A DNA stretch of 51,463 bases from an uncultured Bacteroidota bacterium (GTDB lineage: Bacteria; Bacteroidota; Bacteroidia; Chitinophagales; LD1): NCBI GenBank assembly GCA_903919075.1, contig CAIXGR010000014.1, positions 1-51,463 of the forward strand, written 5' to 3'. The notes below the pieces were generated by a model. It searched no databases and was not told the origin of the DNA. It saw nothing but the letters and a program-made list of their open reading frames with translations. How positions within the stretch are numbered: position 1 is the stretch's first letter; each line of letters starts with the position of its first letter. Shown one piece after another: positions 1 through 51,463 of the stretch. The position numbers and the translations under genes were made by a program.

Positions 1-123
1 ATATATCTTCCTCTATTTTTACATTAAATTTTTGACAGAAAATACAACCAATTTATTTTGGCGATTTCAGAAATACATATTATATTTAAAAATCAATCAA
101 AAGTTCTTTATTTATTCACCACT

Positions 124-145
124 AAGTTGCACATAACTTGCACAT
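124..145. repeat. Tandem 11-bp direct repeat (AAsTTGCACAT x2)
   Basis: Two adjacent copies, AAGTTGCACAT and AACTTGCACAT, differ at one base. They lie about 60 bp from a truncated tRNA gene. Short head-to-tail repeats near tRNA fragments can be arm-type sites of a tyrosine integrase, but no integrase is visible here. The rest of 1-203 is AT-rich and shows no coding frame. Confidence 0.4.
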
Positions 146-203
146 TCTATTTGCTAAAGTCTGAAACTGAGGATAGGTAAGGGTTACAGGAGATTAAAAA
201 TAT

Positions 204-243
204 GATTAAGAGTCAACTGCTCTACCAGCTGAGCTACGAAGTC
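204..243 (-). pseudogene. 5' half of a tRNA-Lys(CTT) gene, truncated after the anticodon loop
   Basis: On the minus strand this gives a 7-nt acceptor arm (GACTTCG), TA, a D stem GCTC/GAGC with a normal D loop, the 5' anticodon stem GTTGA and the loop CTCTTAA with anticodon CTT. The match stops two or three bases into the 3' anticodon stem and runs into AT-rich DNA. No T arm or CGAAGTC acceptor strand occurs in the 203 nt that follow. It is therefore a tRNA fragment and not a working gene, unless the 3' half lies beyond the window behind an insertion. Confidence 0.7.
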
Positions 244-370
244 ATTTCCCTTTTTTAAGCGTTTTGCCCTAAAAGGGACGCTAAAGTAATAATCTTTTAC
301 ATTTTTCAGAACGCTTGCCATTGTTTCAGCTTGCAAATTTCTTGTGCCTTGGTTTTAAGTATAATCTGTT

Positions 371-1201
371 TTAGAAACCGAATTTTTTAAGCACAGGCTT
401 AATATCATCTAACCCAATAACATTTGTAAATCCGGGGTTTAGTAAGTTGTTCTTGTATTGCAGTTCATCGGTATTTACGATTTCATAAACGTAGCCAAAC
501 GGCGAAGGGAAAGAGGCCGCGATTCCGATAAGAGAATAATTCCAATGACTAGGGGTCGTATTGTCTTTTTCCAGTAAAAAAACAGGACTACCGCTATGCC
601 TTTGTTGAACAAAGCCATCAATTAAAAAGGAACTTTGCCCATGCACTAACTGAGATATAATACTAAGCTTCGAAAAAGAGTGATTTGCCTTTTCTCTGCC
701 TAATAACACCGGGTAGCCCATGTATAAAACTGTTTCGCCCTCGTTTAAGTCTTTTGTATCTCTCCATAAAGTGGGCCGAAGGGCATGAATGTATGGCATG
801 GCTTTCATCTTTTGATTTTCATCAACTACTAAAAGAGCAAAATCTTTTTTCTCGTCGGTATAAATTAATTTCAGTTTAACCATTTCGAAGGTACTGTCAT
901 TATCGTTATTAACCTGCACATAAAAATCGGAGATATTCCGCTTTATTTTCCTGGCCGAGTCTTTAATTGCTACTACATGTTCGCAGGTTAAAAAGCACAT
1001 TTTATTTATTTCGCCTAAAGCTATGCATGTGCCTGATTGATATACCTGATTGGTCCATGTTGAATCGTGACAAAAAATAGGCAACACTCCTTTTTTAACT
1101 TCCTTAATTACACCGGCAATGTCGCCTGAGTTTTGCGCAAAGATGTTGCAGGCACAAAATATCAAAAAGGTCAACCCTGTCGTTTTAATTGATTTTTTCA
1201 T
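371..1201 (-). CDS. Secreted trypsin-like serine protease
   Basis: A 276-residue protein starting with MKKSIKTTG. I chose this start because it begins directly with a Sec signal peptide (hydrophobic stretch about residues 9-21, ending near FAQ) and clears the upstream CDF gene; a longer reading would overlap that gene. The chymotrypsin-fold triad is readable: His75 in TCEHV, Asp120 in KKDFALL and Ser203 in HSGSP. It is probably a trypsin-2-type endopeptidase of the envelope. Neither a PDZ domain nor a T9SS tail is present. It lies 34 bp behind the CDF transporter and may be co-transcribed with it. Substrate unknown. Confidence 0.8.
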   Translation of the reverse strand: MKKSIKTTGLTFLIFCACNIFAQNSGDIAGVIKEVKKGVLPIFCHDSTWTNQVYQSGTCIALGEINKMCFLTCEHVVAIKDSARKIKRNISDFYVQVNNDNDSTFEMVKLKLIYTDEKKDFALLVVDENQKMKAMPYIHALRPTLWRDTKDLNEGETVLYMGYPVLLGREKANHSFSKLSIISQLVHGQSSFLIDGFVQQRHSGSPVFLLEKDNTTPSHWNYSLIGIAASFPSPFGYVYEIVNTDELQYKNNLLNPGFTNVIGLDDIKPVLKKFGF

Positions 1202-1235
1202 ACTATGTCGAATATAGAAATTTTGATGCGGAAAG

Positions 1236-2156
1236 CTAACACTCTTCCTCTTTGCAAAGTACATTGCCCCTTTCGGTTTCAAGCGTAGCGTGGTGGATAT
1301 TAAGATGCAGTAGTTCGTGTTTTATATTGTCTTTTAAAAGTTGCTCATCGGTTGCAGTCAAATTTTCATTCACTACAATATGTGCAGTTAAAGCATTTAC
1401 GGTAGTGCTTAATGCCCATGCATGTATATGGTATATATCCACAACACCTTCCATTTTCATAATGCCAGCTTTCAGTTCTTCCAAATCTACATTGCGAGGA
1501 ACCGCATCTAATGATAAGCGAAGACTATCGTTAAGCAGGCCTATGGTGCTGTACAAAATTACAAGCATAATAACTATACTTATAGCACTGTCAATCCAAT
1601 ATAAGTGTGTGTAAAAAATAACAATACCTGCAATTACAACACCTACAGAAACAACAGCATCTGCAGCCAAATGGACATAGGCACCTCTCATGTTCAGTTC
1701 CTTATCCTTATCTCTGAAGAAAAGTAAAGCTGATGCCGCATTGATAACAATGCCGATACCGGCTACAATTGCCATAATGCTTCCCTGTGCAGGTTCGGGC
1801 TTATAAAGTCGCTGCACCGCTTCGTAACCAATGCTGCCAATAGCAATTAAAAGAATGATTGCATTGGCAAGCGCTACTAATATTGTGGTTTTGCTGTAAC
1901 CATATGTAAAATTTTTACCGGCCTTTACTTTGGTTAATCTAAATGCCATTAGCGAAAGCGCCAACCCTGCTGCGTCGCTAAGATTATGTCCGGCATCGGT
2001 AAGTAGGGCTAAAGAGTTTGTATAAAAGCCGGCGGCAGCTTCAATAACTACAAATAATAAATTGAGGGTAATACCAATTATAAAAATACGGTTTACCTGG
2101 CTCATGTCTACCGTGTGAGCGTGATGGTGATGGTCGTGTGAATGAGATGAGGACAT
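1236..2156 (-). CDS. Cation diffusion facilitator (Zn/Co/Cd exporter, CzcD-like)
   Basis: A 306-residue CDF exporter, expected to expel divalent metal from the cytoplasm in exchange for protons. The N terminus is His-rich (residues 5-14), typical of a cytosolic metal-sensing or metal-delivery tail. Six membrane segments follow. The intramembrane site is readable as Asp54 in LLTDAGHN, His57 and Asp61 in TM2 and HLAAD (His162, Asp166) in TM5. The C-terminal domain carries further His (HIHAW, LNIHH). The His/Asp tetrad points to Zn/Cd/Co rather than Mn or Fe. It starts 12 bp after a His-rich membrane protein, so the two probably form one metal-handling operon. Confidence 0.93.
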   Translation of the reverse strand: MSSSHSHDHHHHAHTVDMSQVNRIFIIGITLNLLFVVIEAAAGFYTNSLALLTDAGHNLSDAAGLALSLMAFRLTKVKAGKNFTYGYSKTTILVALANAIILLIAIGSIGYEAVQRLYKPEPAQGSIMAIVAGIGIVINAASALLFFRDKDKELNMRGAYVHLAADAVVSVGVVIAGIVIFYTHLYWIDSAISIVIMLVILYSTIGLLNDSLRLSLDAVPRNVDLEELKAGIMKMEGVVDIYHIHAWALSTTVNALTAHIVVNENLTATDEQLLKDNIKHELLHLNIHHATLETERGNVLCKEEEC

Positions 2157-2168
2157 AGCTTACTCTTA

Positions 2169-2795
2169 CTAATAAAGGTTGACAAAATAAGTTACAATTC
2201 CAACTAATATTAACACTAGGCCGATTATTGCTTTTTCATTCTTTTCAAGAAACTGAACATTGAGTTTATTAATACCTTGCAAAGCAACGGCAACAAATAT
2301 TACCATAGCTGCAACAGTTACTATTAAATAAACAGCCGAAACAGCAACAATGCCTTGCCAGCCCAAAGTTCCCGCAGTAAAATAATACGACTCTAATTCG
2401 ATACAGGGAGAAAAAAACATGCCTACACTTAATGAAAATACAATAGCGCCGAAAGGCGTATTTGGCTTTGGTGTTTCGCCAAAATGGTTGTGGTGGTGAT
2501 GGCTTAAAAAATTTCGGAACAGATATATTAAACCTAAACCCACCAATATAGCAGGAGCAACATACAAGTATACCCACCGGTAGGAAGAAGATAGTTTATA
2601 ACCCGCCCATCCTACCAAAATACCAATAAGTATAGTGCTTGCAATATGCGCAAACCCGCTGATGGCAGTAGCCCAAAGCGTAGTGCGTGTATTCCACTTT
2701 TCAACCCGGCCAATAGCAACTAAAGGCAGCCAATGGTTGGGAATGCTTGCGTGTATGATACTTAAAAGAAAAGCACTGATAATAATGTGATACAT
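2169..2795 (-). CDS. Six-helix membrane protein, probably NicO/UreH-like metal permease
   Basis: A 208-residue polytopic protein with about six hydrophobic segments. Notable motifs are HASIPNHW in TM1, SGFAHIAST in TM2, a cytosolic His cluster (SHHHHNHF, about residues 98-105) and a Pro-Cys motif in FFSPCIELE. The overall pattern (His-Ala at the first helix, GxxH in the second, His-rich loop, SPC) recalls the NicO/HupE/UreH-like transporters of nickel, cobalt or other metals. It is first in a likely operon with the CDF exporter, which supports metal transport. A DsbD-like or TauE-like permease cannot be excluded; the substrate is inferred from context only. Confidence 0.6.
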   Translation of the reverse strand: MYHIIISAFLLSIIHASIPNHWLPLVAIGRVEKWNTRTTLWATAISGFAHIASTILIGILVGWAGYKLSSSYRWVYLYVAPAILVGLGLIYLFRNFLSHHHHNHFGETPKPNTPFGAIVFSLSVGMFFSPCIELESYYFTAGTLGWQGIVAVSAVYLIVTVAAMVIFVAVALQGINKLNVQFLEKNEKAIIGLVLILVGIVTYFVNLY

Positions 2796-2840
2796 ACTAA
2801 TGGGGCAAAACTAACACTATAAGCGAAATGATTGGGGCAA

Positions 2841-3506
2841 CTATTTTTGTTCAATTACTACCACAAATTCTCCCTTAGGTGCTTTCTTTTTAAAATGTTC
2901 AATTAATTCAGCGGCTGAGCCCCGGTTAGTTTCTTCGAACATTTTTGATATTTCGCGCGAGGTTGAAATTTTTCTTTCGTTACCTATGTGTATTTGCAAT
3001 TCTTCAAGCAATTTTAATACGCGGAAAGGGGATTCATAGAGAATGACAGTTTTACTTTCCAGTGCAATTTCTTTTAGTTTGGTTTGTCTTCCTTTTTTAT
3101 GAGGTAGAAAGCCGAAGAACACAAATTCATCAGTCGCAAAACCTGAATTTACCAGCGCCGGTACAAAAGCGGTTGCACCAGGAAGGCACTCAACATTTAT
3201 ATTCTCTTTAATACATGCGGAGATAAGAATATGGCCGGGATCGGAAATACCAGGTGTTCCGCCATCGCTTACTAAGGCTATTTTTAAACCGCTTTTTAGT
3301 TTTTCGGTAATTACTTCAACTGTTTTATGCTCGTTAAATTTGTGGTGCGCAAAAAGTTGCTTTTGAATCTGAAAATGGTCGAGCAGTTTTTTGGTTTGAC
3401 GAGTGTCTTCGGCTAATATAATATCAACCTCTTTCAAAACTTTTAATGCGCGCAGTGTTATGTCTTCAAGATTACCGACCGGTGTGGGAACGACGTATAG
3501 TTTCAT
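2841..3506 (-). CDS. rsmI: 16S rRNA (cytidine(1402)-2'-O)-methyltransferase
   Basis: RsmI methylates the ribose of C1402 in the 16S decoding centre using SAM. The 221-residue protein begins with MKLYVVPTPVGNLEDIT, the family signature, followed by AEDTRQTKKLL, HHKFNEH, the SAM-binding loop VSDGGTPGISDPG and LPGATA...GF. It is shorter than the roughly 285-residue E. coli enzyme because it lacks most of the C-terminal extension, which is common in Bacteroidota. The 62 bp upstream towards purS contain short GGTTAC-type repeats, so it probably has its own promoter. Confidence 0.96.
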   Translation of the reverse strand: MKLYVVPTPVGNLEDITLRALKVLKEVDIILAEDTRQTKKLLDHFQIQKQLFAHHKFNEHKTVEVITEKLKSGLKIALVSDGGTPGISDPGHILISACIKENINVECLPGATAFVPALVNSGFATDEFVFFGFLPHKKGRQTKLKEIALESKTVILYESPFRVLKLLEELQIHIGNERKISTSREISKMFEETNRGSAAELIEHFKKKAPKGEFVVVIEQK

Positions 3507-3568
3507 AGTTACAGGTTACAAGTTGAAAGGTTACGGGTTATAAAAAGATTACCCTGACTCCCTACCAT

Positions 3569-3820
3569 TTAGTCCTGGAATATTTCATAGCGAAAGCCTT
3601 CCATAATGGGGTTCGCCAATAATTTTTTGCAGGCTTCTTCAATTTTAACCTGTGCAGCTTCTTTCGAATCGGCTGAAATTTTAATTGTAATGTGTTTGCC
3701 TATGCGCACATCATTTATATTATCAAAATTCAGCTTCTCTAAACTTTGCTCCACTGCTTTGCCCTGCGGGTCCAACAATTCTTTTAATGGCATTACATCT
3801 ATTTCCGCTCTGAATTTCAT
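3569..3820 (-). CDS. purS: Phosphoribosylformylglycinamidine synthase, PurS subunit
   Basis: An 83-residue PurS protein. In species with split FGAM synthase, PurS holds PurQ (glutaminase) and small PurL together in de novo purine synthesis. The family pattern is readable: an N-terminal beta strand (FRAEIDVMP), DPQGKAVEQSLEKL, the VRIGKHI strand and ACKKLLANPIME. Its start overlaps the stop of pssA by 4 nt, so the two are translationally coupled. No purQ or purL is present here, so purS is separated from its partners. Confidence 0.92.
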   Translation of the reverse strand: MKFRAEIDVMPLKELLDPQGKAVEQSLEKLNFDNINDVRIGKHITIKISADSKEAAQVKIEEACKKLLANPIMEGFRYEIFQD

Positions 3821-4554
3821 ATCTGTTTTTTATCGGGGCTTTTTATTGCATTTGCAATTGCAGAAACAACAACATACAAAACAATAATTAATGGAATTGC
3901 TACAAATTTAAGTATTGGCAGCATAATAGCAGCAAGAATTATAAATATGTAAACTGCTTCGTTACCTTTCCAGGCAAACGATTTGAATTTTAGTGCGAAC
4001 AATGGCATTTCTGAAACCATTAATGCACTAATAATTACGATAATGGAGTAGATTACTTTTTGATCGAAAATATAGGGAGCAAGGCCGAATGAATTATGTA
4101 AAAATGTAAGCAGGCAGCCCATAACAAATACTGTAGCTGCTGGTGTTGCGAGACCAAGAAATCCATTGGTTTGGCGGGTATCGATATTAAATTTTGCCAG
4201 CCTTAACGCTGCACATAAAGTTATTAAGAACGCCGGTGATGAATACAAATAGATTTTGCTCATTGAATATGCCTCTTGCCCTGACTGATATTTTTGGAAT
4301 AGCAATTGAAATAAAACTGCACCCGGTACCAGTCCGAAACTAATTACATCGGCTAACGAATCTAGTTGCTTACCAATATCGGTAGCGTTTTTTGCAAAGC
4401 GTGCTGCAAAGCCATCAAAAAAATCGGCTATTAACGAAATTAAAACGCAGTAAGGCACCAATTCAATTTGATAATTGAACAGGAAAATTATTGCCATACA
4501 ACCCGAAAAAAGATTGATGAGCGTAAGTATGTTGGGCAGGTTTATTAGTTGCAT
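3817..4554 (-). CDS. pssA: CDP-diacylglycerol--serine O-phosphatidyltransferase
   Basis: A 245-residue integral membrane enzyme that makes phosphatidylserine, the precursor of phosphatidylethanolamine, from CDP-diacylglycerol and serine. The CDP-alcohol phosphotransferase signature D-G-x2-A-R-x8-G-x3-D-x3-D is complete (Asp47, Gly48, Ala51, Arg52, Gly61, Asp65, Asp69; Asp44 also present). Further helices fill the rest of the protein. Its start codon overlaps the pepP stop by one base (TAATG). Phosphatidylglycerophosphate synthase shares the motif, but the short N terminus (INLPNILTLINLF) and Bacteroidota gene order favour PssA. Confidence 0.9.
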   Translation of the reverse strand: MQLINLPNILTLINLFSGCMAIIFLFNYQIELVPYCVLISLIADFFDGFAARFAKNATDIGKQLDSLADVISFGLVPGAVLFQLLFQKYQSGQEAYSMSKIYLYSSPAFLITLCAALRLAKFNIDTRQTNGFLGLATPAATVFVMGCLLTFLHNSFGLAPYIFDQKVIYSIIVIISALMVSEMPLFALKFKSFAWKGNEAVYIFIILAAIMLPILKFVAIPLIIVLYVVVSAIANAIKSPDKKQI

Positions 4555-5849
4555 TATTTGCTATTCATTATTTCCTCAATCTCGTCAGCCTCAATAGGTA
4601 TATTTTTCATCAGGTCAACCGGTTTGCCATTGGTGATGAGGATGTTGTTTTCTATTCTTATACCCAATTTTTCTTCGCGAATGTAAATACCCGGTTCGCA
4701 GGTAAGCACGGTACCCGCTTTTAATTTTTCGAAACGGTTACCTACATCATGCACATCTAAACCGAGAAAGTGGGCGGTGCCGTGAGGAAAATATTTTTTA
4801 TAAAGTGGTGCGTTCTTATCTTGTTTGCTGATGTCGCTCTTTTTTAAAAGGCGAAGTTTTACTAATTCATCTTCCATTAAACTGCGCACTTCAATGTGGT
4901 TTATCTCGTTCATTAACGCGCCATTTTTCATCATTTCCTTTGCTGCGTTATGCACTCTTAGCACAGCATTATAAACTGCTTTTTGCCGCTTGGTAAATTT
5001 GCCGCTTACCGGCACTGTGCGGGTTAAATCGGCATTGTAGTTAGCATATTCTGCTGCTGCATCCATTAAAACTAATTCGCCCGCCTGGCATTGTGCATCG
5101 TTCGAAACATAATGAAGTACGCAGGCGTTACCACCGGTAGCAATAATAGGCTCGTAAGCATGGCCAGTACCGCGGTTAATAATATACTCATGTGTTAGCT
5201 CGGCCTCAATTTCGTATTCCCAAACGCCGGGTTTTATAAATTTAAGCACACGGTTAAAGCCTTTAGCGGTAATATCAACTGCCTGTTTCAACAAACCAAT
5301 CTCATAACTTGATTTTGACACACGCAGATTGTGCATAATAGGCGCAGCCCTTTCATACTTGTGTAATGGGAAAGCCCTCTTCGCCTTTTGAACAAACTTT
5401 GTCTCGGCTGTTTCATCAGCCGATGTATTCCGGTCATGCTCGTTAGTATTCAAATAAACATGATCAGCATAATGCATTAACATGTTAAAAATGCCATCGA
5501 AATCGTTGCTCCAAATCACTGTTTCTACGCCCGAAATTTGAGAGGCATCCTGAATAGTGTGCTTTTTGCCTTCCCACCACATAATATGTTCGTTGGTTTT
5601 GCGTATAAACAATACCTCGCGGTATTTTTCTTCGGGGGCATCAGGAAAAATTATCAGGTAAGTTTCCTCCTGGTCAATGCCGGAAAGATAAAAAAGGTCG
5701 GGATTTTGGCGCCATTTATAGTTAGCATCGGCGCTGCGGGTTAAAATATCATTGGAAACAAAAACAGCTATAGAATTCTTTTTCATTTGTTTTGAAAAAT
5801 TTTTCCTGTTTTGTTTAAACATTTCGGCGTTAATAGATTGGTACCGCAT
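4554..5849 (-). CDS. pepP: Xaa-Pro aminopeptidase (peptidase M24B)
   Basis: A 431-residue metallo-aminopeptidase that removes N-terminal residues preceding proline. The N-terminal AMP_N domain (about 1-165, with LFYLSGIDQEETYLI and MWWEGKKHT) is followed by the pita-bread M24 domain. Dimanganese ligands are visible: the Asp pair in LMDAAAEYANYNADLTRT, His in FPHGTAHFLGLDVHD, Glu in TCEPGIY and Glu in IRIENNILI. It is the first gene of the overlapping pepP-pssA-purS set and is divergent from pckA with 145 bp between them. No clear TAnnTTTG box was found on its side. Confidence 0.95.
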   Translation of the reverse strand: MRYQSINAEMFKQNRKNFSKQMKKNSIAVFVSNDILTRSADANYKWRQNPDLFYLSGIDQEETYLIIFPDAPEEKYREVLFIRKTNEHIMWWEGKKHTIQDASQISGVETVIWSNDFDGIFNMLMHYADHVYLNTNEHDRNTSADETAETKFVQKAKRAFPLHKYERAAPIMHNLRVSKSSYEIGLLKQAVDITAKGFNRVLKFIKPGVWEYEIEAELTHEYIINRGTGHAYEPIIATGGNACVLHYVSNDAQCQAGELVLMDAAAEYANYNADLTRTVPVSGKFTKRQKAVYNAVLRVHNAAKEMMKNGALMNEINHIEVRSLMEDELVKLRLLKKSDISKQDKNAPLYKKYFPHGTAHFLGLDVHDVGNRFEKLKAGTVLTCEPGIYIREEKLGIRIENNILITNGKPVDLMKNIPIEADEIEEIMNSK

Positions 5850-5955
5850 ATTGATTTTTATATGTTTAGGGCGAAAATAAATGAAATATAGTTAGAGACG
5901 AATTTTAGAAGTAATTTTGATGACAGTAATCATTTTTAGGATTAAAATCTTGGGT

Positions 5956-5963
5956 TAACTTTG
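5956..5963 (+). promoter_or_regulatory. Bacteroidota -7 element (TAACTTTG) of pckA
   Basis: TAACTTTG matches the TAnnTTTG -7 consensus of the Bacteroidota housekeeping sigma factor. It lies 31 bp before the pckA start codon and predicts a leader of about 27 nt. The TTTG box expected about 20 bp upstream is weak. Confidence 0.5.
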
Positions 5964-5994
5964 CCCGCTTAAATGTAAAATCAAATCTGCGATT

Positions 5995-7608
5995 ATGAAC
6001 ACGGTAGGCCCGAAGAACCCTAAGGCGAGTCTTGAAACCCTTGGGATAAAGAACACCAAAACTGAATATTGGAACCTTACGCCCGAGGAATTAATTGAAG
6101 AAACGATACGAAGAAACCAAGGGGTTTTAAGCGACACAGGGGCTTTAGCCATTGATACCGGGGAGTTTACGGGCCGCTCGCCTAAAGACAAATTTATAGT
6201 TAAAGATTCGGGTACAAAGGACTCGGTAGACTGGGGTGGATTTAACAACCCTATAGAACCTTCAGTATTCGACAACTTATATAATAAAGTAACAGCCTAT
6301 TTTGCAGGTAAAGATGTTTTTGTGCGCGATTGCTATGCCTGCGCCGATGATGCTTATAAATTGAACGTTCGTGTTGTTACCGAATACCCTTGGGCAAACA
6401 TGTTTGCCTATAATATGTTTTTGCGCCCAACGGCCAACGAACTTGCCTCAATTGACCCGAATTGGATAGTTATACAGGCCCCTAACCTGCGTGCCGAAGG
6501 AACAAAAGATGGAATACGCCAACATAACTTTTCAATTATCAACTTTACTAAGAAAATTGCCATTATAGGCGGCTCGGCGTATACCGGTGAAATTAAAAAG
6601 GGAATTTTTACCGTGTTGAATTATGTGCTTACGCACGAGAAGAAAGTGCTTGCTATGCACTGCTCAGCGAATGTTGGTAAAGATGGAGATGTAGCTTTAT
6701 TTTTTGGATTAAGTGGCACCGGTAAAACAACTCTATCAGCCGACCCTAACCGCCCTTTGATTGGCGACGATGAGCACGGCTGGTCGGAAACGGGTGTGTT
6801 TAATTTTGAAGGTGGTTGCTATGCCAAGTGTATTGACCTTTCAGCAGAAAAGGAACCGGATATTTATAAGGCTATCAGACACGGAGCTATTTTAGAGAAC
6901 ATTAATTTTTTTGAAGGCACACGCACGGTTGATTATGCGAATAAAGCACGGACGGAAAACACCCGCGTCTCCTACCCTATTCATTTTATTGATAATGCTT
7001 TAAAAAAATCGGTTGCCGGGGAACCGAAGAATATATTTTTCCTTACCTACGATGCTTTTGGTGTGTTGCCTCCTATTTCGAAACTTACTATCGGGCAGGC
7101 TATGTATCTTTTCTTATCTGGGTTTACATCGAAGGTTGCTGGAACTGAAGCTGGCGTTACTGAACCACAAACTACTTTTTCAACTTGCTTTGGCGCTCCA
7201 TTTTTGCCTTTGCACCCTACCGAATACGCTTCGCTGCTTGGTAAAAAACTGCGCAACTCGAAAATTAATGTGTGGTTATTAAATACCGGTTACACAGGTG
7301 GCCCTTATGGTGTTGGCAAGCGCATGAGCCTTAAACACACCCGCTCGTTAATTACCGAAGCATTAAGTGGCGACTTATATAAGGTTGATTACGAAACGCA
7401 CCCTGTGTTTGGTTTGGCTATGCCTAAAACCTGCCCCAATGTTCCATCAGAAATATTGAACCCACGAAATACCTGGAGCAATAAGGCTAACTACGATGCT
7501 AAAGCCAATGAACTTGCATTAGCCTTTATTAAAAACTTCGAGAAGTTTGCAGCAAAATCTGAAGAGGAAATTCTGAAGGCTGCGCCGAAGGTGGTGCAGT
7601 TGGTGTAA
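5995..7608 (+). CDS. pckA: Phosphoenolpyruvate carboxykinase (ATP)
   Basis: A 537-residue ATP-dependent PEPCK, which converts oxaloacetate and ATP to phosphoenolpyruvate, CO2 and ADP at the entry to gluconeogenesis. Clear motifs are the substrate-binding TGRSPKDKF (about residues 59-67), the kinase-1a P-loop GLSGTGKT (238-245), the Mg2+-binding LIGDDEHGW and the adenine-side NTGYTGGPYGVGKR. Length is normal for the family. Its stop is one base from the lspA stop on the other strand, with no room for a private terminator. Confidence 0.98.
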   Translation: MNTVGPKNPKASLETLGIKNTKTEYWNLTPEELIEETIRRNQGVLSDTGALAIDTGEFTGRSPKDKFIVKDSGTKDSVDWGGFNNPIEPSVFDNLYNKVTAYFAGKDVFVRDCYACADDAYKLNVRVVTEYPWANMFAYNMFLRPTANELASIDPNWIVIQAPNLRAEGTKDGIRQHNFSIINFTKKIAIIGGSAYTGEIKKGIFTVLNYVLTHEKKVLAMHCSANVGKDGDVALFFGLSGTGKTTLSADPNRPLIGDDEHGWSETGVFNFEGGCYAKCIDLSAEKEPDIYKAIRHGAILENINFFEGTRTVDYANKARTENTRVSYPIHFIDNALKKSVAGEPKNIFFLTYDAFGVLPPISKLTIGQAMYLFLSGFTSKVAGTEAGVTEPQTTFSTCFGAPFLPLHPTEYASLLGKKLRNSKINVWLLNTGYTGGPYGVGKRMSLKHTRSLITEALSGDLYKVDYETHPVFGLAMPKTCPNVPSEILNPRNTWSNKANYDAKANELALAFIKNFEKFAAKSEEEILKAAPKVVQLV

Positions 7609-7609
7609 A

Positions 7610-8245
7610 TTAACTTACAACAGTAGTTTCGGATTTCTCAGTGGTTTCCTCCTTCACAAAAAACCACTTCTGAAAAATAATTATAATCAACACCCCGGTG
7701 GTAATAGCCGAATCGGCAATATTGAAAATGGCGTTGAAAAATTCGAATGGTTCATCTTTCCAAATGGGCATCCAATGAGGAAAAACGCCTCGGTATAATG
7801 GAAAGCGTAACATATCAACCACCTGCCCTTGCATAATGCCCGCATAGCCTCCGCCTTTAGGCAAAACCTCAGCAATTCTTCCATAACTATCCGAAAAAAC
7901 GAGGCCGTAAAAAGCGCCATCAATTAAGTTGCCTAAGGCACCGGCCAAAATAAAACAACAGGCAGTAATAAAACCCCAATGTGTTTTTTGTTTAAACAGG
8001 CCGAGGATATACCAGATACCCACCGATACAGCCACCAGGCGCATAATGCTTAGTATCATTTTACCCCAAATACCCGGTAGCTCCATACTAAAAGCCATGC
8101 CCCGGTTTTCGGCAAAGTGTATGCGAAACCAGTTGGTGATAATAATTTCTTCATCCAGTATCATGTGGGTTTTAACCCAAATTTTTAAAGCCTGGTCCAG
8201 TAGTATAATAACGAGAACAAGAATTAGTGCGTGGTATTTTTTCAA
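7610..8245 (-). CDS. lspA: Lipoprotein signal peptidase (signal peptidase II)
   Basis: A 211-residue inner-membrane aspartyl protease that cleaves prolipoprotein signal peptides ahead of the lipid-modified Cys. Conserved blocks are present: NRGMAFS after the first helix, GALGNLIDG with the first catalytic Asp, and FNIADSAI with the second. The insertion between these blocks (about residues 115-150, periplasmic) makes it longer than the roughly 165-residue proteobacterial enzyme; this is usual for Bacteroidota. The window encodes at least one lipoprotein substrate (28460-29239). Confidence 0.96.
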   Translation of the reverse strand: MKKYHALILVLVIILLDQALKIWVKTHMILDEEIIITNWFRIHFAENRGMAFSMELPGIWGKMILSIMRLVAVSVGIWYILGLFKQKTHWGFITACCFILAGALGNLIDGAFYGLVFSDSYGRIAEVLPKGGGYAGIMQGQVVDMLRFPLYRGVFPHWMPIWKDEPFEFFNAIFNIADSAITTGVLIIIIFQKWFFVKEETTEKSETTVVS

Positions 8246-8430
8246 TGCTTAATTTTTATGCGGTGCAAACGTATTGAAAAGAAATCACTTGATTTTAAGG
8301 TATTTTATTTCCTATTAAGTTTTTTAACAACAGCATTAAAGCCCCGTTAAAAATTATTTTTTAAAGAGAATATTATTATTTTTAATATTATAACTTTCAA
8401 AGCATCTATTATAAATAATAAACAATACTC

Positions 8431-9486
8431 ATGGACAAAAAACTATATATTACCATTACTTTTTGTGTAGTGATTTTTTTGCTTTGCCATGCACAGGCCC
8501 CCGAAGTTATTAACTATCAGGCTGTAATTCGTAATTCAGCCGGGCAGCCCCTTCCGGGAGGGCAGGCCGTAGGGCTTAGTTTTAATGTGCTCAATAATTC
8601 AGATACAGGTCAGATTGTTTATCAGGAAACAGCTACCGATACCACCAACGCTTTAGGCATTATAAACTATAAAATAGGCAGCCATGCAAGTTTAGGCGTA
8701 ATAAATTGGAGCAACGGAGCCAAATTTCTACAAGTAAAAGTAGATCCTGCCGGTGGTAGCAATTATGTAAATATGGGCACCTCACAACTTTTAAGTGTTC
8801 CTTATGCTCTTTTTGCCAACAACAGCGCCTCAGGCCCACGGGGGCCAACTGGTGCTACGGGTAATAATGGCATTCAAGGAGCCACAGGGGCAATAGGTAT
8901 CAAAGGCGCTACCGGTGCTACAGGCCCTATCGGCATTCAGGGCGTAACCGGTGCTATAGGTGTTACAGGAACTACTGGTGCTACAGGCGCCACCGGTGGT
9001 TTTACTGTAAACATAGGCGACTTATATGGTGGCGGTATTGTAGTATCTGTTTGGGACTCGCAAGGCGTGCAGCATGGTTTAATAGCTTCTTTAACTGATA
9101 TAAGCACCAATGCAACATGGAGCAATGTTCAAACCACACAAATTGGAACATCGGCTCAAAGCCCCAGCAATGGAAAGGCCAACACAGCCGCAATTATTGC
9201 ACAGCCCGGGCATACTTCCAGTGCGGCCCAATTATGTCGATCGTACAACGGTGGGGGTTATACCGATTGGTATTTGCCTGCACTTGCCGAGTTATACGAA
9301 TGCCACCGTGCCTGGGCTATTGTAAACCGAAATTTAGGTGATACTGACGGGTTTCTAACTGCCAACTACTGGAGTTCGAGCGAGGGAGATAGTCAGAATG
9401 CTCGTTGGATATTATTTAGCACAGGCCTTGGGGACTTTGGTAACAAGATCAATACTTTTGGGGTTAGAGCTGTTCGGAGATTTTAA
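8431..9486 (+). CDS. Secreted protein with collagen-like G-X-Y repeat and C-terminal Lcl/DUF1566-like domain
   Basis: A 351-residue exported protein. A signal peptide (1-22) leads into an N-terminal domain beginning [16 protein letters not shown] (about 27-130), a module often seen on Bacteroidota surface or tail-fibre-like proteins. Residues 135-191 form 19 uninterrupted Gly-X-Y triplets, many GAT or GPT, able to form a collagen triple helix and so implying a trimer. The C-terminal domain (about 195-351) has [29 protein letters not shown] and FGVRAVRRF, typical of DUF1566/Lcl C-terminal domains. There is no T9SS tail. A role in adhesion is inferred from the architecture. Confidence 0.8.
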
Positions 9487-9506
9487 AAATCGGAAGCCCA
9501 CATTCT

Positions 9507-10304
9507 TCACATTAACTTATTACGACCTATAAATTTTGCAAACAAACCCGGTGCAAAACGATTTAGCATTACCGCTAATTTTTCTTTCGTACCAGCTATT
9601 ATAATTTCTTGTTTGTCGCTACTAATAGCCTCTAATATCTTACCGGCTACAAACTTTGGAGGGAGGCCATTAGTAATATTCGTGCTTTCTCTATTACTGG
9701 CAACCCCATCTTTATTCAACGAGCTTTTAGCGATATTGGTTTTTACAAACCCCGGGCATACCAGTAATACATTAATGCCTTCTCGAAAAACTTCTGCTCG
9801 CAGGGCATTATAAAAACCATGCAGTGCCTGTTTACTGGCAGCATACGCGCTTTGTTTTGGGGTATATATTTTACCCATTACGCTGCTTATTACTACAATC
9901 TGCCCTTGTTTGCGTGCCAGCATTTCGGGCAATACTGCTTTGGTTAAAGCCACGCCACCCATAAAATTAGTATCCATTATTTTTTTAATCACCCCCAAAC
10001 CGGTATCGCTAACTTTCGACCAATGGCCTAAACCCGCATTGTTAATCAAAACATCAATTTGCCCAAAATGTGTGATTGCCTTTTGTGTGTATTGTGCCAT
10101 CAATTCATATTCCGAAACATCCATCGGCAATATCAAAATATCGCTATCCGGCAGGTTGCAATTCTTCTTTACCCGTTCCAATTCATCAACTCTTCGTGCC
10201 GAAAGAATCAACTTTGCCTTTTGGGCCGCAAAGGCATAAGCCAGTGCTTCGCCTATTCCTGATGAGGCCCCCGTTATCCAAATTACTTTATTTTGGAAGT
10301 TCAT
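9507..10304 (-). CDS. Short-chain dehydrogenase/reductase (SDR)
   Basis: A 265-residue classical SDR with an N-terminal NAD(P)-binding TGASSGIG (11-18), the Asp-containing strand before the INNAG motif, an active-site Ser in VVISSVMG and the YAASK catalytic Tyr/Lys. The Arg pair after beta2 (SARRVDELER) favours NADPH. The C terminus is hydrophobic enough to resemble DltE/YqjQ-like SDRs with a membrane-proximal tail. Substrate unknown. The gene converges on 8431-9486 and stands alone. Confidence 0.9.
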   Translation of the reverse strand: MNFQNKVIWITGASSGIGEALAYAFAAQKAKLILSARRVDELERVKKNCNLPDSDILILPMDVSEYELMAQYTQKAITHFGQIDVLINNAGLGHWSKVSDTGLGVIKKIMDTNFMGGVALTKAVLPEMLARKQGQIVVISSVMGKIYTPKQSAYAASKQALHGFYNALRAEVFREGINVLLVCPGFVKTNIAKSSLNKDGVASNRESTNITNGLPPKFVAGKILEAISSDKQEIIIAGTKEKLAVMLNRFAPGLFAKFIGRNKLM

Positions 10305-10465
10305 TTTTACTTGATTTTACATAAAAGTAAACCTAAAAGGACAATCTTAAAGCTTTGATAACCAATTTTTGTTCAAATCAAGGGGGTTACACTTTTGAAA
10401 TTATACCACTGAAAATCAATAATTTATAAAAAAACAGTGTTACCCCCTGTTAGCCCCCTTATTGG

Positions 10466-10497
10466 TTTGGATTTTTACGCTTATTAAAGTATATTTG
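10466..10497 (+). promoter_or_regulatory. Promoter of the rpsF operon (TTTG-N20-TATATTTG)
   Basis: TTTG at 10466-10469 and TATATTTG at 10490-10497, exactly 20 bp apart, match the Bacteroidota housekeeping promoter. It is the best such match in the window. The predicted leader before rpsF is about 53 nt. Confidence 0.75.
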
Positions 10498-10501
10498 CCG
10501 C

Positions 10502-10522
10502 CCGCCTGTAAAAACACAGGGG
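10502..10522 (+). promoter_or_regulatory. Leader hairpin upstream of rpsF, candidate S6:S18 autoregulatory element
   Basis: The leader contains CCTGT (10505-10509) pairing with ACAGG (10516-10520) around a 6-nt loop, extended by CC/GG pairs past a bulged G at 10504 and preceded by a CCGCC-rich stretch. Many phyla carry an rpsF leader bound by the S6:S18 complex that presents CCG in a bulge. This hairpin is in the right place, but covariation was not tested. Confidence 0.35.
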
Positions 10523-10553
10523 ATATTTTTTAACCTAAACAAAGCAGAAAAAC

Positions 10554-10946
10554 ATGCTTACACAGTACGAAACAGTATTTATTCTCACTCCTGTGTTATC
10601 GGAAGATGACACCAAGAAGGCGATCAACAATTATGTTGAGCTCCTTAAGTCCTCGGGAGCAGAGATCGTTCACCAGGAAGCCTGGGGCCTTAAAAATCTT
10701 CGCTACCAAATCGGTAAAAAGAATACCGGTATTTATCACGTAGTAGAATACAGAGGCAACGGCAAAGTTGTTGATACTTTAGAAATCGCCTTCCGTCGCG
10801 ATGAGAACATCATCCGCTACTTAACGGTGAAACTTGACAAGTATGCACTAAAATACAATAACGACAAACGCGCGGGTATTGTAGGAAGAAACAAGAAAGT
10901 TAATAATAACGTTACCGAAAAAGCAAAGGAGGAAGTAGCATCATGA
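10554..10946 (+). CDS. rpsF: 30S ribosomal protein S6
   Basis: A 130-residue S6 that binds 16S rRNA in the platform as a heterodimer with S18. The N-terminal [24 protein letters not shown] and [10 protein letters not shown] strands are typical. The C-terminal extension is basic and then acidic ([17 protein letters not shown]), as is frequent in this phylum. Its stop overlaps the start of rpsR (ATGA), so S6 and S18 are translationally coupled. First gene of rpsF-rpsR-rplI. Confidence 0.97.
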
Positions 10947-11212
10947 AACCATCAAACGACCAAATAAAATACTTAACAGCCACCAAGATTGGCTTAATTA
11001 GAAAAAAATACTGCCGTTTTAAAAAGAACGGTATCAAATACATCGATTATAAAGATCCTGACTACTTGTTGAAATTCATCAACGAACAAGGTAAAATGCT
11101 TCCGCGCAGATTATCGGGCAACTCGCTTAAATACCAGCGTAAAATTAGCCAGGCAATTAAGCGTGCACGCCACATTGCTATTTTACCTTATGTAGCCGAT
11201 CTTTTAAAATAG
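10943..11212 (+). CDS. rpsR: 30S ribosomal protein S18
   Basis: An 89-residue S18. Characteristic blocks are [17 protein letters not shown], the loop ending in [15 protein letters not shown] and the C-terminal [13 protein letters not shown]. There is no CxxC zinc-ribbon pair, only one Cys, so this is a zinc-free form. Translation probably depends on rpsF because of the 4-nt overlap. The 54-bp gap to rplI shows no terminator. Confidence 0.97.
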
Positions 11213-11266
11213 ATTGCGCTTTAAACAGATTTGAAAAAAATTTAAAGACACAGAAAAGCTTAAACA

Positions 11267-11716
11267 ATGGAACTGATTCTTATAAAAGATGTAGAAAAAC
11301 TGGGCTACGCCGACGACTTAGTTAACGTGCGCCCCGGTTACGGATTAAATTTCCTGTTACCACAGGGATATGCTGTTGTAAAAAACGATAGCAGCTTAGC
11401 TCAACGTGCAGGCAGAATTAAATCGCGCGAAAAAAAGGAAGCGAAATTGCTTGAACAGTTTAATGAAATATCAAGCCGCTTACAAAGCTCAACAGTTAAA
11501 ATTGGCGCTAAAGTAGGCACTACCGGAAAAATTTTCGGCAGCGTATCTCCTTACCATATTGCCGAGGCTATCAAAAACCAATTACAGGTTGAAGTTGACC
11601 GTAGAAAAATTAAAATAGTGGAAGGCGAAGTAAAACAACTAGGCAACTATACAGCCGAAATTGGTTTAGGTGCCAGCCATAAGGTTAACGTTACTTTTGA
11701 AGTAGTTGCCGAATAA
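11267..11716 (+). CDS. rplI: 50S ribosomal protein L9
   Basis: A 149-residue L9. The N-terminal domain has ELILIKDVEKLGYADDLVNVRPGYGLNFL-type sequence, followed by the long connecting helix (about 41-75, rich in Lys, Arg and Glu) and the C-terminal rRNA-binding domain with GKIFGSVSP and the KIKIVEGEVKQLG strand. The length is standard. It ends the S6 operon, and a strong intrinsic terminator follows 30 bp later. Confidence 0.97.
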   Translation: MELILIKDVEKLGYADDLVNVRPGYGLNFLLPQGYAVVKNDSSLAQRAGRIKSREKKEAKLLEQFNEISSRLQSSTVKIGAKVGTTGKIFGSVSPYHIAEAIKNQLQVEVDRRKIKIVEGEVKQLGNYTAEIGLGASHKVNVTFEVVAE

Positions 11717-11745
11717 ATTATTTTTCTAAAAATATACCAATCCTG

Positions 11746-11776
11746 AAACCCTGTCGTTATTGACAGGGTTTTTATT
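11746..11776 (+). terminator. Intrinsic terminator of the rpsF-rpsR-rplI operon
   Basis: A perfect 10-bp stem (AAACCCTGTC / GACAGGGTTT) with a 6-nt loop is followed by TTTATTTTTA. It sits 30 bp after the rplI stop. Confidence 0.9.
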
Positions 11777-11785
11777 TTTACATAA

Positions 11786-12388
11786 GTGAAGTCAATATCA
11801 ATTAAAAATTCAGCTCATATTTCTTGCTTACTGAATACACTCAGCGTTTTCAATAAACAGTTGGTTTTACTATTGCTACTGTTTATTTCCTACTCTGCGT
11901 TTCCCCAACTCAACTTCGATTATACAGCGGGTAAATTCATGATAAAAGGGCAGGTTGTAGATATTGAAACTAAAAAGCCGGTGCCAATGACCAATGTTTT
12001 AATAGTTAACTCGGGCAGAGGAATAACTTCCGATAATGATGGGCGCTTTACCATGTATGTTTCACTAAAAGATACTTTGCGGTTTTCATCTACCGGTTAT
12101 CTCAGTAAAATAATTCATATGCATGATGTTGATTCAACCAGGTATTACACCATGGTAATCGAGATTATTCACGATTTTATAAAACTGAAGGAAATAACTA
12201 TATATCCTTTTAAAGATATTGAGGAGTTTAAAAAGGCATTTGTTGATAAAAAAGGAATAAAGTTTACGGGTATTGCACCGCCTAAGTATAGCAACAAAAC
12301 TGTAATGCCAAATTTCAGCAATCCACTTTCGTTGCTTTACGAACGCGTAAAAAGACGTAGTGTGGCTGACCCTAATTTTAAGCCGTAA
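11786..12388 (+). CDS. Exported protein with a carboxypeptidase-regulatory-like (CarboxypepD_reg) domain
   Basis: A 200-residue protein beginning with GTG at the edge of the preceding terminator. The N-terminal hydrophobic stretch (about 25-40, ending SAFPQ) is a signal peptide. Residues about 52-110 form a beta-sandwich of the CarboxypepD_reg family (IKGQVVDIETKKPVPMTNVLI, GRGITSDNDGRF, DTLRFSSTGY), as found at the N termini of SusC-like receptors, but here it stands alone. The C-terminal part is basic and ends without a sorting tail. Probably periplasmic; role unknown. The start lies so close to the terminator that its promoter must overlap it or lie within it. Confidence 0.75.
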   Translation: MKSISIKNSAHISCLLNTLSVFNKQLVLLLLLFISYSAFPQLNFDYTAGKFMIKGQVVDIETKKPVPMTNVLIVNSGRGITSDNDGRFTMYVSLKDTLRFSSTGYLSKIIHMHDVDSTRYYTMVIEIIHDFIKLKEITIYPFKDIEEFKKAFVDKKGIKFTGIAPPKYSNKTVMPNFSNPLSLLYERVKRRSVADPNFKP

Positions 12389-12396
12389 GTGAATAA

Positions 12397-13632
12397 CTAT
12401 TCATGCCTCAAAGCCTCAACCGGATTAAGGCTGGCCGCTTTAATTGCCGGATAAATACCAGCAGCAAGGCCAACAACAAACGTAAACAGCCAACCGCCAA
12501 GCACCCATACATAAGGGAAAATAAAACCTGTTTTAAGGAATAAGCCAACCATATTACCTATTGCAATACCCAAAATAATTCCCATAACACCACCTATTTG
12601 GCAAATAACAATAGCCTCAATAAGAAACTGAAGCCTGATAGCTTTTTTAGTAGCACCTAAAGCTTTACTCACTCCTATTTCGCGCGTGCGTTCATTAACG
12701 CTTACCAGCATAATATTCATTAAGCCTATACCGGCACCAATTAAAGTTAGAATACCAATTACAACAGTTGCAATTTTTACATATTTCAATTGGTCCAGTA
12801 TTTGGTCGGCTAGGCGTTCGCTTTTGCCTAAATCAAAATCGTTCTCATCATTAAGGCGCAAGTGTCTTATGCTGCGTAATACACCTGTGGCTTCATCAAT
12901 GGCAAGGTCTACATCTTTCGGGTCGGCCACCATTATATTTAAAGAATAAGAAATATTATCCGATGGAAAACTCCACCTTGCATTCTCCAGCGGAATCATT
13001 ACCTGATTATCGTTTGCTATTTGGCTGGCACCTTTTGAAGCAAGGATGCCGGTAATTTTAAATTTCTTATTTCCTATGCTTATTAGTCTACCCAAGACTG
13101 TATCATAGGGCTCAAAAAGTTTTGCTATCACGTCCTTCCCTACTAATATAACATCGCTACCGTTTTCAATTTCTGTTTTCGAAAAATTTCTTCCCTCTTC
13201 CAAATTTTGCCCGGCTACTTTCAGGTAATCTTCATCAATGCCGAACATCTTTACATTCGGGTTCGTTTTTTTCGATTGGTATTTTACTATTGCATTTTCA
13301 TCGGCCACATTAGCTATAGAGACTACCGAAGGGAAAAGAAAATTTTCTTTAAACTGTTTAGCCTGTTGCATGGTAATAACCGGATTCTGCGATTTCTTGT
13401 GCCTGTGCGGGCCACCTTCGCGCCGCACTTGGTTTTGGTTTTTAATAGTAAATGTATTCGAACCCATTTCGGTAAAGCTGCTAAGCATTTTTGTTTTAAT
13501 ACCCTCAGTTGCAGTTAATATGCCTATCAACGCTGTAATACCGAACGTGATAATTAAAAGCGTAAGAATGGTGCGTAAGATATTAGCCCTGATAGCCCGA
13601 AGTGCAAGTCTTATATTTTCAGTCAGATTCAT
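12397..13632 (-). CDS. MacB/FtsX-type ABC transporter permease
   Basis: A 411-residue permease beginning MNLTENIRLALRAIRAN. This start fits the family; a longer reading adds an atypical 15-residue leader. One N-terminal TM helix (about 20-42) is followed by a large periplasmic MacB-PCD domain (about 45-270) and three C-terminal TM helices with the FtsX-domain features VNERTREIGVSKALGATKK and PAIKAASLNPVEALRHE. Such permeases with MacB ATPases move lipoproteins, peptides or antibiotics, or act in mechanotransmission. No ATPase gene is adjacent, so it must pair with one encoded elsewhere. Confidence 0.92.
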   Translation of the reverse strand: MNLTENIRLALRAIRANILRTILTLLIITFGITALIGILTATEGIKTKMLSSFTEMGSNTFTIKNQNQVRREGGPHRHKKSQNPVITMQQAKQFKENFLFPSVVSIANVADENAIVKYQSKKTNPNVKMFGIDEDYLKVAGQNLEEGRNFSKTEIENGSDVILVGKDVIAKLFEPYDTVLGRLISIGNKKFKITGILASKGASQIANDNQVMIPLENARWSFPSDNISYSLNIMVADPKDVDLAIDEATGVLRSIRHLRLNDENDFDLGKSERLADQILDQLKYVKIATVVIGILTLIGAGIGLMNIMLVSVNERTREIGVSKALGATKKAIRLQFLIEAIVICQIGGVMGIILGIAIGNMVGLFLKTGFIFPYVWVLGGWLFTFVVGLAAGIYPAIKAASLNPVEALRHE

Positions 13633-13692
13633 GAGCTTGATTAGAAGTGTGAAGTTAAAAAAGAACGGTACAGCCAAGAGGTTTTCCTTATT

Positions 13693-13708
13693 TAGCGAAA
13701 TTTCGCTA
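13693..13708. promoter_or_regulatory. Perfect 16-bp palindrome between the MacB-like permease and aconitase genes
   Basis: TAGCGAAATTTCGCTA is a perfect inverted repeat with no loop, centred almost exactly between the two divergent start codons (about 68 and 66 bp away). It ends 28 bp before the proposed aconitase -7 element, a position suited to a dimeric activator. It could equally regulate the permease. Confidence 0.55.
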
Positions 13709-13736
13709 GCTTATTTTTCGTTAAATTAAAACATAC

Positions 13737-13744
13737 TACATTTG
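13737..13744 (+). promoter_or_regulatory. -7 element (TACATTTG) of the aconitase gene
   Basis: A TAnnTTTG match 22 bp before the aconitase start codon. No good TTTG box lies 19-21 bp upstream, which would fit an activator-dependent promoter using the palindrome at 13693-13708. Confidence 0.5.
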
Positions 13745-13766
13745 GGTCGAATAAAAATATAATACC

Positions 13767-16034
13767 ATGGCATTTGATATAGAAATGATTAAGAAGGTTT
13801 ACACAGATTTGCCTTCAAAAATTGCAGCAGCAAGAAAACTACTGAACAAACCGCTTACCCTTACCGAAAAAATACTGTATTCGCACCTATTTCATGAACA
13901 AAAGCCCGATAATTTTCAGCGCGGAAAATCATATGTTGATTTTGCGCCAGACCGTGTAGCTATGCAGGATGCTACAGCTCAAATGGCGCTTCTTCAATTT
14001 ATGCAGGCAGGCAGGCCAACTGTTGCGGTGCCTTCAACCGTGCATTGCGACCACCTTATTATAGCACAAAACGGTGCAACAGAAGATTTGAAACAAGCGA
14101 AAGTAACTAACCGCGAGGTTTATGATTTCCTTGCTTCGGTAAGCGATAAATATGGCATCGGCTTTTGGAAAGCCGGTGCTGGAATTATTCACCAGGTAGT
14201 GCTTGAAAACTATGCATTCCCCGGTGGCTTAATGATAGGTACCGATTCGCATACTGTAAATGCCGGTGGCTTGGGTATGGTTGCTATTGGCGTAGGTGGT
14301 GCCGATGCCTGCGATGTAATGGCAGGTTTAGCCTGGGAATTGAAATTCCCGAAACTGATTGGAGTAAAACTAACCGGTAAATTATCAGGCTGGACAGCTT
14401 CAAAAGATATTATATTAAAAGTAGCCGGTATACTTACTGTAAAAGGTGGTACCGGTGCTATTTTAGAATACTTCGGACCTGGTGCTGATTCGCTTTCATG
14501 CACCGGTAAAGGCACTATCTGTAATATGGGTGCCGAAATTGGCGCTACTACTTCCATTTTTGGTTACGATACTAAAATGGAGCAATACCTTCGCGGCACT
14601 TCGCGTGCTGATGTGGCTGATGCTGCTAATGCAGTTGCCGAACATTTAAAAGGCGACAGCGAAGTTTATGCTAACCCCGAAAAATATTTCGATCAGGTTA
14701 TTGAAATTAATTTGGATGAATTAGAACCGCATATCAACGGGCCCTTTACTCCTGATTTGGCATGGCCATTATCAAAATTTGCAGCAGCAGTAAAAGAAAA
14801 CAACTGGCCCGCCGAGCTTGAGGTAGGTCTTATAGGCTCTTGCACCAACTCATCTTACGAAGATATTACCCGTTCAGCTTCGGTAGCTAAACAGGCAGTT
14901 GATAAAGACTTAAAAGCAAAATCGGAATTTACAGTTACACCGGGTAGCGAAATGGTTCGCTTTACAGTTGACCGCGATGGCTACTTAGGCATATTCGAAA
15001 AAATGGGCGGTGTGGTTCTTGCCAATGCTTGTGGCCCTTGCATAGGCCAATGGGCACGCCATACTAACGACCCGAATAAGAAAAACTCTATTATCACTTC
15101 GTTCAACCGCAACTTTGCCAAGCGTAATGATGGCAACCCTAATACACATGCTTTCGTTGCATCGCCAGAAATTGTTACGGCACTGGCAATTGCCGGTAGT
15201 TTGAATTTTAACCCTATGACTGATTACCTGACCAACACAAAAGGCGAAAAGGTAAAGTTAGATGAACCCAAAGGCATGGAACTTCCTCCAAGAGGATTTT
15301 CAGTAGAAGATGCCGGTTACCAGGCCCCTGCAAAAGACGGTAGCAAAGTTGAAGTAAAAGTAAATCCTGAATCAACAAGGCTACAATTATTAGCTCCTTT
15401 CGCAGCATGGGAAGGAACAGACCTTAAAGGATTAAAACTGCTTATTAAAGCAAAAGGCAAATGCACCACCGACCATATTTCTATGGCTGGCCCTTGGTTA
15501 AAATATCGCGGGCACTTAGATAACATTTCAAACAATATGCTAATTGGTGCGCAAAATTTCTTCAATGAAAAAACCAATTCGGTAAAAAATCAATTAACCG
15601 GTGAGTATGGCGAGGTACCTGCAGTACAACGCGCATATAAAGCAGCCGGTATAGGCTCAATAGTAGTGGGCGATGAAAACTACGGCGAAGGCTCAAGCCG
15701 CGAACACGCAGCTATGGAACCGCGTTTTCTTGGTGTTCGAGCTATCTTGGTTAAATCGTTTGCCCGTATACACGAGACAAACCTAAAAAAGCAAGGCATG
15801 CTTGCCCTCACTTTTGTAAACAAAGAAGATTACAATAAAATATTGGAAGACGATGTAATTGAAATATTAGGACTTACTACTTTTGCCCCGGGCAAGAACC
15901 TTACCATACAGCTTAACCATAAACAAGGCGGAAGCGAAACATTTGAAGTAGCGCATACCTACAATGAACAACAAATTGAATGGTTTAAAGCCGGCGGTGC
16001 CTTAAATATTATTAGAAGGCAGGTAAAAGCCTAA
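13767..16034 (+). CDS. acn: Aconitate hydratase, mitochondrial type
   Basis: A 755-residue [4Fe-4S] enzyme that interconverts citrate and isocitrate in the TCA cycle. Cluster ligands are readable as the Cys in GSCTNS and both Cys of ACGPCIG. Substrate-binding landmarks are [39 protein letters not shown] and the swivel-domain [15 protein letters not shown]. The length and these blocks match the mitochondrial-type aconitase common in Bacteroidota rather than the longer AcnA/IRP or AcnB types. A TACATTTG element and a palindrome precede it. Confidence 0.97.
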
Positions 16035-16078
16035 TGGCTAATACCTTGATTGGTAATTGTGGTATAATGTTATGAGTA

Positions 16079-16477
16079 TTAGGCAAAAACACGCTCATAT
16101 CCCGAAACACAAGCTATTACCTTTTCCACGTCAGCTTGCAATTTATCATAGCCATTTCTGTTGCTTTTTGCCCTTACAGGCATAATTTGCAAGCCGTGTA
16201 TCTTGTCTATTTCAATAGTTTCCCAGTGGTCGTTATTGTCGTACTCTTGAATTGGGAAATTTCGATAGCATTTTAAAATGCAGTTGTTGGTTCCTTTCTG
16301 CAAGCCTAATACAAATGGTTCAACCACCTGCCTTTCATTATTAGCGTTGCGAAAAACGATTGCTGAATGCCTGTCTATTGCCTTGGCAATTATGTATATG
16401 GCTTTTCCTAGAATTTCTTCTTGTTGTTGCATGGGTGTCGAGGTTGGGTATACAAGTATAACCAAATTTTTACACAT
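16079..16477 (-). CDS. Conserved hypothetical protein, possible WYL-like module
   Basis: A 132-residue soluble protein starting MCKNLV; a second Met at residue 16 (MQQQEEILG) is an equally plausible start. The stretch from IVFRNANNERQVVEPFVLGLQ to ILKCYRNF, WETIEIDKIHGLQIM loosely follows a WYL-type beta barrel (small ligand-binding domain of transcriptional regulators): basic strand, VEP, then RxF-like and DKI-x-L. No DNA-binding domain is present. It converges on the aconitase gene with a 44-bp gap. The family call is tentative. Confidence 0.55.
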   Translation of the reverse strand: MCKNLVILVYPTSTPMQQQEEILGKAIYIIAKAIDRHSAIVFRNANNERQVVEPFVLGLQKGTNNCILKCYRNFPIQEYDNNDHWETIEIDKIHGLQIMPVRAKSNRNGYDKLQADVEKVIACVSGYERVFA

Positions 16478-16618
16478 CTAAAAAAAATTAACTATTTCGA
16501 AATTGTTAATTCGTAACTGCTTAAATCACGAATAACCCTTATTTGGCAATCGTTTTAGTAGCTATTTAACAAAATAGAGAGATTATGTTTTTTTTAACTA
16601 TTCAGTAGCAAACTATTA

Positions 16619-17515
16619 TCAGTAAACTTTTACTGCATCACCTTTAACTTCTAAGCTATAGTCTTTCCCAAAAACAAGCGCTCGGTTATCGCTAATATGC
16701 CCTGCCGGAAATCCGAAACAAATCGGGTAATTAAATTCGGCAACATGTTCTGCAATTATTTCATAAGCATTTTTCCCGAAGGGAATAGCATTGTCTTTCA
16801 TCTCCGTAAAACTGCCCACAATCAATCCGGCAAGTTCACTCAATTTTCCTGAGCGTTTCAAGTTCATCATCATCCGGTCAATATGGTATAAGTATTCGTC
16901 AATATCCTCAAGAAAAAGAATTTTGCCCTTTGTATCCATTCCCGAATGGGTGCCGGTAATACTATATATTATAGACAAGTTGCCGCCAGTTAAAGGCCCG
17001 GTGGCTTTACCGGTTCTGTTTAATGCATGTGGGACTACAATAAATTCATTTCCCCCCCCAAATAATTCTTTCCGTAACGATTCAATAGCCTCCGGTGTGC
17101 TTTTCGGAAATTGCACCGGCATGATTGAATGAATAACCTGCAGGCCTATATTATTTGTAATATGAGTTTGTAAAAAAGTTACATCGCTAAAGCCAGCCAG
17201 CCATTTAGGATTCTTTTTAAAAGCGTTATAGTTTATATCTTCCATCATGCGCACCGTTCCGTATCCGCCTCTGGCACAAATAATAGCCTTAATAGCCGGG
17301 TTATCTAACGCGATTTGAAAATCGTCAAGTCTTTCTTTATCGCTTCCTGCATATTGATGCTCTGCCTTACCAATGGTATTACCTACCACCACATTCAAAC
17401 CCCACGATTCAAATGCACTTATTGCGGGGGCAATCTCTTCTCTAGTAATTTTACGAGCGGTGCTTAGTATATAAACACTATCTCCTTTTTTAAGTGCAGG
17501 CGGTTGTATGAACAT
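16619..17515 (-). CDS. ldcA: LD-carboxypeptidase (peptidase S66, MccF-like)
   Basis: A 298-residue cytoplasmic serine peptidase that trims the terminal D-Ala from murein tetrapeptides (L,D cleavage) during peptidoglycan recycling; some relatives inactivate microcin C. S66 blocks are seen: GDSVYILSTAR at the N terminus, CARGGYGTVRMMEDI, WLAGFSDVTFL with the nucleophile Ser, the middle-domain GNLSIIYSITGT, LFLEDIDEYLYHIDRM with the catalytic Glu and FPAGHISDN with the catalytic His. Divergent from metG. Confidence 0.93.
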   Translation of the reverse strand: MFIQPPALKKGDSVYILSTARKITREEIAPAISAFESWGLNVVVGNTIGKAEHQYAGSDKERLDDFQIALDNPAIKAIICARGGYGTVRMMEDINYNAFKKNPKWLAGFSDVTFLQTHITNNIGLQVIHSIMPVQFPKSTPEAIESLRKELFGGGNEFIVVPHALNRTGKATGPLTGGNLSIIYSITGTHSGMDTKGKILFLEDIDEYLYHIDRMMMNLKRSGKLSELAGLIVGSFTEMKDNAIPFGKNAYEIIAEHVAEFNYPICFGFPAGHISDNRALVFGKDYSLEVKGDAVKVY

Positions 17516-17615
17516 AGGGCTAAAATAGTAGCTGATAATTAAAGAAGCTATTTAGGAGGTGAAATATTTTTATAATTCAACCCTCCGCTCTGGAAAATGG
17601 ATTGGTTTACATGAT

Positions 17616-17623
17616 TATATTTG
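17616..17623 (+). promoter_or_regulatory. -7 element (TATATTTG) directly before metG
   Basis: A full TAnnTTTG match ending 7 bp before the metG ATG at 17631. If used, transcription would start 3-5 nt before the start codon, giving a nearly leaderless mRNA. No clear TTTG box lies upstream. Confidence 0.5.
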
Positions 17624-17630
17624 TCATTCT

Positions 17631-19757
17631 ATGAATTGGAAGCGATATACTGTTACTGCAGCACTACCTTATGCAAACGGGCCTAAACACATAGGCCACC
17701 TGGCGGGCGCATACCTGCCTGCCGATATTTATGCCCGTTACTTACGCCTTAATAAACGCGATGTTATTTTTGTTTGCGGCAGCGATGAACACGGCACGGC
17801 AATTCCCATACAGGCGCGCAAAGAAAACACCACTCCGCGCGCTATTATCGACCATTATCACAATCTTTTAAAAGATAATTTCTCAAAACTTGGAATTTCG
17901 TTTGATGTATATCACCGCACCAGCGAGCCAATACACCATGAAACAGCGCAGGAGTTTTTTAAGGTGATGTACGATAAAGGTTTATTTACCGAAGAAATTT
18001 CAGAGCAATACTATGATAATGAAGCTAAAGCTTTTTTGGCTGATAGATACATTGTAGGCACATGCCCTAATTGCGGCAACGAAAATGCTTACGGCGACCA
18101 GTGCGAACGCTGCGGCAAAACACTTAGCCCTAAAGAATTGATTAATCCTCATTCAACATTAAGCGGTACGCAACCGGTGCTTAAAGAAACCAAGCATTGG
18201 TACATGCCATTACAAAACTACGAGCCATGGCTAAAAGAATGGTTGCTGCAAGGCCACAAAGATGATTGGAAGAGCAATGCGTACGGCCAATGCAAATCAT
18301 GGATTGATGCCGGCTTACAACCCCGCGCTATGACGCGCGATTTGGATTGGGGAATTAAGGTGCCGTTGAAAGATGCCGAAGGAAAAGTTTTATATGTGTG
18401 GTTTGATGCGCCTATTGGTTATATCTCGGCTACTAAACAATTATTTAAAGAGATTGAAGAAGGCAAGCAGGAGTTTAGCTACTCGCAAGCACATGAGGCT
18501 TACAAAGGTGCAAAGGCAGATGATTGGAAATTATATTGGCAGAATGAAGAAACTAAGTTGGTTCATTTTATAGGTAAGGATAATATCGTTTTTCACTGCA
18601 TCATCTTCCCCGCTATGCTACATGCACATGGCGAGTTTATATTACCAGATAATGTGCCGGCCAACGAATTTGTGAATTTGGAAGGCGACAAAATGAGCAC
18701 TAGCCGCCGCTGGAGTGTTGAGATGTATGAATACCTGGAAGAGTTTCCAGGTAAGCCTGATGAGTTGCGCTATGTGCTGGCATCTATACTACCAGAAACA
18801 AAAGATTCGGAATTTACCTGGAAAGATTACCAGACAAGAATTAATAGTGAACTGGTAGGCATACTCGGCAATTTTGTAAACCGGGTAGTTGTTTTGACTG
18901 ATAAGTATTTCGAAGGAAAAGTTCCTCCTTCAAAACCAAGTGAAGAATTACAAGCTTATATTACCGAGCAGCGCGATAAAATCGGCACATCAATTGAAAA
19001 TTACAGATTGCGCGAAGCATTAACAGAGTTAATGAACATTGCCCGATACGGCAATAAGCTACTTACCGAAAAAGAACCATGGAAAACATTTAAGCACAGC
19101 CCAGAACAAACCGGTGTGGTTTTATACGATTGTTTGCAAATTATTGCTAATCTGGCAATTCTTTGCGAACCGTTTCTGCCATTTACTTCAAGTAAGTTAT
19201 TTGCCATGCTCAATTTAAATGCAGCAAACTTATTGTGGGGCAATGCTGGTAGGCAAAACCTACTAGAAACCGGACATAAACTTGGAGCAGCAGAATTACT
19301 TTATCAAAAAATTGAAGATGATGTGATTCAAAAGCAAATTGATAAATTAAAAAATACACTACCGGTGAATAATACCCCTCCTACTCAAAATACAAAACCC
19401 GTGCAACCAACTGAAGTTTCAGCCCCAAAGGCCGAAATTACTTACGATGATTTTTCGAAACTTGACTTACGGGTAGGAACAATTCTTACTGCCGAAAAAG
19501 TTGAGAAGGCAGATAAGCTACTAAAACTTTCTGTTGACCTTGGCTTCGAAACACGAACTATTGTCTCCGGCATAGCAGCTTTTTTTAAGCCCGAAGAAAT
19601 TATTGGGCTGCAGGTTTCGGTAGTAACCAATTTAGCACCTAAGAAAATACGAGGTATTGAATCAAAAGGAATGATTTTACTCGCCGAAGATGAAATCGGC
19701 AGCCTGGTATTTATTTCGCCTAAAAAAGGGATGAAAAACGGTAGTATCATAAGATAA
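17631..19757 (+). CDS. metG: Methionyl-tRNA synthetase with C-terminal tRNA-binding domain
   Basis: A 708-residue class I synthetase that charges tRNA-Met. I chose the start MNWKRYTVTAALPYANG because the family begins here; an upstream in-frame reading adds 24 atypical residues across the promoter. Landmarks: HIGH at 20-23, the knuckle CPNC...CERC (Cys145, 148, 158, 161), DLDWGIKVP, the KMSTS loop and, after a Pro/Thr-rich linker, an EMAPII/Trbp111-like OB fold at about 604-708 (FSKLDLRVGTI, GIAAFFKPEE) that aids dimerisation and tRNA binding. Followed by a T9SS esterase gene. Confidence 0.97.
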   Translation: MNWKRYTVTAALPYANGPKHIGHLAGAYLPADIYARYLRLNKRDVIFVCGSDEHGTAIPIQARKENTTPRAIIDHYHNLLKDNFSKLGISFDVYHRTSEPIHHETAQEFFKVMYDKGLFTEEISEQYYDNEAKAFLADRYIVGTCPNCGNENAYGDQCERCGKTLSPKELINPHSTLSGTQPVLKETKHWYMPLQNYEPWLKEWLLQGHKDDWKSNAYGQCKSWIDAGLQPRAMTRDLDWGIKVPLKDAEGKVLYVWFDAPIGYISATKQLFKEIEEGKQEFSYSQAHEAYKGAKADDWKLYWQNEETKLVHFIGKDNIVFHCIIFPAMLHAHGEFILPDNVPANEFVNLEGDKMSTSRRWSVEMYEYLEEFPGKPDELRYVLASILPETKDSEFTWKDYQTRINSELVGILGNFVNRVVVLTDKYFEGKVPPSKPSEELQAYITEQRDKIGTSIENYRLREALTELMNIARYGNKLLTEKEPWKTFKHSPEQTGVVLYDCLQIIANLAILCEPFLPFTSSKLFAMLNLNAANLLWGNAGRQNLLETGHKLGAAELLYQKIEDDVIQKQIDKLKNTLPVNNTPPTQNTKPVQPTEVSAPKAEITYDDFSKLDLRVGTILTAEKVEKADKLLKLSVDLGFETRTIVSGIAAFFKPEEIIGLQVSVVTNLAPKKIRGIESKGMILLAEDEIGSLVFISPKKGMKNGSIIR

Positions 19758-19798
19758 ATAGAATGGGTTAACTTTATTCTATCATTTAAATTGAATTT

Positions 19799-21040
19799 AT
19801 GAAACATAAGCTGAGTTTATGGATACTTGTATTCGGCACAATGCTATTGGCTTTAAATTTAAAAGCCCAATGCGGCGGTCCGCGCTATATTGATTCTGTT
19901 TTTTCTGACATCTCTATCACTACCGTTACTTATTCAGATACATATAATCTTAAAATGGATATTTACCAACCGGTAGGCGATACAGCATCAGCCAGACCAC
20001 TATTGGTATTAGCACACGGTGGAACTTTTATATCGGGTAATAAAACAAATGATAACACCATTATTAACTTGTGTAACTATTTTGCCAAACACGGTTATGT
20101 TGCAGCGTCTATTGACTACCGGCTTTTAACTAACGGAGGCGATTTGTTAGACTCAATAAAAACTATTACCGAAGTAATGCAATCTATCAGTGATGGCAAG
20201 GCAGCTGTAAGATTTTTTTATAAAGATGCTTATACCGTAGACAGTTTTAGGATAGATACTTCTAAAATATTTATTGGGGGCAATTCTGCCGGTGCTGTGC
20301 TGTTTTTACATTACGCTTATATTGATAGCCTTGGCGAATTGCCGCCATATTTGCAAGCTATTATTGATAGCAACGGCGGTATACCAGGCAATAGCGGCAA
20401 CCCAGGTTATTCAACAAAGGTAAGAGGTGTTATTAACCTTGCCGGTGGTCTGAATAATCCGGATTGGTTGGGGGCCTGCAGTTTACCCATTGTTAGTGCC
20501 CAGGGCGATGCTGACGCTATTGTTCCTTATCACTGTGGTTATCCTACGTTTGATTACTACCTTCAAATACCGGTTAAATTATGCGGGCTTGGCTCGTTGC
20601 AATCAAATATTACTGCCAATACGCCGTATTGGTCAAGCATAACCTTCCCGGGCCAAGGGCACGTTCCTTGGGATGGTAACGCAGGTTTAATGTACCAGGT
20701 AGATACATTGGTTAATAATTTTCTTTATACTTCTATGTGCACATCAGTGCCAACAAGCTGCCCGGCTGCTTTGGCCAACTCTGTTTCATATATTCAGCAA
20801 ATTACTAATATTTCATTATTCCCAAATCCTGCAACCGAGGTTTTGAATATTGAATCATCGGAACGTATTGTGAGCATGAGCATTTACGACGAAACCGGCA
20901 GGCTAATAAACCAATTAAACAACCTGAATAGCTTTAATTACCAGCTTAGCACCACAACCTTTAGTAAGGGGGTTTACATCCTTAAATTAAATGCTGGCGA
21001 AAATTACAGCCCAGCAATAAGAAAGGTAGTGATTGAATAA
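19799..21040 (+). CDS. T9SS-secreted alpha/beta-hydrolase (esterase/lipase-like)
   Basis: A 413-residue secreted hydrolase. Signal peptide 1-23 (ending LKAQ). The hydrolase core has LVLAHGGTF (oxyanion-hole HGG, 73-75) and GGNSAGA with nucleophile Ser163, as in hormone-sensitive-lipase-like esterases. The acid may be in AQGDADAIVPY and the base in GQGHVPW. Residues about 335-413 form a type A T9SS sorting domain (LFPNPATEVLNI, MSIYDETGRLI, LSTTTFSKGVYILKL, ending RKVVIE). The protein should cross the outer membrane through the Por system and be anchored or released. Substrate unknown. Confidence 0.88.
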   Translation: MKHKLSLWILVFGTMLLALNLKAQCGGPRYIDSVFSDISITTVTYSDTYNLKMDIYQPVGDTASARPLLVLAHGGTFISGNKTNDNTIINLCNYFAKHGYVAASIDYRLLTNGGDLLDSIKTITEVMQSISDGKAAVRFFYKDAYTVDSFRIDTSKIFIGGNSAGAVLFLHYAYIDSLGELPPYLQAIIDSNGGIPGNSGNPGYSTKVRGVINLAGGLNNPDWLGACSLPIVSAQGDADAIVPYHCGYPTFDYYLQIPVKLCGLGSLQSNITANTPYWSSITFPGQGHVPWDGNAGLMYQVDTLVNNFLYTSMCTSVPTSCPAALANSVSYIQQITNISLFPNPATEVLNIESSERIVSMSIYDETGRLINQLNNLNSFNYQLSTTTFSKGVYILKLNAGENYSPAIRKVVIE

Positions 21041-21104
21041 AAAAGAATACCCGATAGGGTTTGTAAGCTTTCGTTGGGTTTTGTTATTTTCGTGCCCTTT
21101 ATTT

Positions 21105-21176
21105 GGTCCCGTAGTTCAATGGATAGAACAACAGTTTCCTAAACTGTTGATGCAGGTTCGATTCCCGCCGGGGCTA
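21105..21176 (+). tRNA. tRNA-Arg(CCU)
   Basis: A 72-nt cloverleaf: acceptor GGTCCCG / CGGGGCT (two G-U pairs), D stem GTTC/GAAC, anticodon stem ACAGT/ACTGT with loop TTCCTAA (anticodon CCT), T stem GCAGG/CCCGC with one A-C mismatch and loop TTCGATT, discriminator A. The terminal CCA is not fully encoded (CA follows). It serves AGG codons. Confidence 0.95.
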
Positions 21177-21238
21177 CAAAAAATGTAATGGTTAATTTGT
21201 TAATAGTTAATTGGCAAATTGTTATATATTTTTAATGT

Positions 21239-21276
21239 GTAGCGGGGCGCTTCGCCTAAATGAGGGTGGCCGCTAC
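21239..21276. repeat. REP-like nested stem-loop downstream of tRNA-Arg
   Basis: Outer arms GTAGCGG (21239-21245) and CCGCTAC (21270-21276) pair perfectly and enclose an inner stem GGCG/CGCC (21246-21249 / 21253-21256) and a G-rich stretch. The GC content stands out from the AT-rich surroundings. It resembles repetitive extragenic palindromes, but no second copy was found in this window. Confidence 0.5.
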
Positions 21277-21329
21277 TTGCCATTACTTTCGTTGGTTGAA
21301 TATGCATTAACGCCTTTGCTGTTCATGCT

Positions 21330-21506
21330 TCAAAATTCCTCATCCACTTTCATTGTATTTTTCTTTCCATCAATGAATGTGTAACTTATTTGGGGAATTG
21401 TATAACGCTTACCATCATGGATGACCTCATCTTTGAACCGTGAAAAACATGTAGTTTCTTTAATTACCAATTGCTCCCGCTTTATACTAAAACATTTTTT
21501 ATGAAA
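21330..21506 (-). pseudogene. Coding-like remnant, C-terminal end of an unrecognised protein
   Basis: A minus-strand frame stays open for about 58 codons and ends with TGA at 21330-21332. The peptide reads naturally (KDEVIHDGKRYTIPQIS, then FIDGKKNTMKVDEEF), but it has no suitable ATG start and runs back into the 5' end of the oppositely oriented gene at 21501. I read it as the surviving C-terminal part of a decayed gene. I do not recognise the family. It could be chance, since the stretch is short. It fills most of the gap between tRNA-Arg and 21501. Confidence 0.3.
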
Positions 21507-22088
21507 AATATTTTACCCGCTGGATTATTGAAATGGCTTTTACTTTCCTTGCCCTGTTTAGCTGTTATTCAACTCTCCTCTCAATCCATAGATAGGCAAC
21601 AATTAAGAGATTACTTTTGGGAATCAATTCAACGTAAAAGCGCGCTCGATTCCTTTATTAGCAAGCTTGAAAAGATTGTTGTAAAATCACCTGCGCAAGA
21701 ATGTTACTACGGTATTTGCTATGGTTTAAGAACGCATTATGTAGATGGCTTGTGGTCTAAAATAAAATTGGTTAAAGAAGCAAAAGGCTTGCTTGACCAC
21801 TCTATTGAAAGAGACCCCACTGACCCTGAATTGAGATTTATACGATTGACCTTAGAACACTACTTACCCACATTTTTAGGCATGAGCAAAGACATAAAAA
21901 AGGATTTGGCAGTAATACTGGCACGGCCTAATTTAATTGCTGATAGTCCTCCGCTTAGAAAGAAAGCCTTAGAGTTTTTACTTGATACCAACCGCTGCAA
22001 TTTAGAACAAACCAAAATACTTCAACTTCAGCTTGCAGTGTTGAACAAAACGCAGCACATGGAATTGGCAATTGTAAACGTGAAATAA
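21501..22088 (+). CDS. Exported hypothetical protein, mostly helical
   Basis: A 195-residue protein starting MKNILPAGLLKWLLLS, chosen because it begins at the signal peptide; an upstream in-frame Met would place 10 unlikely residues before it. Hydrophobic segment about 6-27, then an alpha-helical region (IQRKSALDSFISKLEKI, ECYYGICYGLRTHYVDGLWSKIKLVKEAKGLLDHSIERDP in pieces) that resembles TPR-like repeats. It ends without a sorting tail. I recognise no family. Probably periplasmic. Confidence 0.6.
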   Translation: MKNILPAGLLKWLLLSLPCLAVIQLSSQSIDRQQLRDYFWESIQRKSALDSFISKLEKIVVKSPAQECYYGICYGLRTHYVDGLWSKIKLVKEAKGLLDHSIERDPTDPELRFIRLTLEHYLPTFLGMSKDIKKDLAVILARPNLIADSPPLRKKALEFLLDTNRCNLEQTKILQLQLAVLNKTQHMELAIVNVK

Positions 22089-22298
22089 TGCTGTATCATC
22101 TTTTAACCCCGTTATTGAGTTGGTGGTATAGCCAGAAAAAAATAATTCTAATCAAACATGATTATTGAAAACATCCTCAAATTAGGGTATTAATAAATTT
22201 TGCATTAGGAAAGTATTAATCAATTAAATATCATCCAAAATGTTCGATAAGTCGCATTAAATGGCGGCATAGTATTAATGATCAAATATTTATGATAG
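22089..22298. other. Gene-free stretch with three GTATTAAT repeats
   Basis: AT-rich spacer. GTATTAAT occurs at 22188-22195, 22213-22220 and 22272-22279. The last two sit in longer similar blocks (AGTATTAATCAATTAAATAT and AGTATTAATGATCAAATATT, 59 bp apart). No coding frame. It ends in an intrinsic terminator that has no gene directly upstream, so a small RNA or short transcript is possible. Confidence 0.4.
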
Positions 22299-22331
22299 AG
22301 ACCAACTTTTAATTAAGCTGGTCTTTTTTTT
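22299..22331 (+). terminator. Intrinsic terminator with no adjacent upstream gene
   Basis: Arms AGACCA and TGGTCT enclose an extra CTT/AAG pairing and are followed by eight T residues. It lies 210 bp after the previous stop codon and 213 bp before the NorC-like start. Confidence 0.75.
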
Positions 22332-22510
22332 CAGTACATGATTAGTGAATAATTGAATAGTTTAATTCTTCTCTATTTCCTGCGAATTGACAGGAAGTTT
22401 CAAAAAAATCATATTAAGAACTTCGTATATACCGGATAGCGGCGTTATCTCTATAATTATCGCAATGAAAAGTATGACTAAAATTAACTCTACCAAATCC
22501 ATAGATATAG

Positions 22511-22518
22511 TATTTTTG
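22511..22518 (+). promoter_or_regulatory. Possible -7 element (TATTTTTG) of the NorC/NorB-like genes
   Basis: A TAnnTTTG match 25 bp before the ATG at 22544. There is no TTTG box at the usual spacing, and the AT-rich context makes chance matches likely. A short hairpin (TTCCTG / CAGGAA) lies about 110 bp further upstream. Confidence 0.3.
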
Positions 22519-22543
22519 AAGCCAATTTAAATAAAGCCAGGGC

Positions 22544-22960
22544 ATGAGTCTTATTTCGAAAAGGGTTGTTTTTGGAGCATTGGCCTTTTCATTTTTTATG
22601 TATTCCTATTTTGTATATACAACAGGAACAGCAATTGACAAGGGAGAAAACCTGATGAATGAAGCTTCGAAAAAAGGGAAACTGGTTTTTCAAAAATATA
22701 ATTGTATTGCCTGTCACCAAATATATGGACTGGGTGGCTATATGGGCCCTGATATCACTAACGTTATTTCTGAGAATGGCAAAGGTGCCATATACGCTAA
22801 AGCTTTTTTAACTAGTGGAACTAAGCGCATGCCCAATCTCCACTTAAGTGAAGATGAAATAAATGAACTGCTAGCCTATCTTACCTACATAGATAAAACG
22901 GGCATTTCGCCGGTAAAAAGATTCAAAATTAATTATGATGGCACTGTTAGTGAAAATTGA
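22544..22960 (+). CDS. norC: Membrane-anchored cytochrome c, nitric oxide reductase subunit C-like
   Basis: A 138-residue protein with one N-terminal TM anchor (about 8-27) and a single periplasmic class I cytochrome c domain. Haem c attaches at CIACH (Cys54, Cys57, His58), and Met96 in KRMPNLH is the likely sixth ligand. The surrounding NCIACHQIYGLGGYMGPD is the NorC pattern. It should pass electrons to the haem-copper-type subunit encoded next, whose start lies 26 nt inside this gene, so the two are coupled. No norD, norE or norQ follows. Confidence 0.9.
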   Translation: MSLISKRVVFGALAFSFFMYSYFVYTTGTAIDKGENLMNEASKKGKLVFQKYNCIACHQIYGLGGYMGPDITNVISENGKGAIYAKAFLTSGTKRMPNLHLSEDEINELLAYLTYIDKTGISPVKRFKINYDGTVSEN

Positions 22961-24284
22961 AAGGAAAGAGATTGGAATTGTGTTCATTTTACTGGCACTT
23001 TTAAGCCTGATAGGGGGAGTTTTTTTTGGCAGTTTAAGTGCATTGCAATTTATTATTCCCGGTTTCATGAATGATTTTCCGTTTTTTAAAAGCCGGCCGT
23101 TACATGTTTCATTAGTCGTTTCATGGATATTTTTAAGTGCCATTGGCGGGATATATTATTATTTGCCGCGCTACTGCAAACTGCCGCTTTTTTCAAACAA
23201 ATTACCCCGGTTCCATTTTTGGATATTTCTGTTCACGGGAATTGTCATTCTTGGCTGTTACATTATCGGAAAATTTGGTGGTCGAAAATATTGGGAGTTT
23301 CCGCCAATATTAGCGGTGCCAATTGTTATCTCGTGGATTTTGTTCGGCTTTAATTATTTTAAAACTGTAGCCAGAAAGGTTGGCGAGTGGCCGGTTTACC
23401 TATGGATGTGGGGCACCGGAATATTATTTTTTCTGTTTACTTTTTGCGAATCCTATTTATGGATTTTTCCTTATTTCAGAGACAATATAGTGCGCGATAT
23501 TACCGTGCAATGGAAAGCCTACGGAGCATTGGTAGGCTCGTGGAATATGCTGGTGTATGGTACCGTAATTTTTTTAATGGAGCGTATTAAGGGAGATGAA
23601 AGTATTGCCAGGTCAAGGCTTTCTTTTTTAATGTATTTTCTGGGCTTAACCAATCTTTTGTTTGGGTGGGCGCATCATATTTATGTTGTTCCAACAAATC
23701 CATTCATTCGCAATTTTGCATACTTTATAAGCATGACCGAGTTAATTATTCTTGGCCGAATAATCTGGAACTGGAAAAGCAGTTTAACAGCAGCTAAAAA
23801 GGATTTTTATTTAATACCTTATAAATTCATTGTTGCATCCGACTTTTGGATTCTAGCGAACCTTATTTTAGCGCTTACAATCTCCGTACCTGCCATAAAC
23901 ATTTTTACACACGGTACACATATTACCGTGGCCCATGCTATGGGTAGCACCATTGGCATTAATACTATGATTTTATTGGCTTCATCTGTTTTTTTAATTG
24001 CTGATATTTCAAAACATGAATACAGCCTTACTGAAAAAAAAATTATTACTGGGGGCTTTTGGGTTTTAAATATTTTTCTTACTATTTTTTTTCTAGCACT
24101 TCTATTTGCTGGAGCGGAAAAGGGCATGTTGATTGTAGAGGACAAGTTGAATTTTCAGGAAATAATGCAACATATTTCCCCTTATCTAACTTTATTCACA
24201 CTAGCCGGCTTAGGGATATTTGTAGGAATTCTACTAATAGCAATTCCTTCTATTAAAACAATTAATAAATATTTACTGCAATAA
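22935..24284 (+). CDS. norB: Divergent NorB-like haem-copper oxidase superfamily subunit
   Basis: A 449-residue polytopic protein with about 12 TM helices, co-encoded with a NorC-like cytochrome. Against P. aeruginosa cNOR recalled from memory, these are conserved: His57 in RPLHVSL (low-spin haem b, His60), the HH pair His247-His248 in GWAHHIY (FeB, His258-259) and His334 in TVAHAM (haem b3, His347). Missing or changed: the segment that should hold FeB ligand His207 and catalytic Glu211 reads YGALVGSWN (196-204), and His349 aligns with Met336. It may be a non-canonical NO reductase or a related O2/NO enzyme. Function is inferred. Confidence 0.8.
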   Translation: MMALLVKIERKEIGIVFILLALLSLIGGVFFGSLSALQFIIPGFMNDFPFFKSRPLHVSLVVSWIFLSAIGGIYYYLPRYCKLPLFSNKLPRFHFWIFLFTGIVILGCYIIGKFGGRKYWEFPPILAVPIVISWILFGFNYFKTVARKVGEWPVYLWMWGTGILFFLFTFCESYLWIFPYFRDNIVRDITVQWKAYGALVGSWNMLVYGTVIFLMERIKGDESIARSRLSFLMYFLGLTNLLFGWAHHIYVVPTNPFIRNFAYFISMTELIILGRIIWNWKSSLTAAKKDFYLIPYKFIVASDFWILANLILALTISVPAINIFTHGTHITVAHAMGSTIGINTMILLASSVFLIADISKHEYSLTEKKIITGGFWVLNIFLTIFFLALLFAGAEKGMLIVEDKLNFQEIMQHISPYLTLFTLAGLGIFVGILLIAIPSIKTINKYLLQ

Positions 24285-24305
24285 TTTGTGCTTACAGCAA
24301 ATTAT
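24281..24305 (+). other. Hairpin overlapping the norB-like stop codon
   Basis: ATAATTTG (24281-24288) and CAAATTAT (24298-24305) are perfect inverted repeats around a 9-nt loop. The TAA stop codon lies inside the first arm. No T-run follows, so a classical terminator is unlikely; mRNA 3'-end protection is possible. Confidence 0.4.
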
Positions 24306-24358
24306 ATACCCGATATGAAATTTGAAGATTTTTTCATGCAATTAAAAAAGGAGGGGCA

Positions 24359-24523
24359 TTGATACTAGCCATACTTGTTATAGCTATATTGAACTCATTT
24401 AATCAAAAGCCTGCCGGTAGCATTAACTTCACCGATACGCCTATGCCTTTAGTGAGCACAAAAATAAGTATACACCCTTTTTTGCCAATTGCCGAATACA
24501 GAAAAAAAACAGCAGTAAAATAA
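24359..24523 (+). CDS. Candidate small single-pass membrane protein (54 aa)
   Basis: An open frame begins at TTG behind a GGAGG-like sequence, codes for a hydrophobic N-terminal helix (LILAILVIAILNSF) and a polar tail (SINFTDTPMPLVSTKIS), and ends 12 bp before the SoxB-like gene. The codons look genuine. A neighbouring frame (MKFEDFF...) just upstream could be its original start, separated by a frameshift in a T run, so this may be a decayed gene. Position suggests co-transcription with norB-like or SoxB-like genes. Confidence 0.35.
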   Translation: MILAILVIAILNSFNQKPAGSINFTDTPMPLVSTKISIHPFLPIAEYRKKTAVK

Positions 24524-24535
24524 AACAAGCTTAAA

Positions 24536-26284
24536 ATGTCGTCAAGAAAAAAACATACCGGTTCCTGTACCTGCCATAGCTGTGAAATTACGGCGAAAGC
24601 CACCGGCCAATCGCGCAAAGAATTTATTAAAACTTTGGGGGCTGCAACTGTGGGTTTGGGCTTATTGCCGGTAACCACTTTCGGCATGGAAGAAAAAGGT
24701 AAGGCCGCAGAAATGGCACGCAGCCAAAGTATTAAAAGCGGTAAGGCGCAGCGCATTACTTTACTGCACACCGCTGATATACACGGCCAGGTTATGGTAC
24801 ACGACGATTTTTTTTGGGAAGAGGGCAAAGCGGTATATAAAAAACGTGGCGGCTTTGCGCATCTTAAAACCATGATTAATGAACTGCGGAAAAACAACCC
24901 GAACACTTTATTAATAGATGGTGGCGATTGTTTTCAGGGAAGCGCCATTGCAGCATTATCACAGGGGCAAGCACTGATACCCCTTATGAATAATATCAAT
25001 TACGACCTTGTGCTGCCCGGTAATTGGGAAGTAGTTTATGGAAAGAAAATGCTAATCAAAGATATGGGTGCTTACCATGCTCCAAAAGTTTGCGGCAATA
25101 TGTTTCACGCAGATAGTGGTGACCTTATATTTCCGCCTTATCAAACCTTTTATCTGTCAGGATTAAAAATCGGATTTTTAGGATATAATGATCCGCTTAC
25201 GCCTATCAGGCAGTCGCCCGCTTATAGTAATGGCATTCACTTTACCCAACCGCAAAATAATATTGCCAAATACATTAATATACTTCGCGACCAGGAGAAG
25301 TGTGACATTGTAATTGCCTTAACCCACATGGGGCTGGCACAACAACTTAACCTGGCCAACCAGCCGTTTACTGAAGGGGTGGATTATATTTTTGGTGCAG
25401 ATACCCATGAGCGCATTCGCCAGCCTTTAAAAGGCAAATACAGCCAGGTTACCGAGCCAGGTTCGTTTGCTTCGTTCATCGCCAAACTTGACATTGTTAT
25501 TGAAGATGGAAAAATTAAAGACGAAGCTTATGAGTTAATGGAAGTTGACCCCGAAAAATATAAAGCCGATGAAGAAATGGTCCAGCTGCTTGAAAAAACA
25601 CATGAACCTTACAATAAAGAAATAAAACGTGTACTTGGTAAAACTACTACTCCGCTTTTGCGCTACTTTGTAATTGAAACCCCCATGGATAACCTGATAA
25701 CCGATGCTTTGATGTGGAAAGCTAAACCGGATATTGCCCTTTCAAACGGTTTCAGATTTTGCCCGCCATTAGTGCCTGATGCTAAAACCGGAACTGCCGA
25801 TATTACCATGGAATACCTTTGGAGTATGTTGCCTGTAAATTCTGATGTAAAAATGGCGAAAGTTACTGGCAAACAATTAACCGATTGGCTGGAGAATGAA
25901 ATGGAAAATGTGTTTGCCACCGATGCTACTAAAAGGTTTGGCGGTTGGCTGATTCGCTTTAAAGGCATGACCATTAATTTTACAATTGCAGCAGAAAAAG
26001 GTAAGCGATTAAATAAATTGATGATAACCGATAAACCGGTTGACTTGGATAGAACATACTCAATAGTCGCTTGCGAACGCGAGGGCGACCCCGATAGCAT
26101 TCTGTGCCGTATAAAGGATGTTACTTCGGCCCATCAACTTGGCTATAAGTTACATGATGTGATGGAAGAATACCTTGCTGTTCATTCACCGGTATCGCCA
26201 AAAAATGATGGCAGGGCCATTGCAACAGATGCGCCTGCGACTTTACTAACGCAAGTAGAGGGCGTTCATTATCAATTCAGGTAA
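24536..26284 (+). CDS. SoxB-like thiosulfohydrolase / 5'-nucleotidase family metallophosphoesterase
   Basis: A 582-residue exported metalloenzyme. The N terminus has a Cys motif CTCHSC (11-16) and a Tat-like QSRKEFIKTLG before a hydrophobic stretch (about 33-50). Dimetal-site residues are Asp81 and His83 (TADIHGQ), Asp131 (GGDCFQG), Asn163 (PGNWEVVYG), THMG and GADTHE. The Trp-Glu after the metal-binding Asn, where UshA-type nucleotidases have GNHEFD, resembles SoxB, which hydrolyses SoxYZ-bound thiosulfate. The C-terminal 5'-nucleotidase domain is present (about 375-560). No other sox gene is in the window, so a nucleotidase role remains possible. Confidence 0.8.
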   Translation: MSSRKKHTGSCTCHSCEITAKATGQSRKEFIKTLGAATVGLGLLPVTTFGMEEKGKAAEMARSQSIKSGKAQRITLLHTADIHGQVMVHDDFFWEEGKAVYKKRGGFAHLKTMINELRKNNPNTLLIDGGDCFQGSAIAALSQGQALIPLMNNINYDLVLPGNWEVVYGKKMLIKDMGAYHAPKVCGNMFHADSGDLIFPPYQTFYLSGLKIGFLGYNDPLTPIRQSPAYSNGIHFTQPQNNIAKYINILRDQEKCDIVIALTHMGLAQQLNLANQPFTEGVDYIFGADTHERIRQPLKGKYSQVTEPGSFASFIAKLDIVIEDGKIKDEAYELMEVDPEKYKADEEMVQLLEKTHEPYNKEIKRVLGKTTTPLLRYFVIETPMDNLITDALMWKAKPDIALSNGFRFCPPLVPDAKTGTADITMEYLWSMLPVNSDVKMAKVTGKQLTDWLENEMENVFATDATKRFGGWLIRFKGMTINFTIAAEKGKRLNKLMITDKPVDLDRTYSIVACEREGDPDSILCRIKDVTSAHQLGYKLHDVMEEYLAVHSPVSPKNDGRAIATDAPATLLTQVEGVHYQFR

Positions 26285-26695
26285 TAATCATTTTTTTGAT
26301 TGCTGAACTTATATACAGCGCGCAGTATGTTTGTAGCTGTTTTTGAAGCATACTCACTTCTGAAATTAAATTAGATGCGAACAATATTTCCTGCTTTGGC
26401 AAATTTTTAATTAGTTGAATAATCGCTCGAAAGTTTCTACACCTGGTATTGTATGGTTACAATCCAACCAGTTACAATATTGGCGATTGTTTTTGGGATA
26501 GAAGTCTTGCTGTGCCAAAAACGCAACCAACTGCGATTTTTTTTTGCATTTGACTCTATACAATTCCTATACATGATTTCAGCCCTACCTGAGAATCGTC
26601 ATAAGTAATGACTTTGATAAAACATTATCTTTATTGCAAGTTGCCAGTGAAAGAAAATATTGCAATTTGATGCACAATGATTATAAATAAGCATC
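26285..26695. other. Gene-poor spacer between SoxB-like and GMC genes
   Basis: About 410 bp. It includes a minus-strand open frame at 26411-26563 (listed separately) and AT-rich DNA. No terminator with a clear stem and T-run follows the SoxB-like gene, and I found no strong TAnnTTTG promoter for the GMC gene. Confidence 0.4.
26411..26563 (-). CDS. Doubtful 50-aa open frame, perhaps a gene remnant
   Basis: The frame starts at TTG and reads LYRVKCKKKSQLVAF, then QQDFYPKNNRQYCNW and NHTIPGVETFERLFN, before TAA. The composition is protein-like, with Cys, Trp and Tyr in reasonable proportion, but there is no ATG. A run of nine A residues near its start invites frameshifts. I recognise no family. 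It may be a remnant or chance. Confidence 0.22.
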   Translation of the reverse strand: MYRVKCKKKSQLVAFLAQQDFYPKNNRQYCNWLDCNHTIPGVETFERLFN

Positions 26696-28306
26696 GTGGA
26701 ACAAAATGAGTTTGACTACATAGTTATTGGCTCGGGGTTTGGTGGCAGTGTTTCAGCAATGCGCCTGGCAGAAAAAGGATATTCTGTTTTGATAATTGAA
26801 AAAGGTAAGCGCTGGAATGAAACTGATTTTCCGAAAACCAATTGGAATCTTCCTAAATATCTTTGGGCACCTTTGTTTAAGTTTTTCGGGTTTCAGAAAC
26901 TAACGTTTTTTAAAGAAGTGTTTGTGCTAAGCGGTGTAGGGGTGGGCGGGGGCTCGCTGGTGTATGCCAATACACATATGATGCCGAAAGAATCTTTTTA
27001 TGCCAACAAAATATGGAGCAGCATTAAAGATTGGAAGTTGGTGCTGGCACCTTATTTTAAAACTGCACAATTTATGTTGGGCACTACGCCTTTCGATAAA
27101 GATTATGAAGAAGACAAAATACTAAAAGAAGTAGCCAATGAAATGGGACATGGCCCATCGTTTAAACCGGTAGATGGGGTTGGTGTATATTTGGACGAAA
27201 CCGGTAAAGAGGTTGACCCTTTTTTTAAGGGGCTTGGCCCGCTTCGAAAAGGATGCATTGAATGCGCAGGGTGCATGGTAGGCTGCAGGCATAATGCCAA
27301 AAACACGCTCGATAAAAATTATTTATGGTTTGCCGAAAATACTTTTGGTGCAAAAATACTTTCCGAAACTGAAGTAACAAAAGTTGAATATTTGAATAGT
27401 GAGTACCGGATATACACAGAATCTTCCACATCCTGGTTCTTGAAAAAGAAAAAAACCTTCAAATCAAAAGGGCTGATTATTAGTGGCGGAGTTTTAGGAA
27501 CTATGGACCTGCTGCTTAAACAAAAGTATGTATATAAAACTTTGGGCGGCCTTTCGGATAAGTTGGGCGAAAATATTTTAACCAATTCAGAAATGCTGAG
27601 CGGTGTTACCGCTGCTGACAGAAAATTGAATCATGGCATTGCCATATCAAGGATTTTTTCGCCCGATGAAAACACCAATATTGAAATAGTGAAGTTTCCG
27701 AATGGCAGCGGAGCTATGACCCGGTTAGGTGTAATGGCAGCTGGTGATGGCCCGCCGCTGGTGCGCACAGCTAAAATGATAGGAAATACCTTCATCCACC
27801 CGCTGCAATTTTTAAGAACATTGTTCAGCTTTGATGTAGCAGCCAACAGCGTCATCTTCCTAATTATGCAAACCCTTGAAAACTCAATGCGCATAACCTT
27901 AAATCGTGGAATTTTTGGTTATAGCATGAGCATGAAAAACGATAGCCATCAACGCGTACCCAGCTACATTCCGGTTGGGCAGGATGCCCTGTACCGGTAT
28001 GCTGAAAAAGTAAATGGAGTGCCGGTGAATGCCTTTAGCGAGGTGGTATTTAACTTGTCTTCAACAGCACACATACTTGGCGGCTGCCCCATGGGCGCAA
28101 CCAAAGAACAAGGCGTGGTTGACGAATATTTCAGGGTGCACGGTTACCCGGGTATGCTTATTCTGGATGGCTCAATCATGCCCTGTAATTTAGGTGTAAA
28201 CCCAGCGCTTACAATTACGGCACTTAGCGAGTATGCTATGGATCACATAAGTGCCAAAAGTTCGACCAATGTAAAAACGCTTGCACAAAGGCTGCAAGAG
28301 GTTTAA
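26696..28306 (+). CDS. GMC-family FAD oxidoreductase (cholesterol-oxidase-like) with Cys cluster
   Basis: A 536-residue flavoenzyme that starts with GTG. The N-terminal Rossmann motif GSGFGG (about 13-18) and ESE-like IIEKGKRW bind FAD. SGVGVGGGSLVYANTHMMP is the GMC FAD-pyrophosphate loop, and the C-terminal HILGGCPMG, VHGYPGMLILDGS and NPALTITALSEYA are characteristic. The insertion CIECAGCMVGCRH (about residues 182-194) has four closely spaced Cys, as in cholesterol-oxidase-like actinobacterial and Bacteroidota relatives, and could bind metal or Fe-S. No signal peptide, so it is cytoplasmic. The alcohol or sterol-like substrate is unknown. Confidence 0.88.
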   Translation: MEQNEFDYIVIGSGFGGSVSAMRLAEKGYSVLIIEKGKRWNETDFPKTNWNLPKYLWAPLFKFFGFQKLTFFKEVFVLSGVGVGGGSLVYANTHMMPKESFYANKIWSSIKDWKLVLAPYFKTAQFMLGTTPFDKDYEEDKILKEVANEMGHGPSFKPVDGVGVYLDETGKEVDPFFKGLGPLRKGCIECAGCMVGCRHNAKNTLDKNYLWFAENTFGAKILSETEVTKVEYLNSEYRIYTESSTSWFLKKKKTFKSKGLIISGGVLGTMDLLLKQKYVYKTLGGLSDKLGENILTNSEMLSGVTAADRKLNHGIAISRIFSPDENTNIEIVKFPNGSGAMTRLGVMAAGDGPPLVRTAKMIGNTFIHPLQFLRTLFSFDVAANSVIFLIMQTLENSMRITLNRGIFGYSMSMKNDSHQRVPSYIPVGQDALYRYAEKVNGVPVNAFSEVVFNLSSTAHILGGCPMGATKEQGVVDEYFRVHGYPGMLILDGSIMPCNLGVNPALTITALSEYAMDHISAKSSTNVKTLAQRLQEV

Positions 28307-28459
28307 ATTTTAAACGCATACCTATTTAATTTAATATCTATGCCATGCGCCATGCGCTCCACTTTTCTCAATCCATTCGCTAAAAAGCCGTTTATCTATA
28401 AGCGCTTTTACCAAAAAAAAACTGCTGTATTCCAGATTGGGTTACCGCATAATTCTATT

Positions 28460-29239
28460 CTAATGCTGCGAGGCATCAAAAGGAAAGGCATCAATACTAT
28501 CAGGATAACCATCTCCATCTGAATCTAACTCTCCATCACTTTTATATAGCATTTGGTAATCTATAGGCAAGTAGGTATGCAAAATTTCATTGGCAAATTC
28601 GCCGGTAGGGGCAGCAGTTACTGTTACATTAACTTGTTCACTATTTAAACCTGTTTCGGTAGTAATTGATACCTGAACTACGGCTGAAAATCCATCGAAA
28701 GTAATGTACACAGATTGACCGTAAGTAGTTATGCCGGTTGCTCTTGGCAATGTTCCCTGTTCCGAACAAACAGTGGTAACCGCTCCGGTGCTTCCTAAAA
28801 AAGCTCTTAAATTATCTACCTCGGTAGTAATTACAAATTGAGTAGTATATGCAGTGCTTGTAAAAAGACTGGTGTAGCGCCATATAGATTTTTTATCATT
28901 CCGCTCCAGATTTACTCCAATCCAACCAGAATTAGGATCGGTATATGCAGTATAACCGGTAGGGTAATTAAAAGTTAGTAAAGGAAATGAAGAATTGGTA
29001 TAAGTACCACCAATGCTAGCAACAATTGGCAAGCCACCGGGTATATCCGTTCTGGGAATGCCATTCATAAGGTCCCAATAAACTGCTTCTGTTCCTTTTA
29101 CCTGATTACATATTTGCGATTTGGCATCGGTAGCCGGGTTATATGCTTTTTTGCAACCGGCAAGAAAAAAACCACATATAAATGAAAAGAACAGGATAAT
29201 AACAAGGTCATAAAAGTCTTTATAGATTTTCATATACAT
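28460..29239 (-). CDS. Lipoprotein of unknown function with C-terminal calcium-binding repeat
   Basis: A 259-residue lipoprotein: N-terminal hydrophobic stretch and lipobox FFLAGC (lipidated Cys about 29). The start may be residue 1 or the Met at residue 3. The body is Thr/Ser-rich and probably beta-stranded. The tail DSDGDGYPDSIDAFPFD is a thrombospondin type 3-like acidic Ca2+ loop. No family recognised for the main domain. Its start codon overlaps the stop of a truncated AHSA1-domain frame at 29230-29358, which suggests that this gene was inserted or rearranged into that locus and may use its promoter. Confidence 0.7.
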   Translation of the reverse strand: MYMKIYKDFYDLVIILFFSFICGFFLAGCKKAYNPATDAKSQICNQVKGTEAVYWDLMNGIPRTDIPGGLPIVASIGGTYTNSSFPLLTFNYPTGYTAYTDPNSGWIGVNLERNDKKSIWRYTSLFTSTAYTTQFVITTEVDNLRAFLGSTGAVTTVCSEQGTLPRATGITTYGQSVYITFDGFSAVVQVSITTETGLNSEQVNVTVTAAPTGEFANEILHTYLPIDYQMLYKSDGELDSDGDGYPDSIDAFPFDASQH

Positions 29240-29358
29240 GCATTTAACTCGTTAATGTAAGCAAGGGCTATGTGCTCAGGTTTTGTCCATAAATCCCACG
29301 CTTTTTCAATAGAAGTATTAATAACAGCTTGTACCGTAATTGCTGTTTGCTGACCCAT
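29230..29358 (-). pseudogene. Truncated AHSA1/SRPBCC-domain gene (N-terminal 42 codons)
   Basis: On the minus strand ATG opens a frame MGQQTAITVQAVINTSIEKA, then WDLWTKPEHIAL, and stops at TGA 42 codons later. The sequence is the typical N terminus of an AHSA1 (Aha1/START-fold) domain of about 140 residues: ITVxAxVNxPIEKxWxxWTxPEHI. The match ends just after PEHI, where the lipoprotein gene begins. The missing 100 residues are not found downstream. It is a remnant, or a short leader peptide now serving the lipoprotein gene. Confidence 0.65.
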
Positions 29359-29407
29359 ATTTAAAGGTAATGATTATATTTTTTGCATCAAAATCGTCGC
29401 CAAACGT

Positions 29408-29437
29408 AAAAAAGCCATTCGGGGTGAATGGCTTTTT
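29408..29437 (-). terminator. Bidirectional intrinsic terminator upstream of the AHSA1 remnant
   Basis: A perfect stem GCCATTC/GAATGGC with a 5-nt loop is flanked by A6 and T5, so it works in either direction. On the minus strand it ends the transcript of the SPFH gene (stop at 29486) and insulates the remnant/lipoprotein unit. Confidence 0.85.
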
Positions 29438-29485
29438 AGTTGAAAAGGTTTTATGAAAAATTATTTCAAACTAATAAATCGTGTG

Positions 29486-31420
29486 TTACTTCGTCTCAGG
29501 TGTAGTAGGCCCCTTCTCCTCCTTCCCAACTTTCTTCGCCAGTTCCTTCATCAGCTCTAAACCAAGCAAGCCGCTAATGGGACCGTTGGGAGAGTCACCA
29601 CTACCGGTAATCAAAACTTCCGGTATTACTTTTACCTTATTTAACCCAATAGATTCGGTAATTTTTAATTGCGTGAAATTATTTCCGCCCATAGCCTCAA
29701 CTGCCAGTTTATACGATTCGGCTGAAGATTTACCAATGGCCAGAATTTTTTCTGCTTCAGCATTACCGGTTTTGCTTATCCTTTCCGATTCAGCATTAGC
29801 TAATACTTTTATTTTTTCAGCATCGGCAATGGCTAATACGCGAATCTTTTCAGCCTCACCGGTAGCCAGTAATTTCAAACGGTCGCTTTCTGCCGTAGAT
29901 TGTATTCTGATACTATTAGCATCACCGGTGGCTTTTTTAACTGTTGCATCGGCTATGCGTTCTGCTATCAATACGCCCTGGTCGGCCTTTACTACATCCT
30001 TTTGTATCTCTGCTATGGCCGTCTCTTTTTCAAGTGTCTGCCTGGTCTCCTGTGCCTTCATCTGGGTATCATAGGTTACCTTTTGTTCTTCTGCCAGTTT
30101 ACGGTCGGTAAGTGTTTTCATCAGGCTCTCCGGTGGGTTAATATCACCAATCAAAGTATCTACTCCAAACACATTGTATTGCTCTAACACCTGACCAATA
30201 TGCTGCTTAGCCGATTCCTGCCTTTCTTTACGTGTGCCTAAAAAAGCGATTACATCAGAATCTTGTGCTGAGTTTCTGAAATAGTTGCCAATGGTGGGCT
30301 CTAATACCTGACTTACCAAGTTTGTCATATTACCAAACCGCGCAATTACCTTTGGTGCCTCCACTAATGGGATGTGAATGATTTGCGATACGTCGAGATT
30401 AAACGGAAATCCGTCTTTCGAACGAACAGTTATTGTAGATAAATCTTTATCCAGTTGATGTGCCTCACTACGCGCATCAGCCCAATTCAAAACTAAATTG
30501 GTTGTAGGTACCAGCTCAACACGCATAATGTATGAATTAACCGGGTATTTGCCCGGGCCAAGTGGCTCGGCCCAAACACCCTTTTTGCCTTTCTCAACAA
30601 TATTGCCATGCTTAAATTCGGCACCACTTACATCTACTCCTTCATCGCCCACATACGATATTACCACACCAACATAGCCAATAGATATTTCAGTCATCTT
30701 AATCTGCTCTAACTGCACAAACCAGGGATTCAGGTAATAAGAACCCGCAAGAATAACCTGCTGTTGCAAACCTTTATTACCACCGGCGTTCAAAAACACA
30801 TCAGCGTCCTGAAAGTTATTATGTGCATCAATCATTTTTCCGGCTATTTGCCCTTGTGGTAATGAGTCACCATCAAGCGTAGTAACAATACCCACCATGC
30901 TTTCAGCAACGTAGGCCATGTCGGAAATAATTACATCAAACAAAAAAGTATTAATCCGGTACGAACCGGCGGTCATTACTGCTGTTTGACGGCCTCTTCT
31001 TCCACCATTTTTCAAAAAGGCCTCTGCATCCTGAAACATATCGCAAGATACCTTACGTGCTAATATTCTTCCCGCTTCTAGCTCAGCTCCATCACGGGCC
31101 ATTACTAATCCAATTTTACCTGTGGGGATAATTGTAAATGGTTCCAGTGTTATTTCGTACTGCCAAATCCATTTAGCAAAATAAAGTCCCGGGGCAAGTG
31201 CCTTGCCTTGGTAACCAGCTTCGCCATTAATGGCAATAATTCGGCCATCGGGCAAAGATTTGTTTGCACCGAAAAGCACAAATTTTTTGGTTACTAATCC
31301 AATACGGTTTTGCGGCACAATTACTACACCGAAAAAAACACGCAGAATTACTTTATAAAAAACGAGACAAAGAACTGCAACAAGAGTCCATACAACATAG
31401 ATAATGGTCTGGGTATCCAT
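29486..31420 (-). CDS. SPFH/band-7 (flotillin-like) membrane protein with repeated N-terminal modules
   Basis: A 644-residue protein with an N-terminal TM helix (about 6-32), an SPFH core (about 240-440, with WADARSEAHQLDKDLSTITVRSKDGF) and a long Glu/Ala-rich coiled coil (about 440-575, repeated AEAEKI, ADAEKI, NAESERI) like flotillins. The tail is Gly-rich. Residues 38-310 contain four related modules of about 65-70 residues with the pattern IGxV, DGxxLxxGxIxA, KGxQxxxLxPGxYxxNxW. Flotillin-like proteins form membrane microdomain scaffolds. The added modules are unusual to my eye. Confidence 0.88.
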   Translation of the reverse strand: MDTQTIIYVVWTLVAVLCLVFYKVILRVFFGVVIVPQNRIGLVTKKFVLFGANKSLPDGRIIAINGEAGYQGKALAPGLYFAKWIWQYEITLEPFTIIPTGKIGLVMARDGAELEAGRILARKVSCDMFQDAEAFLKNGGRRGRQTAVMTAGSYRINTFLFDVIISDMAYVAESMVGIVTTLDGDSLPQGQIAGKMIDAHNNFQDADVFLNAGGNKGLQQQVILAGSYYLNPWFVQLEQIKMTEISIGYVGVVISYVGDEGVDVSGAEFKHGNIVEKGKKGVWAEPLGPGKYPVNSYIMRVELVPTTNLVLNWADARSEAHQLDKDLSTITVRSKDGFPFNLDVSQIIHIPLVEAPKVIARFGNMTNLVSQVLEPTIGNYFRNSAQDSDVIAFLGTRKERQESAKQHIGQVLEQYNVFGVDTLIGDINPPESLMKTLTDRKLAEEQKVTYDTQMKAQETRQTLEKETAIAEIQKDVVKADQGVLIAERIADATVKKATGDANSIRIQSTAESDRLKLLATGEAEKIRVLAIADAEKIKVLANAESERISKTGNAEAEKILAIGKSSAESYKLAVEAMGGNNFTQLKITESIGLNKVKVIPEVLITGSGDSPNGPISGLLGLELMKELAKKVGKEEKGPTTPETK

Positions 31421-31635
31421 AGGGGTTTGTTTTATTTATTGTAAACATAAAAATTTTATACATATACCATGCTGCGCTTTATGCTACAATTATTTTTATT
31501 TTTTCGAGTCAGGATAGTTTATGTCTGCCCCCTTCAATTGGCCACATTTCTTAAACAATTGTCAGAAGTAGGTCATTTAAAAGCCTAATTTCATTTTACT
31601 TCGTAAATTCTTCTTAATTTTCTAACAGTCAATAG

Positions 31636-31643
31636 TATATTTG
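31636..31643 (+). promoter_or_regulatory. -7 element (TATATTTG) directly before the PorT-like gene
   Basis: A TAnnTTTG match ending 8 bp before the ATG at 31652, predicting a leader of only about 5 nt. Same arrangement as at metG. TTTG box weak or absent. Confidence 0.5.
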
Positions 31644-31651
31644 AGTTTTCT

Positions 31652-32461
31652 ATGAAAACAGTGCGCAATAGCTTATTGCTTTTTATCTTCTTTTTGCCTG
31701 CTATATTAAATGCAGAAACTCTTTCTAATACCTGTTCGGAAATTGATGGTATAGAAAATAAACGTGATTCAGTGCCTCAACTAGAGCCCTTTGTGAAAAT
31801 TAAAAATGAGTTTATAGCGCCAGTTGAAAGAATGCCCGATAGCTTCGATTACCAAAATGCTGCTAATGACTGGAAGAAAAACGGGGTATTCCATGCGCTA
31901 TTTCATGTGGGCGTTAATATGGCGCAAATTGATGGCGATGCTTATGCCGGATACAATAAAATTGGTTTTGATGTAGGGGCAGATGTAATGGTACGCTTTC
32001 ATAAATATATATCAGCAAGTGTGGGAGTTGGCTATACCCAGTGGGGTGCTAAATATTCCATAATTTCCAATGCTAATGATTCGCTGGGGCAGCGGTATAG
32101 AACTAATCTGAACTACATTCAAATTCCGCTGGCAATTAATATTCATGATAAAGACATTATTATGTTTAGTGCAGGCGTTAACCTTTCGTTTCTAGCTAAA
32201 TTTAACGAGCGGAATGAAATAGGAATAAATGTTACGGATACGGTGCAGCCACAACCCAAAACATTTGATGCAAGCGCTTTTGCCGCACTTCATTTTATTA
32301 TTAAAAAGCAATTTGCAATAGGTGTAAAGTTTTCATACTCCATGATTCCAATTAGGGGCGTAGAAACACAATATAAACCCTATACGCATATAAGTGGCGA
32401 GTATAACAATACACTCACTTTCCGGTTTATGTACATACTTAGTGCAGTTAAGAAAAAATAG
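31652..32461 (+). CDS. Outer-membrane beta-barrel protein (PorT/OMP_b-brl_2-like)
   Basis: A 269-residue exported protein: signal peptide 1-21 (ending LNAE), a polar linker, then from about residue 78 an eight-stranded barrel-like pattern of alternating strands (HVGVNMAQIDG, YNKIGFDVGADVMVRF, SASVGVGYTQWGAKY, YIQIPLAINIH, FSAGVNLSFLAKF, FAIGVKFSYSMIPI) ending in LTFRFMYILS. The GxNxxxIDGD...GYNKIG start is common in PorT-like barrels of Bacteroidota. PorT itself functions in type IX secretion; this one may be only a paralogue. Confidence 0.8.
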   Translation: MKTVRNSLLLFIFFLPAILNAETLSNTCSEIDGIENKRDSVPQLEPFVKIKNEFIAPVERMPDSFDYQNAANDWKKNGVFHALFHVGVNMAQIDGDAYAGYNKIGFDVGADVMVRFHKYISASVGVGYTQWGAKYSIISNANDSLGQRYRTNLNYIQIPLAINIHDKDIIMFSAGVNLSFLAKFNERNEIGINVTDTVQPQPKTFDASAFAALHFIIKKQFAIGVKFSYSMIPIRGVETQYKPYTHISGEYNNTLTFRFMYILSAVKKK

Positions 32462-32557
32462 GATTATCGGAAACCGCTTCCATTGCAATTTTCATATAAT
32501 CTGATAACCAATTAATATTATTTTCGAAGAACATTCTGAAAATAAAAGCTGGCATGT

Positions 32558-33427
32558 ATGAAAACAGTATTACAAATTATTTTGGGCCTTTTGTTTTTCT
32601 CTACGGCCTTTGGGCAGTTGGAGGTTAATAAGCCCATTGTACTTACCGGCAGTGGTATAGACGCTAAAGTTGTGGGAATACAAAATGTGTCCAACATGCA
32701 AGATGCAGTAAGCGTAGATTATATTCAAAAAGATTCTTTAAAGTTTGCCATAGCCACCGGTAGTAATAATAACTATTCGGTAAACCTAACACCGGCAGTA
32801 AGTTCCCTTTCAGTAGGAATGGTTGTTCTCTTTCAAGCTAATTTTTCAAATACTGGCGCTGCTACCTTAAGCGTAAATGGCCTTAGTTCTAAAACCATTA
32901 AAAAAAACTACAACACCGATCTTGATACCAACGATATACGAGCAGGACAAATGGTATCGGTAATGTATGATGGCAATAATTTCCAAATGCTCTCGCAAAT
33001 TGCCAATGTTCCTCAAATACCCCAACAACAGCAAATACCCCCAACAGTTGGAATTGTGCTATTGTATGCTGATGAAAGCACATCTATTGCTAGTAGCTAT
33101 AATGCCGCTATTAAATCGTACAGCCTGCAATCGAACACCTATTCAAAAATTATAGTTGAGGCTGAAGGCAACATGGCTATTTCGGTAAATGGTGGCTCAA
33201 CCTGTTCAACAACGGCGGCTATTAATGTTGCCGGCAGTGATATTAAATCAGCCAGTTTTAGCCGCGGTGTTACCGGTTACGATTCATGGGCTGTTCCCTT
33301 TAGCATAAAGGCTACTACTGTACAACAAGGTGCTACTAACGTTAATGTGGGAGGAAGTTTCAGCATGTCGGGTGCAGGCTCGGGTACTATTTATGTTACC
33401 TCTTTGCGGGTTTACGGTGTTTACTAA
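32558..33427 (+). CDS. Exported protein with a phage-tail-fibre-like domain
   Basis: A 289-residue protein with signal peptide 1-19 (TAFGQ). Residues about 60-150 carry a module known from phage tail fibres and collars: LSVGMVVLFQANFSNTGAATLSVNG, DIRAGQMVSVMYDGNNFQML. After a Gln/Pro-rich linker (PQIPQQQQIPP) comes a C-terminal beta-rich domain (about 163-289) rich in Gly, Ser and Thr, also fibre-like. No sorting tail. Probably a surface or periplasmic trimeric fibre; function unknown. Confidence 0.7.
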   Translation: MKTVLQIILGLLFFSTAFGQLEVNKPIVLTGSGIDAKVVGIQNVSNMQDAVSVDYIQKDSLKFAIATGSNNNYSVNLTPAVSSLSVGMVVLFQANFSNTGAATLSVNGLSSKTIKKNYNTDLDTNDIRAGQMVSVMYDGNNFQMLSQIANVPQIPQQQQIPPTVGIVLLYADESTSIASSYNAAIKSYSLQSNTYSKIIVEAEGNMAISVNGGSTCSTTAAINVAGSDIKSASFSRGVTGYDSWAVPFSIKATTVQQGATNVNVGGSFSMSGAGSGTIYVTSLRVYGVY

Positions 33428-33471
33428 ACAACTGTACAATTATCATTTAAAGTATAAATCAGAAAACTTCA

Positions 33472-35133
33472 ATGGATAAACACGATGACCTGGTTGCTCG
33501 CTTATTCGAAATTAGAAATCAACATGGGCCAGTTTTTTGGGCTGAAAAAACTGAGTTACTTAAAACCTTAGTTGCTGAAAATGTAAAGGGCACTAATGCA
33601 TTAAAACAATATTACGATGTGCTTTTATTTATAATGGCATACCCCGATAACAAATTGGTTTATGAGCTTGCTTCCTCGAACCTGCAAAAATTGGAAGCGT
33701 TCATTAATAAAAATCCAGGAGTTCAATCGCGTTTATTTAACTCAGGTATTACTGGTAGTAGTGTACTAGGTGCATTTGGTTTTGAGATGACGAAGTGGCT
33801 TAGAAATAAGTATAAAAAAAATGTGTGGATTGATTCGAGAGTGGCAGATGACGGGCAGATGCTATCGGTGATAGCGGCAGTGCTGCCTAAGGTTGAATCG
33901 GAAATATTGCAGGACGCCAATACTAATTGGAAACTGTGGTTAAAAAAAACCAGCAAAAAAGGCGAAGAATTATTAGATACACTAATTCGCATTTTTGACC
34001 ACTCGGATATGCGGCCGGAAGTAAAGGATGAACTATGGGGCGCTTTGGGAACTAATGTAGAGGTTAAACTTATATCGCACGCTGCAATTCCTTTATCATT
34101 ATGCGATATGTATTACCACCGGTCGGCAATAACAAAAAGTGCTTCGCTAAAATTATGGAATGAAAAGCCGGTGAAGGTAAATTTGAAAGAAGATGAAGCC
34201 GAGAAAATATTGGAATGCGGGCGCATGATACTGGTGCGCCACATTCGCGAAATTGACCCGGTTACATTTTCTGACCCGAAATTAATTTCATATTATAAAC
34301 TATCTCGTGGGCTTTCAATAGCGCTTTTAGCAATGACTGACGACAGACGGCAACCCATTGACAGCTACATGGGCTACGTAGCATTTAAAAACGGCTTACC
34401 GGTAGCTTATGCAGGCTCGTGGATGTTATTTGATAGCGGCAGAATTGGGTTGAATATATTTTCATCGTACCGGGGTGGCGAGTCAGTTCATGTTTTTGGG
34501 CAGATATTGGATGCACATCGGCAAGCGTATCATTTAAAAAGATTTAGTGTTGACCCTTACCAGATAGGTAAGGATAACAGCGATGGAATTAAGTCGGGTG
34601 CTTTTTGGCTTTACTACAAACTTGGGTTTAGGCCCGTGCGCAAAGTGCAAAGAGATTTGGCCGAAGCCGAAGCCATAAAATTGAAAACCATAAATGGTTA
34701 TAGAAGCCCATCGTTTGTTTTAAAAAAATTAGCCGATTCGAAGCTTGAATTAATTATTTCGGGTAAGCCGGTGCGTTTTGATGTGGCAGATTTAAGCCTG
34801 GTATATGCCAACATATTAAAAAAGCATTACAACAGCGACAGGAAGACCGCGGAACGCACTGCGTTGAATGCATTGGTTAAAATATTAAAACCCGGCCCGT
34901 ACGATGGAAATGAAAGACTGAAATACGTATTAAAAAACTGGTGCGTAATTTTAATGACCCAGAAGCATACTATACAATCTAATAAGGCATTGAAAGACAC
35001 ATTAAATAAATTATTTAAGCTAAAAGCCGACGGAGATGAGGATGAATATATCCGTCAACTTCAAAAATGTGAGCCTTTGAAAAAATTAATACAGGAAATA
35101 GTAAAAGAGAATCAGGAAGTTATTCTAAAGTAA
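33472..35133 (+). CDS. Conserved protein of unknown function with an internal GNAT-like domain
   Basis: A 553-residue cytoplasmic protein. Residues 301-389 resemble a GNAT acetyltransferase core: the strands YVAFKNGLPVAYAG and RIGLNIFSSYRGGES (pyrophosphate-loop-like), HVFGQILDAHRQAYHLKRFSVDPYQ-type helix and strand, and SGAFWLYYKLGFRP at the acceptor end. I recall homologues with the same FRGGES...PYQxGxDNxxGIxSGAFWFYYxLGFRP pattern in other phyla, but no assigned function. The flanking N-terminal (1-230) and C-terminal (400-553) regions are helical. Located between a fibre-like protein and the lipid enzymes; no operon partner. Confidence 0.65.
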   Translation: MDKHDDLVARLFEIRNQHGPVFWAEKTELLKTLVAENVKGTNALKQYYDVLLFIMAYPDNKLVYELASSNLQKLEAFINKNPGVQSRLFNSGITGSSVLGAFGFEMTKWLRNKYKKNVWIDSRVADDGQMLSVIAAVLPKVESEILQDANTNWKLWLKKTSKKGEELLDTLIRIFDHSDMRPEVKDELWGALGTNVEVKLISHAAIPLSLCDMYYHRSAITKSASLKLWNEKPVKVNLKEDEAEKILECGRMILVRHIREIDPVTFSDPKLISYYKLSRGLSIALLAMTDDRRQPIDSYMGYVAFKNGLPVAYAGSWMLFDSGRIGLNIFSSYRGGESVHVFGQILDAHRQAYHLKRFSVDPYQIGKDNSDGIKSGAFWLYYKLGFRPVRKVQRDLAEAEAIKLKTINGYRSPSFVLKKLADSKLELIISGKPVRFDVADLSLVYANILKKHYNSDRKTAERTALNALVKILKPGPYDGNERLKYVLKNWCVILMTQKHTIQSNKALKDTLNKLFKLKADGDEDEYIRQLQKCEPLKKLIQEIVKENQEVILK

Positions 35134-35141
35134 GCTACAAA

Positions 35142-36059
35142 CTAAACTACAGCGCTGTTTGCTTCTTCACGTACCGGAACATTATTCTGCACTTTCGTTT
35201 GCTTTGCTTTTTCAATTCTTTCCAAGCGCATTGAATACGATTTGTAACCTTTGCTAAACGCACCCATTACATAAGTTCTAAAAAGGTATGACCAAAGGCC
35301 GCTTTCAATAAGGTGGGGCGCAATAAGGTGTTCTATTTTTTTGTGCTCAGCCGGTGCTTCGCTCCAGTGTAACGATGCGCGGTGGTGGTGAATGGTATGG
35401 TAACCATTGTTGAACAGAAAAAAGTTAACGCCCATAAAATTACGTGAATGGTTGTAGTCTGACTCTTCATCCGCATGCACGTGCTGTACGTAATTAAAAA
35501 TCATTACCGCAAACTGTGAAACTTGTTGCGGGATAAAAACATAAAGTAATGCCTTCTTCCAATTCCATACAAAAAAAACAACCCACCATAATACCAGAAA
35601 CGCTAATTGTGTCAGGTTTTGGTAATACTGATCACGATTTCTTGCTTTGAGGTCCTTCATATAAGGTATAATACCTTCTTTAATTTGATGGACACCACTT
35701 TGGCTGGGGTATTGAATTAAGGAAACAAAATCGTTATGCTCTGTATGACGATAAGTACGCGTTACATCTTCCTCACGATTATTATACCGGTGGTGGTTAC
35801 GGTTATGGGTTGGAATCCAAGCAAAAATAGGAAAACCATAAAACGCAGTAAGCCACCAATCGGTTAAAATATTCAGCCATTTTTTGGTCCAAATATTTAC
35901 GTGGTTATGGTTGTGTGTAATTACCGCCACTGCTATTGCAAAATGCAAATAAACAATGTAGGCTATCCAATTAAAACCATAATGCCATTGCAACACAAAC
36001 ATGGTTGTGGTTATAAAAAAGTAGACAAGGGTCTTTAAATCAGCCTTATATTTCAGCAT
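35142..36059 (-). CDS. Membrane fatty acid / sphingolipid desaturase-like di-iron enzyme
   Basis: A 305-residue membrane desaturase. I chose start MLKYKADLKT because a TTTG-N20-TATGTTTA promoter lies inside the longer in-frame reading. Three His boxes are intact: H49-NHN-H53, H85-NRN-HH90 and H221-TI-HHH226, with QHVH (193-195) as an extra pair. At least four TM segments. The enzyme should insert a double bond (or hydroxyl) using O2 and two irons. It lies 270 bp after a methyltransferase of the sphingolipid C9 type, whose fungal relatives act on a delta-8-unsaturated base. That substrate link is inference. Confidence 0.88.
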   Translation of the reverse strand: MLKYKADLKTLVYFFITTTMFVLQWHYGFNWIAYIVYLHFAIAVAVITHNHNHVNIWTKKWLNILTDWWLTAFYGFPIFAWIPTHNRNHHRYNNREEDVTRTYRHTEHNDFVSLIQYPSQSGVHQIKEGIIPYMKDLKARNRDQYYQNLTQLAFLVLWWVVFFVWNWKKALLYVFIPQQVSQFAVMIFNYVQHVHADEESDYNHSRNFMGVNFFLFNNGYHTIHHHRASLHWSEAPAEHKKIEHLIAPHLIESGLWSYLFRTYVMGAFSKGYKSYSMRLERIEKAKQTKVQNNVPVREEANSAVV

Positions 36060-36081
36060 ATGTAGGGTTATATATGTGTTG

Positions 36082-36113
36082 TAAACATAGGTTATAAGCA
36101 ATAAAAAAACAAA
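36082..36113 (-). promoter_or_regulatory. Promoter of the 35142-36059 desaturase (TTTG-N20-TATGTTTA)
   Basis: On the minus strand TTTG (36110-36113) and TATGTTTA (36082-36089) are 20 bp apart, one mismatch from the full consensus. The predicted transcript starts about 20 nt before the ATG at 36059, which decides the start choice. Confidence 0.55.
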
Positions 36114-36219
36114 CAAAGGAATGCACAATTATGGCAACCAAAAGGTGCTAAAACTGGCAAACCACACTTCTTAATCAATTGAAATACATATAGTTAACAT
36201 TCTATTTAAGTATTCCAAT

Positions 36220-36236
36220 CACTGTTAAAAACAGTG
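36220..36236. repeat. Short perfect hairpin between methyltransferase and desaturase genes
   Basis: CACTGTT and AACAGTG form a 7-bp stem with a 3-nt loop. No T-run follows on the minus strand, so read-through from the methyltransferase gene to the desaturase gene remains possible. Confidence 0.4.
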
Positions 36237-36329
36237 TATAAACCTGATTAAAATCAATAACATTAAACTGCTTTTATATAGCAACAGTAAGTAAAACGGT
36301 ATTGCCGCCTGTTTATTTCGTTCGCTACA

Positions 36330-37598
36330 TTACGCCGTTGCTTCCTGTGGCTGTTTAGGGCTCTCTGCTGGTTTCATACCATACAGTTGCGCCCAAACAC
36401 CGGTATATGGCCTATCGAAATTCATTGGATTTTTAATATCCATACGTAAGCCGGTTTGAGTATCCTTTATGTATTTGTTACGGTCAGTTTTATCCAGGTT
36501 TTTATGCGCTGTAATACTCCAGCAAGTTGAATTTCCCTGCGCTGCAACATCTACGCTCCAACGTAAGAATAACTGCCACATTCTGAACAAACGCACGCCG
36601 TAGTGTTCTTTAATATACTCTTCATTACGCATCCAGTTGTAATACCATTTATGGATAGTATGAGAATAGTGTATGCCTATGTTTTCAATATGCACCGCTT
36701 CGAAATTGGCATTTTGTAAAGCGCTTACAAGGAATGCAAGAGGTGTAGAAGCATCGGCACCACTAAATATATTCTCGCCCATAAATAAGCCCCAAATCAA
36801 ATCTTGCCAGTGCTGTCCTTTTGAGAAAATACCAGGATTAGCACGTAAGCCGGCTTGTTGCAAATAGAACAACCCGTCTTCTTCTAACATATCATAAATG
36901 GTTTTAATGAAACCGTTGAATTTACGAATACCAACGTGTTCGCCCATTTCAAGACAAGAAATTTTATTCCATTTTCTGCCTTGTGGTATATCGCGGTAAT
37001 CCATACGCAAAATTCTTGCTCTGTCGCTTACACCAAAATCTTTTATTTGTTGAGTGCCCCAATCGTATCCATCTTGTGCAATGGTAACACCGGTGCTATC
37101 CATACCGAAATTTTTAGCAGAGTATGCAGCTAATGTGCCCCATCCGCAACCAATATCAAGGTGACGCTCGCCCGGTTTCATGATAAGCTTATTACAAACC
37201 ATATTCATTTTACGGTCTTGCGCTATTTCCAAACTTTCTTTTTCAGGGTCAAGAAAAAAGCCGCTGGTGTAAACCATACGCGGGCCTAAGAAAGCGGCAA
37301 AGAAATCATTCCCACGATCATAGTGAGCACGTACAATACGCTCATCCTGGCTTTTTGAATGTATCAACACCTCAGGTATAAACCGGGTGAAGAAAAATTT
37401 AAAGTGGTGGGGGGTTAATGAATACTCAAAATAACCGCCACGAAGTTTCATGAATTCTTCGAAATCGCCTTTTACGTCAATATCACCATTCATAAAATCT
37501 TCTACAAAATATCCGAATGATGGCTTATTAGTGCTTTTATACCGTGCACGTGTGGCGTTTGTTTTTGGAACAATGAAATCCAAAGCTGATACTGACAT
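36330..37598 (-). CDS. SAM-dependent methyltransferase, CFA-synthase superfamily, closest by eye to fungal sphingolipid C9-methyltransferases
   Basis: A 422-residue soluble enzyme. Landmarks are AHYDRGNDFF (91-100), MVYTSGFF, SAM motif LDIGCGWG (147-154), MDYRDIP (199-205), CLEMGEHVG (215-223, with the CFA-family active-site Glu), DLIWGLFM, GADASTPL (280-287), IGIHYSHTIHKWYYNW, LFRMWQLFL and NSTCWSIT. CFA synthases share the core, but IWGLFM, GADASTPL, the HYS...W..NW block and TCWxIT are those I recall from fungal glucosylceramide C9-methyltransferases. The two TM helices of the fungal enzymes are missing. Expected chemistry: methyl transfer to a lipid double bond. Confidence 0.8.
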   Translation of the reverse strand: MSVSALDFIVPKTNATRARYKSTNKPSFGYFVEDFMNGDIDVKGDFEEFMKLRGGYFEYSLTPHHFKFFFTRFIPEVLIHSKSQDERIVRAHYDRGNDFFAAFLGPRMVYTSGFFLDPEKESLEIAQDRKMNMVCNKLIMKPGERHLDIGCGWGTLAAYSAKNFGMDSTGVTIAQDGYDWGTQQIKDFGVSDRARILRMDYRDIPQGRKWNKISCLEMGEHVGIRKFNGFIKTIYDMLEEDGLFYLQQAGLRANPGIFSKGQHWQDLIWGLFMGENIFSGADASTPLAFLVSALQNANFEAVHIENIGIHYSHTIHKWYYNWMRNEEYIKEHYGVRLFRMWQLFLRWSVDVAAQGNSTCWSITAHKNLDKTDRNKYIKDTQTGLRMDIKNPMNFDRPYTGVWAQLYGMKPAESPKQPQEATA

Positions 37599-37895
37599 TA
37601 GTTTTTATTTAGGTGATTAAATGGATCCTTCCTCTCAAAAGGAACCCGCAATATCGGTAAAATAACGGGGATTATCAAATCAGAAATCAATATTCCTTGT
37701 TTTGTTGAATGTTATCTGTATCAGTTTAAACGCAATGAGAATAAAAATCGCGAAGCAATAAAAAGTGCATTGCGAAAGAAATCAGCGTATTATACAATGA
37801 AGATTGAGTTATTATTATATAGATATTTTTAACATGATTAATGTTGCATATTAATACATGTTTAAACACAGAAAAAAAATCAGTGAAGTAAATAT

Positions 37896-38147
37896 TTACT
37901 GTTTTACCTGCCTGTAATTATGACTCCACAGGAAACGTGCAATACGGTTAGCCCACCAAGCCACTTTGGATTCTTCCCAACCAGGTGCCATGTGGTGAAT
38001 TAACTCATGCACCATGGTATTCAGGTATTCATAAGGTTTTTGCCTCGGGTCTACCAGAATATTGTAGTTATCATAGTCAGCAATACCGGCAGCTTTTTCG
38101 CGGCCCAGCTTTACCTCAAGCACTTTTAGTTTTCTTCTGCGTTTCAT
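37896..38147 (-). CDS. Small putative zinc metallopeptidase (HExxH)
   Basis: An 83-residue protein with a very basic N terminus (KRRRKLKV) and HELIHH (His47, Glu48, His51), followed by Glu58/Glu59 in GWEES as possible third ligand. The pattern VHELIHHMxPxxEE...W resembles short phage or plasmid-borne metallopeptidases with an HExxH-Glu site. It has no signal peptide. A protease domain this small may instead be a fragment or a metal-binding regulator. Isolated, with more than 290 bp of non-coding DNA on each side. Confidence 0.6.
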   Translation of the reverse strand: MKRRRKLKVLEVKLGREKAAGIADYDNYNILVDPRQKPYEYLNTMVHELIHHMAPGWEESKVAWWANRIARFLWSHNYRQVKQ

Positions 38148-38609
38148 ATACTCGGAACGTTTGATTTGAAGTTTAAGTTTTGCTATTCTTCTATTTTTAA
38201 CTAGGCCCCTTGATAACCAGCGGTAAAAAATAAAATGCCATTTATTGGGCTGAACTATATTATTTTTTTAACAGGATTTTTTTTGAATCCAGATAAAAAT
38301 TACAACTATACAATTTGTTAAAATCTTAATTTATTAGAGGTGGTTCTGTAAATATAATTAAACAGTACAAAATATTTACATGTTAAAGTTAATTAACATT
38401 ATATCTATTGATAATCAATATAATAAAATGATTTTTTTGTAATTGCCTATATAAAATGTTTACAAAATAAAGGTTGTTTTATTACAATTTTATGCGTAAT
38501 AAAACGTGTAAAATTTACCGGTTAGAAGAGACGGGTAGGCAAGCAATATTAGCTTAATCCATAAACACATTAAACTAATACTACTTATTAAATATAAATT
38601 ATGTAATTA
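38148..38609. other. AT-rich gene-free stretch with an inverted repeat
   Basis: About 460 bp without a credible frame. It contains a perfect 10-bp inverted repeat, GTTTTATTAC (38476-38485) and GTAATAAAAC (38496-38505), with a 10-nt spacer, flanked by AATAAAGG and TGTAAAATTTACC. No T-run follows either arm. It could be a protein-binding site or a weak 3' hairpin of the gene at 38610-39245. Confidence 0.45.
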
Positions 38610-39245
38610 TTAAACTGTAGTCTTTTTTCCAACAGCAGATTCGCGAAGATTATTTAAAGATTTTTCAGCCCATTTTCTGCTTGCTTCGTGGGTAGCCTTT
38701 TCCGGTTTGAAATAAACCGCAATAAACTCATCGGCGGTTGTAGGAAAAAGTTCAGGGTCCCATCCGGTTTCGGAATGTATAATACCGTTACACAGTTTTG
38801 CAGTGGCTGCAGCTAAATGCCCGTATGCGATATTAATTAATGCAGATTGACCTGCAGAGCGGCGGAAATACCACTTTACATTATCCTCTTTAATTTGCTT
38901 TACCTGTGCAGGGGTAACCAGCTTGCCACAGGTTTCTTCAATATATGTTTCCCAGTATTCTAATGTATCTGAAATTTTATTGCAGTAAGCATCTGTTCCA
39001 CCCTTTGCTTTATCTAATGTAAAGTAGGCATACTCACCATTTTTCCAGAAAAAACGGTCGTCTAAACTTACCGGGTTTATATACTTCTCATCATTATCGC
39101 GAATATCAACTGAAATTTTAATCTTGATATCCATTTGATACAATTGCAGAAAGTCGCTTAAAGTTTTTTCGGCTATGCTTACTACGTTGCCAAAGGTAAG
39201 CTGGTCATCCAATTTTGTAGGGATAATACCAAATGTTGTGCTCAT
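38610..39245 (-). CDS. Hypothetical cytoplasmic protein
   Basis: A 211-residue soluble protein with no signal peptide or membrane segment. It begins MSTTFGIIPTK. Notable are a charged beta-rich first half (IKIKISVDIRDND, FFWKNGEYAYFTLDKAKGG) and a helical second half (KWYFRRSAGQSALINIAYGHLAAATAKLCNG, TADEFIAVYF in pieces). I recognise no family. The shape recalls small immunity or contractile-system accessory proteins, but nothing nearby supports that. Confidence 0.55.
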   Translation of the reverse strand: MSTTFGIIPTKLDDQLTFGNVVSIAEKTLSDFLQLYQMDIKIKISVDIRDNDEKYINPVSLDDRFFWKNGEYAYFTLDKAKGGTDAYCNKISDTLEYWETYIEETCGKLVTPAQVKQIKEDNVKWYFRRSAGQSALINIAYGHLAAATAKLCNGIIHSETGWDPELFPTTADEFIAVYFKPEKATHEASRKWAEKSLNNLRESAVGKKTTV

Positions 39246-39372
39246 AAATTAATGCCTCCTACAAATTTCTTTTTATCAAAAAACAATTACTATGCGGGCG
39301 CAAAGATAACATAAACCGGCTGAACACCGCGTAAATCTTTAAATGCAGCCTTGCAAAGCCTTTCAGTTACTA

Positions 39373-39402
39373 TTTGGCTTTATTATTTAAAGTATACATT
39401 TA
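39373..39402 (+). promoter_or_regulatory. Probable promoter (TTTG-N18-TACATTTA)
   Basis: TTTG at 39373-39376 and TACATTTA at 39395-39402. Spacing is slightly short and the last -7 base deviates. It lies 15 bp before the ATG at 39418. Confidence 0.4.
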
Positions 39403-39417
39403 CGCGAAATATATAAC

Positions 39418-39816
39418 ATGAAAAAATTAATTGCGGGGCTTATAATGTTACTATGCCTTAACTATAGTTACGGGCAGTTTATGCTTGATTTTTGCGCTAC
39501 TGTTGACCAAAACGGCTATTGTGTTTTTAATAACAACCGCTTCATTTTATCGCCTGATAGTACTACTGAAAGAATATGCATGGAGATAAGGAACCCTGAA
39601 ACATTTAAAGGTATTTCGAAAATTGCCATTAAAATTTATTCGATTGAAAAAGACGGCGAAGAAAAATATGAGAATGTAATGGAACAATCGGTACAGGATG
39701 ATTGGGTTTATTGCTGGACGCCATACGTTTTTAAATCGGTTGGCAAATACCATGTAAAAGTATACAACGGTAAAGAAGAATTGATTTGCAGCAAAAACCT
39801 GGAGCTGCTTAAATAA
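39418..39816 (+). CDS. Small exported protein of unknown function
   Basis: A 132-residue protein with signal peptide 1-19 (LNYSYGQ). The mature part is a compact beta-rich domain with four Cys (in DFCATV, GYCVF, RICMEI, VYCWTPY and a fifth in LICSK), plausible for disulfides in the periplasm. The C-terminal VGKYHVKVYNGKEEL resembles an Ig-like or intracellular-proteinase-inhibitor-like strand pair. No family recognised and no sorting tail. Confidence 0.6.
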   Translation: MKKLIAGLIMLLCLNYSYGQFMLDFCATVDQNGYCVFNNNRFILSPDSTTERICMEIRNPETFKGISKIAIKIYSIEKDGEEKYENVMEQSVQDDWVYCWTPYVFKSVGKYHVKVYNGKEELICSKNLELLK

Positions 39817-40025
39817 CCTTTCTTTTTTGATATCTCACTTCAAAGCTTAGAATCTTAAAATTGGTTGTTACCCGTTTATGCCTGTTAATTGGCATAAAAC
39901 CATCGAAATTGGGTATAAAAAACCAATAAAACTATAAACTTTCACAAGAATGGGGTGATAACACGGCATTTATTTGCAAATGTGAGATATTAAAGCATAT
40001 CTTACAGCCCTTTAAACTAGAAACT

Positions 40026-40280
40026 ATGGGAAGGCCACCTACAAAAGCCGTGATTTTTAAAGATGGATTTTATATTCAGGTTCGCAACAAAGGCGCAAGC
40101 TCGGGCATAAAAATAAGAAGTAACGATAACGAAACCATGTTGGAAAGCGCTAATGAATACAGAAAAAGTAAGGAAGTAATTGTACTGGGCGAATTTAAAA
40201 AAGGCGTATGGTTAAGCGAGCAAGCTGCTTCGTTGAACAAGGGCAAATCGAAGTCGAAAATCAAATCCAAAGCTAAATAG
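40026..40280 (+). CDS. Small basic conserved hypothetical protein
   Basis: An 84-residue soluble protein: MGRPPTKAVIFKDGFYIQV, a central SGIKIRSN and a Lys/Ser-rich tail (KGKSKSKIKSKAK) suited to nucleic-acid contact. It precedes an RRM-type RNA-binding protein by 72 bp on the same strand and might be co-transcribed with it. I know no function; a nucleic-acid-binding role is inferred from charge and neighbours. Confidence 0.6.
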   Translation: MGRPPTKAVIFKDGFYIQVRNKGASSGIKIRSNDNETMLESANEYRKSKEVIVLGEFKKGVWLSEQAASLNKGKSKSKIKSKAK

Positions 40281-40352
40281 TTGCCAAAATCGTTTTTTAG
40301 TATTATATTCAATTAATCATTTTTAATTTCAATAAATAAATCAAGTAACAAA

Positions 40353-40721
40353 ATGAACATTTACATTTCAAATTTAAGTTTCAGTATTAACGACAACGAT
40401 TTAAAACAACTGTTCGAAGAATACGGTGAGGTTTCATCTGCTAAAGTTATAACTGACCGCGATACCGGCAGATCAAGAGGTTTTGGTTTTGTAGAAATGC
40501 CAGTTCAAGAAGCGGCATTGAAAGCAATCGAAAAATTAAATCAAGCTGAATACGACGGAAGACAAATAATGGTTAACGAAGCCAGAGCTAAAGAAGACAA
40601 GCCAAGAGGCGGCGGTGGCGGTGGCTACGGCAAAAACTCAAGAGGCGGTGGCGGCTACGGTGGTGGCGGTAACGGCGGCGGCGGCGGTTACGACTCTGAG
40701 AAGCGTAACAAACGTTGGTAG
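40353..40721 (+). CDS. RRM-type RNA-binding protein with Gly-rich tail
   Basis: A 122-residue protein: one RNA recognition motif (1-78) with RNP2 IYISNLSF (3-10) and RNP1 RSRGFGFVEM (about 41-50), then an RGG/Gly-Tyr-rich tail (about 88-112) and a basic end (KRNKRW). It resembles cold-induced glycine-rich RNA-binding proteins of plants and cyanobacteria, and many Bacteroidota have such proteins. It probably binds single-stranded RNA and remodels structure at low temperature. A long hairpin and a DEAD-box helicase gene follow, which suggests a shared role in RNA unfolding. Confidence 0.94.
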   Translation: MNIYISNLSFSINDNDLKQLFEEYGEVSSAKVITDRDTGRSRGFGFVEMPVQEAALKAIEKLNQAEYDGRQIMVNEARAKEDKPRGGGGGGYGKNSRGGGGYGGGGNGGGGGYDSEKRNKRW

Positions 40722-40820
40722 TCTCCAATATAGAAAGATAGATAATCTAACTTAATCTTGTTGGTAGCATTAGTTTATTACCAGCTTAGATATAGAGGTT
40801 AGCCTGTTGTAATATATATA

Positions 40821-40898
40821 CAAGGACGAAGGGTGAGAACCGAGGTTAATACAGAAATGCATTCCTCTCGATTCTCATCTTTTGTCCTTGTTTCTTTT
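40821..40898 (+). ncRNA. Long 25-bp hairpin between the RRM and DEAD-box genes (terminator or structured RNA)
   Basis: The 5' arm 40821-40845 (CAAGGACGAAGGGTGAGAAC then CGAGG) pairs with 40866-40890 around an approximately 20-nt loop: 24 of 25 positions pair when G-U is allowed (four G-U, one C-A mismatch). TTTCTTTT follows. Wobble pairs instead of base identity suggest selection on the RNA. It may terminate the RRM transcript, be a stable small RNA, or regulate the helicase mRNA, whose start is 112 bp downstream. Confidence 0.6.
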
Positions 40899-41009
40899 AA
40901 TAACTATAGTTTTTAATTTAAAACAGCCAGTTTTTCTATTTACACTGTTTTAAATTAGCGGGTTTAGTAATTTTTTTGCCACCCATCAAAGTATTCATAA
41001 AAAATAAAA

Positions 41010-42296
41010 ATGTCATTCGAAAAGTTAAACCTTATTGAACCCATACTAAGGGCGTTGAAAACCGAAGGCTACGTAAAGCCTACACCAATACAAGAAGAAT
41101 CCATTCCAATATTACTTAAGGGGCGAGACCTTTTGGGCTGTGCACAAACCGGCACAGGGAAAACAGCAGCGTTTGCAATTCCTATAATACAAATTCTTTG
41201 TGGTGAGCAACCTCCTCAAGGAGGAGGACACAGGCCGATAAAGGCATTGATATTAACTCCTACCCGCGAACTTGCTGTACAAATAAAAGAGAGTTTTGCA
41301 GCTTATGGAAAGCACACCGGTCTTAGAGGAACTGTGGTGTATGGTGGTGTATCGCAACACGCGCAAACCGAGGCTTTAAAAAAGGGCGTAGATATTTTAA
41401 TAGCTACACCGGGCCGGTTGCTAGATTTAATGAATCAAAGATTTGTTCATCTTGAACATGTAAAAATATTTGTGCTGGATGAAGCCGACCGGATGCTGGA
41501 TATGGGCTTTATTAATGATGTAAAAAAGGTGATTGCCAAATTGCCCACTAAGCGACAAACACTTTTCTTTTCGGCTACTATGCCACCGGTAATTTTAAAA
41601 CTGGCAAATAGTATTTTGCATGAACCGGTAAGAGTGGAAGTAACACCTCAATCTTCAACGGTAGATATTATTCAGCAATCGTTATATTATGTTGCTAAGA
41701 ACGATAAGAAATCGTTGTTGATGCATTTGCTGAAAGATAAAGCTATTGAGAGCGCATTAGTATTTACACGCACTAAACACGGTGCTGATAAAATTGTACG
41801 CGAGTTAGTAAAATCAGGCGTAAAAGCATTGGCTATACACGGCAATAAATCACAGAATGCAAGGCAGAATGCGTTGAATGATTTTAAATCGCGCAAAACG
41901 CGTGTGTTGGTGGCTACTGATATTGCGGCCAGAGGTATTGATGTAGATAATCTATCGCATGTTATTAATTTTGAGTTGCCGAATGTGCCCGAAACTTATG
42001 TTCACCGTATTGGCCGTACGGGCCGTGCAGGCGAATCGGGCGTGGCTATTTCGTTTTGCGATGCAGAAGAAAAAGCATACTTGAAAGATATTCAAAAGCT
42101 AATTTCGAAAGCTATACCGGTGGTTGAGGAGCACCCCTACCCGATGAGCCATACCGTGATGGCTGCACCTGAGCCGGATAAACGCAAGAAGAGTTTTAAA
42201 AAACCTCATTCTAATTCATCCCACTCTCATTCAAAAAAAAGTTCATCTAGCGCCGGCGGCGGGGGTGGTAAAAAATGGTGGGGTAAAAAACAATAG
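41010..42296 (+). CDS. DEAD-box ATP-dependent RNA helicase (RhlE-like)
   Basis: A 428-residue RNA helicase. RecA-like domain 1 has the Q motif (GYVKPTPIQ), motif I AQTGTGKT, Ia PTRELAVQ, GGVS, TPGRLLD, DEAD and SAT. Domain 2 has VFTRTKHGADK, TDIAARGIDVD and HRIGRTGRAG. The C-terminal tail (about 385-428) is rich in Lys, Ser and His and ends in a Gly/Trp-rich stretch, as in RhlE-like proteins that bind RNA non-specifically. It probably aids ribosome assembly or mRNA turnover, often in the cold. Confidence 0.95.
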   Translation: MSFEKLNLIEPILRALKTEGYVKPTPIQEESIPILLKGRDLLGCAQTGTGKTAAFAIPIIQILCGEQPPQGGGHRPIKALILTPTRELAVQIKESFAAYGKHTGLRGTVVYGGVSQHAQTEALKKGVDILIATPGRLLDLMNQRFVHLEHVKIFVLDEADRMLDMGFINDVKKVIAKLPTKRQTLFFSATMPPVILKLANSILHEPVRVEVTPQSSTVDIIQQSLYYVAKNDKKSLLMHLLKDKAIESALVFTRTKHGADKIVRELVKSGVKALAIHGNKSQNARQNALNDFKSRKTRVLVATDIAARGIDVDNLSHVINFELPNVPETYVHRIGRTGRAGESGVAISFCDAEEKAYLKDIQKLISKAIPVVEEHPYPMSHTVMAAPEPDKRKKSFKKPHSNSSHSHSKKSSSSAGGGGGKKWWGKKQ

Positions 42297-42354
42297 ATTT
42301 TTTTAAACTTGCAGAGTAGATTCAATAATTACTATTTAAAAAAAAACGAGCAAC

Positions 42355-43422
42355 ATGGATTTGGTTATAAACGACCCGGTTTTTATACCCAGAAATAATT
42401 ACAATTTCATTGAAAGACAATTTCTGAAATTAATTCGCGATGAGCGCGACTTGCCTTTTATAAAATTATGCCTGCGCATTATACTTTTTGTTATACCAGT
42501 ATCGGTATTTCTTTTCTTTCATTTTACGTGGTGGTTGGCTGTGCCTTTTTTAGTGTTTAATATTGCTACCGGGTTGGGGCCGTTTATTTTAATGCTGCAT
42601 AATACATCGCACAGGAAACTATTTAAACAGGAATATGATTATCTGAACAAAATTATTCCGTGGTTTTTAGGGCCTTTTTATGGCGAAACACCTGAGACAT
42701 ATTTTAGCCACCATATAATGATGCACCATGCAGAAAATAATTTGGCCGATGACCTAAGCTGCACGATGAACTACCAACGCGATAGTTTTATTGATTTCAT
42801 GAAATACTTTTCGCTGTTTTTCTTTTTAGGCATTGGCGATTTGACTTATTATTTTACTCGTAAGAACCGGTGGAAGTTTGTAAAAAAAGTATTGGTAGGT
42901 GAGATTGGTTTTACCATTGCATGTATAGGCTTATGCTTTGTTAACTGGCAGGCTACATTAATGGTTTTTATACTACCATTTGTAATTGCGCGCTTTGGCA
43001 TGATGGCCGGTAACTGGGGCCAACACGCATTTATTAATGCTGCCGACCCCGCAAACAATTATACAAACAGCCTTACCTGCATTAACAGCAATTACAATAA
43101 ACTTTGCTTTAACGATGGCTACCACATTGGCCACCACCTTCGCCCGAGCATGCACTGGACCGAAATGCCGGTAGAGTTTGAAAAAAATATTGAGAAGTAC
43201 AAACAGAACGATGCTATTGTTTTTGAGGGTATTGATTTTTTTGTGGTGTGGTTTATGCTGGTAACACACAATTATAAATTCCTGGCCTCGAAATATGTTG
43301 ACCTTGCAGGAAGGTTTACATCGAAAGAAGAGGTCATTAATTTCCTCAAAACGCGCGTTGCTAAAATTGAAATGAAACGTGGCTACCCTAACATTAATGT
43401 TATTTTTAATAATGTGCATTAA
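42355..43422 (+). CDS. Fatty acid desaturase family membrane protein
   Basis: A 355-residue membrane di-iron enzyme. His boxes: HNTSH (82-86), SHHIMMHH (119-125, an HxxxHH variant) and GYHIGHH near the C terminus. Four or more TM segments. The second box is altered from the usual HxxHH, so the exact reaction (desaturation or hydroxylation) is uncertain. It follows the helicase gene by 58 bp and could be co-transcribed; desaturase and helicase induction together fit a cold response, but that is inference. It is only weakly similar to the desaturase at 35142. Confidence 0.85.
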   Translation: MDLVINDPVFIPRNNYNFIERQFLKLIRDERDLPFIKLCLRIILFVIPVSVFLFFHFTWWLAVPFLVFNIATGLGPFILMLHNTSHRKLFKQEYDYLNKIIPWFLGPFYGETPETYFSHHIMMHHAENNLADDLSCTMNYQRDSFIDFMKYFSLFFFLGIGDLTYYFTRKNRWKFVKKVLVGEIGFTIACIGLCFVNWQATLMVFILPFVIARFGMMAGNWGQHAFINAADPANNYTNSLTCINSNYNKLCFNDGYHIGHHLRPSMHWTEMPVEFEKNIEKYKQNDAIVFEGIDFFVVWFMLVTHNYKFLASKYVDLAGRFTSKEEVINFLKTRVAKIEMKRGYPNINVIFNNVH

Positions 43423-43496
43423 TCTCCAGTTGGCAGTTTTTAGTTGGAGGTTTGCCCAAAAAAATAATCATCCCCTGCTTTCCCTCAGCCTCCTCA

Positions 43497-43533
43497 CCCC
43501 CCTTCACGCACGCAATGGCAGCGCAAAGGGGGG
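43497..43533. repeat. Imperfect C/G-run hairpin in the spacer after the desaturase
   Basis: CCCCCCTT (43497-43504) pairs with AAGGGGGG (43526-43533), with further GC-rich inner sequence. It looks like a decayed copy of the short palindromic intergenic repeats frequent in Bacteroidota. Confidence 0.45.
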
Positions 43534-43588
43534 CAAATAAATGATTTTTTGTTTATCCGAATCCAGCGCCCTCTTTCTTAAAAATTAG

Positions 43589-43611
43589 GTGTAGCTATAC
43601 TTTAGTTACAC
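43589..43611 (+). promoter_or_regulatory. 23-bp inverted repeat abutting the start codon of 43613
   Basis: GTGTA-G-CTA (43589-43597) and TAG-T-TACAC (43603-43611) pair around a 5-nt loop, with one G-U pair. The repeat ends one base before the ATG. As DNA it could be an operator; as RNA it could block initiation. Confidence 0.45.
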
Positions 43612-43612
43612 T

Positions 43613-44887
43613 ATGAAAGCTAATATTCTATTTATTATTGTTTTGCTATTGGTTTTTTCTCATAAGCCTATGGCGCAATCATGGACACATGTGCGACTTT
43701 TTGATAAATCAGGTGTACCACCTCTTGAGGAGGGATTTTTTTTTCATGATACGGGGATTATTATTGGTGGACATGGGTATATAATAAGATCAAATAATTA
43801 TTTTAACTCATTTATAGTAGACAGTAGTTATTCCGCTACAGGTTTAGGCGGGCTCACTTTTGTAAATCGTGACACAGGCTATATGTTTTCGAACAAGTTG
43901 CTTGAAACCTTTGATGGAGGCAATACTTGGGCTCCTAAACCTAATGGTACATATCCCACCCTTTTTCATTTCTATGATTTTATGTTATTTGTTTCTGCCG
44001 ATACGGGATATTTTTCGGCTAATGAAGGTGACTTGGGTACTCTTTATTTTACTTATGATGGAGGAATAAATTGGTTTGTTCCTGATACCTCCAGCTTTTA
44101 TGTAGGTACGTTGACTGGGGAGGTTTTACGAATGCATGTAATACAGGATTCTATTATATATGTATTAATAATTGAATTAGGTTCGGATTATCTTTTCACT
44201 ATAAAGCGCTCATCTGATTATGGCAAAACATGGTCCTTCGTTTCAAACGTAGGCCGTTGGGCTTCTATTGATTATGGTGACTTTTATTTTCTGGACGATA
44301 CCACCATTATTCTAGCCACTACTGGCTATATAAGAAAATCTGTAGACGGCGGAGTAAGTTTTGCATATCAACTTCCAACCGATGATTTTATTGGTGATCC
44401 AAGACAGGCTATAGCCTTTAGCGGACGCGATACTGGTTACGTAGCGTTTGGACAAAGTGTATATAAAACTTATGATGCAGGAAACACATGGACAAATGCA
44501 AACTTTAGCTTTGCTCCAGAAGATAGCAACGACTATATTTCATTTATTACTATGGGTTGTTCACGAAACGCCGTTGTGGGTACTATGAACAAGTATATTT
44601 ATAAAATGGAGCCTGACTGCGGGATAACTGGTATAGCAGATATACCGGATGTGAATTCATTTAGTATTAACCCCAACCCAACTAACAACAAATTGTATGT
44701 CACTATTAATAACCAACAAAAAAGCAACTTACAAATTTTTGCTATTGATGGTCGCGCGGTTATGCCGCAAGATGTTATTCAGCAAGACTACTTTGAGGTT
44801 GATGTTTCAAATTTAGCTACCGGGCTTTATTTTTTGGTGTTGCAGAATGATGAAGGAAGAGTGGTTAGGAAATTTGTAAAGGAATGA
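43613..44887 (+). CDS. T9SS-secreted beta-propeller protein (YCF48/BNR-like repeats)
   Basis: A 424-residue secreted protein. Signal peptide 1-21 (PMAQ). Residues about 25-335 form repeated propeller blades with the BNR/YCF48-like Asp-Gly-Gly-x-Thr-Trp motif: ETFDGGNTWAP, FTYDGGINWFV, RSSDYGKTWSF, KSVDGGVSF, KTYDAGNTWTN. The C-terminal about 75 residues (FSINPNPTNNKLYVTI, LQIFAIDGRAV, VDVSNLATGLYFLVL, RKFVKE) are a type A T9SS sorting domain. A carbohydrate-binding or adhesion role is plausible but not shown. Confidence 0.88.
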   Translation: MKANILFIIVLLLVFSHKPMAQSWTHVRLFDKSGVPPLEEGFFFHDTGIIIGGHGYIIRSNNYFNSFIVDSSYSATGLGGLTFVNRDTGYMFSNKLLETFDGGNTWAPKPNGTYPTLFHFYDFMLFVSADTGYFSANEGDLGTLYFTYDGGINWFVPDTSSFYVGTLTGEVLRMHVIQDSIIYVLIIELGSDYLFTIKRSSDYGKTWSFVSNVGRWASIDYGDFYFLDDTTIILATTGYIRKSVDGGVSFAYQLPTDDFIGDPRQAIAFSGRDTGYVAFGQSVYKTYDAGNTWTNANFSFAPEDSNDYISFITMGCSRNAVVGTMNKYIYKMEPDCGITGIADIPDVNSFSINPNPTNNKLYVTINNQQKSNLQIFAIDGRAVMPQDVIQQDYFEVDVSNLATGLYFLVLQNDEGRVVRKFVKE

Positions 44888-44895
44888 CACCCCTC

Positions 44896-44920
44896 TAAAT
44901 CTCCCTAAAGGGGAGATTTA
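44896..44920. terminator. Palindromic hairpin between convergent genes
   Basis: TAAATCTCCC (44896-44905) and GGGAGATTTA (44911-44920) form a perfect 10-bp stem with a 5-nt loop. The motif CTCCCTAAAGGGGAG is a common Bacteroidota intergenic repeat. It may block converging transcription from both sides. Confidence 0.6.
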
Positions 44921-44943
44921 CGAACAAAACTATTCTACATAAA

Positions 44944-45300
44944 TTAATACTGGCCCGTGTTTAGCATTACAAGCGTACAAGCTTCAAGCGCTTCTATTCC
45001 ATTTTGTTGGGCCATTTTTTCTAGCTCGGTATTTTCGGCACCTGGGTTAAAGATGATGCGCCGAGGCTTGGCTGAAATTATTTTATGGTAATACTGTTTT
45101 TGATTTTCGGGATTTAAATAAAGAGTGACCGTATCAATATTTTCTTCCGGTGGAAAGTCCTGAATGATTTCAGTTCCACTTACTTCGCCCTCATCTAAGC
45201 CTACTGCGTATACTTCGTGATGATGAGAACGTAACGACCTTATAGCCTTGTTAGAATACCTATCAGGATTCAAAGAGGCTCCCAGAACAAGTGTTTTCAT
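44944..45300 (-). CDS. CoA-binding domain protein (YccU-like)
   Basis: A 118-residue single Rossmann-type CoA_binding_2 domain: TLVLGASLNPDRYSNKAIRSL at the N terminus, HEVYAVGLDEGEVSG, DTVTLYLNP, RRIIFNPGAEN and ALEACTLVML at the end. It matches the small YccU-like family, whose members bind CoA or nucleotides. No catalytic function is established. It stands alone on the minus strand. Confidence 0.88.
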   Translation of the reverse strand: MKTLVLGASLNPDRYSNKAIRSLRSHHHEVYAVGLDEGEVSGTEIIQDFPPEENIDTVTLYLNPENQKQYYHKIISAKPRRIIFNPGAENTELEKMAQQNGIEALEACTLVMLNTGQY

Positions 45301-45431
45301 AGGGTTTTGATTTAAGGGTTAGTTACTCTAATTTATAAAATTCAGCTGTATTAAGAAAACCAACAACCAATAACTTGTATAAAGGCAACCTTAGCTGCAG
45401 GTTACCGTAATAACATAAACACAGTTTTAAC

Positions 45432-45712
45432 ATGAATGTTATACAAATAAATAGTGAAGAGCTAAAACACTGCATTTTTGAGAAATCGAAAGCTTACTCA
45501 ACTATTTGCAATACAAGGGAATACAACAGAGACCTTGATTTAAGTATGTTGCTTTCGAGTAATGGAGAAAACAACGTAAGGATTGTGTTTAATACTATTG
45601 AAGGCTATAAAGAGATACAAACGCCATTTGGGGCAGCACGGAAAAATTGATTTTATTAAAAGACGGCTTTTCAATACCGGCCGAGGCTATTGCCTACGTA
45701 TCGTTAGATTAG
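45432..45712 (+). pseudogene. Small conserved Bacteroidota protein, frameshifted near its C terminus
   Basis: The first frame codes for 72 residues (MNVIQINSEELKHC ... IVFNTIEGYKEIQT) and then stops soon after with PFGAARKN. Starting near 45623, the +2 frame continues AIWGSTEKLILLKDGFSIPA and EAIAYVSLD to a TAG at 45710-45712. The two parts together match a small Bacteroidota family I recall (VxFNTxxGxKxVETxVWxxTEKxxxLKxGxxIPI), intact length about 93 residues. One base appears to be missing between about 45613 and 45626. Mutation or sequencing error cannot be told apart here. Confidence 0.65.
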
Positions 45713-46939
45713 TATTTGCACCGGGGCTTCAAGAATACCTTTTAATATCTGTAAAAACTTAGCACCGGTAGCACCATCCACCACACGGTGATCGGAACTT
45801 AAGGTTAACTTCATTTTATTGGCAGCTTTTATTTCGCCGTTAATTACAGCTGGTTCTTGCCTAATAGCGCCTATAGCTAAAATACAAGCATCGGGTGGAT
45901 TGATGATGGCAGTAAATTCTTCAATACCGAACATTCCAAGATTTGAAATGGTAAAAGTATTGCCTTGCATTTCCTGAGGTTGAAGTTTTTTTGATGTTGC
46001 TTTTTGCGCAAGTGATTTGGCTTCAACTGAAATATCGCTAACCGATTTGCCGTCGGCAAATTTTATTACCGGTACTACTAAGCCATCTTCAACAGCAACG
46101 GCCATACCTATATGCACATGGTCGTAATACCGGATGGTATCGCCTAACCACGAGCAGTTAACACCCGGAGACTGGCGCAGCGCAAGGGCTACAGATTTTA
46201 TTACAATATCATTAAACGAAATTTTTGAAGGCAATACGGCATTTAATTGTGTGCGCAGGGCCACGGCATTATCCATATTTACATCAATAGTTAAATAGAA
46301 ATGCGGAGCGCCGTTTTTACTTTCTGTAAGGCGCTTGGCAATGGCTTTGCGCATTTGGCTAACCTTTACATCGCGCGAGCCTTCTTTACCGGTAAACGCA
46401 GCAGGTGCAGCGGTGGCTTTTTCTAAGTCGCGCTTAATAATACGGCCGTCCTCACCTGTTCCTTTTACTCTGTTTATGTCAATGCCTTTTTCTTTGGCTA
46501 TTGCTTTAGCTAATGGCGATGCTTTAACTCTATCGCCAGGCATTGCACTCGGTTGCTCTACCTTTTCTACAGCGGGTTGCGTTACTTCCTTTTCAACACC
46601 ATTGGTTGGTTTCTGTTCGCCGGTGGCTTCTTTTTGTGCGGGCTCGGTTTTTGCGGGTTCTTTCTTCTCCCCTCCTTTTAATAGGGCAGAAAAATCTTCG
46701 CCTTCTTTTCCTATAATGGCTATCAGGTCGCCAATTTTTAAGGTATCGCCTTTTTTAGCGGCTATGTGTAGTATTGTGCCGTTATAATACGATTCAACCG
46801 GAAGCGTAGCTTTATCGGTTTCCACCTCGGCAACTGTGTCGCCCGATTTTATTTTGTCGCCTACCTTAACGTTAAGTTCAGCTATAAATCCTTCTTCCAT
46901 GGTATCGGTCATTCTACCAAGCTGTATTGCTTCTGCCAT
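45704..46939 (-). CDS. 2-oxoacid dehydrogenase E2 (probable pyruvate dehydrogenase dihydrolipoyl acetyltransferase)
   Basis: A 411-residue protein starting MAEAIQLGRMTDTMEEG; a longer reading adds 25 atypical residues. The N-terminal lipoyl domain (1-80) has the lipoylated Lys43 in VETDKATLP. A Pro/Glu/Lys-rich linker follows, then the peripheral subunit-binding domain (about 135-172, KASPLAKAIAKEKGI and GTGEDGRIIKRDL) and the catalytic core with SDHRVVDG (His384, Asp388). LGRMTDTMEEG favours the pyruvate complex. No E1 or E3 gene lies beside it. Its end overlaps the C-terminal frame of the frameshifted gene by 9 nt. Confidence 0.92.
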   Translation of the reverse strand: MAEAIQLGRMTDTMEEGFIAELNVKVGDKIKSGDTVAEVETDKATLPVESYYNGTILHIAAKKGDTLKIGDLIAIIGKEGEDFSALLKGGEKKEPAKTEPAQKEATGEQKPTNGVEKEVTQPAVEKVEQPSAMPGDRVKASPLAKAIAKEKGIDINRVKGTGEDGRIIKRDLEKATAAPAAFTGKEGSRDVKVSQMRKAIAKRLTESKNGAPHFYLTIDVNMDNAVALRTQLNAVLPSKISFNDIVIKSVALALRQSPGVNCSWLGDTIRYYDHVHIGMAVAVEDGLVVPVIKFADGKSVSDISVEAKSLAQKATSKKLQPQEMQGNTFTISNLGMFGIEEFTAIINPPDACILAIGAIRQEPAVINGEIKAANKMKLTLSSDHRVVDGATGAKFLQILKGILEAPVQILI

Positions 46940-47112
46940 ATTACTTTTTTGTATTGGGGCAAATTTATCGAAAAAATATTCAGAGCCCCGTTTTTGGGAA
47001 AATTTAAGGCGCAAATTAATAACAAAACCAGCATTTTAAGCCAATAATGGCTGTTGCATTATTCGATTGTCGTACTTTTTGACATCTTCGTAGAAATAGC
47101 AGCTTCAAAAAA

Positions 47113-47715
47113 ATGCTTATTGCAATTGGGTTCATACTTGGCTTTTTGGGTTATCTGCCAATAGGTAACATTAATATGGCTGTTGTGCAGCTATCGGTAA
47201 ACAAAACAGTGGAAAAGCTGTGGGCATACATAATTTTTGTAGCCATTATGGAATTTATATACAGCCTAGGATGTTTGACAGGTATAGAGGTATTGATGCA
47301 CCAGCCCGGTTGGATGATAATTTTGCGGTGGACAGCAGTATTTATTTTCATTCTGTTGGGCGTACTAAGTTTTCTTCACAAAGAGGGGGGCACCGGGATA
47401 CAAAGTTTTTCGGTTGTAAAACGGGGTATTTTTATTGCCATTTTTAACCCCTTGCAAATTCCTTACTGGACTGCCAGTGGTATTTATTTAATAGAAAATC
47501 ACTTTATGAAAAATGATGGCTTTTCGCTTTGTCTTTTTGCGTTGGGTACGGCATTGGGGTCTATTGCCATTCTATGCCTTTATTCGGTGGGAGGCAAAAT
47601 ATTAGTTGCAAAATTGAAGGTGAGCGACCATATTCTGAATCGTTTTATTGGTATATTGTTTATTGTTCTTGCCATGTGGCAATTGGTAACAGTAATGCAT
47701 ACTAAAACACACTAG
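47113..47715 (+). CDS. LysE/RhtB-family amino acid exporter-like protein
   Basis: A 200-residue inner-membrane protein with about six TM helices. The family signature near the N terminus, GYLPIGNINMAVVQLS, replaces the usual GPxP with LPIGN. The central Pro-containing IAIFNPLQIPYWTASG matches the second LysE motif (NP). Such proteins export amino acids or related small molecules. It is followed after 13 bp by an SRPBCC protein, probably in the same transcript. Confidence 0.82.
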   Translation: MLIAIGFILGFLGYLPIGNINMAVVQLSVNKTVEKLWAYIIFVAIMEFIYSLGCLTGIEVLMHQPGWMIILRWTAVFIFILLGVLSFLHKEGGTGIQSFSVVKRGIFIAIFNPLQIPYWTASGIYLIENHFMKNDGFSLCLFALGTALGSIAILCLYSVGGKILVAKLKVSDHILNRFIGILFIVLAMWQLVTVMHTKTH

Positions 47716-47728
47716 AAAAAACATTAAT

Positions 47729-48163
47729 ATGAAACAACTAATAACACAAATTGAAATAAATGCTGCGCCTGAAAAGATATGGACTATTCTGACAGACTTT
47801 GCTAATTATAAAAACTGGAATCCGTTTGTAAAAGAACTAACCGGCAATGTAAAGGTGGGCGAAACAATACAGGTAATGCTTCAGCCACCGGGCTCAAATG
47901 CAATGAAGTTTACACCGGTAGTGGTTTCGTTTGAAAAGAACCAGGGCTTTTCGTGGAAAGGGAAATTATTTATTGGCGGTTTGTTTGATGGTGAACATAT
48001 ATTTGAACTGAAACCAATCAACGAACATAAAACGCTGTTTGTTCAACGCGAAAATTTTTCAGGCATACTTATACCCTTTCTTGGAAAAATGATAGACACC
48101 ACTACCCGCCAGGGATTTGAAGCTATGAATACTAAGTTAAAGGAACTGGTAGAAAAAAGCTGA
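47729..48163 (+). CDS. SRPBCC-domain protein (polyketide cyclase/dehydrase-like)
   Basis: A 144-residue START-fold protein: IEINAAPEKIWTILTDFANYKNWNPFV, GETIQVMLQPPG, FSWKGKLF, GEHIFELKPI and the long C-terminal helix (RQGFEAMNTKLKELVEK). Hydrophobic ligand binding is typical of the family. It lies close behind the LysE-like gene. Unlike the AHSA1 remnant at 29230, this SRPBCC gene is complete. Confidence 0.9.
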   Translation: MKQLITQIEINAAPEKIWTILTDFANYKNWNPFVKELTGNVKVGETIQVMLQPPGSNAMKFTPVVVSFEKNQGFSWKGKLFIGGLFDGEHIFELKPINEHKTLFVQRENFSGILIPFLGKMIDTTTRQGFEAMNTKLKELVEKS

Positions 48164-48183
48164 AAGTTATCTGCAAATCAGAT

Positions 48184-48492
48184 TTAAGCTTGTGCTGTAG
48201 GCCCAAAGCTCATAGGCATAATAGGCGGTTCTTTATCGCTGATTACCCCAAACTGTTGTTCGTATTTTTTTACGTTATCAATTAAGGCTTTCATCAGGCG
48301 CTTGGCGTGTTCGGGTGTAACTACTATTCTGGCTTTTACTTTTGCTTTAGGCACGCCTGGCATTACACGGATAAAATCAACCACAAACTCTTGAGGAGAA
48401 TGAGATATGATAGCAAGGTTTGAATATATGCCTTCTGCCATTTCTTCGGGCAGCTCAATATTAATTTGTTGTTGTTCTGTTTTTTCGCTCAT
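48184..48492 (-). CDS. DUF3467 family protein
   Basis: A 102-residue soluble protein matching DUF3467: INIELPEEMAEGIYSNLAIISHSPQEFVVDFIR in blocks, PGVPKAKVKARIVVTPEHAKRLMKAL, and DNVKKYEQQFG. Members are conserved and have no established function. It lies last in a minus-strand run behind small and large membrane proteins. Confidence 0.9.
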   Translation of the reverse strand: MSEKTEQQQINIELPEEMAEGIYSNLAIISHSPQEFVVDFIRVMPGVPKAKVKARIVVTPEHAKRLMKALIDNVKKYEQQFGVISDKEPPIMPMSFGPTAQA

Positions 48493-48553
48493 GGCAATTT
48501 GTTTAAATGCTTATAAATGATGTGCTAAGTTGAAGATTATTTTTGTGATTAGC

Positions 48554-48769
48554 TTAAAAAAACGCGCCTATTACTTCTATCCACCGGCCTCCGTAAGTTA
48601 CTACCAAAACACCTGCAATGCTTAACATAAAAAGAAAAAGACAAATACTTAGGTTGAAAAGAAAAACAGCCCGCTGTTGTGATTTTTTTTCCATATACAG
48701 GCCGGCTAAGGCTGTTGGGAAAAAACATACCATGGCTATTGCTGCAAGGCGTTTTGTTTCGCTGTTCAT
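48554..48769 (-). CDS. Small two-helix membrane protein
   Basis: A 71-residue protein with TM helices at about 9-25 and 33-57 and a short basic loop MEKKSQQR between them. The pattern FPTALAGLYMEKK resembles TM2/CD225-type small membrane proteins. Its start overlaps the stop of the upstream 568-residue membrane protein by 4 nt, so they are translationally coupled and may work together. Confidence 0.7.
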   Translation of the reverse strand: MNSETKRLAAIAMVCFFPTALAGLYMEKKSQQRAVFLFNLSICLFLFMLSIAGVLVVTYGGRWIEVIGAFF

Positions 48770-50472
48770 GGTGCGGGGGTTAGGCTATATAAATATATGG
48801 TCCACCAGCTTTGGTCATCGCTAAATGTTTTTTCTAAATGCAAGCCAATCTGGTCGTGGTTTTTTATTTCTACTGCCGAAATAAGATATTTTCCGCCCAT
48901 TGCTGCAAATGCTTGTGCGTTGAAATCGAAATGTTCAATACTTCTGTTCGAAAATTTGTAGCAATTAAATGCCTGGTGGCGTGTGCCTAATTCGGAACTA
49001 AAAATATAACATCTGTTTCCCCACCCATCGTAATACTGGGCTATTTCATTGCTCTTATCAATTTCTTTCGAAAACAAATTTCTGAATGTCTGTTTATATT
49101 TTAAATCGTATACTGACATCAGTCCATCTAGCGTATAAAAGCCGTTGTATTGCGCTACGCTGGGGCTTATGCCTAAACTGGCAACATAGTAACTATTTTG
49201 TGGTGCGTTAATGTATTTTTTTATTTTATCAAATTGCCTTGGGGCCGTATAATTTTCGAATGCCGGAAATTCCTGAAAGCCGGTAAGCATTCGGTAGTTA
49301 TGCAGTAATTCATCGTTACCCGCAAGTGCTATAAACAGCTGCGCAAAAACAAGGGGCAGAATAAGCGGTTTGAAAATTGCGATATCGCTCATTTTATTTA
49401 AAGCCAGGGCAAATGCTGTAATCCAAAGAAACGGAAGTAAAACTACGAACCGGTTAAACCTGAAGGTTTTTATTAATGTTATTTTATTGCCCAAACTATA
49501 TTCAATAAATGGATACAAGCCTTCAAATAAACATATTGCTATAATAGTAATGAGGATAGTAAGCAGGAGGCGTTCGGATTTTTTTATAACCAGTGCAATA
49601 GCAATCATTACTGCCGCGGGTATAAATGTAGCTATGTGATAATGCGTAATAAAAAATTTCAACAAAGCATCGGCAAACGATTGAACAATATCGGGTTTAC
49701 CAAACATGTACAGATTGTATGATAACCGGTGCTGTACAAAATCGGTTTTTGTAAAGGCTGCACTAAGTATTGGAAAATTAATGAGCGCAAATACCACCGA
49801 TAATAAAAACATACCTGCAACGTAATGGATATTGACCTTAGACCGAAGATATAAGTATACACCTGCAAATACCAGTAGTGCTATAAAAGGTACGAATAGC
49901 CAAACTATGGAGGCATAAAATGGAAATAAGAGAATAATAAAATAGCTAATAATTAGCTGCCGACGAAAATTAAGATTTAGGAATGCCCATAGTAACAACG
50001 GCTGCCCCATTACCGAAAGGCCGAAAGGGGTAAATACTGATAGCACACTGAAAATTAGCGCCAGCAGCCATACTATAAATCTCCTTTCGGGTTGTTGAAT
50101 AAAATAGCGGCTTAATAATAAAGTAACACCGGTAAAGCCGATAATGCGTATTAGCAGCGTGCTAATAATGTATGCATAATAAGCACCGAAAGTTTGAACC
50201 AATAACATGTTAACCGATAAACCTGTAGGGTATACTGCGCGCGGCAGGCCTTTCATTACTTGTGGCACAATAACTCCGTTATGAAAGTTAAAAGCGGTAT
50301 GGCTATCGGCAAGAATTTTTAGCCACTCCCATTCGCCTTCTAATGTATCGTGTAAGCGTAGGTAACAATTATGACCAAGAAGTAAGTAAGGGATTACATA
50401 AGCCAACGCTACAACAAAGACGATCCATTTTGCAAGCCCGCTATAACTATTACTATCTCTTGCTGAATTCAT
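48766..50472 (-). CDS. Large polytopic membrane protein (DUF6044-like)
   Basis: A 568-residue protein with about 11-12 TM helices and a soluble C-terminal domain of roughly 150 residues (about 410-568). The first periplasmic loop (LGHNCYLRLHDTLEGEWEW, NGVIVPQVMKGLPRAVYPTG in pieces) carries Asp/Glu and His and resembles GT-C-fold glycosyltransferases and DUF6044 proteins. A lipid-linked sugar transfer role is possible but unproven. It is coupled to the small membrane protein downstream and lies behind the SMR gene. Confidence 0.75.
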   Translation of the reverse strand: MNSARDSNSYSGLAKWIVFVVALAYVIPYLLLGHNCYLRLHDTLEGEWEWLKILADSHTAFNFHNGVIVPQVMKGLPRAVYPTGLSVNMLLVQTFGAYYAYIISTLLIRIIGFTGVTLLLSRYFIQQPERRFIVWLLALIFSVLSVFTPFGLSVMGQPLLLWAFLNLNFRRQLIISYFIILLFPFYASIVWLFVPFIALLVFAGVYLYLRSKVNIHYVAGMFLLSVVFALINFPILSAAFTKTDFVQHRLSYNLYMFGKPDIVQSFADALLKFFITHYHIATFIPAAVMIAIALVIKKSERLLLTILITIIAICLFEGLYPFIEYSLGNKITLIKTFRFNRFVVLLPFLWITAFALALNKMSDIAIFKPLILPLVFAQLFIALAGNDELLHNYRMLTGFQEFPAFENYTAPRQFDKIKKYINAPQNSYYVASLGISPSVAQYNGFYTLDGLMSVYDLKYKQTFRNLFSKEIDKSNEIAQYYDGWGNRCYIFSSELGTRHQAFNCYKFSNRSIEHFDFNAQAFAAMGGKYLISAVEIKNHDQIGLHLEKTFSDDQSWWTIYLYSLTPAP

Positions 50473-50533
50473 AAATTAAAAGCGGCGTAAATTTGTACTA
50501 TTAAATTTTTTTGGATGAAAATGCGGCGACTAT

Positions 50534-50905
50534 TTATGCCTTGCTATAATATTTGAGCCCCACAATACCCAGAAGCACCACACCGGTAAAGAAAATTTGC
50601 TGGTAATTATATGCTTCATTAAAAACGAAAATATCTAATATTTTCGAAAATATAAGTGCCATAGCCATCCACACGGCAAAAGCTGTTGAGGCAGGAATGC
50701 TTTTCATGGCCATTGAGAAAAAATAGATATTGCATAAACCAAATACTATATAGCCGCCGAAGGGAAGGAAAATTTTCCATTCGCTAATGCTTTGCAATTG
50801 ATTCATTTTAATGCTGAACAATTGCTTCATGTTCAAAAACTTTAAACTGAATATCCACGCTGCTTCGAATAAAGCTGCAATCATTAAATAAAACCAATGC
50901 GTCAT
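50534..50905 (-). CDS. SMR-family small multidrug resistance-like transporter
   Basis: A 123-residue four-TM protein of the EmrE/SugE type. The membrane-embedded Glu in the first helix is present (AALFEAAWIFSLKF), followed by IPASTAFAVWMAMALIFSK in TM3. An insertion of about 15 residues between TM1 and TM2 is longer than usual. It may export cations, guanidinium-like compounds or lipids. It overlaps the upstream fatty acid hydroxylase gene by 4 nt. Confidence 0.88.
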   Translation of the reverse strand: MTHWFYLMIAALFEAAWIFSLKFLNMKQLFSIKMNQLQSISEWKIFLPFGGYIVFGLCNIYFFSMAMKSIPASTAFAVWMAMALIFSKILDIFVFNEAYNYQQIFFTGVVLLGIVGLKYYSKA

Positions 50906-51463
50906 TCTGCAGTTTTTGTATCAGTTGAAGAGGGCCTTTTGCTGTCGCTTTTCAGCAGGCCGGTTAATGTTTCCTTCCACTCAATATAAGATTTTACTGT
51001 GGGTTGTTCTTCTACCTTTTTTACATCGAACCGGTGTATGGCAAACCAATGTTGCATAAAGTAATCGCGCGGATAATCATAGGGTAAACCAAATCGTTGT
51101 GGCTTTAGGAATTCGTATTTGAATGGATTTAAGCCGGGTAAAAATGCTGTACCAAAAATCCAATCCCAGAAGGCAAATTTGGTGGAGTAGTTACAGTAAA
51201 ACACCTCGCGGTGGTTATAGTGGTGCCACTGGTGCATTTCGGGCCCGTTAATGAAATATTGTAGTTTACCGGTTTTTACATCAATGTTAGAGTGTATCCA
51301 AATGCCCCAAACAGCATCCAAGCAAGCCTTTATGGGAACCATAATAGCGGCTGTTTTTACATCTAACAAAAAGAAAATAGGAAGAAACTCAATAGTTTGA
51401 TTAATGATTATTTCGAAAGCATGAGAGCGTGAGCCTGCCAGCCAATCAACCGTTTTTACCGAA
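50902..51463 (-). CDS. Sterol desaturase / fatty acid hydroxylase superfamily protein (5' end outside the window)
   Basis: Partial gene: the frame is open to the end of the window (SVKTVDWLAGSRSH, then FEIIINQTIEF) and continues beyond it, so the internal TTG is not the real start. Visible are the TM segment FLPIFFLLDV, NGPEMHQWHHYNH with the HxxHH box, FCNYSTKFAFWDWIFGTAF and the C-terminal tail. The first HxxxH box lies upstream, outside the window. Such di-iron enzymes hydroxylate fatty acids, sphingoid bases or sterol-like lipids. It is third in the set of lipid-modifying enzymes here. Confidence 0.85.
   Translation of the reverse strand, partial: SVKTVDWLAGSRSHAFEIIINQTIEFLPIFFLLDVKTAAIMVPIKACLDAVWGIWIHSNIDVKTGKLQYFINGPEMHQWHHYNHREVFYCNYSTKFAFWDWIFGTAFLPGLNPFKYEFLKPQRFGLPYDYPRDYFMQHWFAIHRFDVKKVEEQPTVKSYIEWKETLTGLLKSDSKRPSSTDTKTAE

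Follow-up and report, generated by a model that had tools for sequence, protein, structure and literature searches.

A C9-methyltransferase-like enzyme and its partner desaturase in Bacteroidota suggest a branched membrane lipid

Glucosylceramide methylated at C9 is regarded as a hallmark of fungi, and an excerpt of PMC9325734 calls the C9-methyltransferase 'only found in fungi'. The Neurospora crassa enzyme is given there as 525 residues long, with the sequence EHV at position 341, and a 13-residue peptide of Candida albicans MTS1, ITSVEMAEHVGIR, is published in PMC8229660 (excerpt). Fungal delta-8 desaturases of 584 and 625 residues appear in an excerpt of PMC6471014. The bicarbonate ligands of cyclopropane-fatty-acid (CFA) synthase are Glu239, His266, and Tyr317, and ligand mutants are less active (PMC11387697, excerpt). 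No bacterial C9-methyltransferase is described in the literature searched, which included parts of PMC13161914 and PMC11765627 and took in few subscription papers.

The window, the whole stretch of DNA analysed here, comprises 51,463 nucleotides from an uncultured Bacteroidota bacterium of the order Chitinophagales (GenBank assembly GCA_903919075.1, contig CAIXGR010000014.1). An earlier note, made from the sequence alone, had proposed that a methyltransferase (MT) and a membrane desaturase (DS) encoded in the window form a bacterial sphingolipid C9-methylation pair. Both open reading frames were recovered on the minus strand and both genes are real, with the following layout.

36330..37598, minus strand: MT, putative SAM-dependent lipid-olefin methyltransferase of 422 residues, from a C9-methyltransferase-like clade of the CMAS superfamily
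36060..36329, minus strand: intergenic gap from the MT stop to the corrected DS start, with one sigma-70-like match at 36228-36199 on the minus strand
35142..36059, minus strand: DS, integral-membrane desaturase of 305 residues from the corrected Met start; the open reading frame was listed from a TTG at 36128

A T9SS sorting domain is also present in the window.

MT scores 202 bits with the Pfam CMAS profile (PF02353), whose cut-off is 27, which bears out the CFA-superfamily core claimed for it. The sequence blocks quoted in its favour, IWGLFM, GADASTPL, HYSHTIHKWYYNW, and STCWSIT, all occur in the translation. The predicted structure of MT (pLDDT 86.7) has the CFA fold, and its structural matches reach Z scores of 36.4 to CmaA1 and 35.8 to 7qos (320 residues aligned). 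No segment of MT is hydrophobic enough for a transmembrane helix (Kyte-Doolittle maximum 1.09 over 19 residues), so the window protein does lack the membrane helices, as had been remarked.

The CMAS domain and the CFA fold would also suit a reading of MT as an ordinary CFA synthase and of DS as a bystander. However, MT scores 181 bits against the NCBIfam CFA equivalog, far below the cut-off of 400. MT and 27 relatives form a clade of their own in a first tree (support 100/97, stem 1.56), apart from the CFA synthases, which are represented by 38 of at least 76 CFA-like loci; this tree of bacterial sequences sets MT outside ordinary CFA synthases. The histidine of the CFA bicarbonate site is lost in all 54 clade members counted, and DS co-occurs with MT. 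The ordinary synthase was rejected on placement, curated score, and active-site residues, and we consider it very unlikely.

The clade is present in 21 of the 393 genomes of the window's order and in 26 of 377 Myxococcota genomes, the latter count being corrected from 27 because the copy of G625 (L284) groups with the CFA rows. One copy was found in Kiritimatiellae (G062), and the Aureispira copy falls inside the clade of the window's order in the first tree. A second tree, with 11 CFA-like loci, nests the copies of the window's order within a Myxococcota-rich clade; its deeper forks are moderately supported. This second tree shows spread between bacterial groups. The copy of G029, split between two overlapping frames of a short contig, was left out of both trees, and the fragment in G490 (L283) out of the second tree and the 54-member residue count. 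Nine viral loci reach 28-35% identity, far less than the 47% and more within the clade, and were set aside as relatives. The relatives named here are among the matches listed.

The position of E. coli His266 is Gln247 in the clade, in 28 of 28 members of the first set and 54 of 54 with the Myxococcota copies, whereas 35 of 38 CFA rows have His. The other two bicarbonate ligands, Glu and Tyr, are kept in the clade. The position of Ile268 holds Ala or Thr in all 28 clade members and Ile in 35 of 38 CFA rows. A second signature, Glu217, is Glu in 28 of 28 clade rows (54 of 54 with Myxococcota) and in 2 of 38 CFA rows. At both signature positions the actinobacterial rows L067 and L085 agree with the clade in having Gln and Glu; the clade lies outside the actinobacterial rows in the first tree. 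Gln in place of His is a weaker sign of a ring-free product than it first seems, because L067, L085, and the CFA-side row of G625 (Gln at the His position, Gly at the Glu position) have Gln, while L106 keeps His although it adjoins an apparent flavin oxidoreductase (by eye). The altered bicarbonate ligand alone is no proof of such a product.

DS matches the Pfam profile FA_desaturase (PF00487) at 90 bits (cut-off 29.7). Its listed TTG start at 36128 is probably wrong; we moved the start codon to 36057-36059 because the relatives align from a Met-Leu/Lys-x-Tyr/Phe-x-Ala-Asp start. The histidine boxes H49/H53, H85/H89/H90, and H221/H224/H225 are invariant in an alignment of 16 sequences. A front-end desaturase is expected to have QxxHH as its third box. 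The third box of DS is HTIHH, of the form HxxHH, and DS has no cytochrome-b5 domain, so it is not of the front-end, b5-fused type of the fungal delta-8 enzymes. DS gave no match to Lipid_DES (PF08557) in the Pfam profile search and no PDB relative by sequence at E up to 1.

The desaturase was described as directly downstream of MT on the same strand. The two genes are indeed adjacent and co-oriented, but with the corrected start about 270 bp lie between them, and therefore the pair is not a tight operon in the window genome. Promoter-like sites in the region are not above chance (10 found, 12.5 expected).

Across genomes, DS is present in 22 of 25 MT-positive and 2 of 25 MT-negative genomes (p = 1e-8), and within family f1 in 9 of 11 and 2 of 14 (p = 0.001); the p-values overstate independence, as the genomes are related. 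The MT-positive sample consists of 24 genomes of the order as drawn and an Aureispira record. The MT-negative genomes are a non-random choice from the listed rows, with the genus mates G001, G004, and G008 left out. MT occurs without DS in G003 (69% complete), G027 (91%), and G255 (99%), and DS without MT in G011 and G026. The genes are unlinked in 16 of the 22 genomes with both, 14 times on different contigs and twice megabases apart. They are closest in genus g24, where DS comes first and 39-49 bp separate it from MT (G049, G091, and G097), and they lie two genes apart in G010. Some other neighbours of MT and DS recur in close genomes, and none was seen to be conserved across the order or phylum. 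A flavin monooxygenase-like gene lies near the DS-MT pair in three g24 genomes. DS tracks MT, and the two therefore look like a functional pair, in keeping with the dedicated desaturase partner proposed for MT. We put at about 0.6 the probability that MT and DS are a dedicated lipid-chain modification pair with a mid-chain methyl-branched unsaturated product.

In such a pathway, DS would introduce a double bond into the long chain of a membrane lipid. MT would then move a methyl group from SAM onto the double bond, like the fungal sphingolipid C9-methyltransferases, and probably release a proton and leave the cyclopropane ring unclosed, since the bicarbonate site of the CFA synthases is altered in MT. 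The resulting chain would carry a mid-chain methyl branch and still be unsaturated. The most likely product is a lipid of this kind on either a sphingoid or an acyl chain, and MT and its partner desaturase suggest an undescribed branched membrane lipid.

Sphingolipid genes bear on the nature of the chain. The window genome has a serine palmitoyltransferase (SPT; G000:C29:5147-6406), with 3a2b as the best PDB match (2.9e-118) and SerpalmtaseCFB as the best NCBIfam model, at 486 bits below its cut-off of 640, and a separate gene with Lipid_DES (PF08557) for a delta-4-type sphingolipid desaturase. The expected SPT was thus found, but it does not clearly track MT: SPT is present in 16 of 25 MT-positive and 10 of 25 MT-negative genomes of the order (p = 0.16; at least 45% identity to the window genome's own SPT, partial matches in G003 and G029 counted). 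An SPT-like gene (NF047600 at 385 bits or more, other matches being at 346 or below) occurs in 12 of 26 MT-positive and 4 of 20 MT-negative Myxococcota genomes (p = 0.12). Of the oxoamine-synthase loci L121, L217, and L218, weighed as alternative SPT candidates, L121 finds no match in the PDB at E 1e-60. A strict dependence of MT on SPT was ruled out by the co-occurrence counts.

Some relatives outside the order have a fungal-like layout. Nine Myxococcota copies have the layout of the fungal C9-methyltransferases, with N-terminal membrane helices followed by the MT domain. In the Myxococcota genome G499, MT has a Lipid_DES desaturase on one side and a fatty-acid hydroxylase on the other, and in G575, also of Myxococcota, a 33%-identical desaturase follows it after 29 bp. 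The Kiritimatiellae copy in G062 is preceded by a cytochrome-b5 front-end-type desaturase with a QxxHH box, the fungal delta-8 type, and that genome has elsewhere a Lipid_DES desaturase adjoining an epimerase-type reductase and a GNAT protein. Neither G062 nor the Polyangia genome G061 has a DS relative at E 1e-10; the partner desaturase varies by lineage, being DS in the window's order.

Bacterial sphingolipid C9-methylation proper, in which DS would set a delta-8 or nearby sphingoid double bond and MT would methylate C9, draws on these layouts, on the separate clade and DS partner of MT, and on the SPT and Lipid_DES genes of the window genome. The MTS1 peptide adds to it, as it has the clade-specific Glu before EHVG and not the Gly of the CFA synthases. 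The overall identity of the peptide (8-10 of 13 residues in the clade, 4-10 in CFA rows) was rejected as a test because three CFA rows reach 10 of 13, and the Glu position alone separates the groups. A primer fragment of the N. crassa gene, read as DPNKEE (PMC9325734, excerpt), matches 4 of 6 residues in the window MT and 2-3 of 6 in seven other rows, and was set aside as too short. The lack of a clear SPT enrichment argues against C9-methylation proper, as do the four g24 genomes, which have the tightest DS-MT pairs and only KBL- and BioF-like relatives in place of an SPT-type match, and G062 and G499, with no SPT-type match above the KBL range. DS, moreover, is not a front-end desaturase. 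The pair put forward in the earlier note looks functional. Its assignment to sphingolipid C9-methylation has partial support, and C9-methylation proper is plausible but less likely than not.

If DS is instead an acyl-lipid desaturase, MT would methylate an unsaturated acyl chain in a glycerophospholipid or aminolipid, and the product would be a methyl-branched fatty acid, either unsaturated or like tuberculostearate. The pair without an SPT-type match in g24, G006, and G010 fits acyl-chain branching, and the N-terminal region and modelled fold of MT, like those of the phospholipid-acting CFA synthases, would be consistent with it. Against it, MT lies outside the actinobacterial rows, and no tuberculostearate-type oxidoreductase was seen by eye directly beside MT, although the flavin monooxygenase-like gene of three g24 genomes does lie near the pair. 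We judge acyl-chain branching as described to fall just short of even odds. As to the substrate of MT in the window organism, an acyl chain of another lipid has an even chance, and a sphingoid base or ceramide is plausible at rather less than that.

We speculate, with considerable doubt, that the fungal C9-methylation module has a bacterial counterpart, and perhaps its origin, in Myxococcota, Kiritimatiellae, and Bacteroidota. The counterpart would consist of a C9-type methyltransferase, which bears membrane helices in some Myxococcota, and a lineage-specific desaturase, and would make methyl-branched unsaturated sphingoid bases new to bacteria. A trait described as exclusively fungal would then be an old and mobile bacterial one. 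The bacterial clade, some copies of which share the fungal layout, is a candidate origin of the fungal gene, and the organisms that carry it are ones to search for a new branched lipid. With a partner desaturase that varies by lineage, the proposed sequence of desaturation before methylation can be tested directly in a laboratory host.

The fungal C9-methyltransferases (C. albicans MTS1, N. crassa NCU07859/smt) are CMAS-type enzymes, as is MT. By the excerpted N. crassa numbering, about 184 residues separate EHVG from the C-terminus, compared with 175 in the nine helix-bearing Myxococcota copies, and 232 lie between the end of the last membrane helix and EHV, compared with 220-224 in three of those copies, L281, L275, and L277. 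The window MT, by contrast, has no membrane helices and falls short of the fungal length by about 100 residues, and DS, with which it is paired, differs from the b5-fused front-end delta-8 enzymes. With the CFA synthases of E. coli (6bqc) and A. aeolicus (7qos), MT has in common the fold, the SAM motif, and the bicarbonate Glu and Tyr, but it is 25-31% identical to the solved full-length enzymes, belongs to its own clade, and has Gln in place of His. The tuberculostearate methyltransferases of the BfaB/UfaA type perform the ring-free olefin methylation proposed for MT, and two actinobacterial rows share its Gln and Glu. BfaB and UfaA were picked out among the actinobacterial rows by eye; MT stands in a different clade from the actinobacterial rows, and its partner is a desaturase.

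The window comprises the entire contig C14 of a 3.5 Mb source genome with a completeness of 99.6%. The pairing of a methyltransferase (MT) with a membrane desaturase (DS), proposed in the earlier note, is real and unusual, and both open reading frames match the corresponding Pfam families.

36330-37598, - strand: MT, 422 aa; CMAS (PF02353), 202 bits
35142-36128, - strand: DS, listed open reading frame; FA_desaturase (PF00487), 90 bits

Because the alignment of DS relatives begins at a methionine 23 residues into the listed frame, the true extent of DS is probably 35142-36059 (305 aa). Elsewhere in the genome, a single CMAS match lies above the cut-off, at 34 bits. A second membrane desaturase of the window (42355-43422, + strand; PF00487) weakly matches the Delta(10) desaturase DesB and is 27% identical to DS. 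Matches 24-30% identical to DS in several relatives, both MT-positive and MT-negative, are perhaps orthologues of this second desaturase.

MT forms its own clade. The nearest PDB entries are cyclopropane-fatty-acid (CFA) synthases (7qos at 1.1e-51), and the predicted model, with a mean pLDDT of 86.7, has the CFA synthase fold (Z 36.4 to CmaA1; Z 35.8 over 320 residues to 7qos). The NCBIfam CFA equivalog, whose cut-off is 400, scores 181 bits on MT. The 28 MTs of a 70-row tree form one side of a branch with support 100/97 and a stem of 1.56; the program warned that the long row L002 joins these MTs at the midpoint root. A second tree (66 rows, with L002 left out and 11 CFA rows in) sets the MT clade apart again (100/100, stem 1.92), with one Myxococcota copy, from genome G625, placed among the CFA rows. 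Among the matches listed from named GTDB genomes (80 loci kept), four are 49-50% identical to MT, from Aureispira, Polyangia, Kiritimatiellae and Myxococcales, and 76 are at most 35% identical. The gene occurs in 21 of 393 genomes of the window's order, its own included, always at more than 400 bits, and the same scan gave no matches between this set and E 1e-60.

The 25 copies from the window's order are a single group in the 66-row tree (100/99). They join the Kiritimatiellae copy and ten copies from Myxococcota, nine of these with membrane helices, in a group with support 100/100 that sits within other Myxococcota rows; the deeper forks have support 84/91 and 85/89, and the branching next to the 25 copies is weakly supported (80/32). 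In G347, a genome of another family, MT is 81% and DS 48% identical, compared with 55% for the MT of its congener G193. These identities suggest that MT has passed from one family to another and works beside the resident desaturase.

Of the 25 MT-positive genomes compared, 22 have a DS relative of at least 47% identity; of the 25 MT-negative ones, 2 do (p = 1e-8). The same holds within family f1 (9/11 versus 2/14, p = 0.001) and genus g1 (5/6 versus 1/9, p = 0.01). Since the two genes are apart in 16 of the 22 genomes (14 pairs on separate contigs, the other two pairs megabases distant), the co-occurrence is more than linkage. In the window, as in genus g24, DS adjoins MT, with gaps of 39-49 bp in G049, G091 and G097; in G066, also of g24, DS is cut off at the contig end. 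Two genes separate the pair in G010, and in the Myxococcota genome G575 a 33%-identical desaturase lies 29 bp behind a membrane-helix MT. Besides its boxes HxxxH, HxxHH and HxxHH, DS has a conserved FNxxQH segment; its Pfam matches include neither a b5 nor a Lipid_DES domain. A flavin monooxygenase-like gene and an alpha/beta hydrolase, names assigned by eye like that of the SDR, occur near the pair at g24 loci L177, L178 and L179 (G091, 5224-12336). An SDR is also near the pair in G091 and G097, and none of the three was seen around it in the congener G049.

Active-site positions were mapped by alignment to E. coli CFA. Its bicarbonate ligands are, in the excerpted text of PMC11387697, Glu239, His266 and Tyr317, whose mutation lowers activity. 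Glu239 and Tyr317 correspond to Glu220 and Tyr311 of MT, which are invariant across the clade. His266, kept in 35 of 38 CFA rows, is Gln247 in all 28 clade MTs (54/54 with the Myxococcota copies). In the first 28 MTs, the Ile268 position holds Ala (26) or Thr (2), and the Cys139 position Ser (24) or Thr (4). We infer that MT handles the cation differently after methyl transfer, and its reaction may proceed without ring closure.

The earlier note read the pair as possibly serving sphingolipid C9-methylation. The window's genome indeed carries serine palmitoyltransferase (SPT) and a sphingolipid delta-4-type desaturase (Lipid_DES, PF08557), but SPT does not clearly track MT among the genomes compared (16/25 MT-positive versus 10/25 MT-negative, p = 0.16; genus g1, 4/6 versus 8/9; Myxococcota, 12/26 versus 4/20, p = 0.12). 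Lipid_DES occurs in 4/26 MT-positive versus 1/20 MT-negative Myxococcota (p = 0.37), and in 9 of all 36 MT-positive genomes searched, G625 counted, versus the same 1/20. G575 combines the membrane-helix MT and its adjoining desaturase with Lipid_DES and an SPT-like gene. In G499, MT has a Lipid_DES desaturase on one side and a fatty-acid hydroxylase on the other (Myxococcota cluster L265, 7836-11500, with a C9-type MT). Genes for sphingolipid-type modification occur in G499 and in G062, yet an SPT-type match was found in neither genome; the four g24 genomes with the pair gave no SPT-type match, and the relatives they carry all lie near KBL and BioF. SPT is missing from G273 and present on a separate contig in G336, whose MT is identical; therefore, SPT absence may stem in part from assembly or a second replicon. 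With SPT and Lipid_DES so uneven, the sphingolipid reading suits only part of the MT carriers, whereas every carrier can be accommodated by a family whose substrates are unsaturated chains from more than one class of lipid.

Three alpha-oxoamine-synthase family genes, L121 (G000:C97:121217-122368, the window's genome), L217 (Kiritimatiellae) and L218 (G255), are 50-62% identical to one another. L121 and L218 reach the cut-off of none of the NCBIfam models they match (bioF, KBL, SPT), and for L121 the PDB gave no match at 1e-60. By sequence, this type could be an unusual SPT-like enzyme. The window's genome has two further PLP-dependent oxoamine-synthase-like genes of similar score, L123 (G000:C21:32473-33552) and L124 (G000:C70:16528-17601); the best NCBIfam model for L124 is PRK07505, a hypothetical protein.

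At the Kiritimatiellae locus L041, two pieces divided by a frame break lie just ahead of MT.

8410-8991, same strand as MT: cytochrome-b5 piece
9056-9817, same strand as MT: desaturase piece with a QIEHH box

Fungal delta-8 desaturases have this combination. MT at this locus has an in-frame stop at 10990, near its end, and similarity continues to 11086; the b5 desaturase and MT (8410-11086) are pseudogenes or contain sequencing errors. This Kiritimatiellae genome also encodes a Lipid_DES desaturase, adjoined by a reductase of the epimerase type and by a GNAT protein; proteins of these two kinds act in other bacteria as ceramide reductase and ceramide synthase.

C9-methyltransferase is described as 'only found in fungi' in the excerpted text of PMC9325734, which gives the N. 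crassa enzyme 525 aa, membrane helices at 53-75 and 87-109, and an EHV triplet at 341 that is missing from a mutant allele. A table excerpted from PMC8229660 lists the peptide ITSVEMAEHVGIR of C. albicans MTS1. Its overall identity does not discriminate (8-10/13 in the clade, 4-10/13 in CFA rows), whereas its Glu ahead of Met-x-Glu-His-Val is Glu in 28/28 clade MTs (54/54 with Myxococcota copies added) and Gly in 36/38 CFA rows. Three findings add to the earlier note: the separate clade, the partnership with DS, and the Myxococcota copies laid out like the fungal enzyme. In nine Myxococcota copies (L274-L282), two to three hydrophobic segments lie in an N-terminal extension; six of the nine have open frames of 480-523 aa, and the other three have longer ones. 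From EHVG to the C-terminus all nine measure 175 residues, compared with about 184 in N. crassa as excerpted, and from the last helix to EHVG 220-224 residues in the three copies computed, compared with 232. In their predicted architecture, these copies share the layout of the fungal enzyme.
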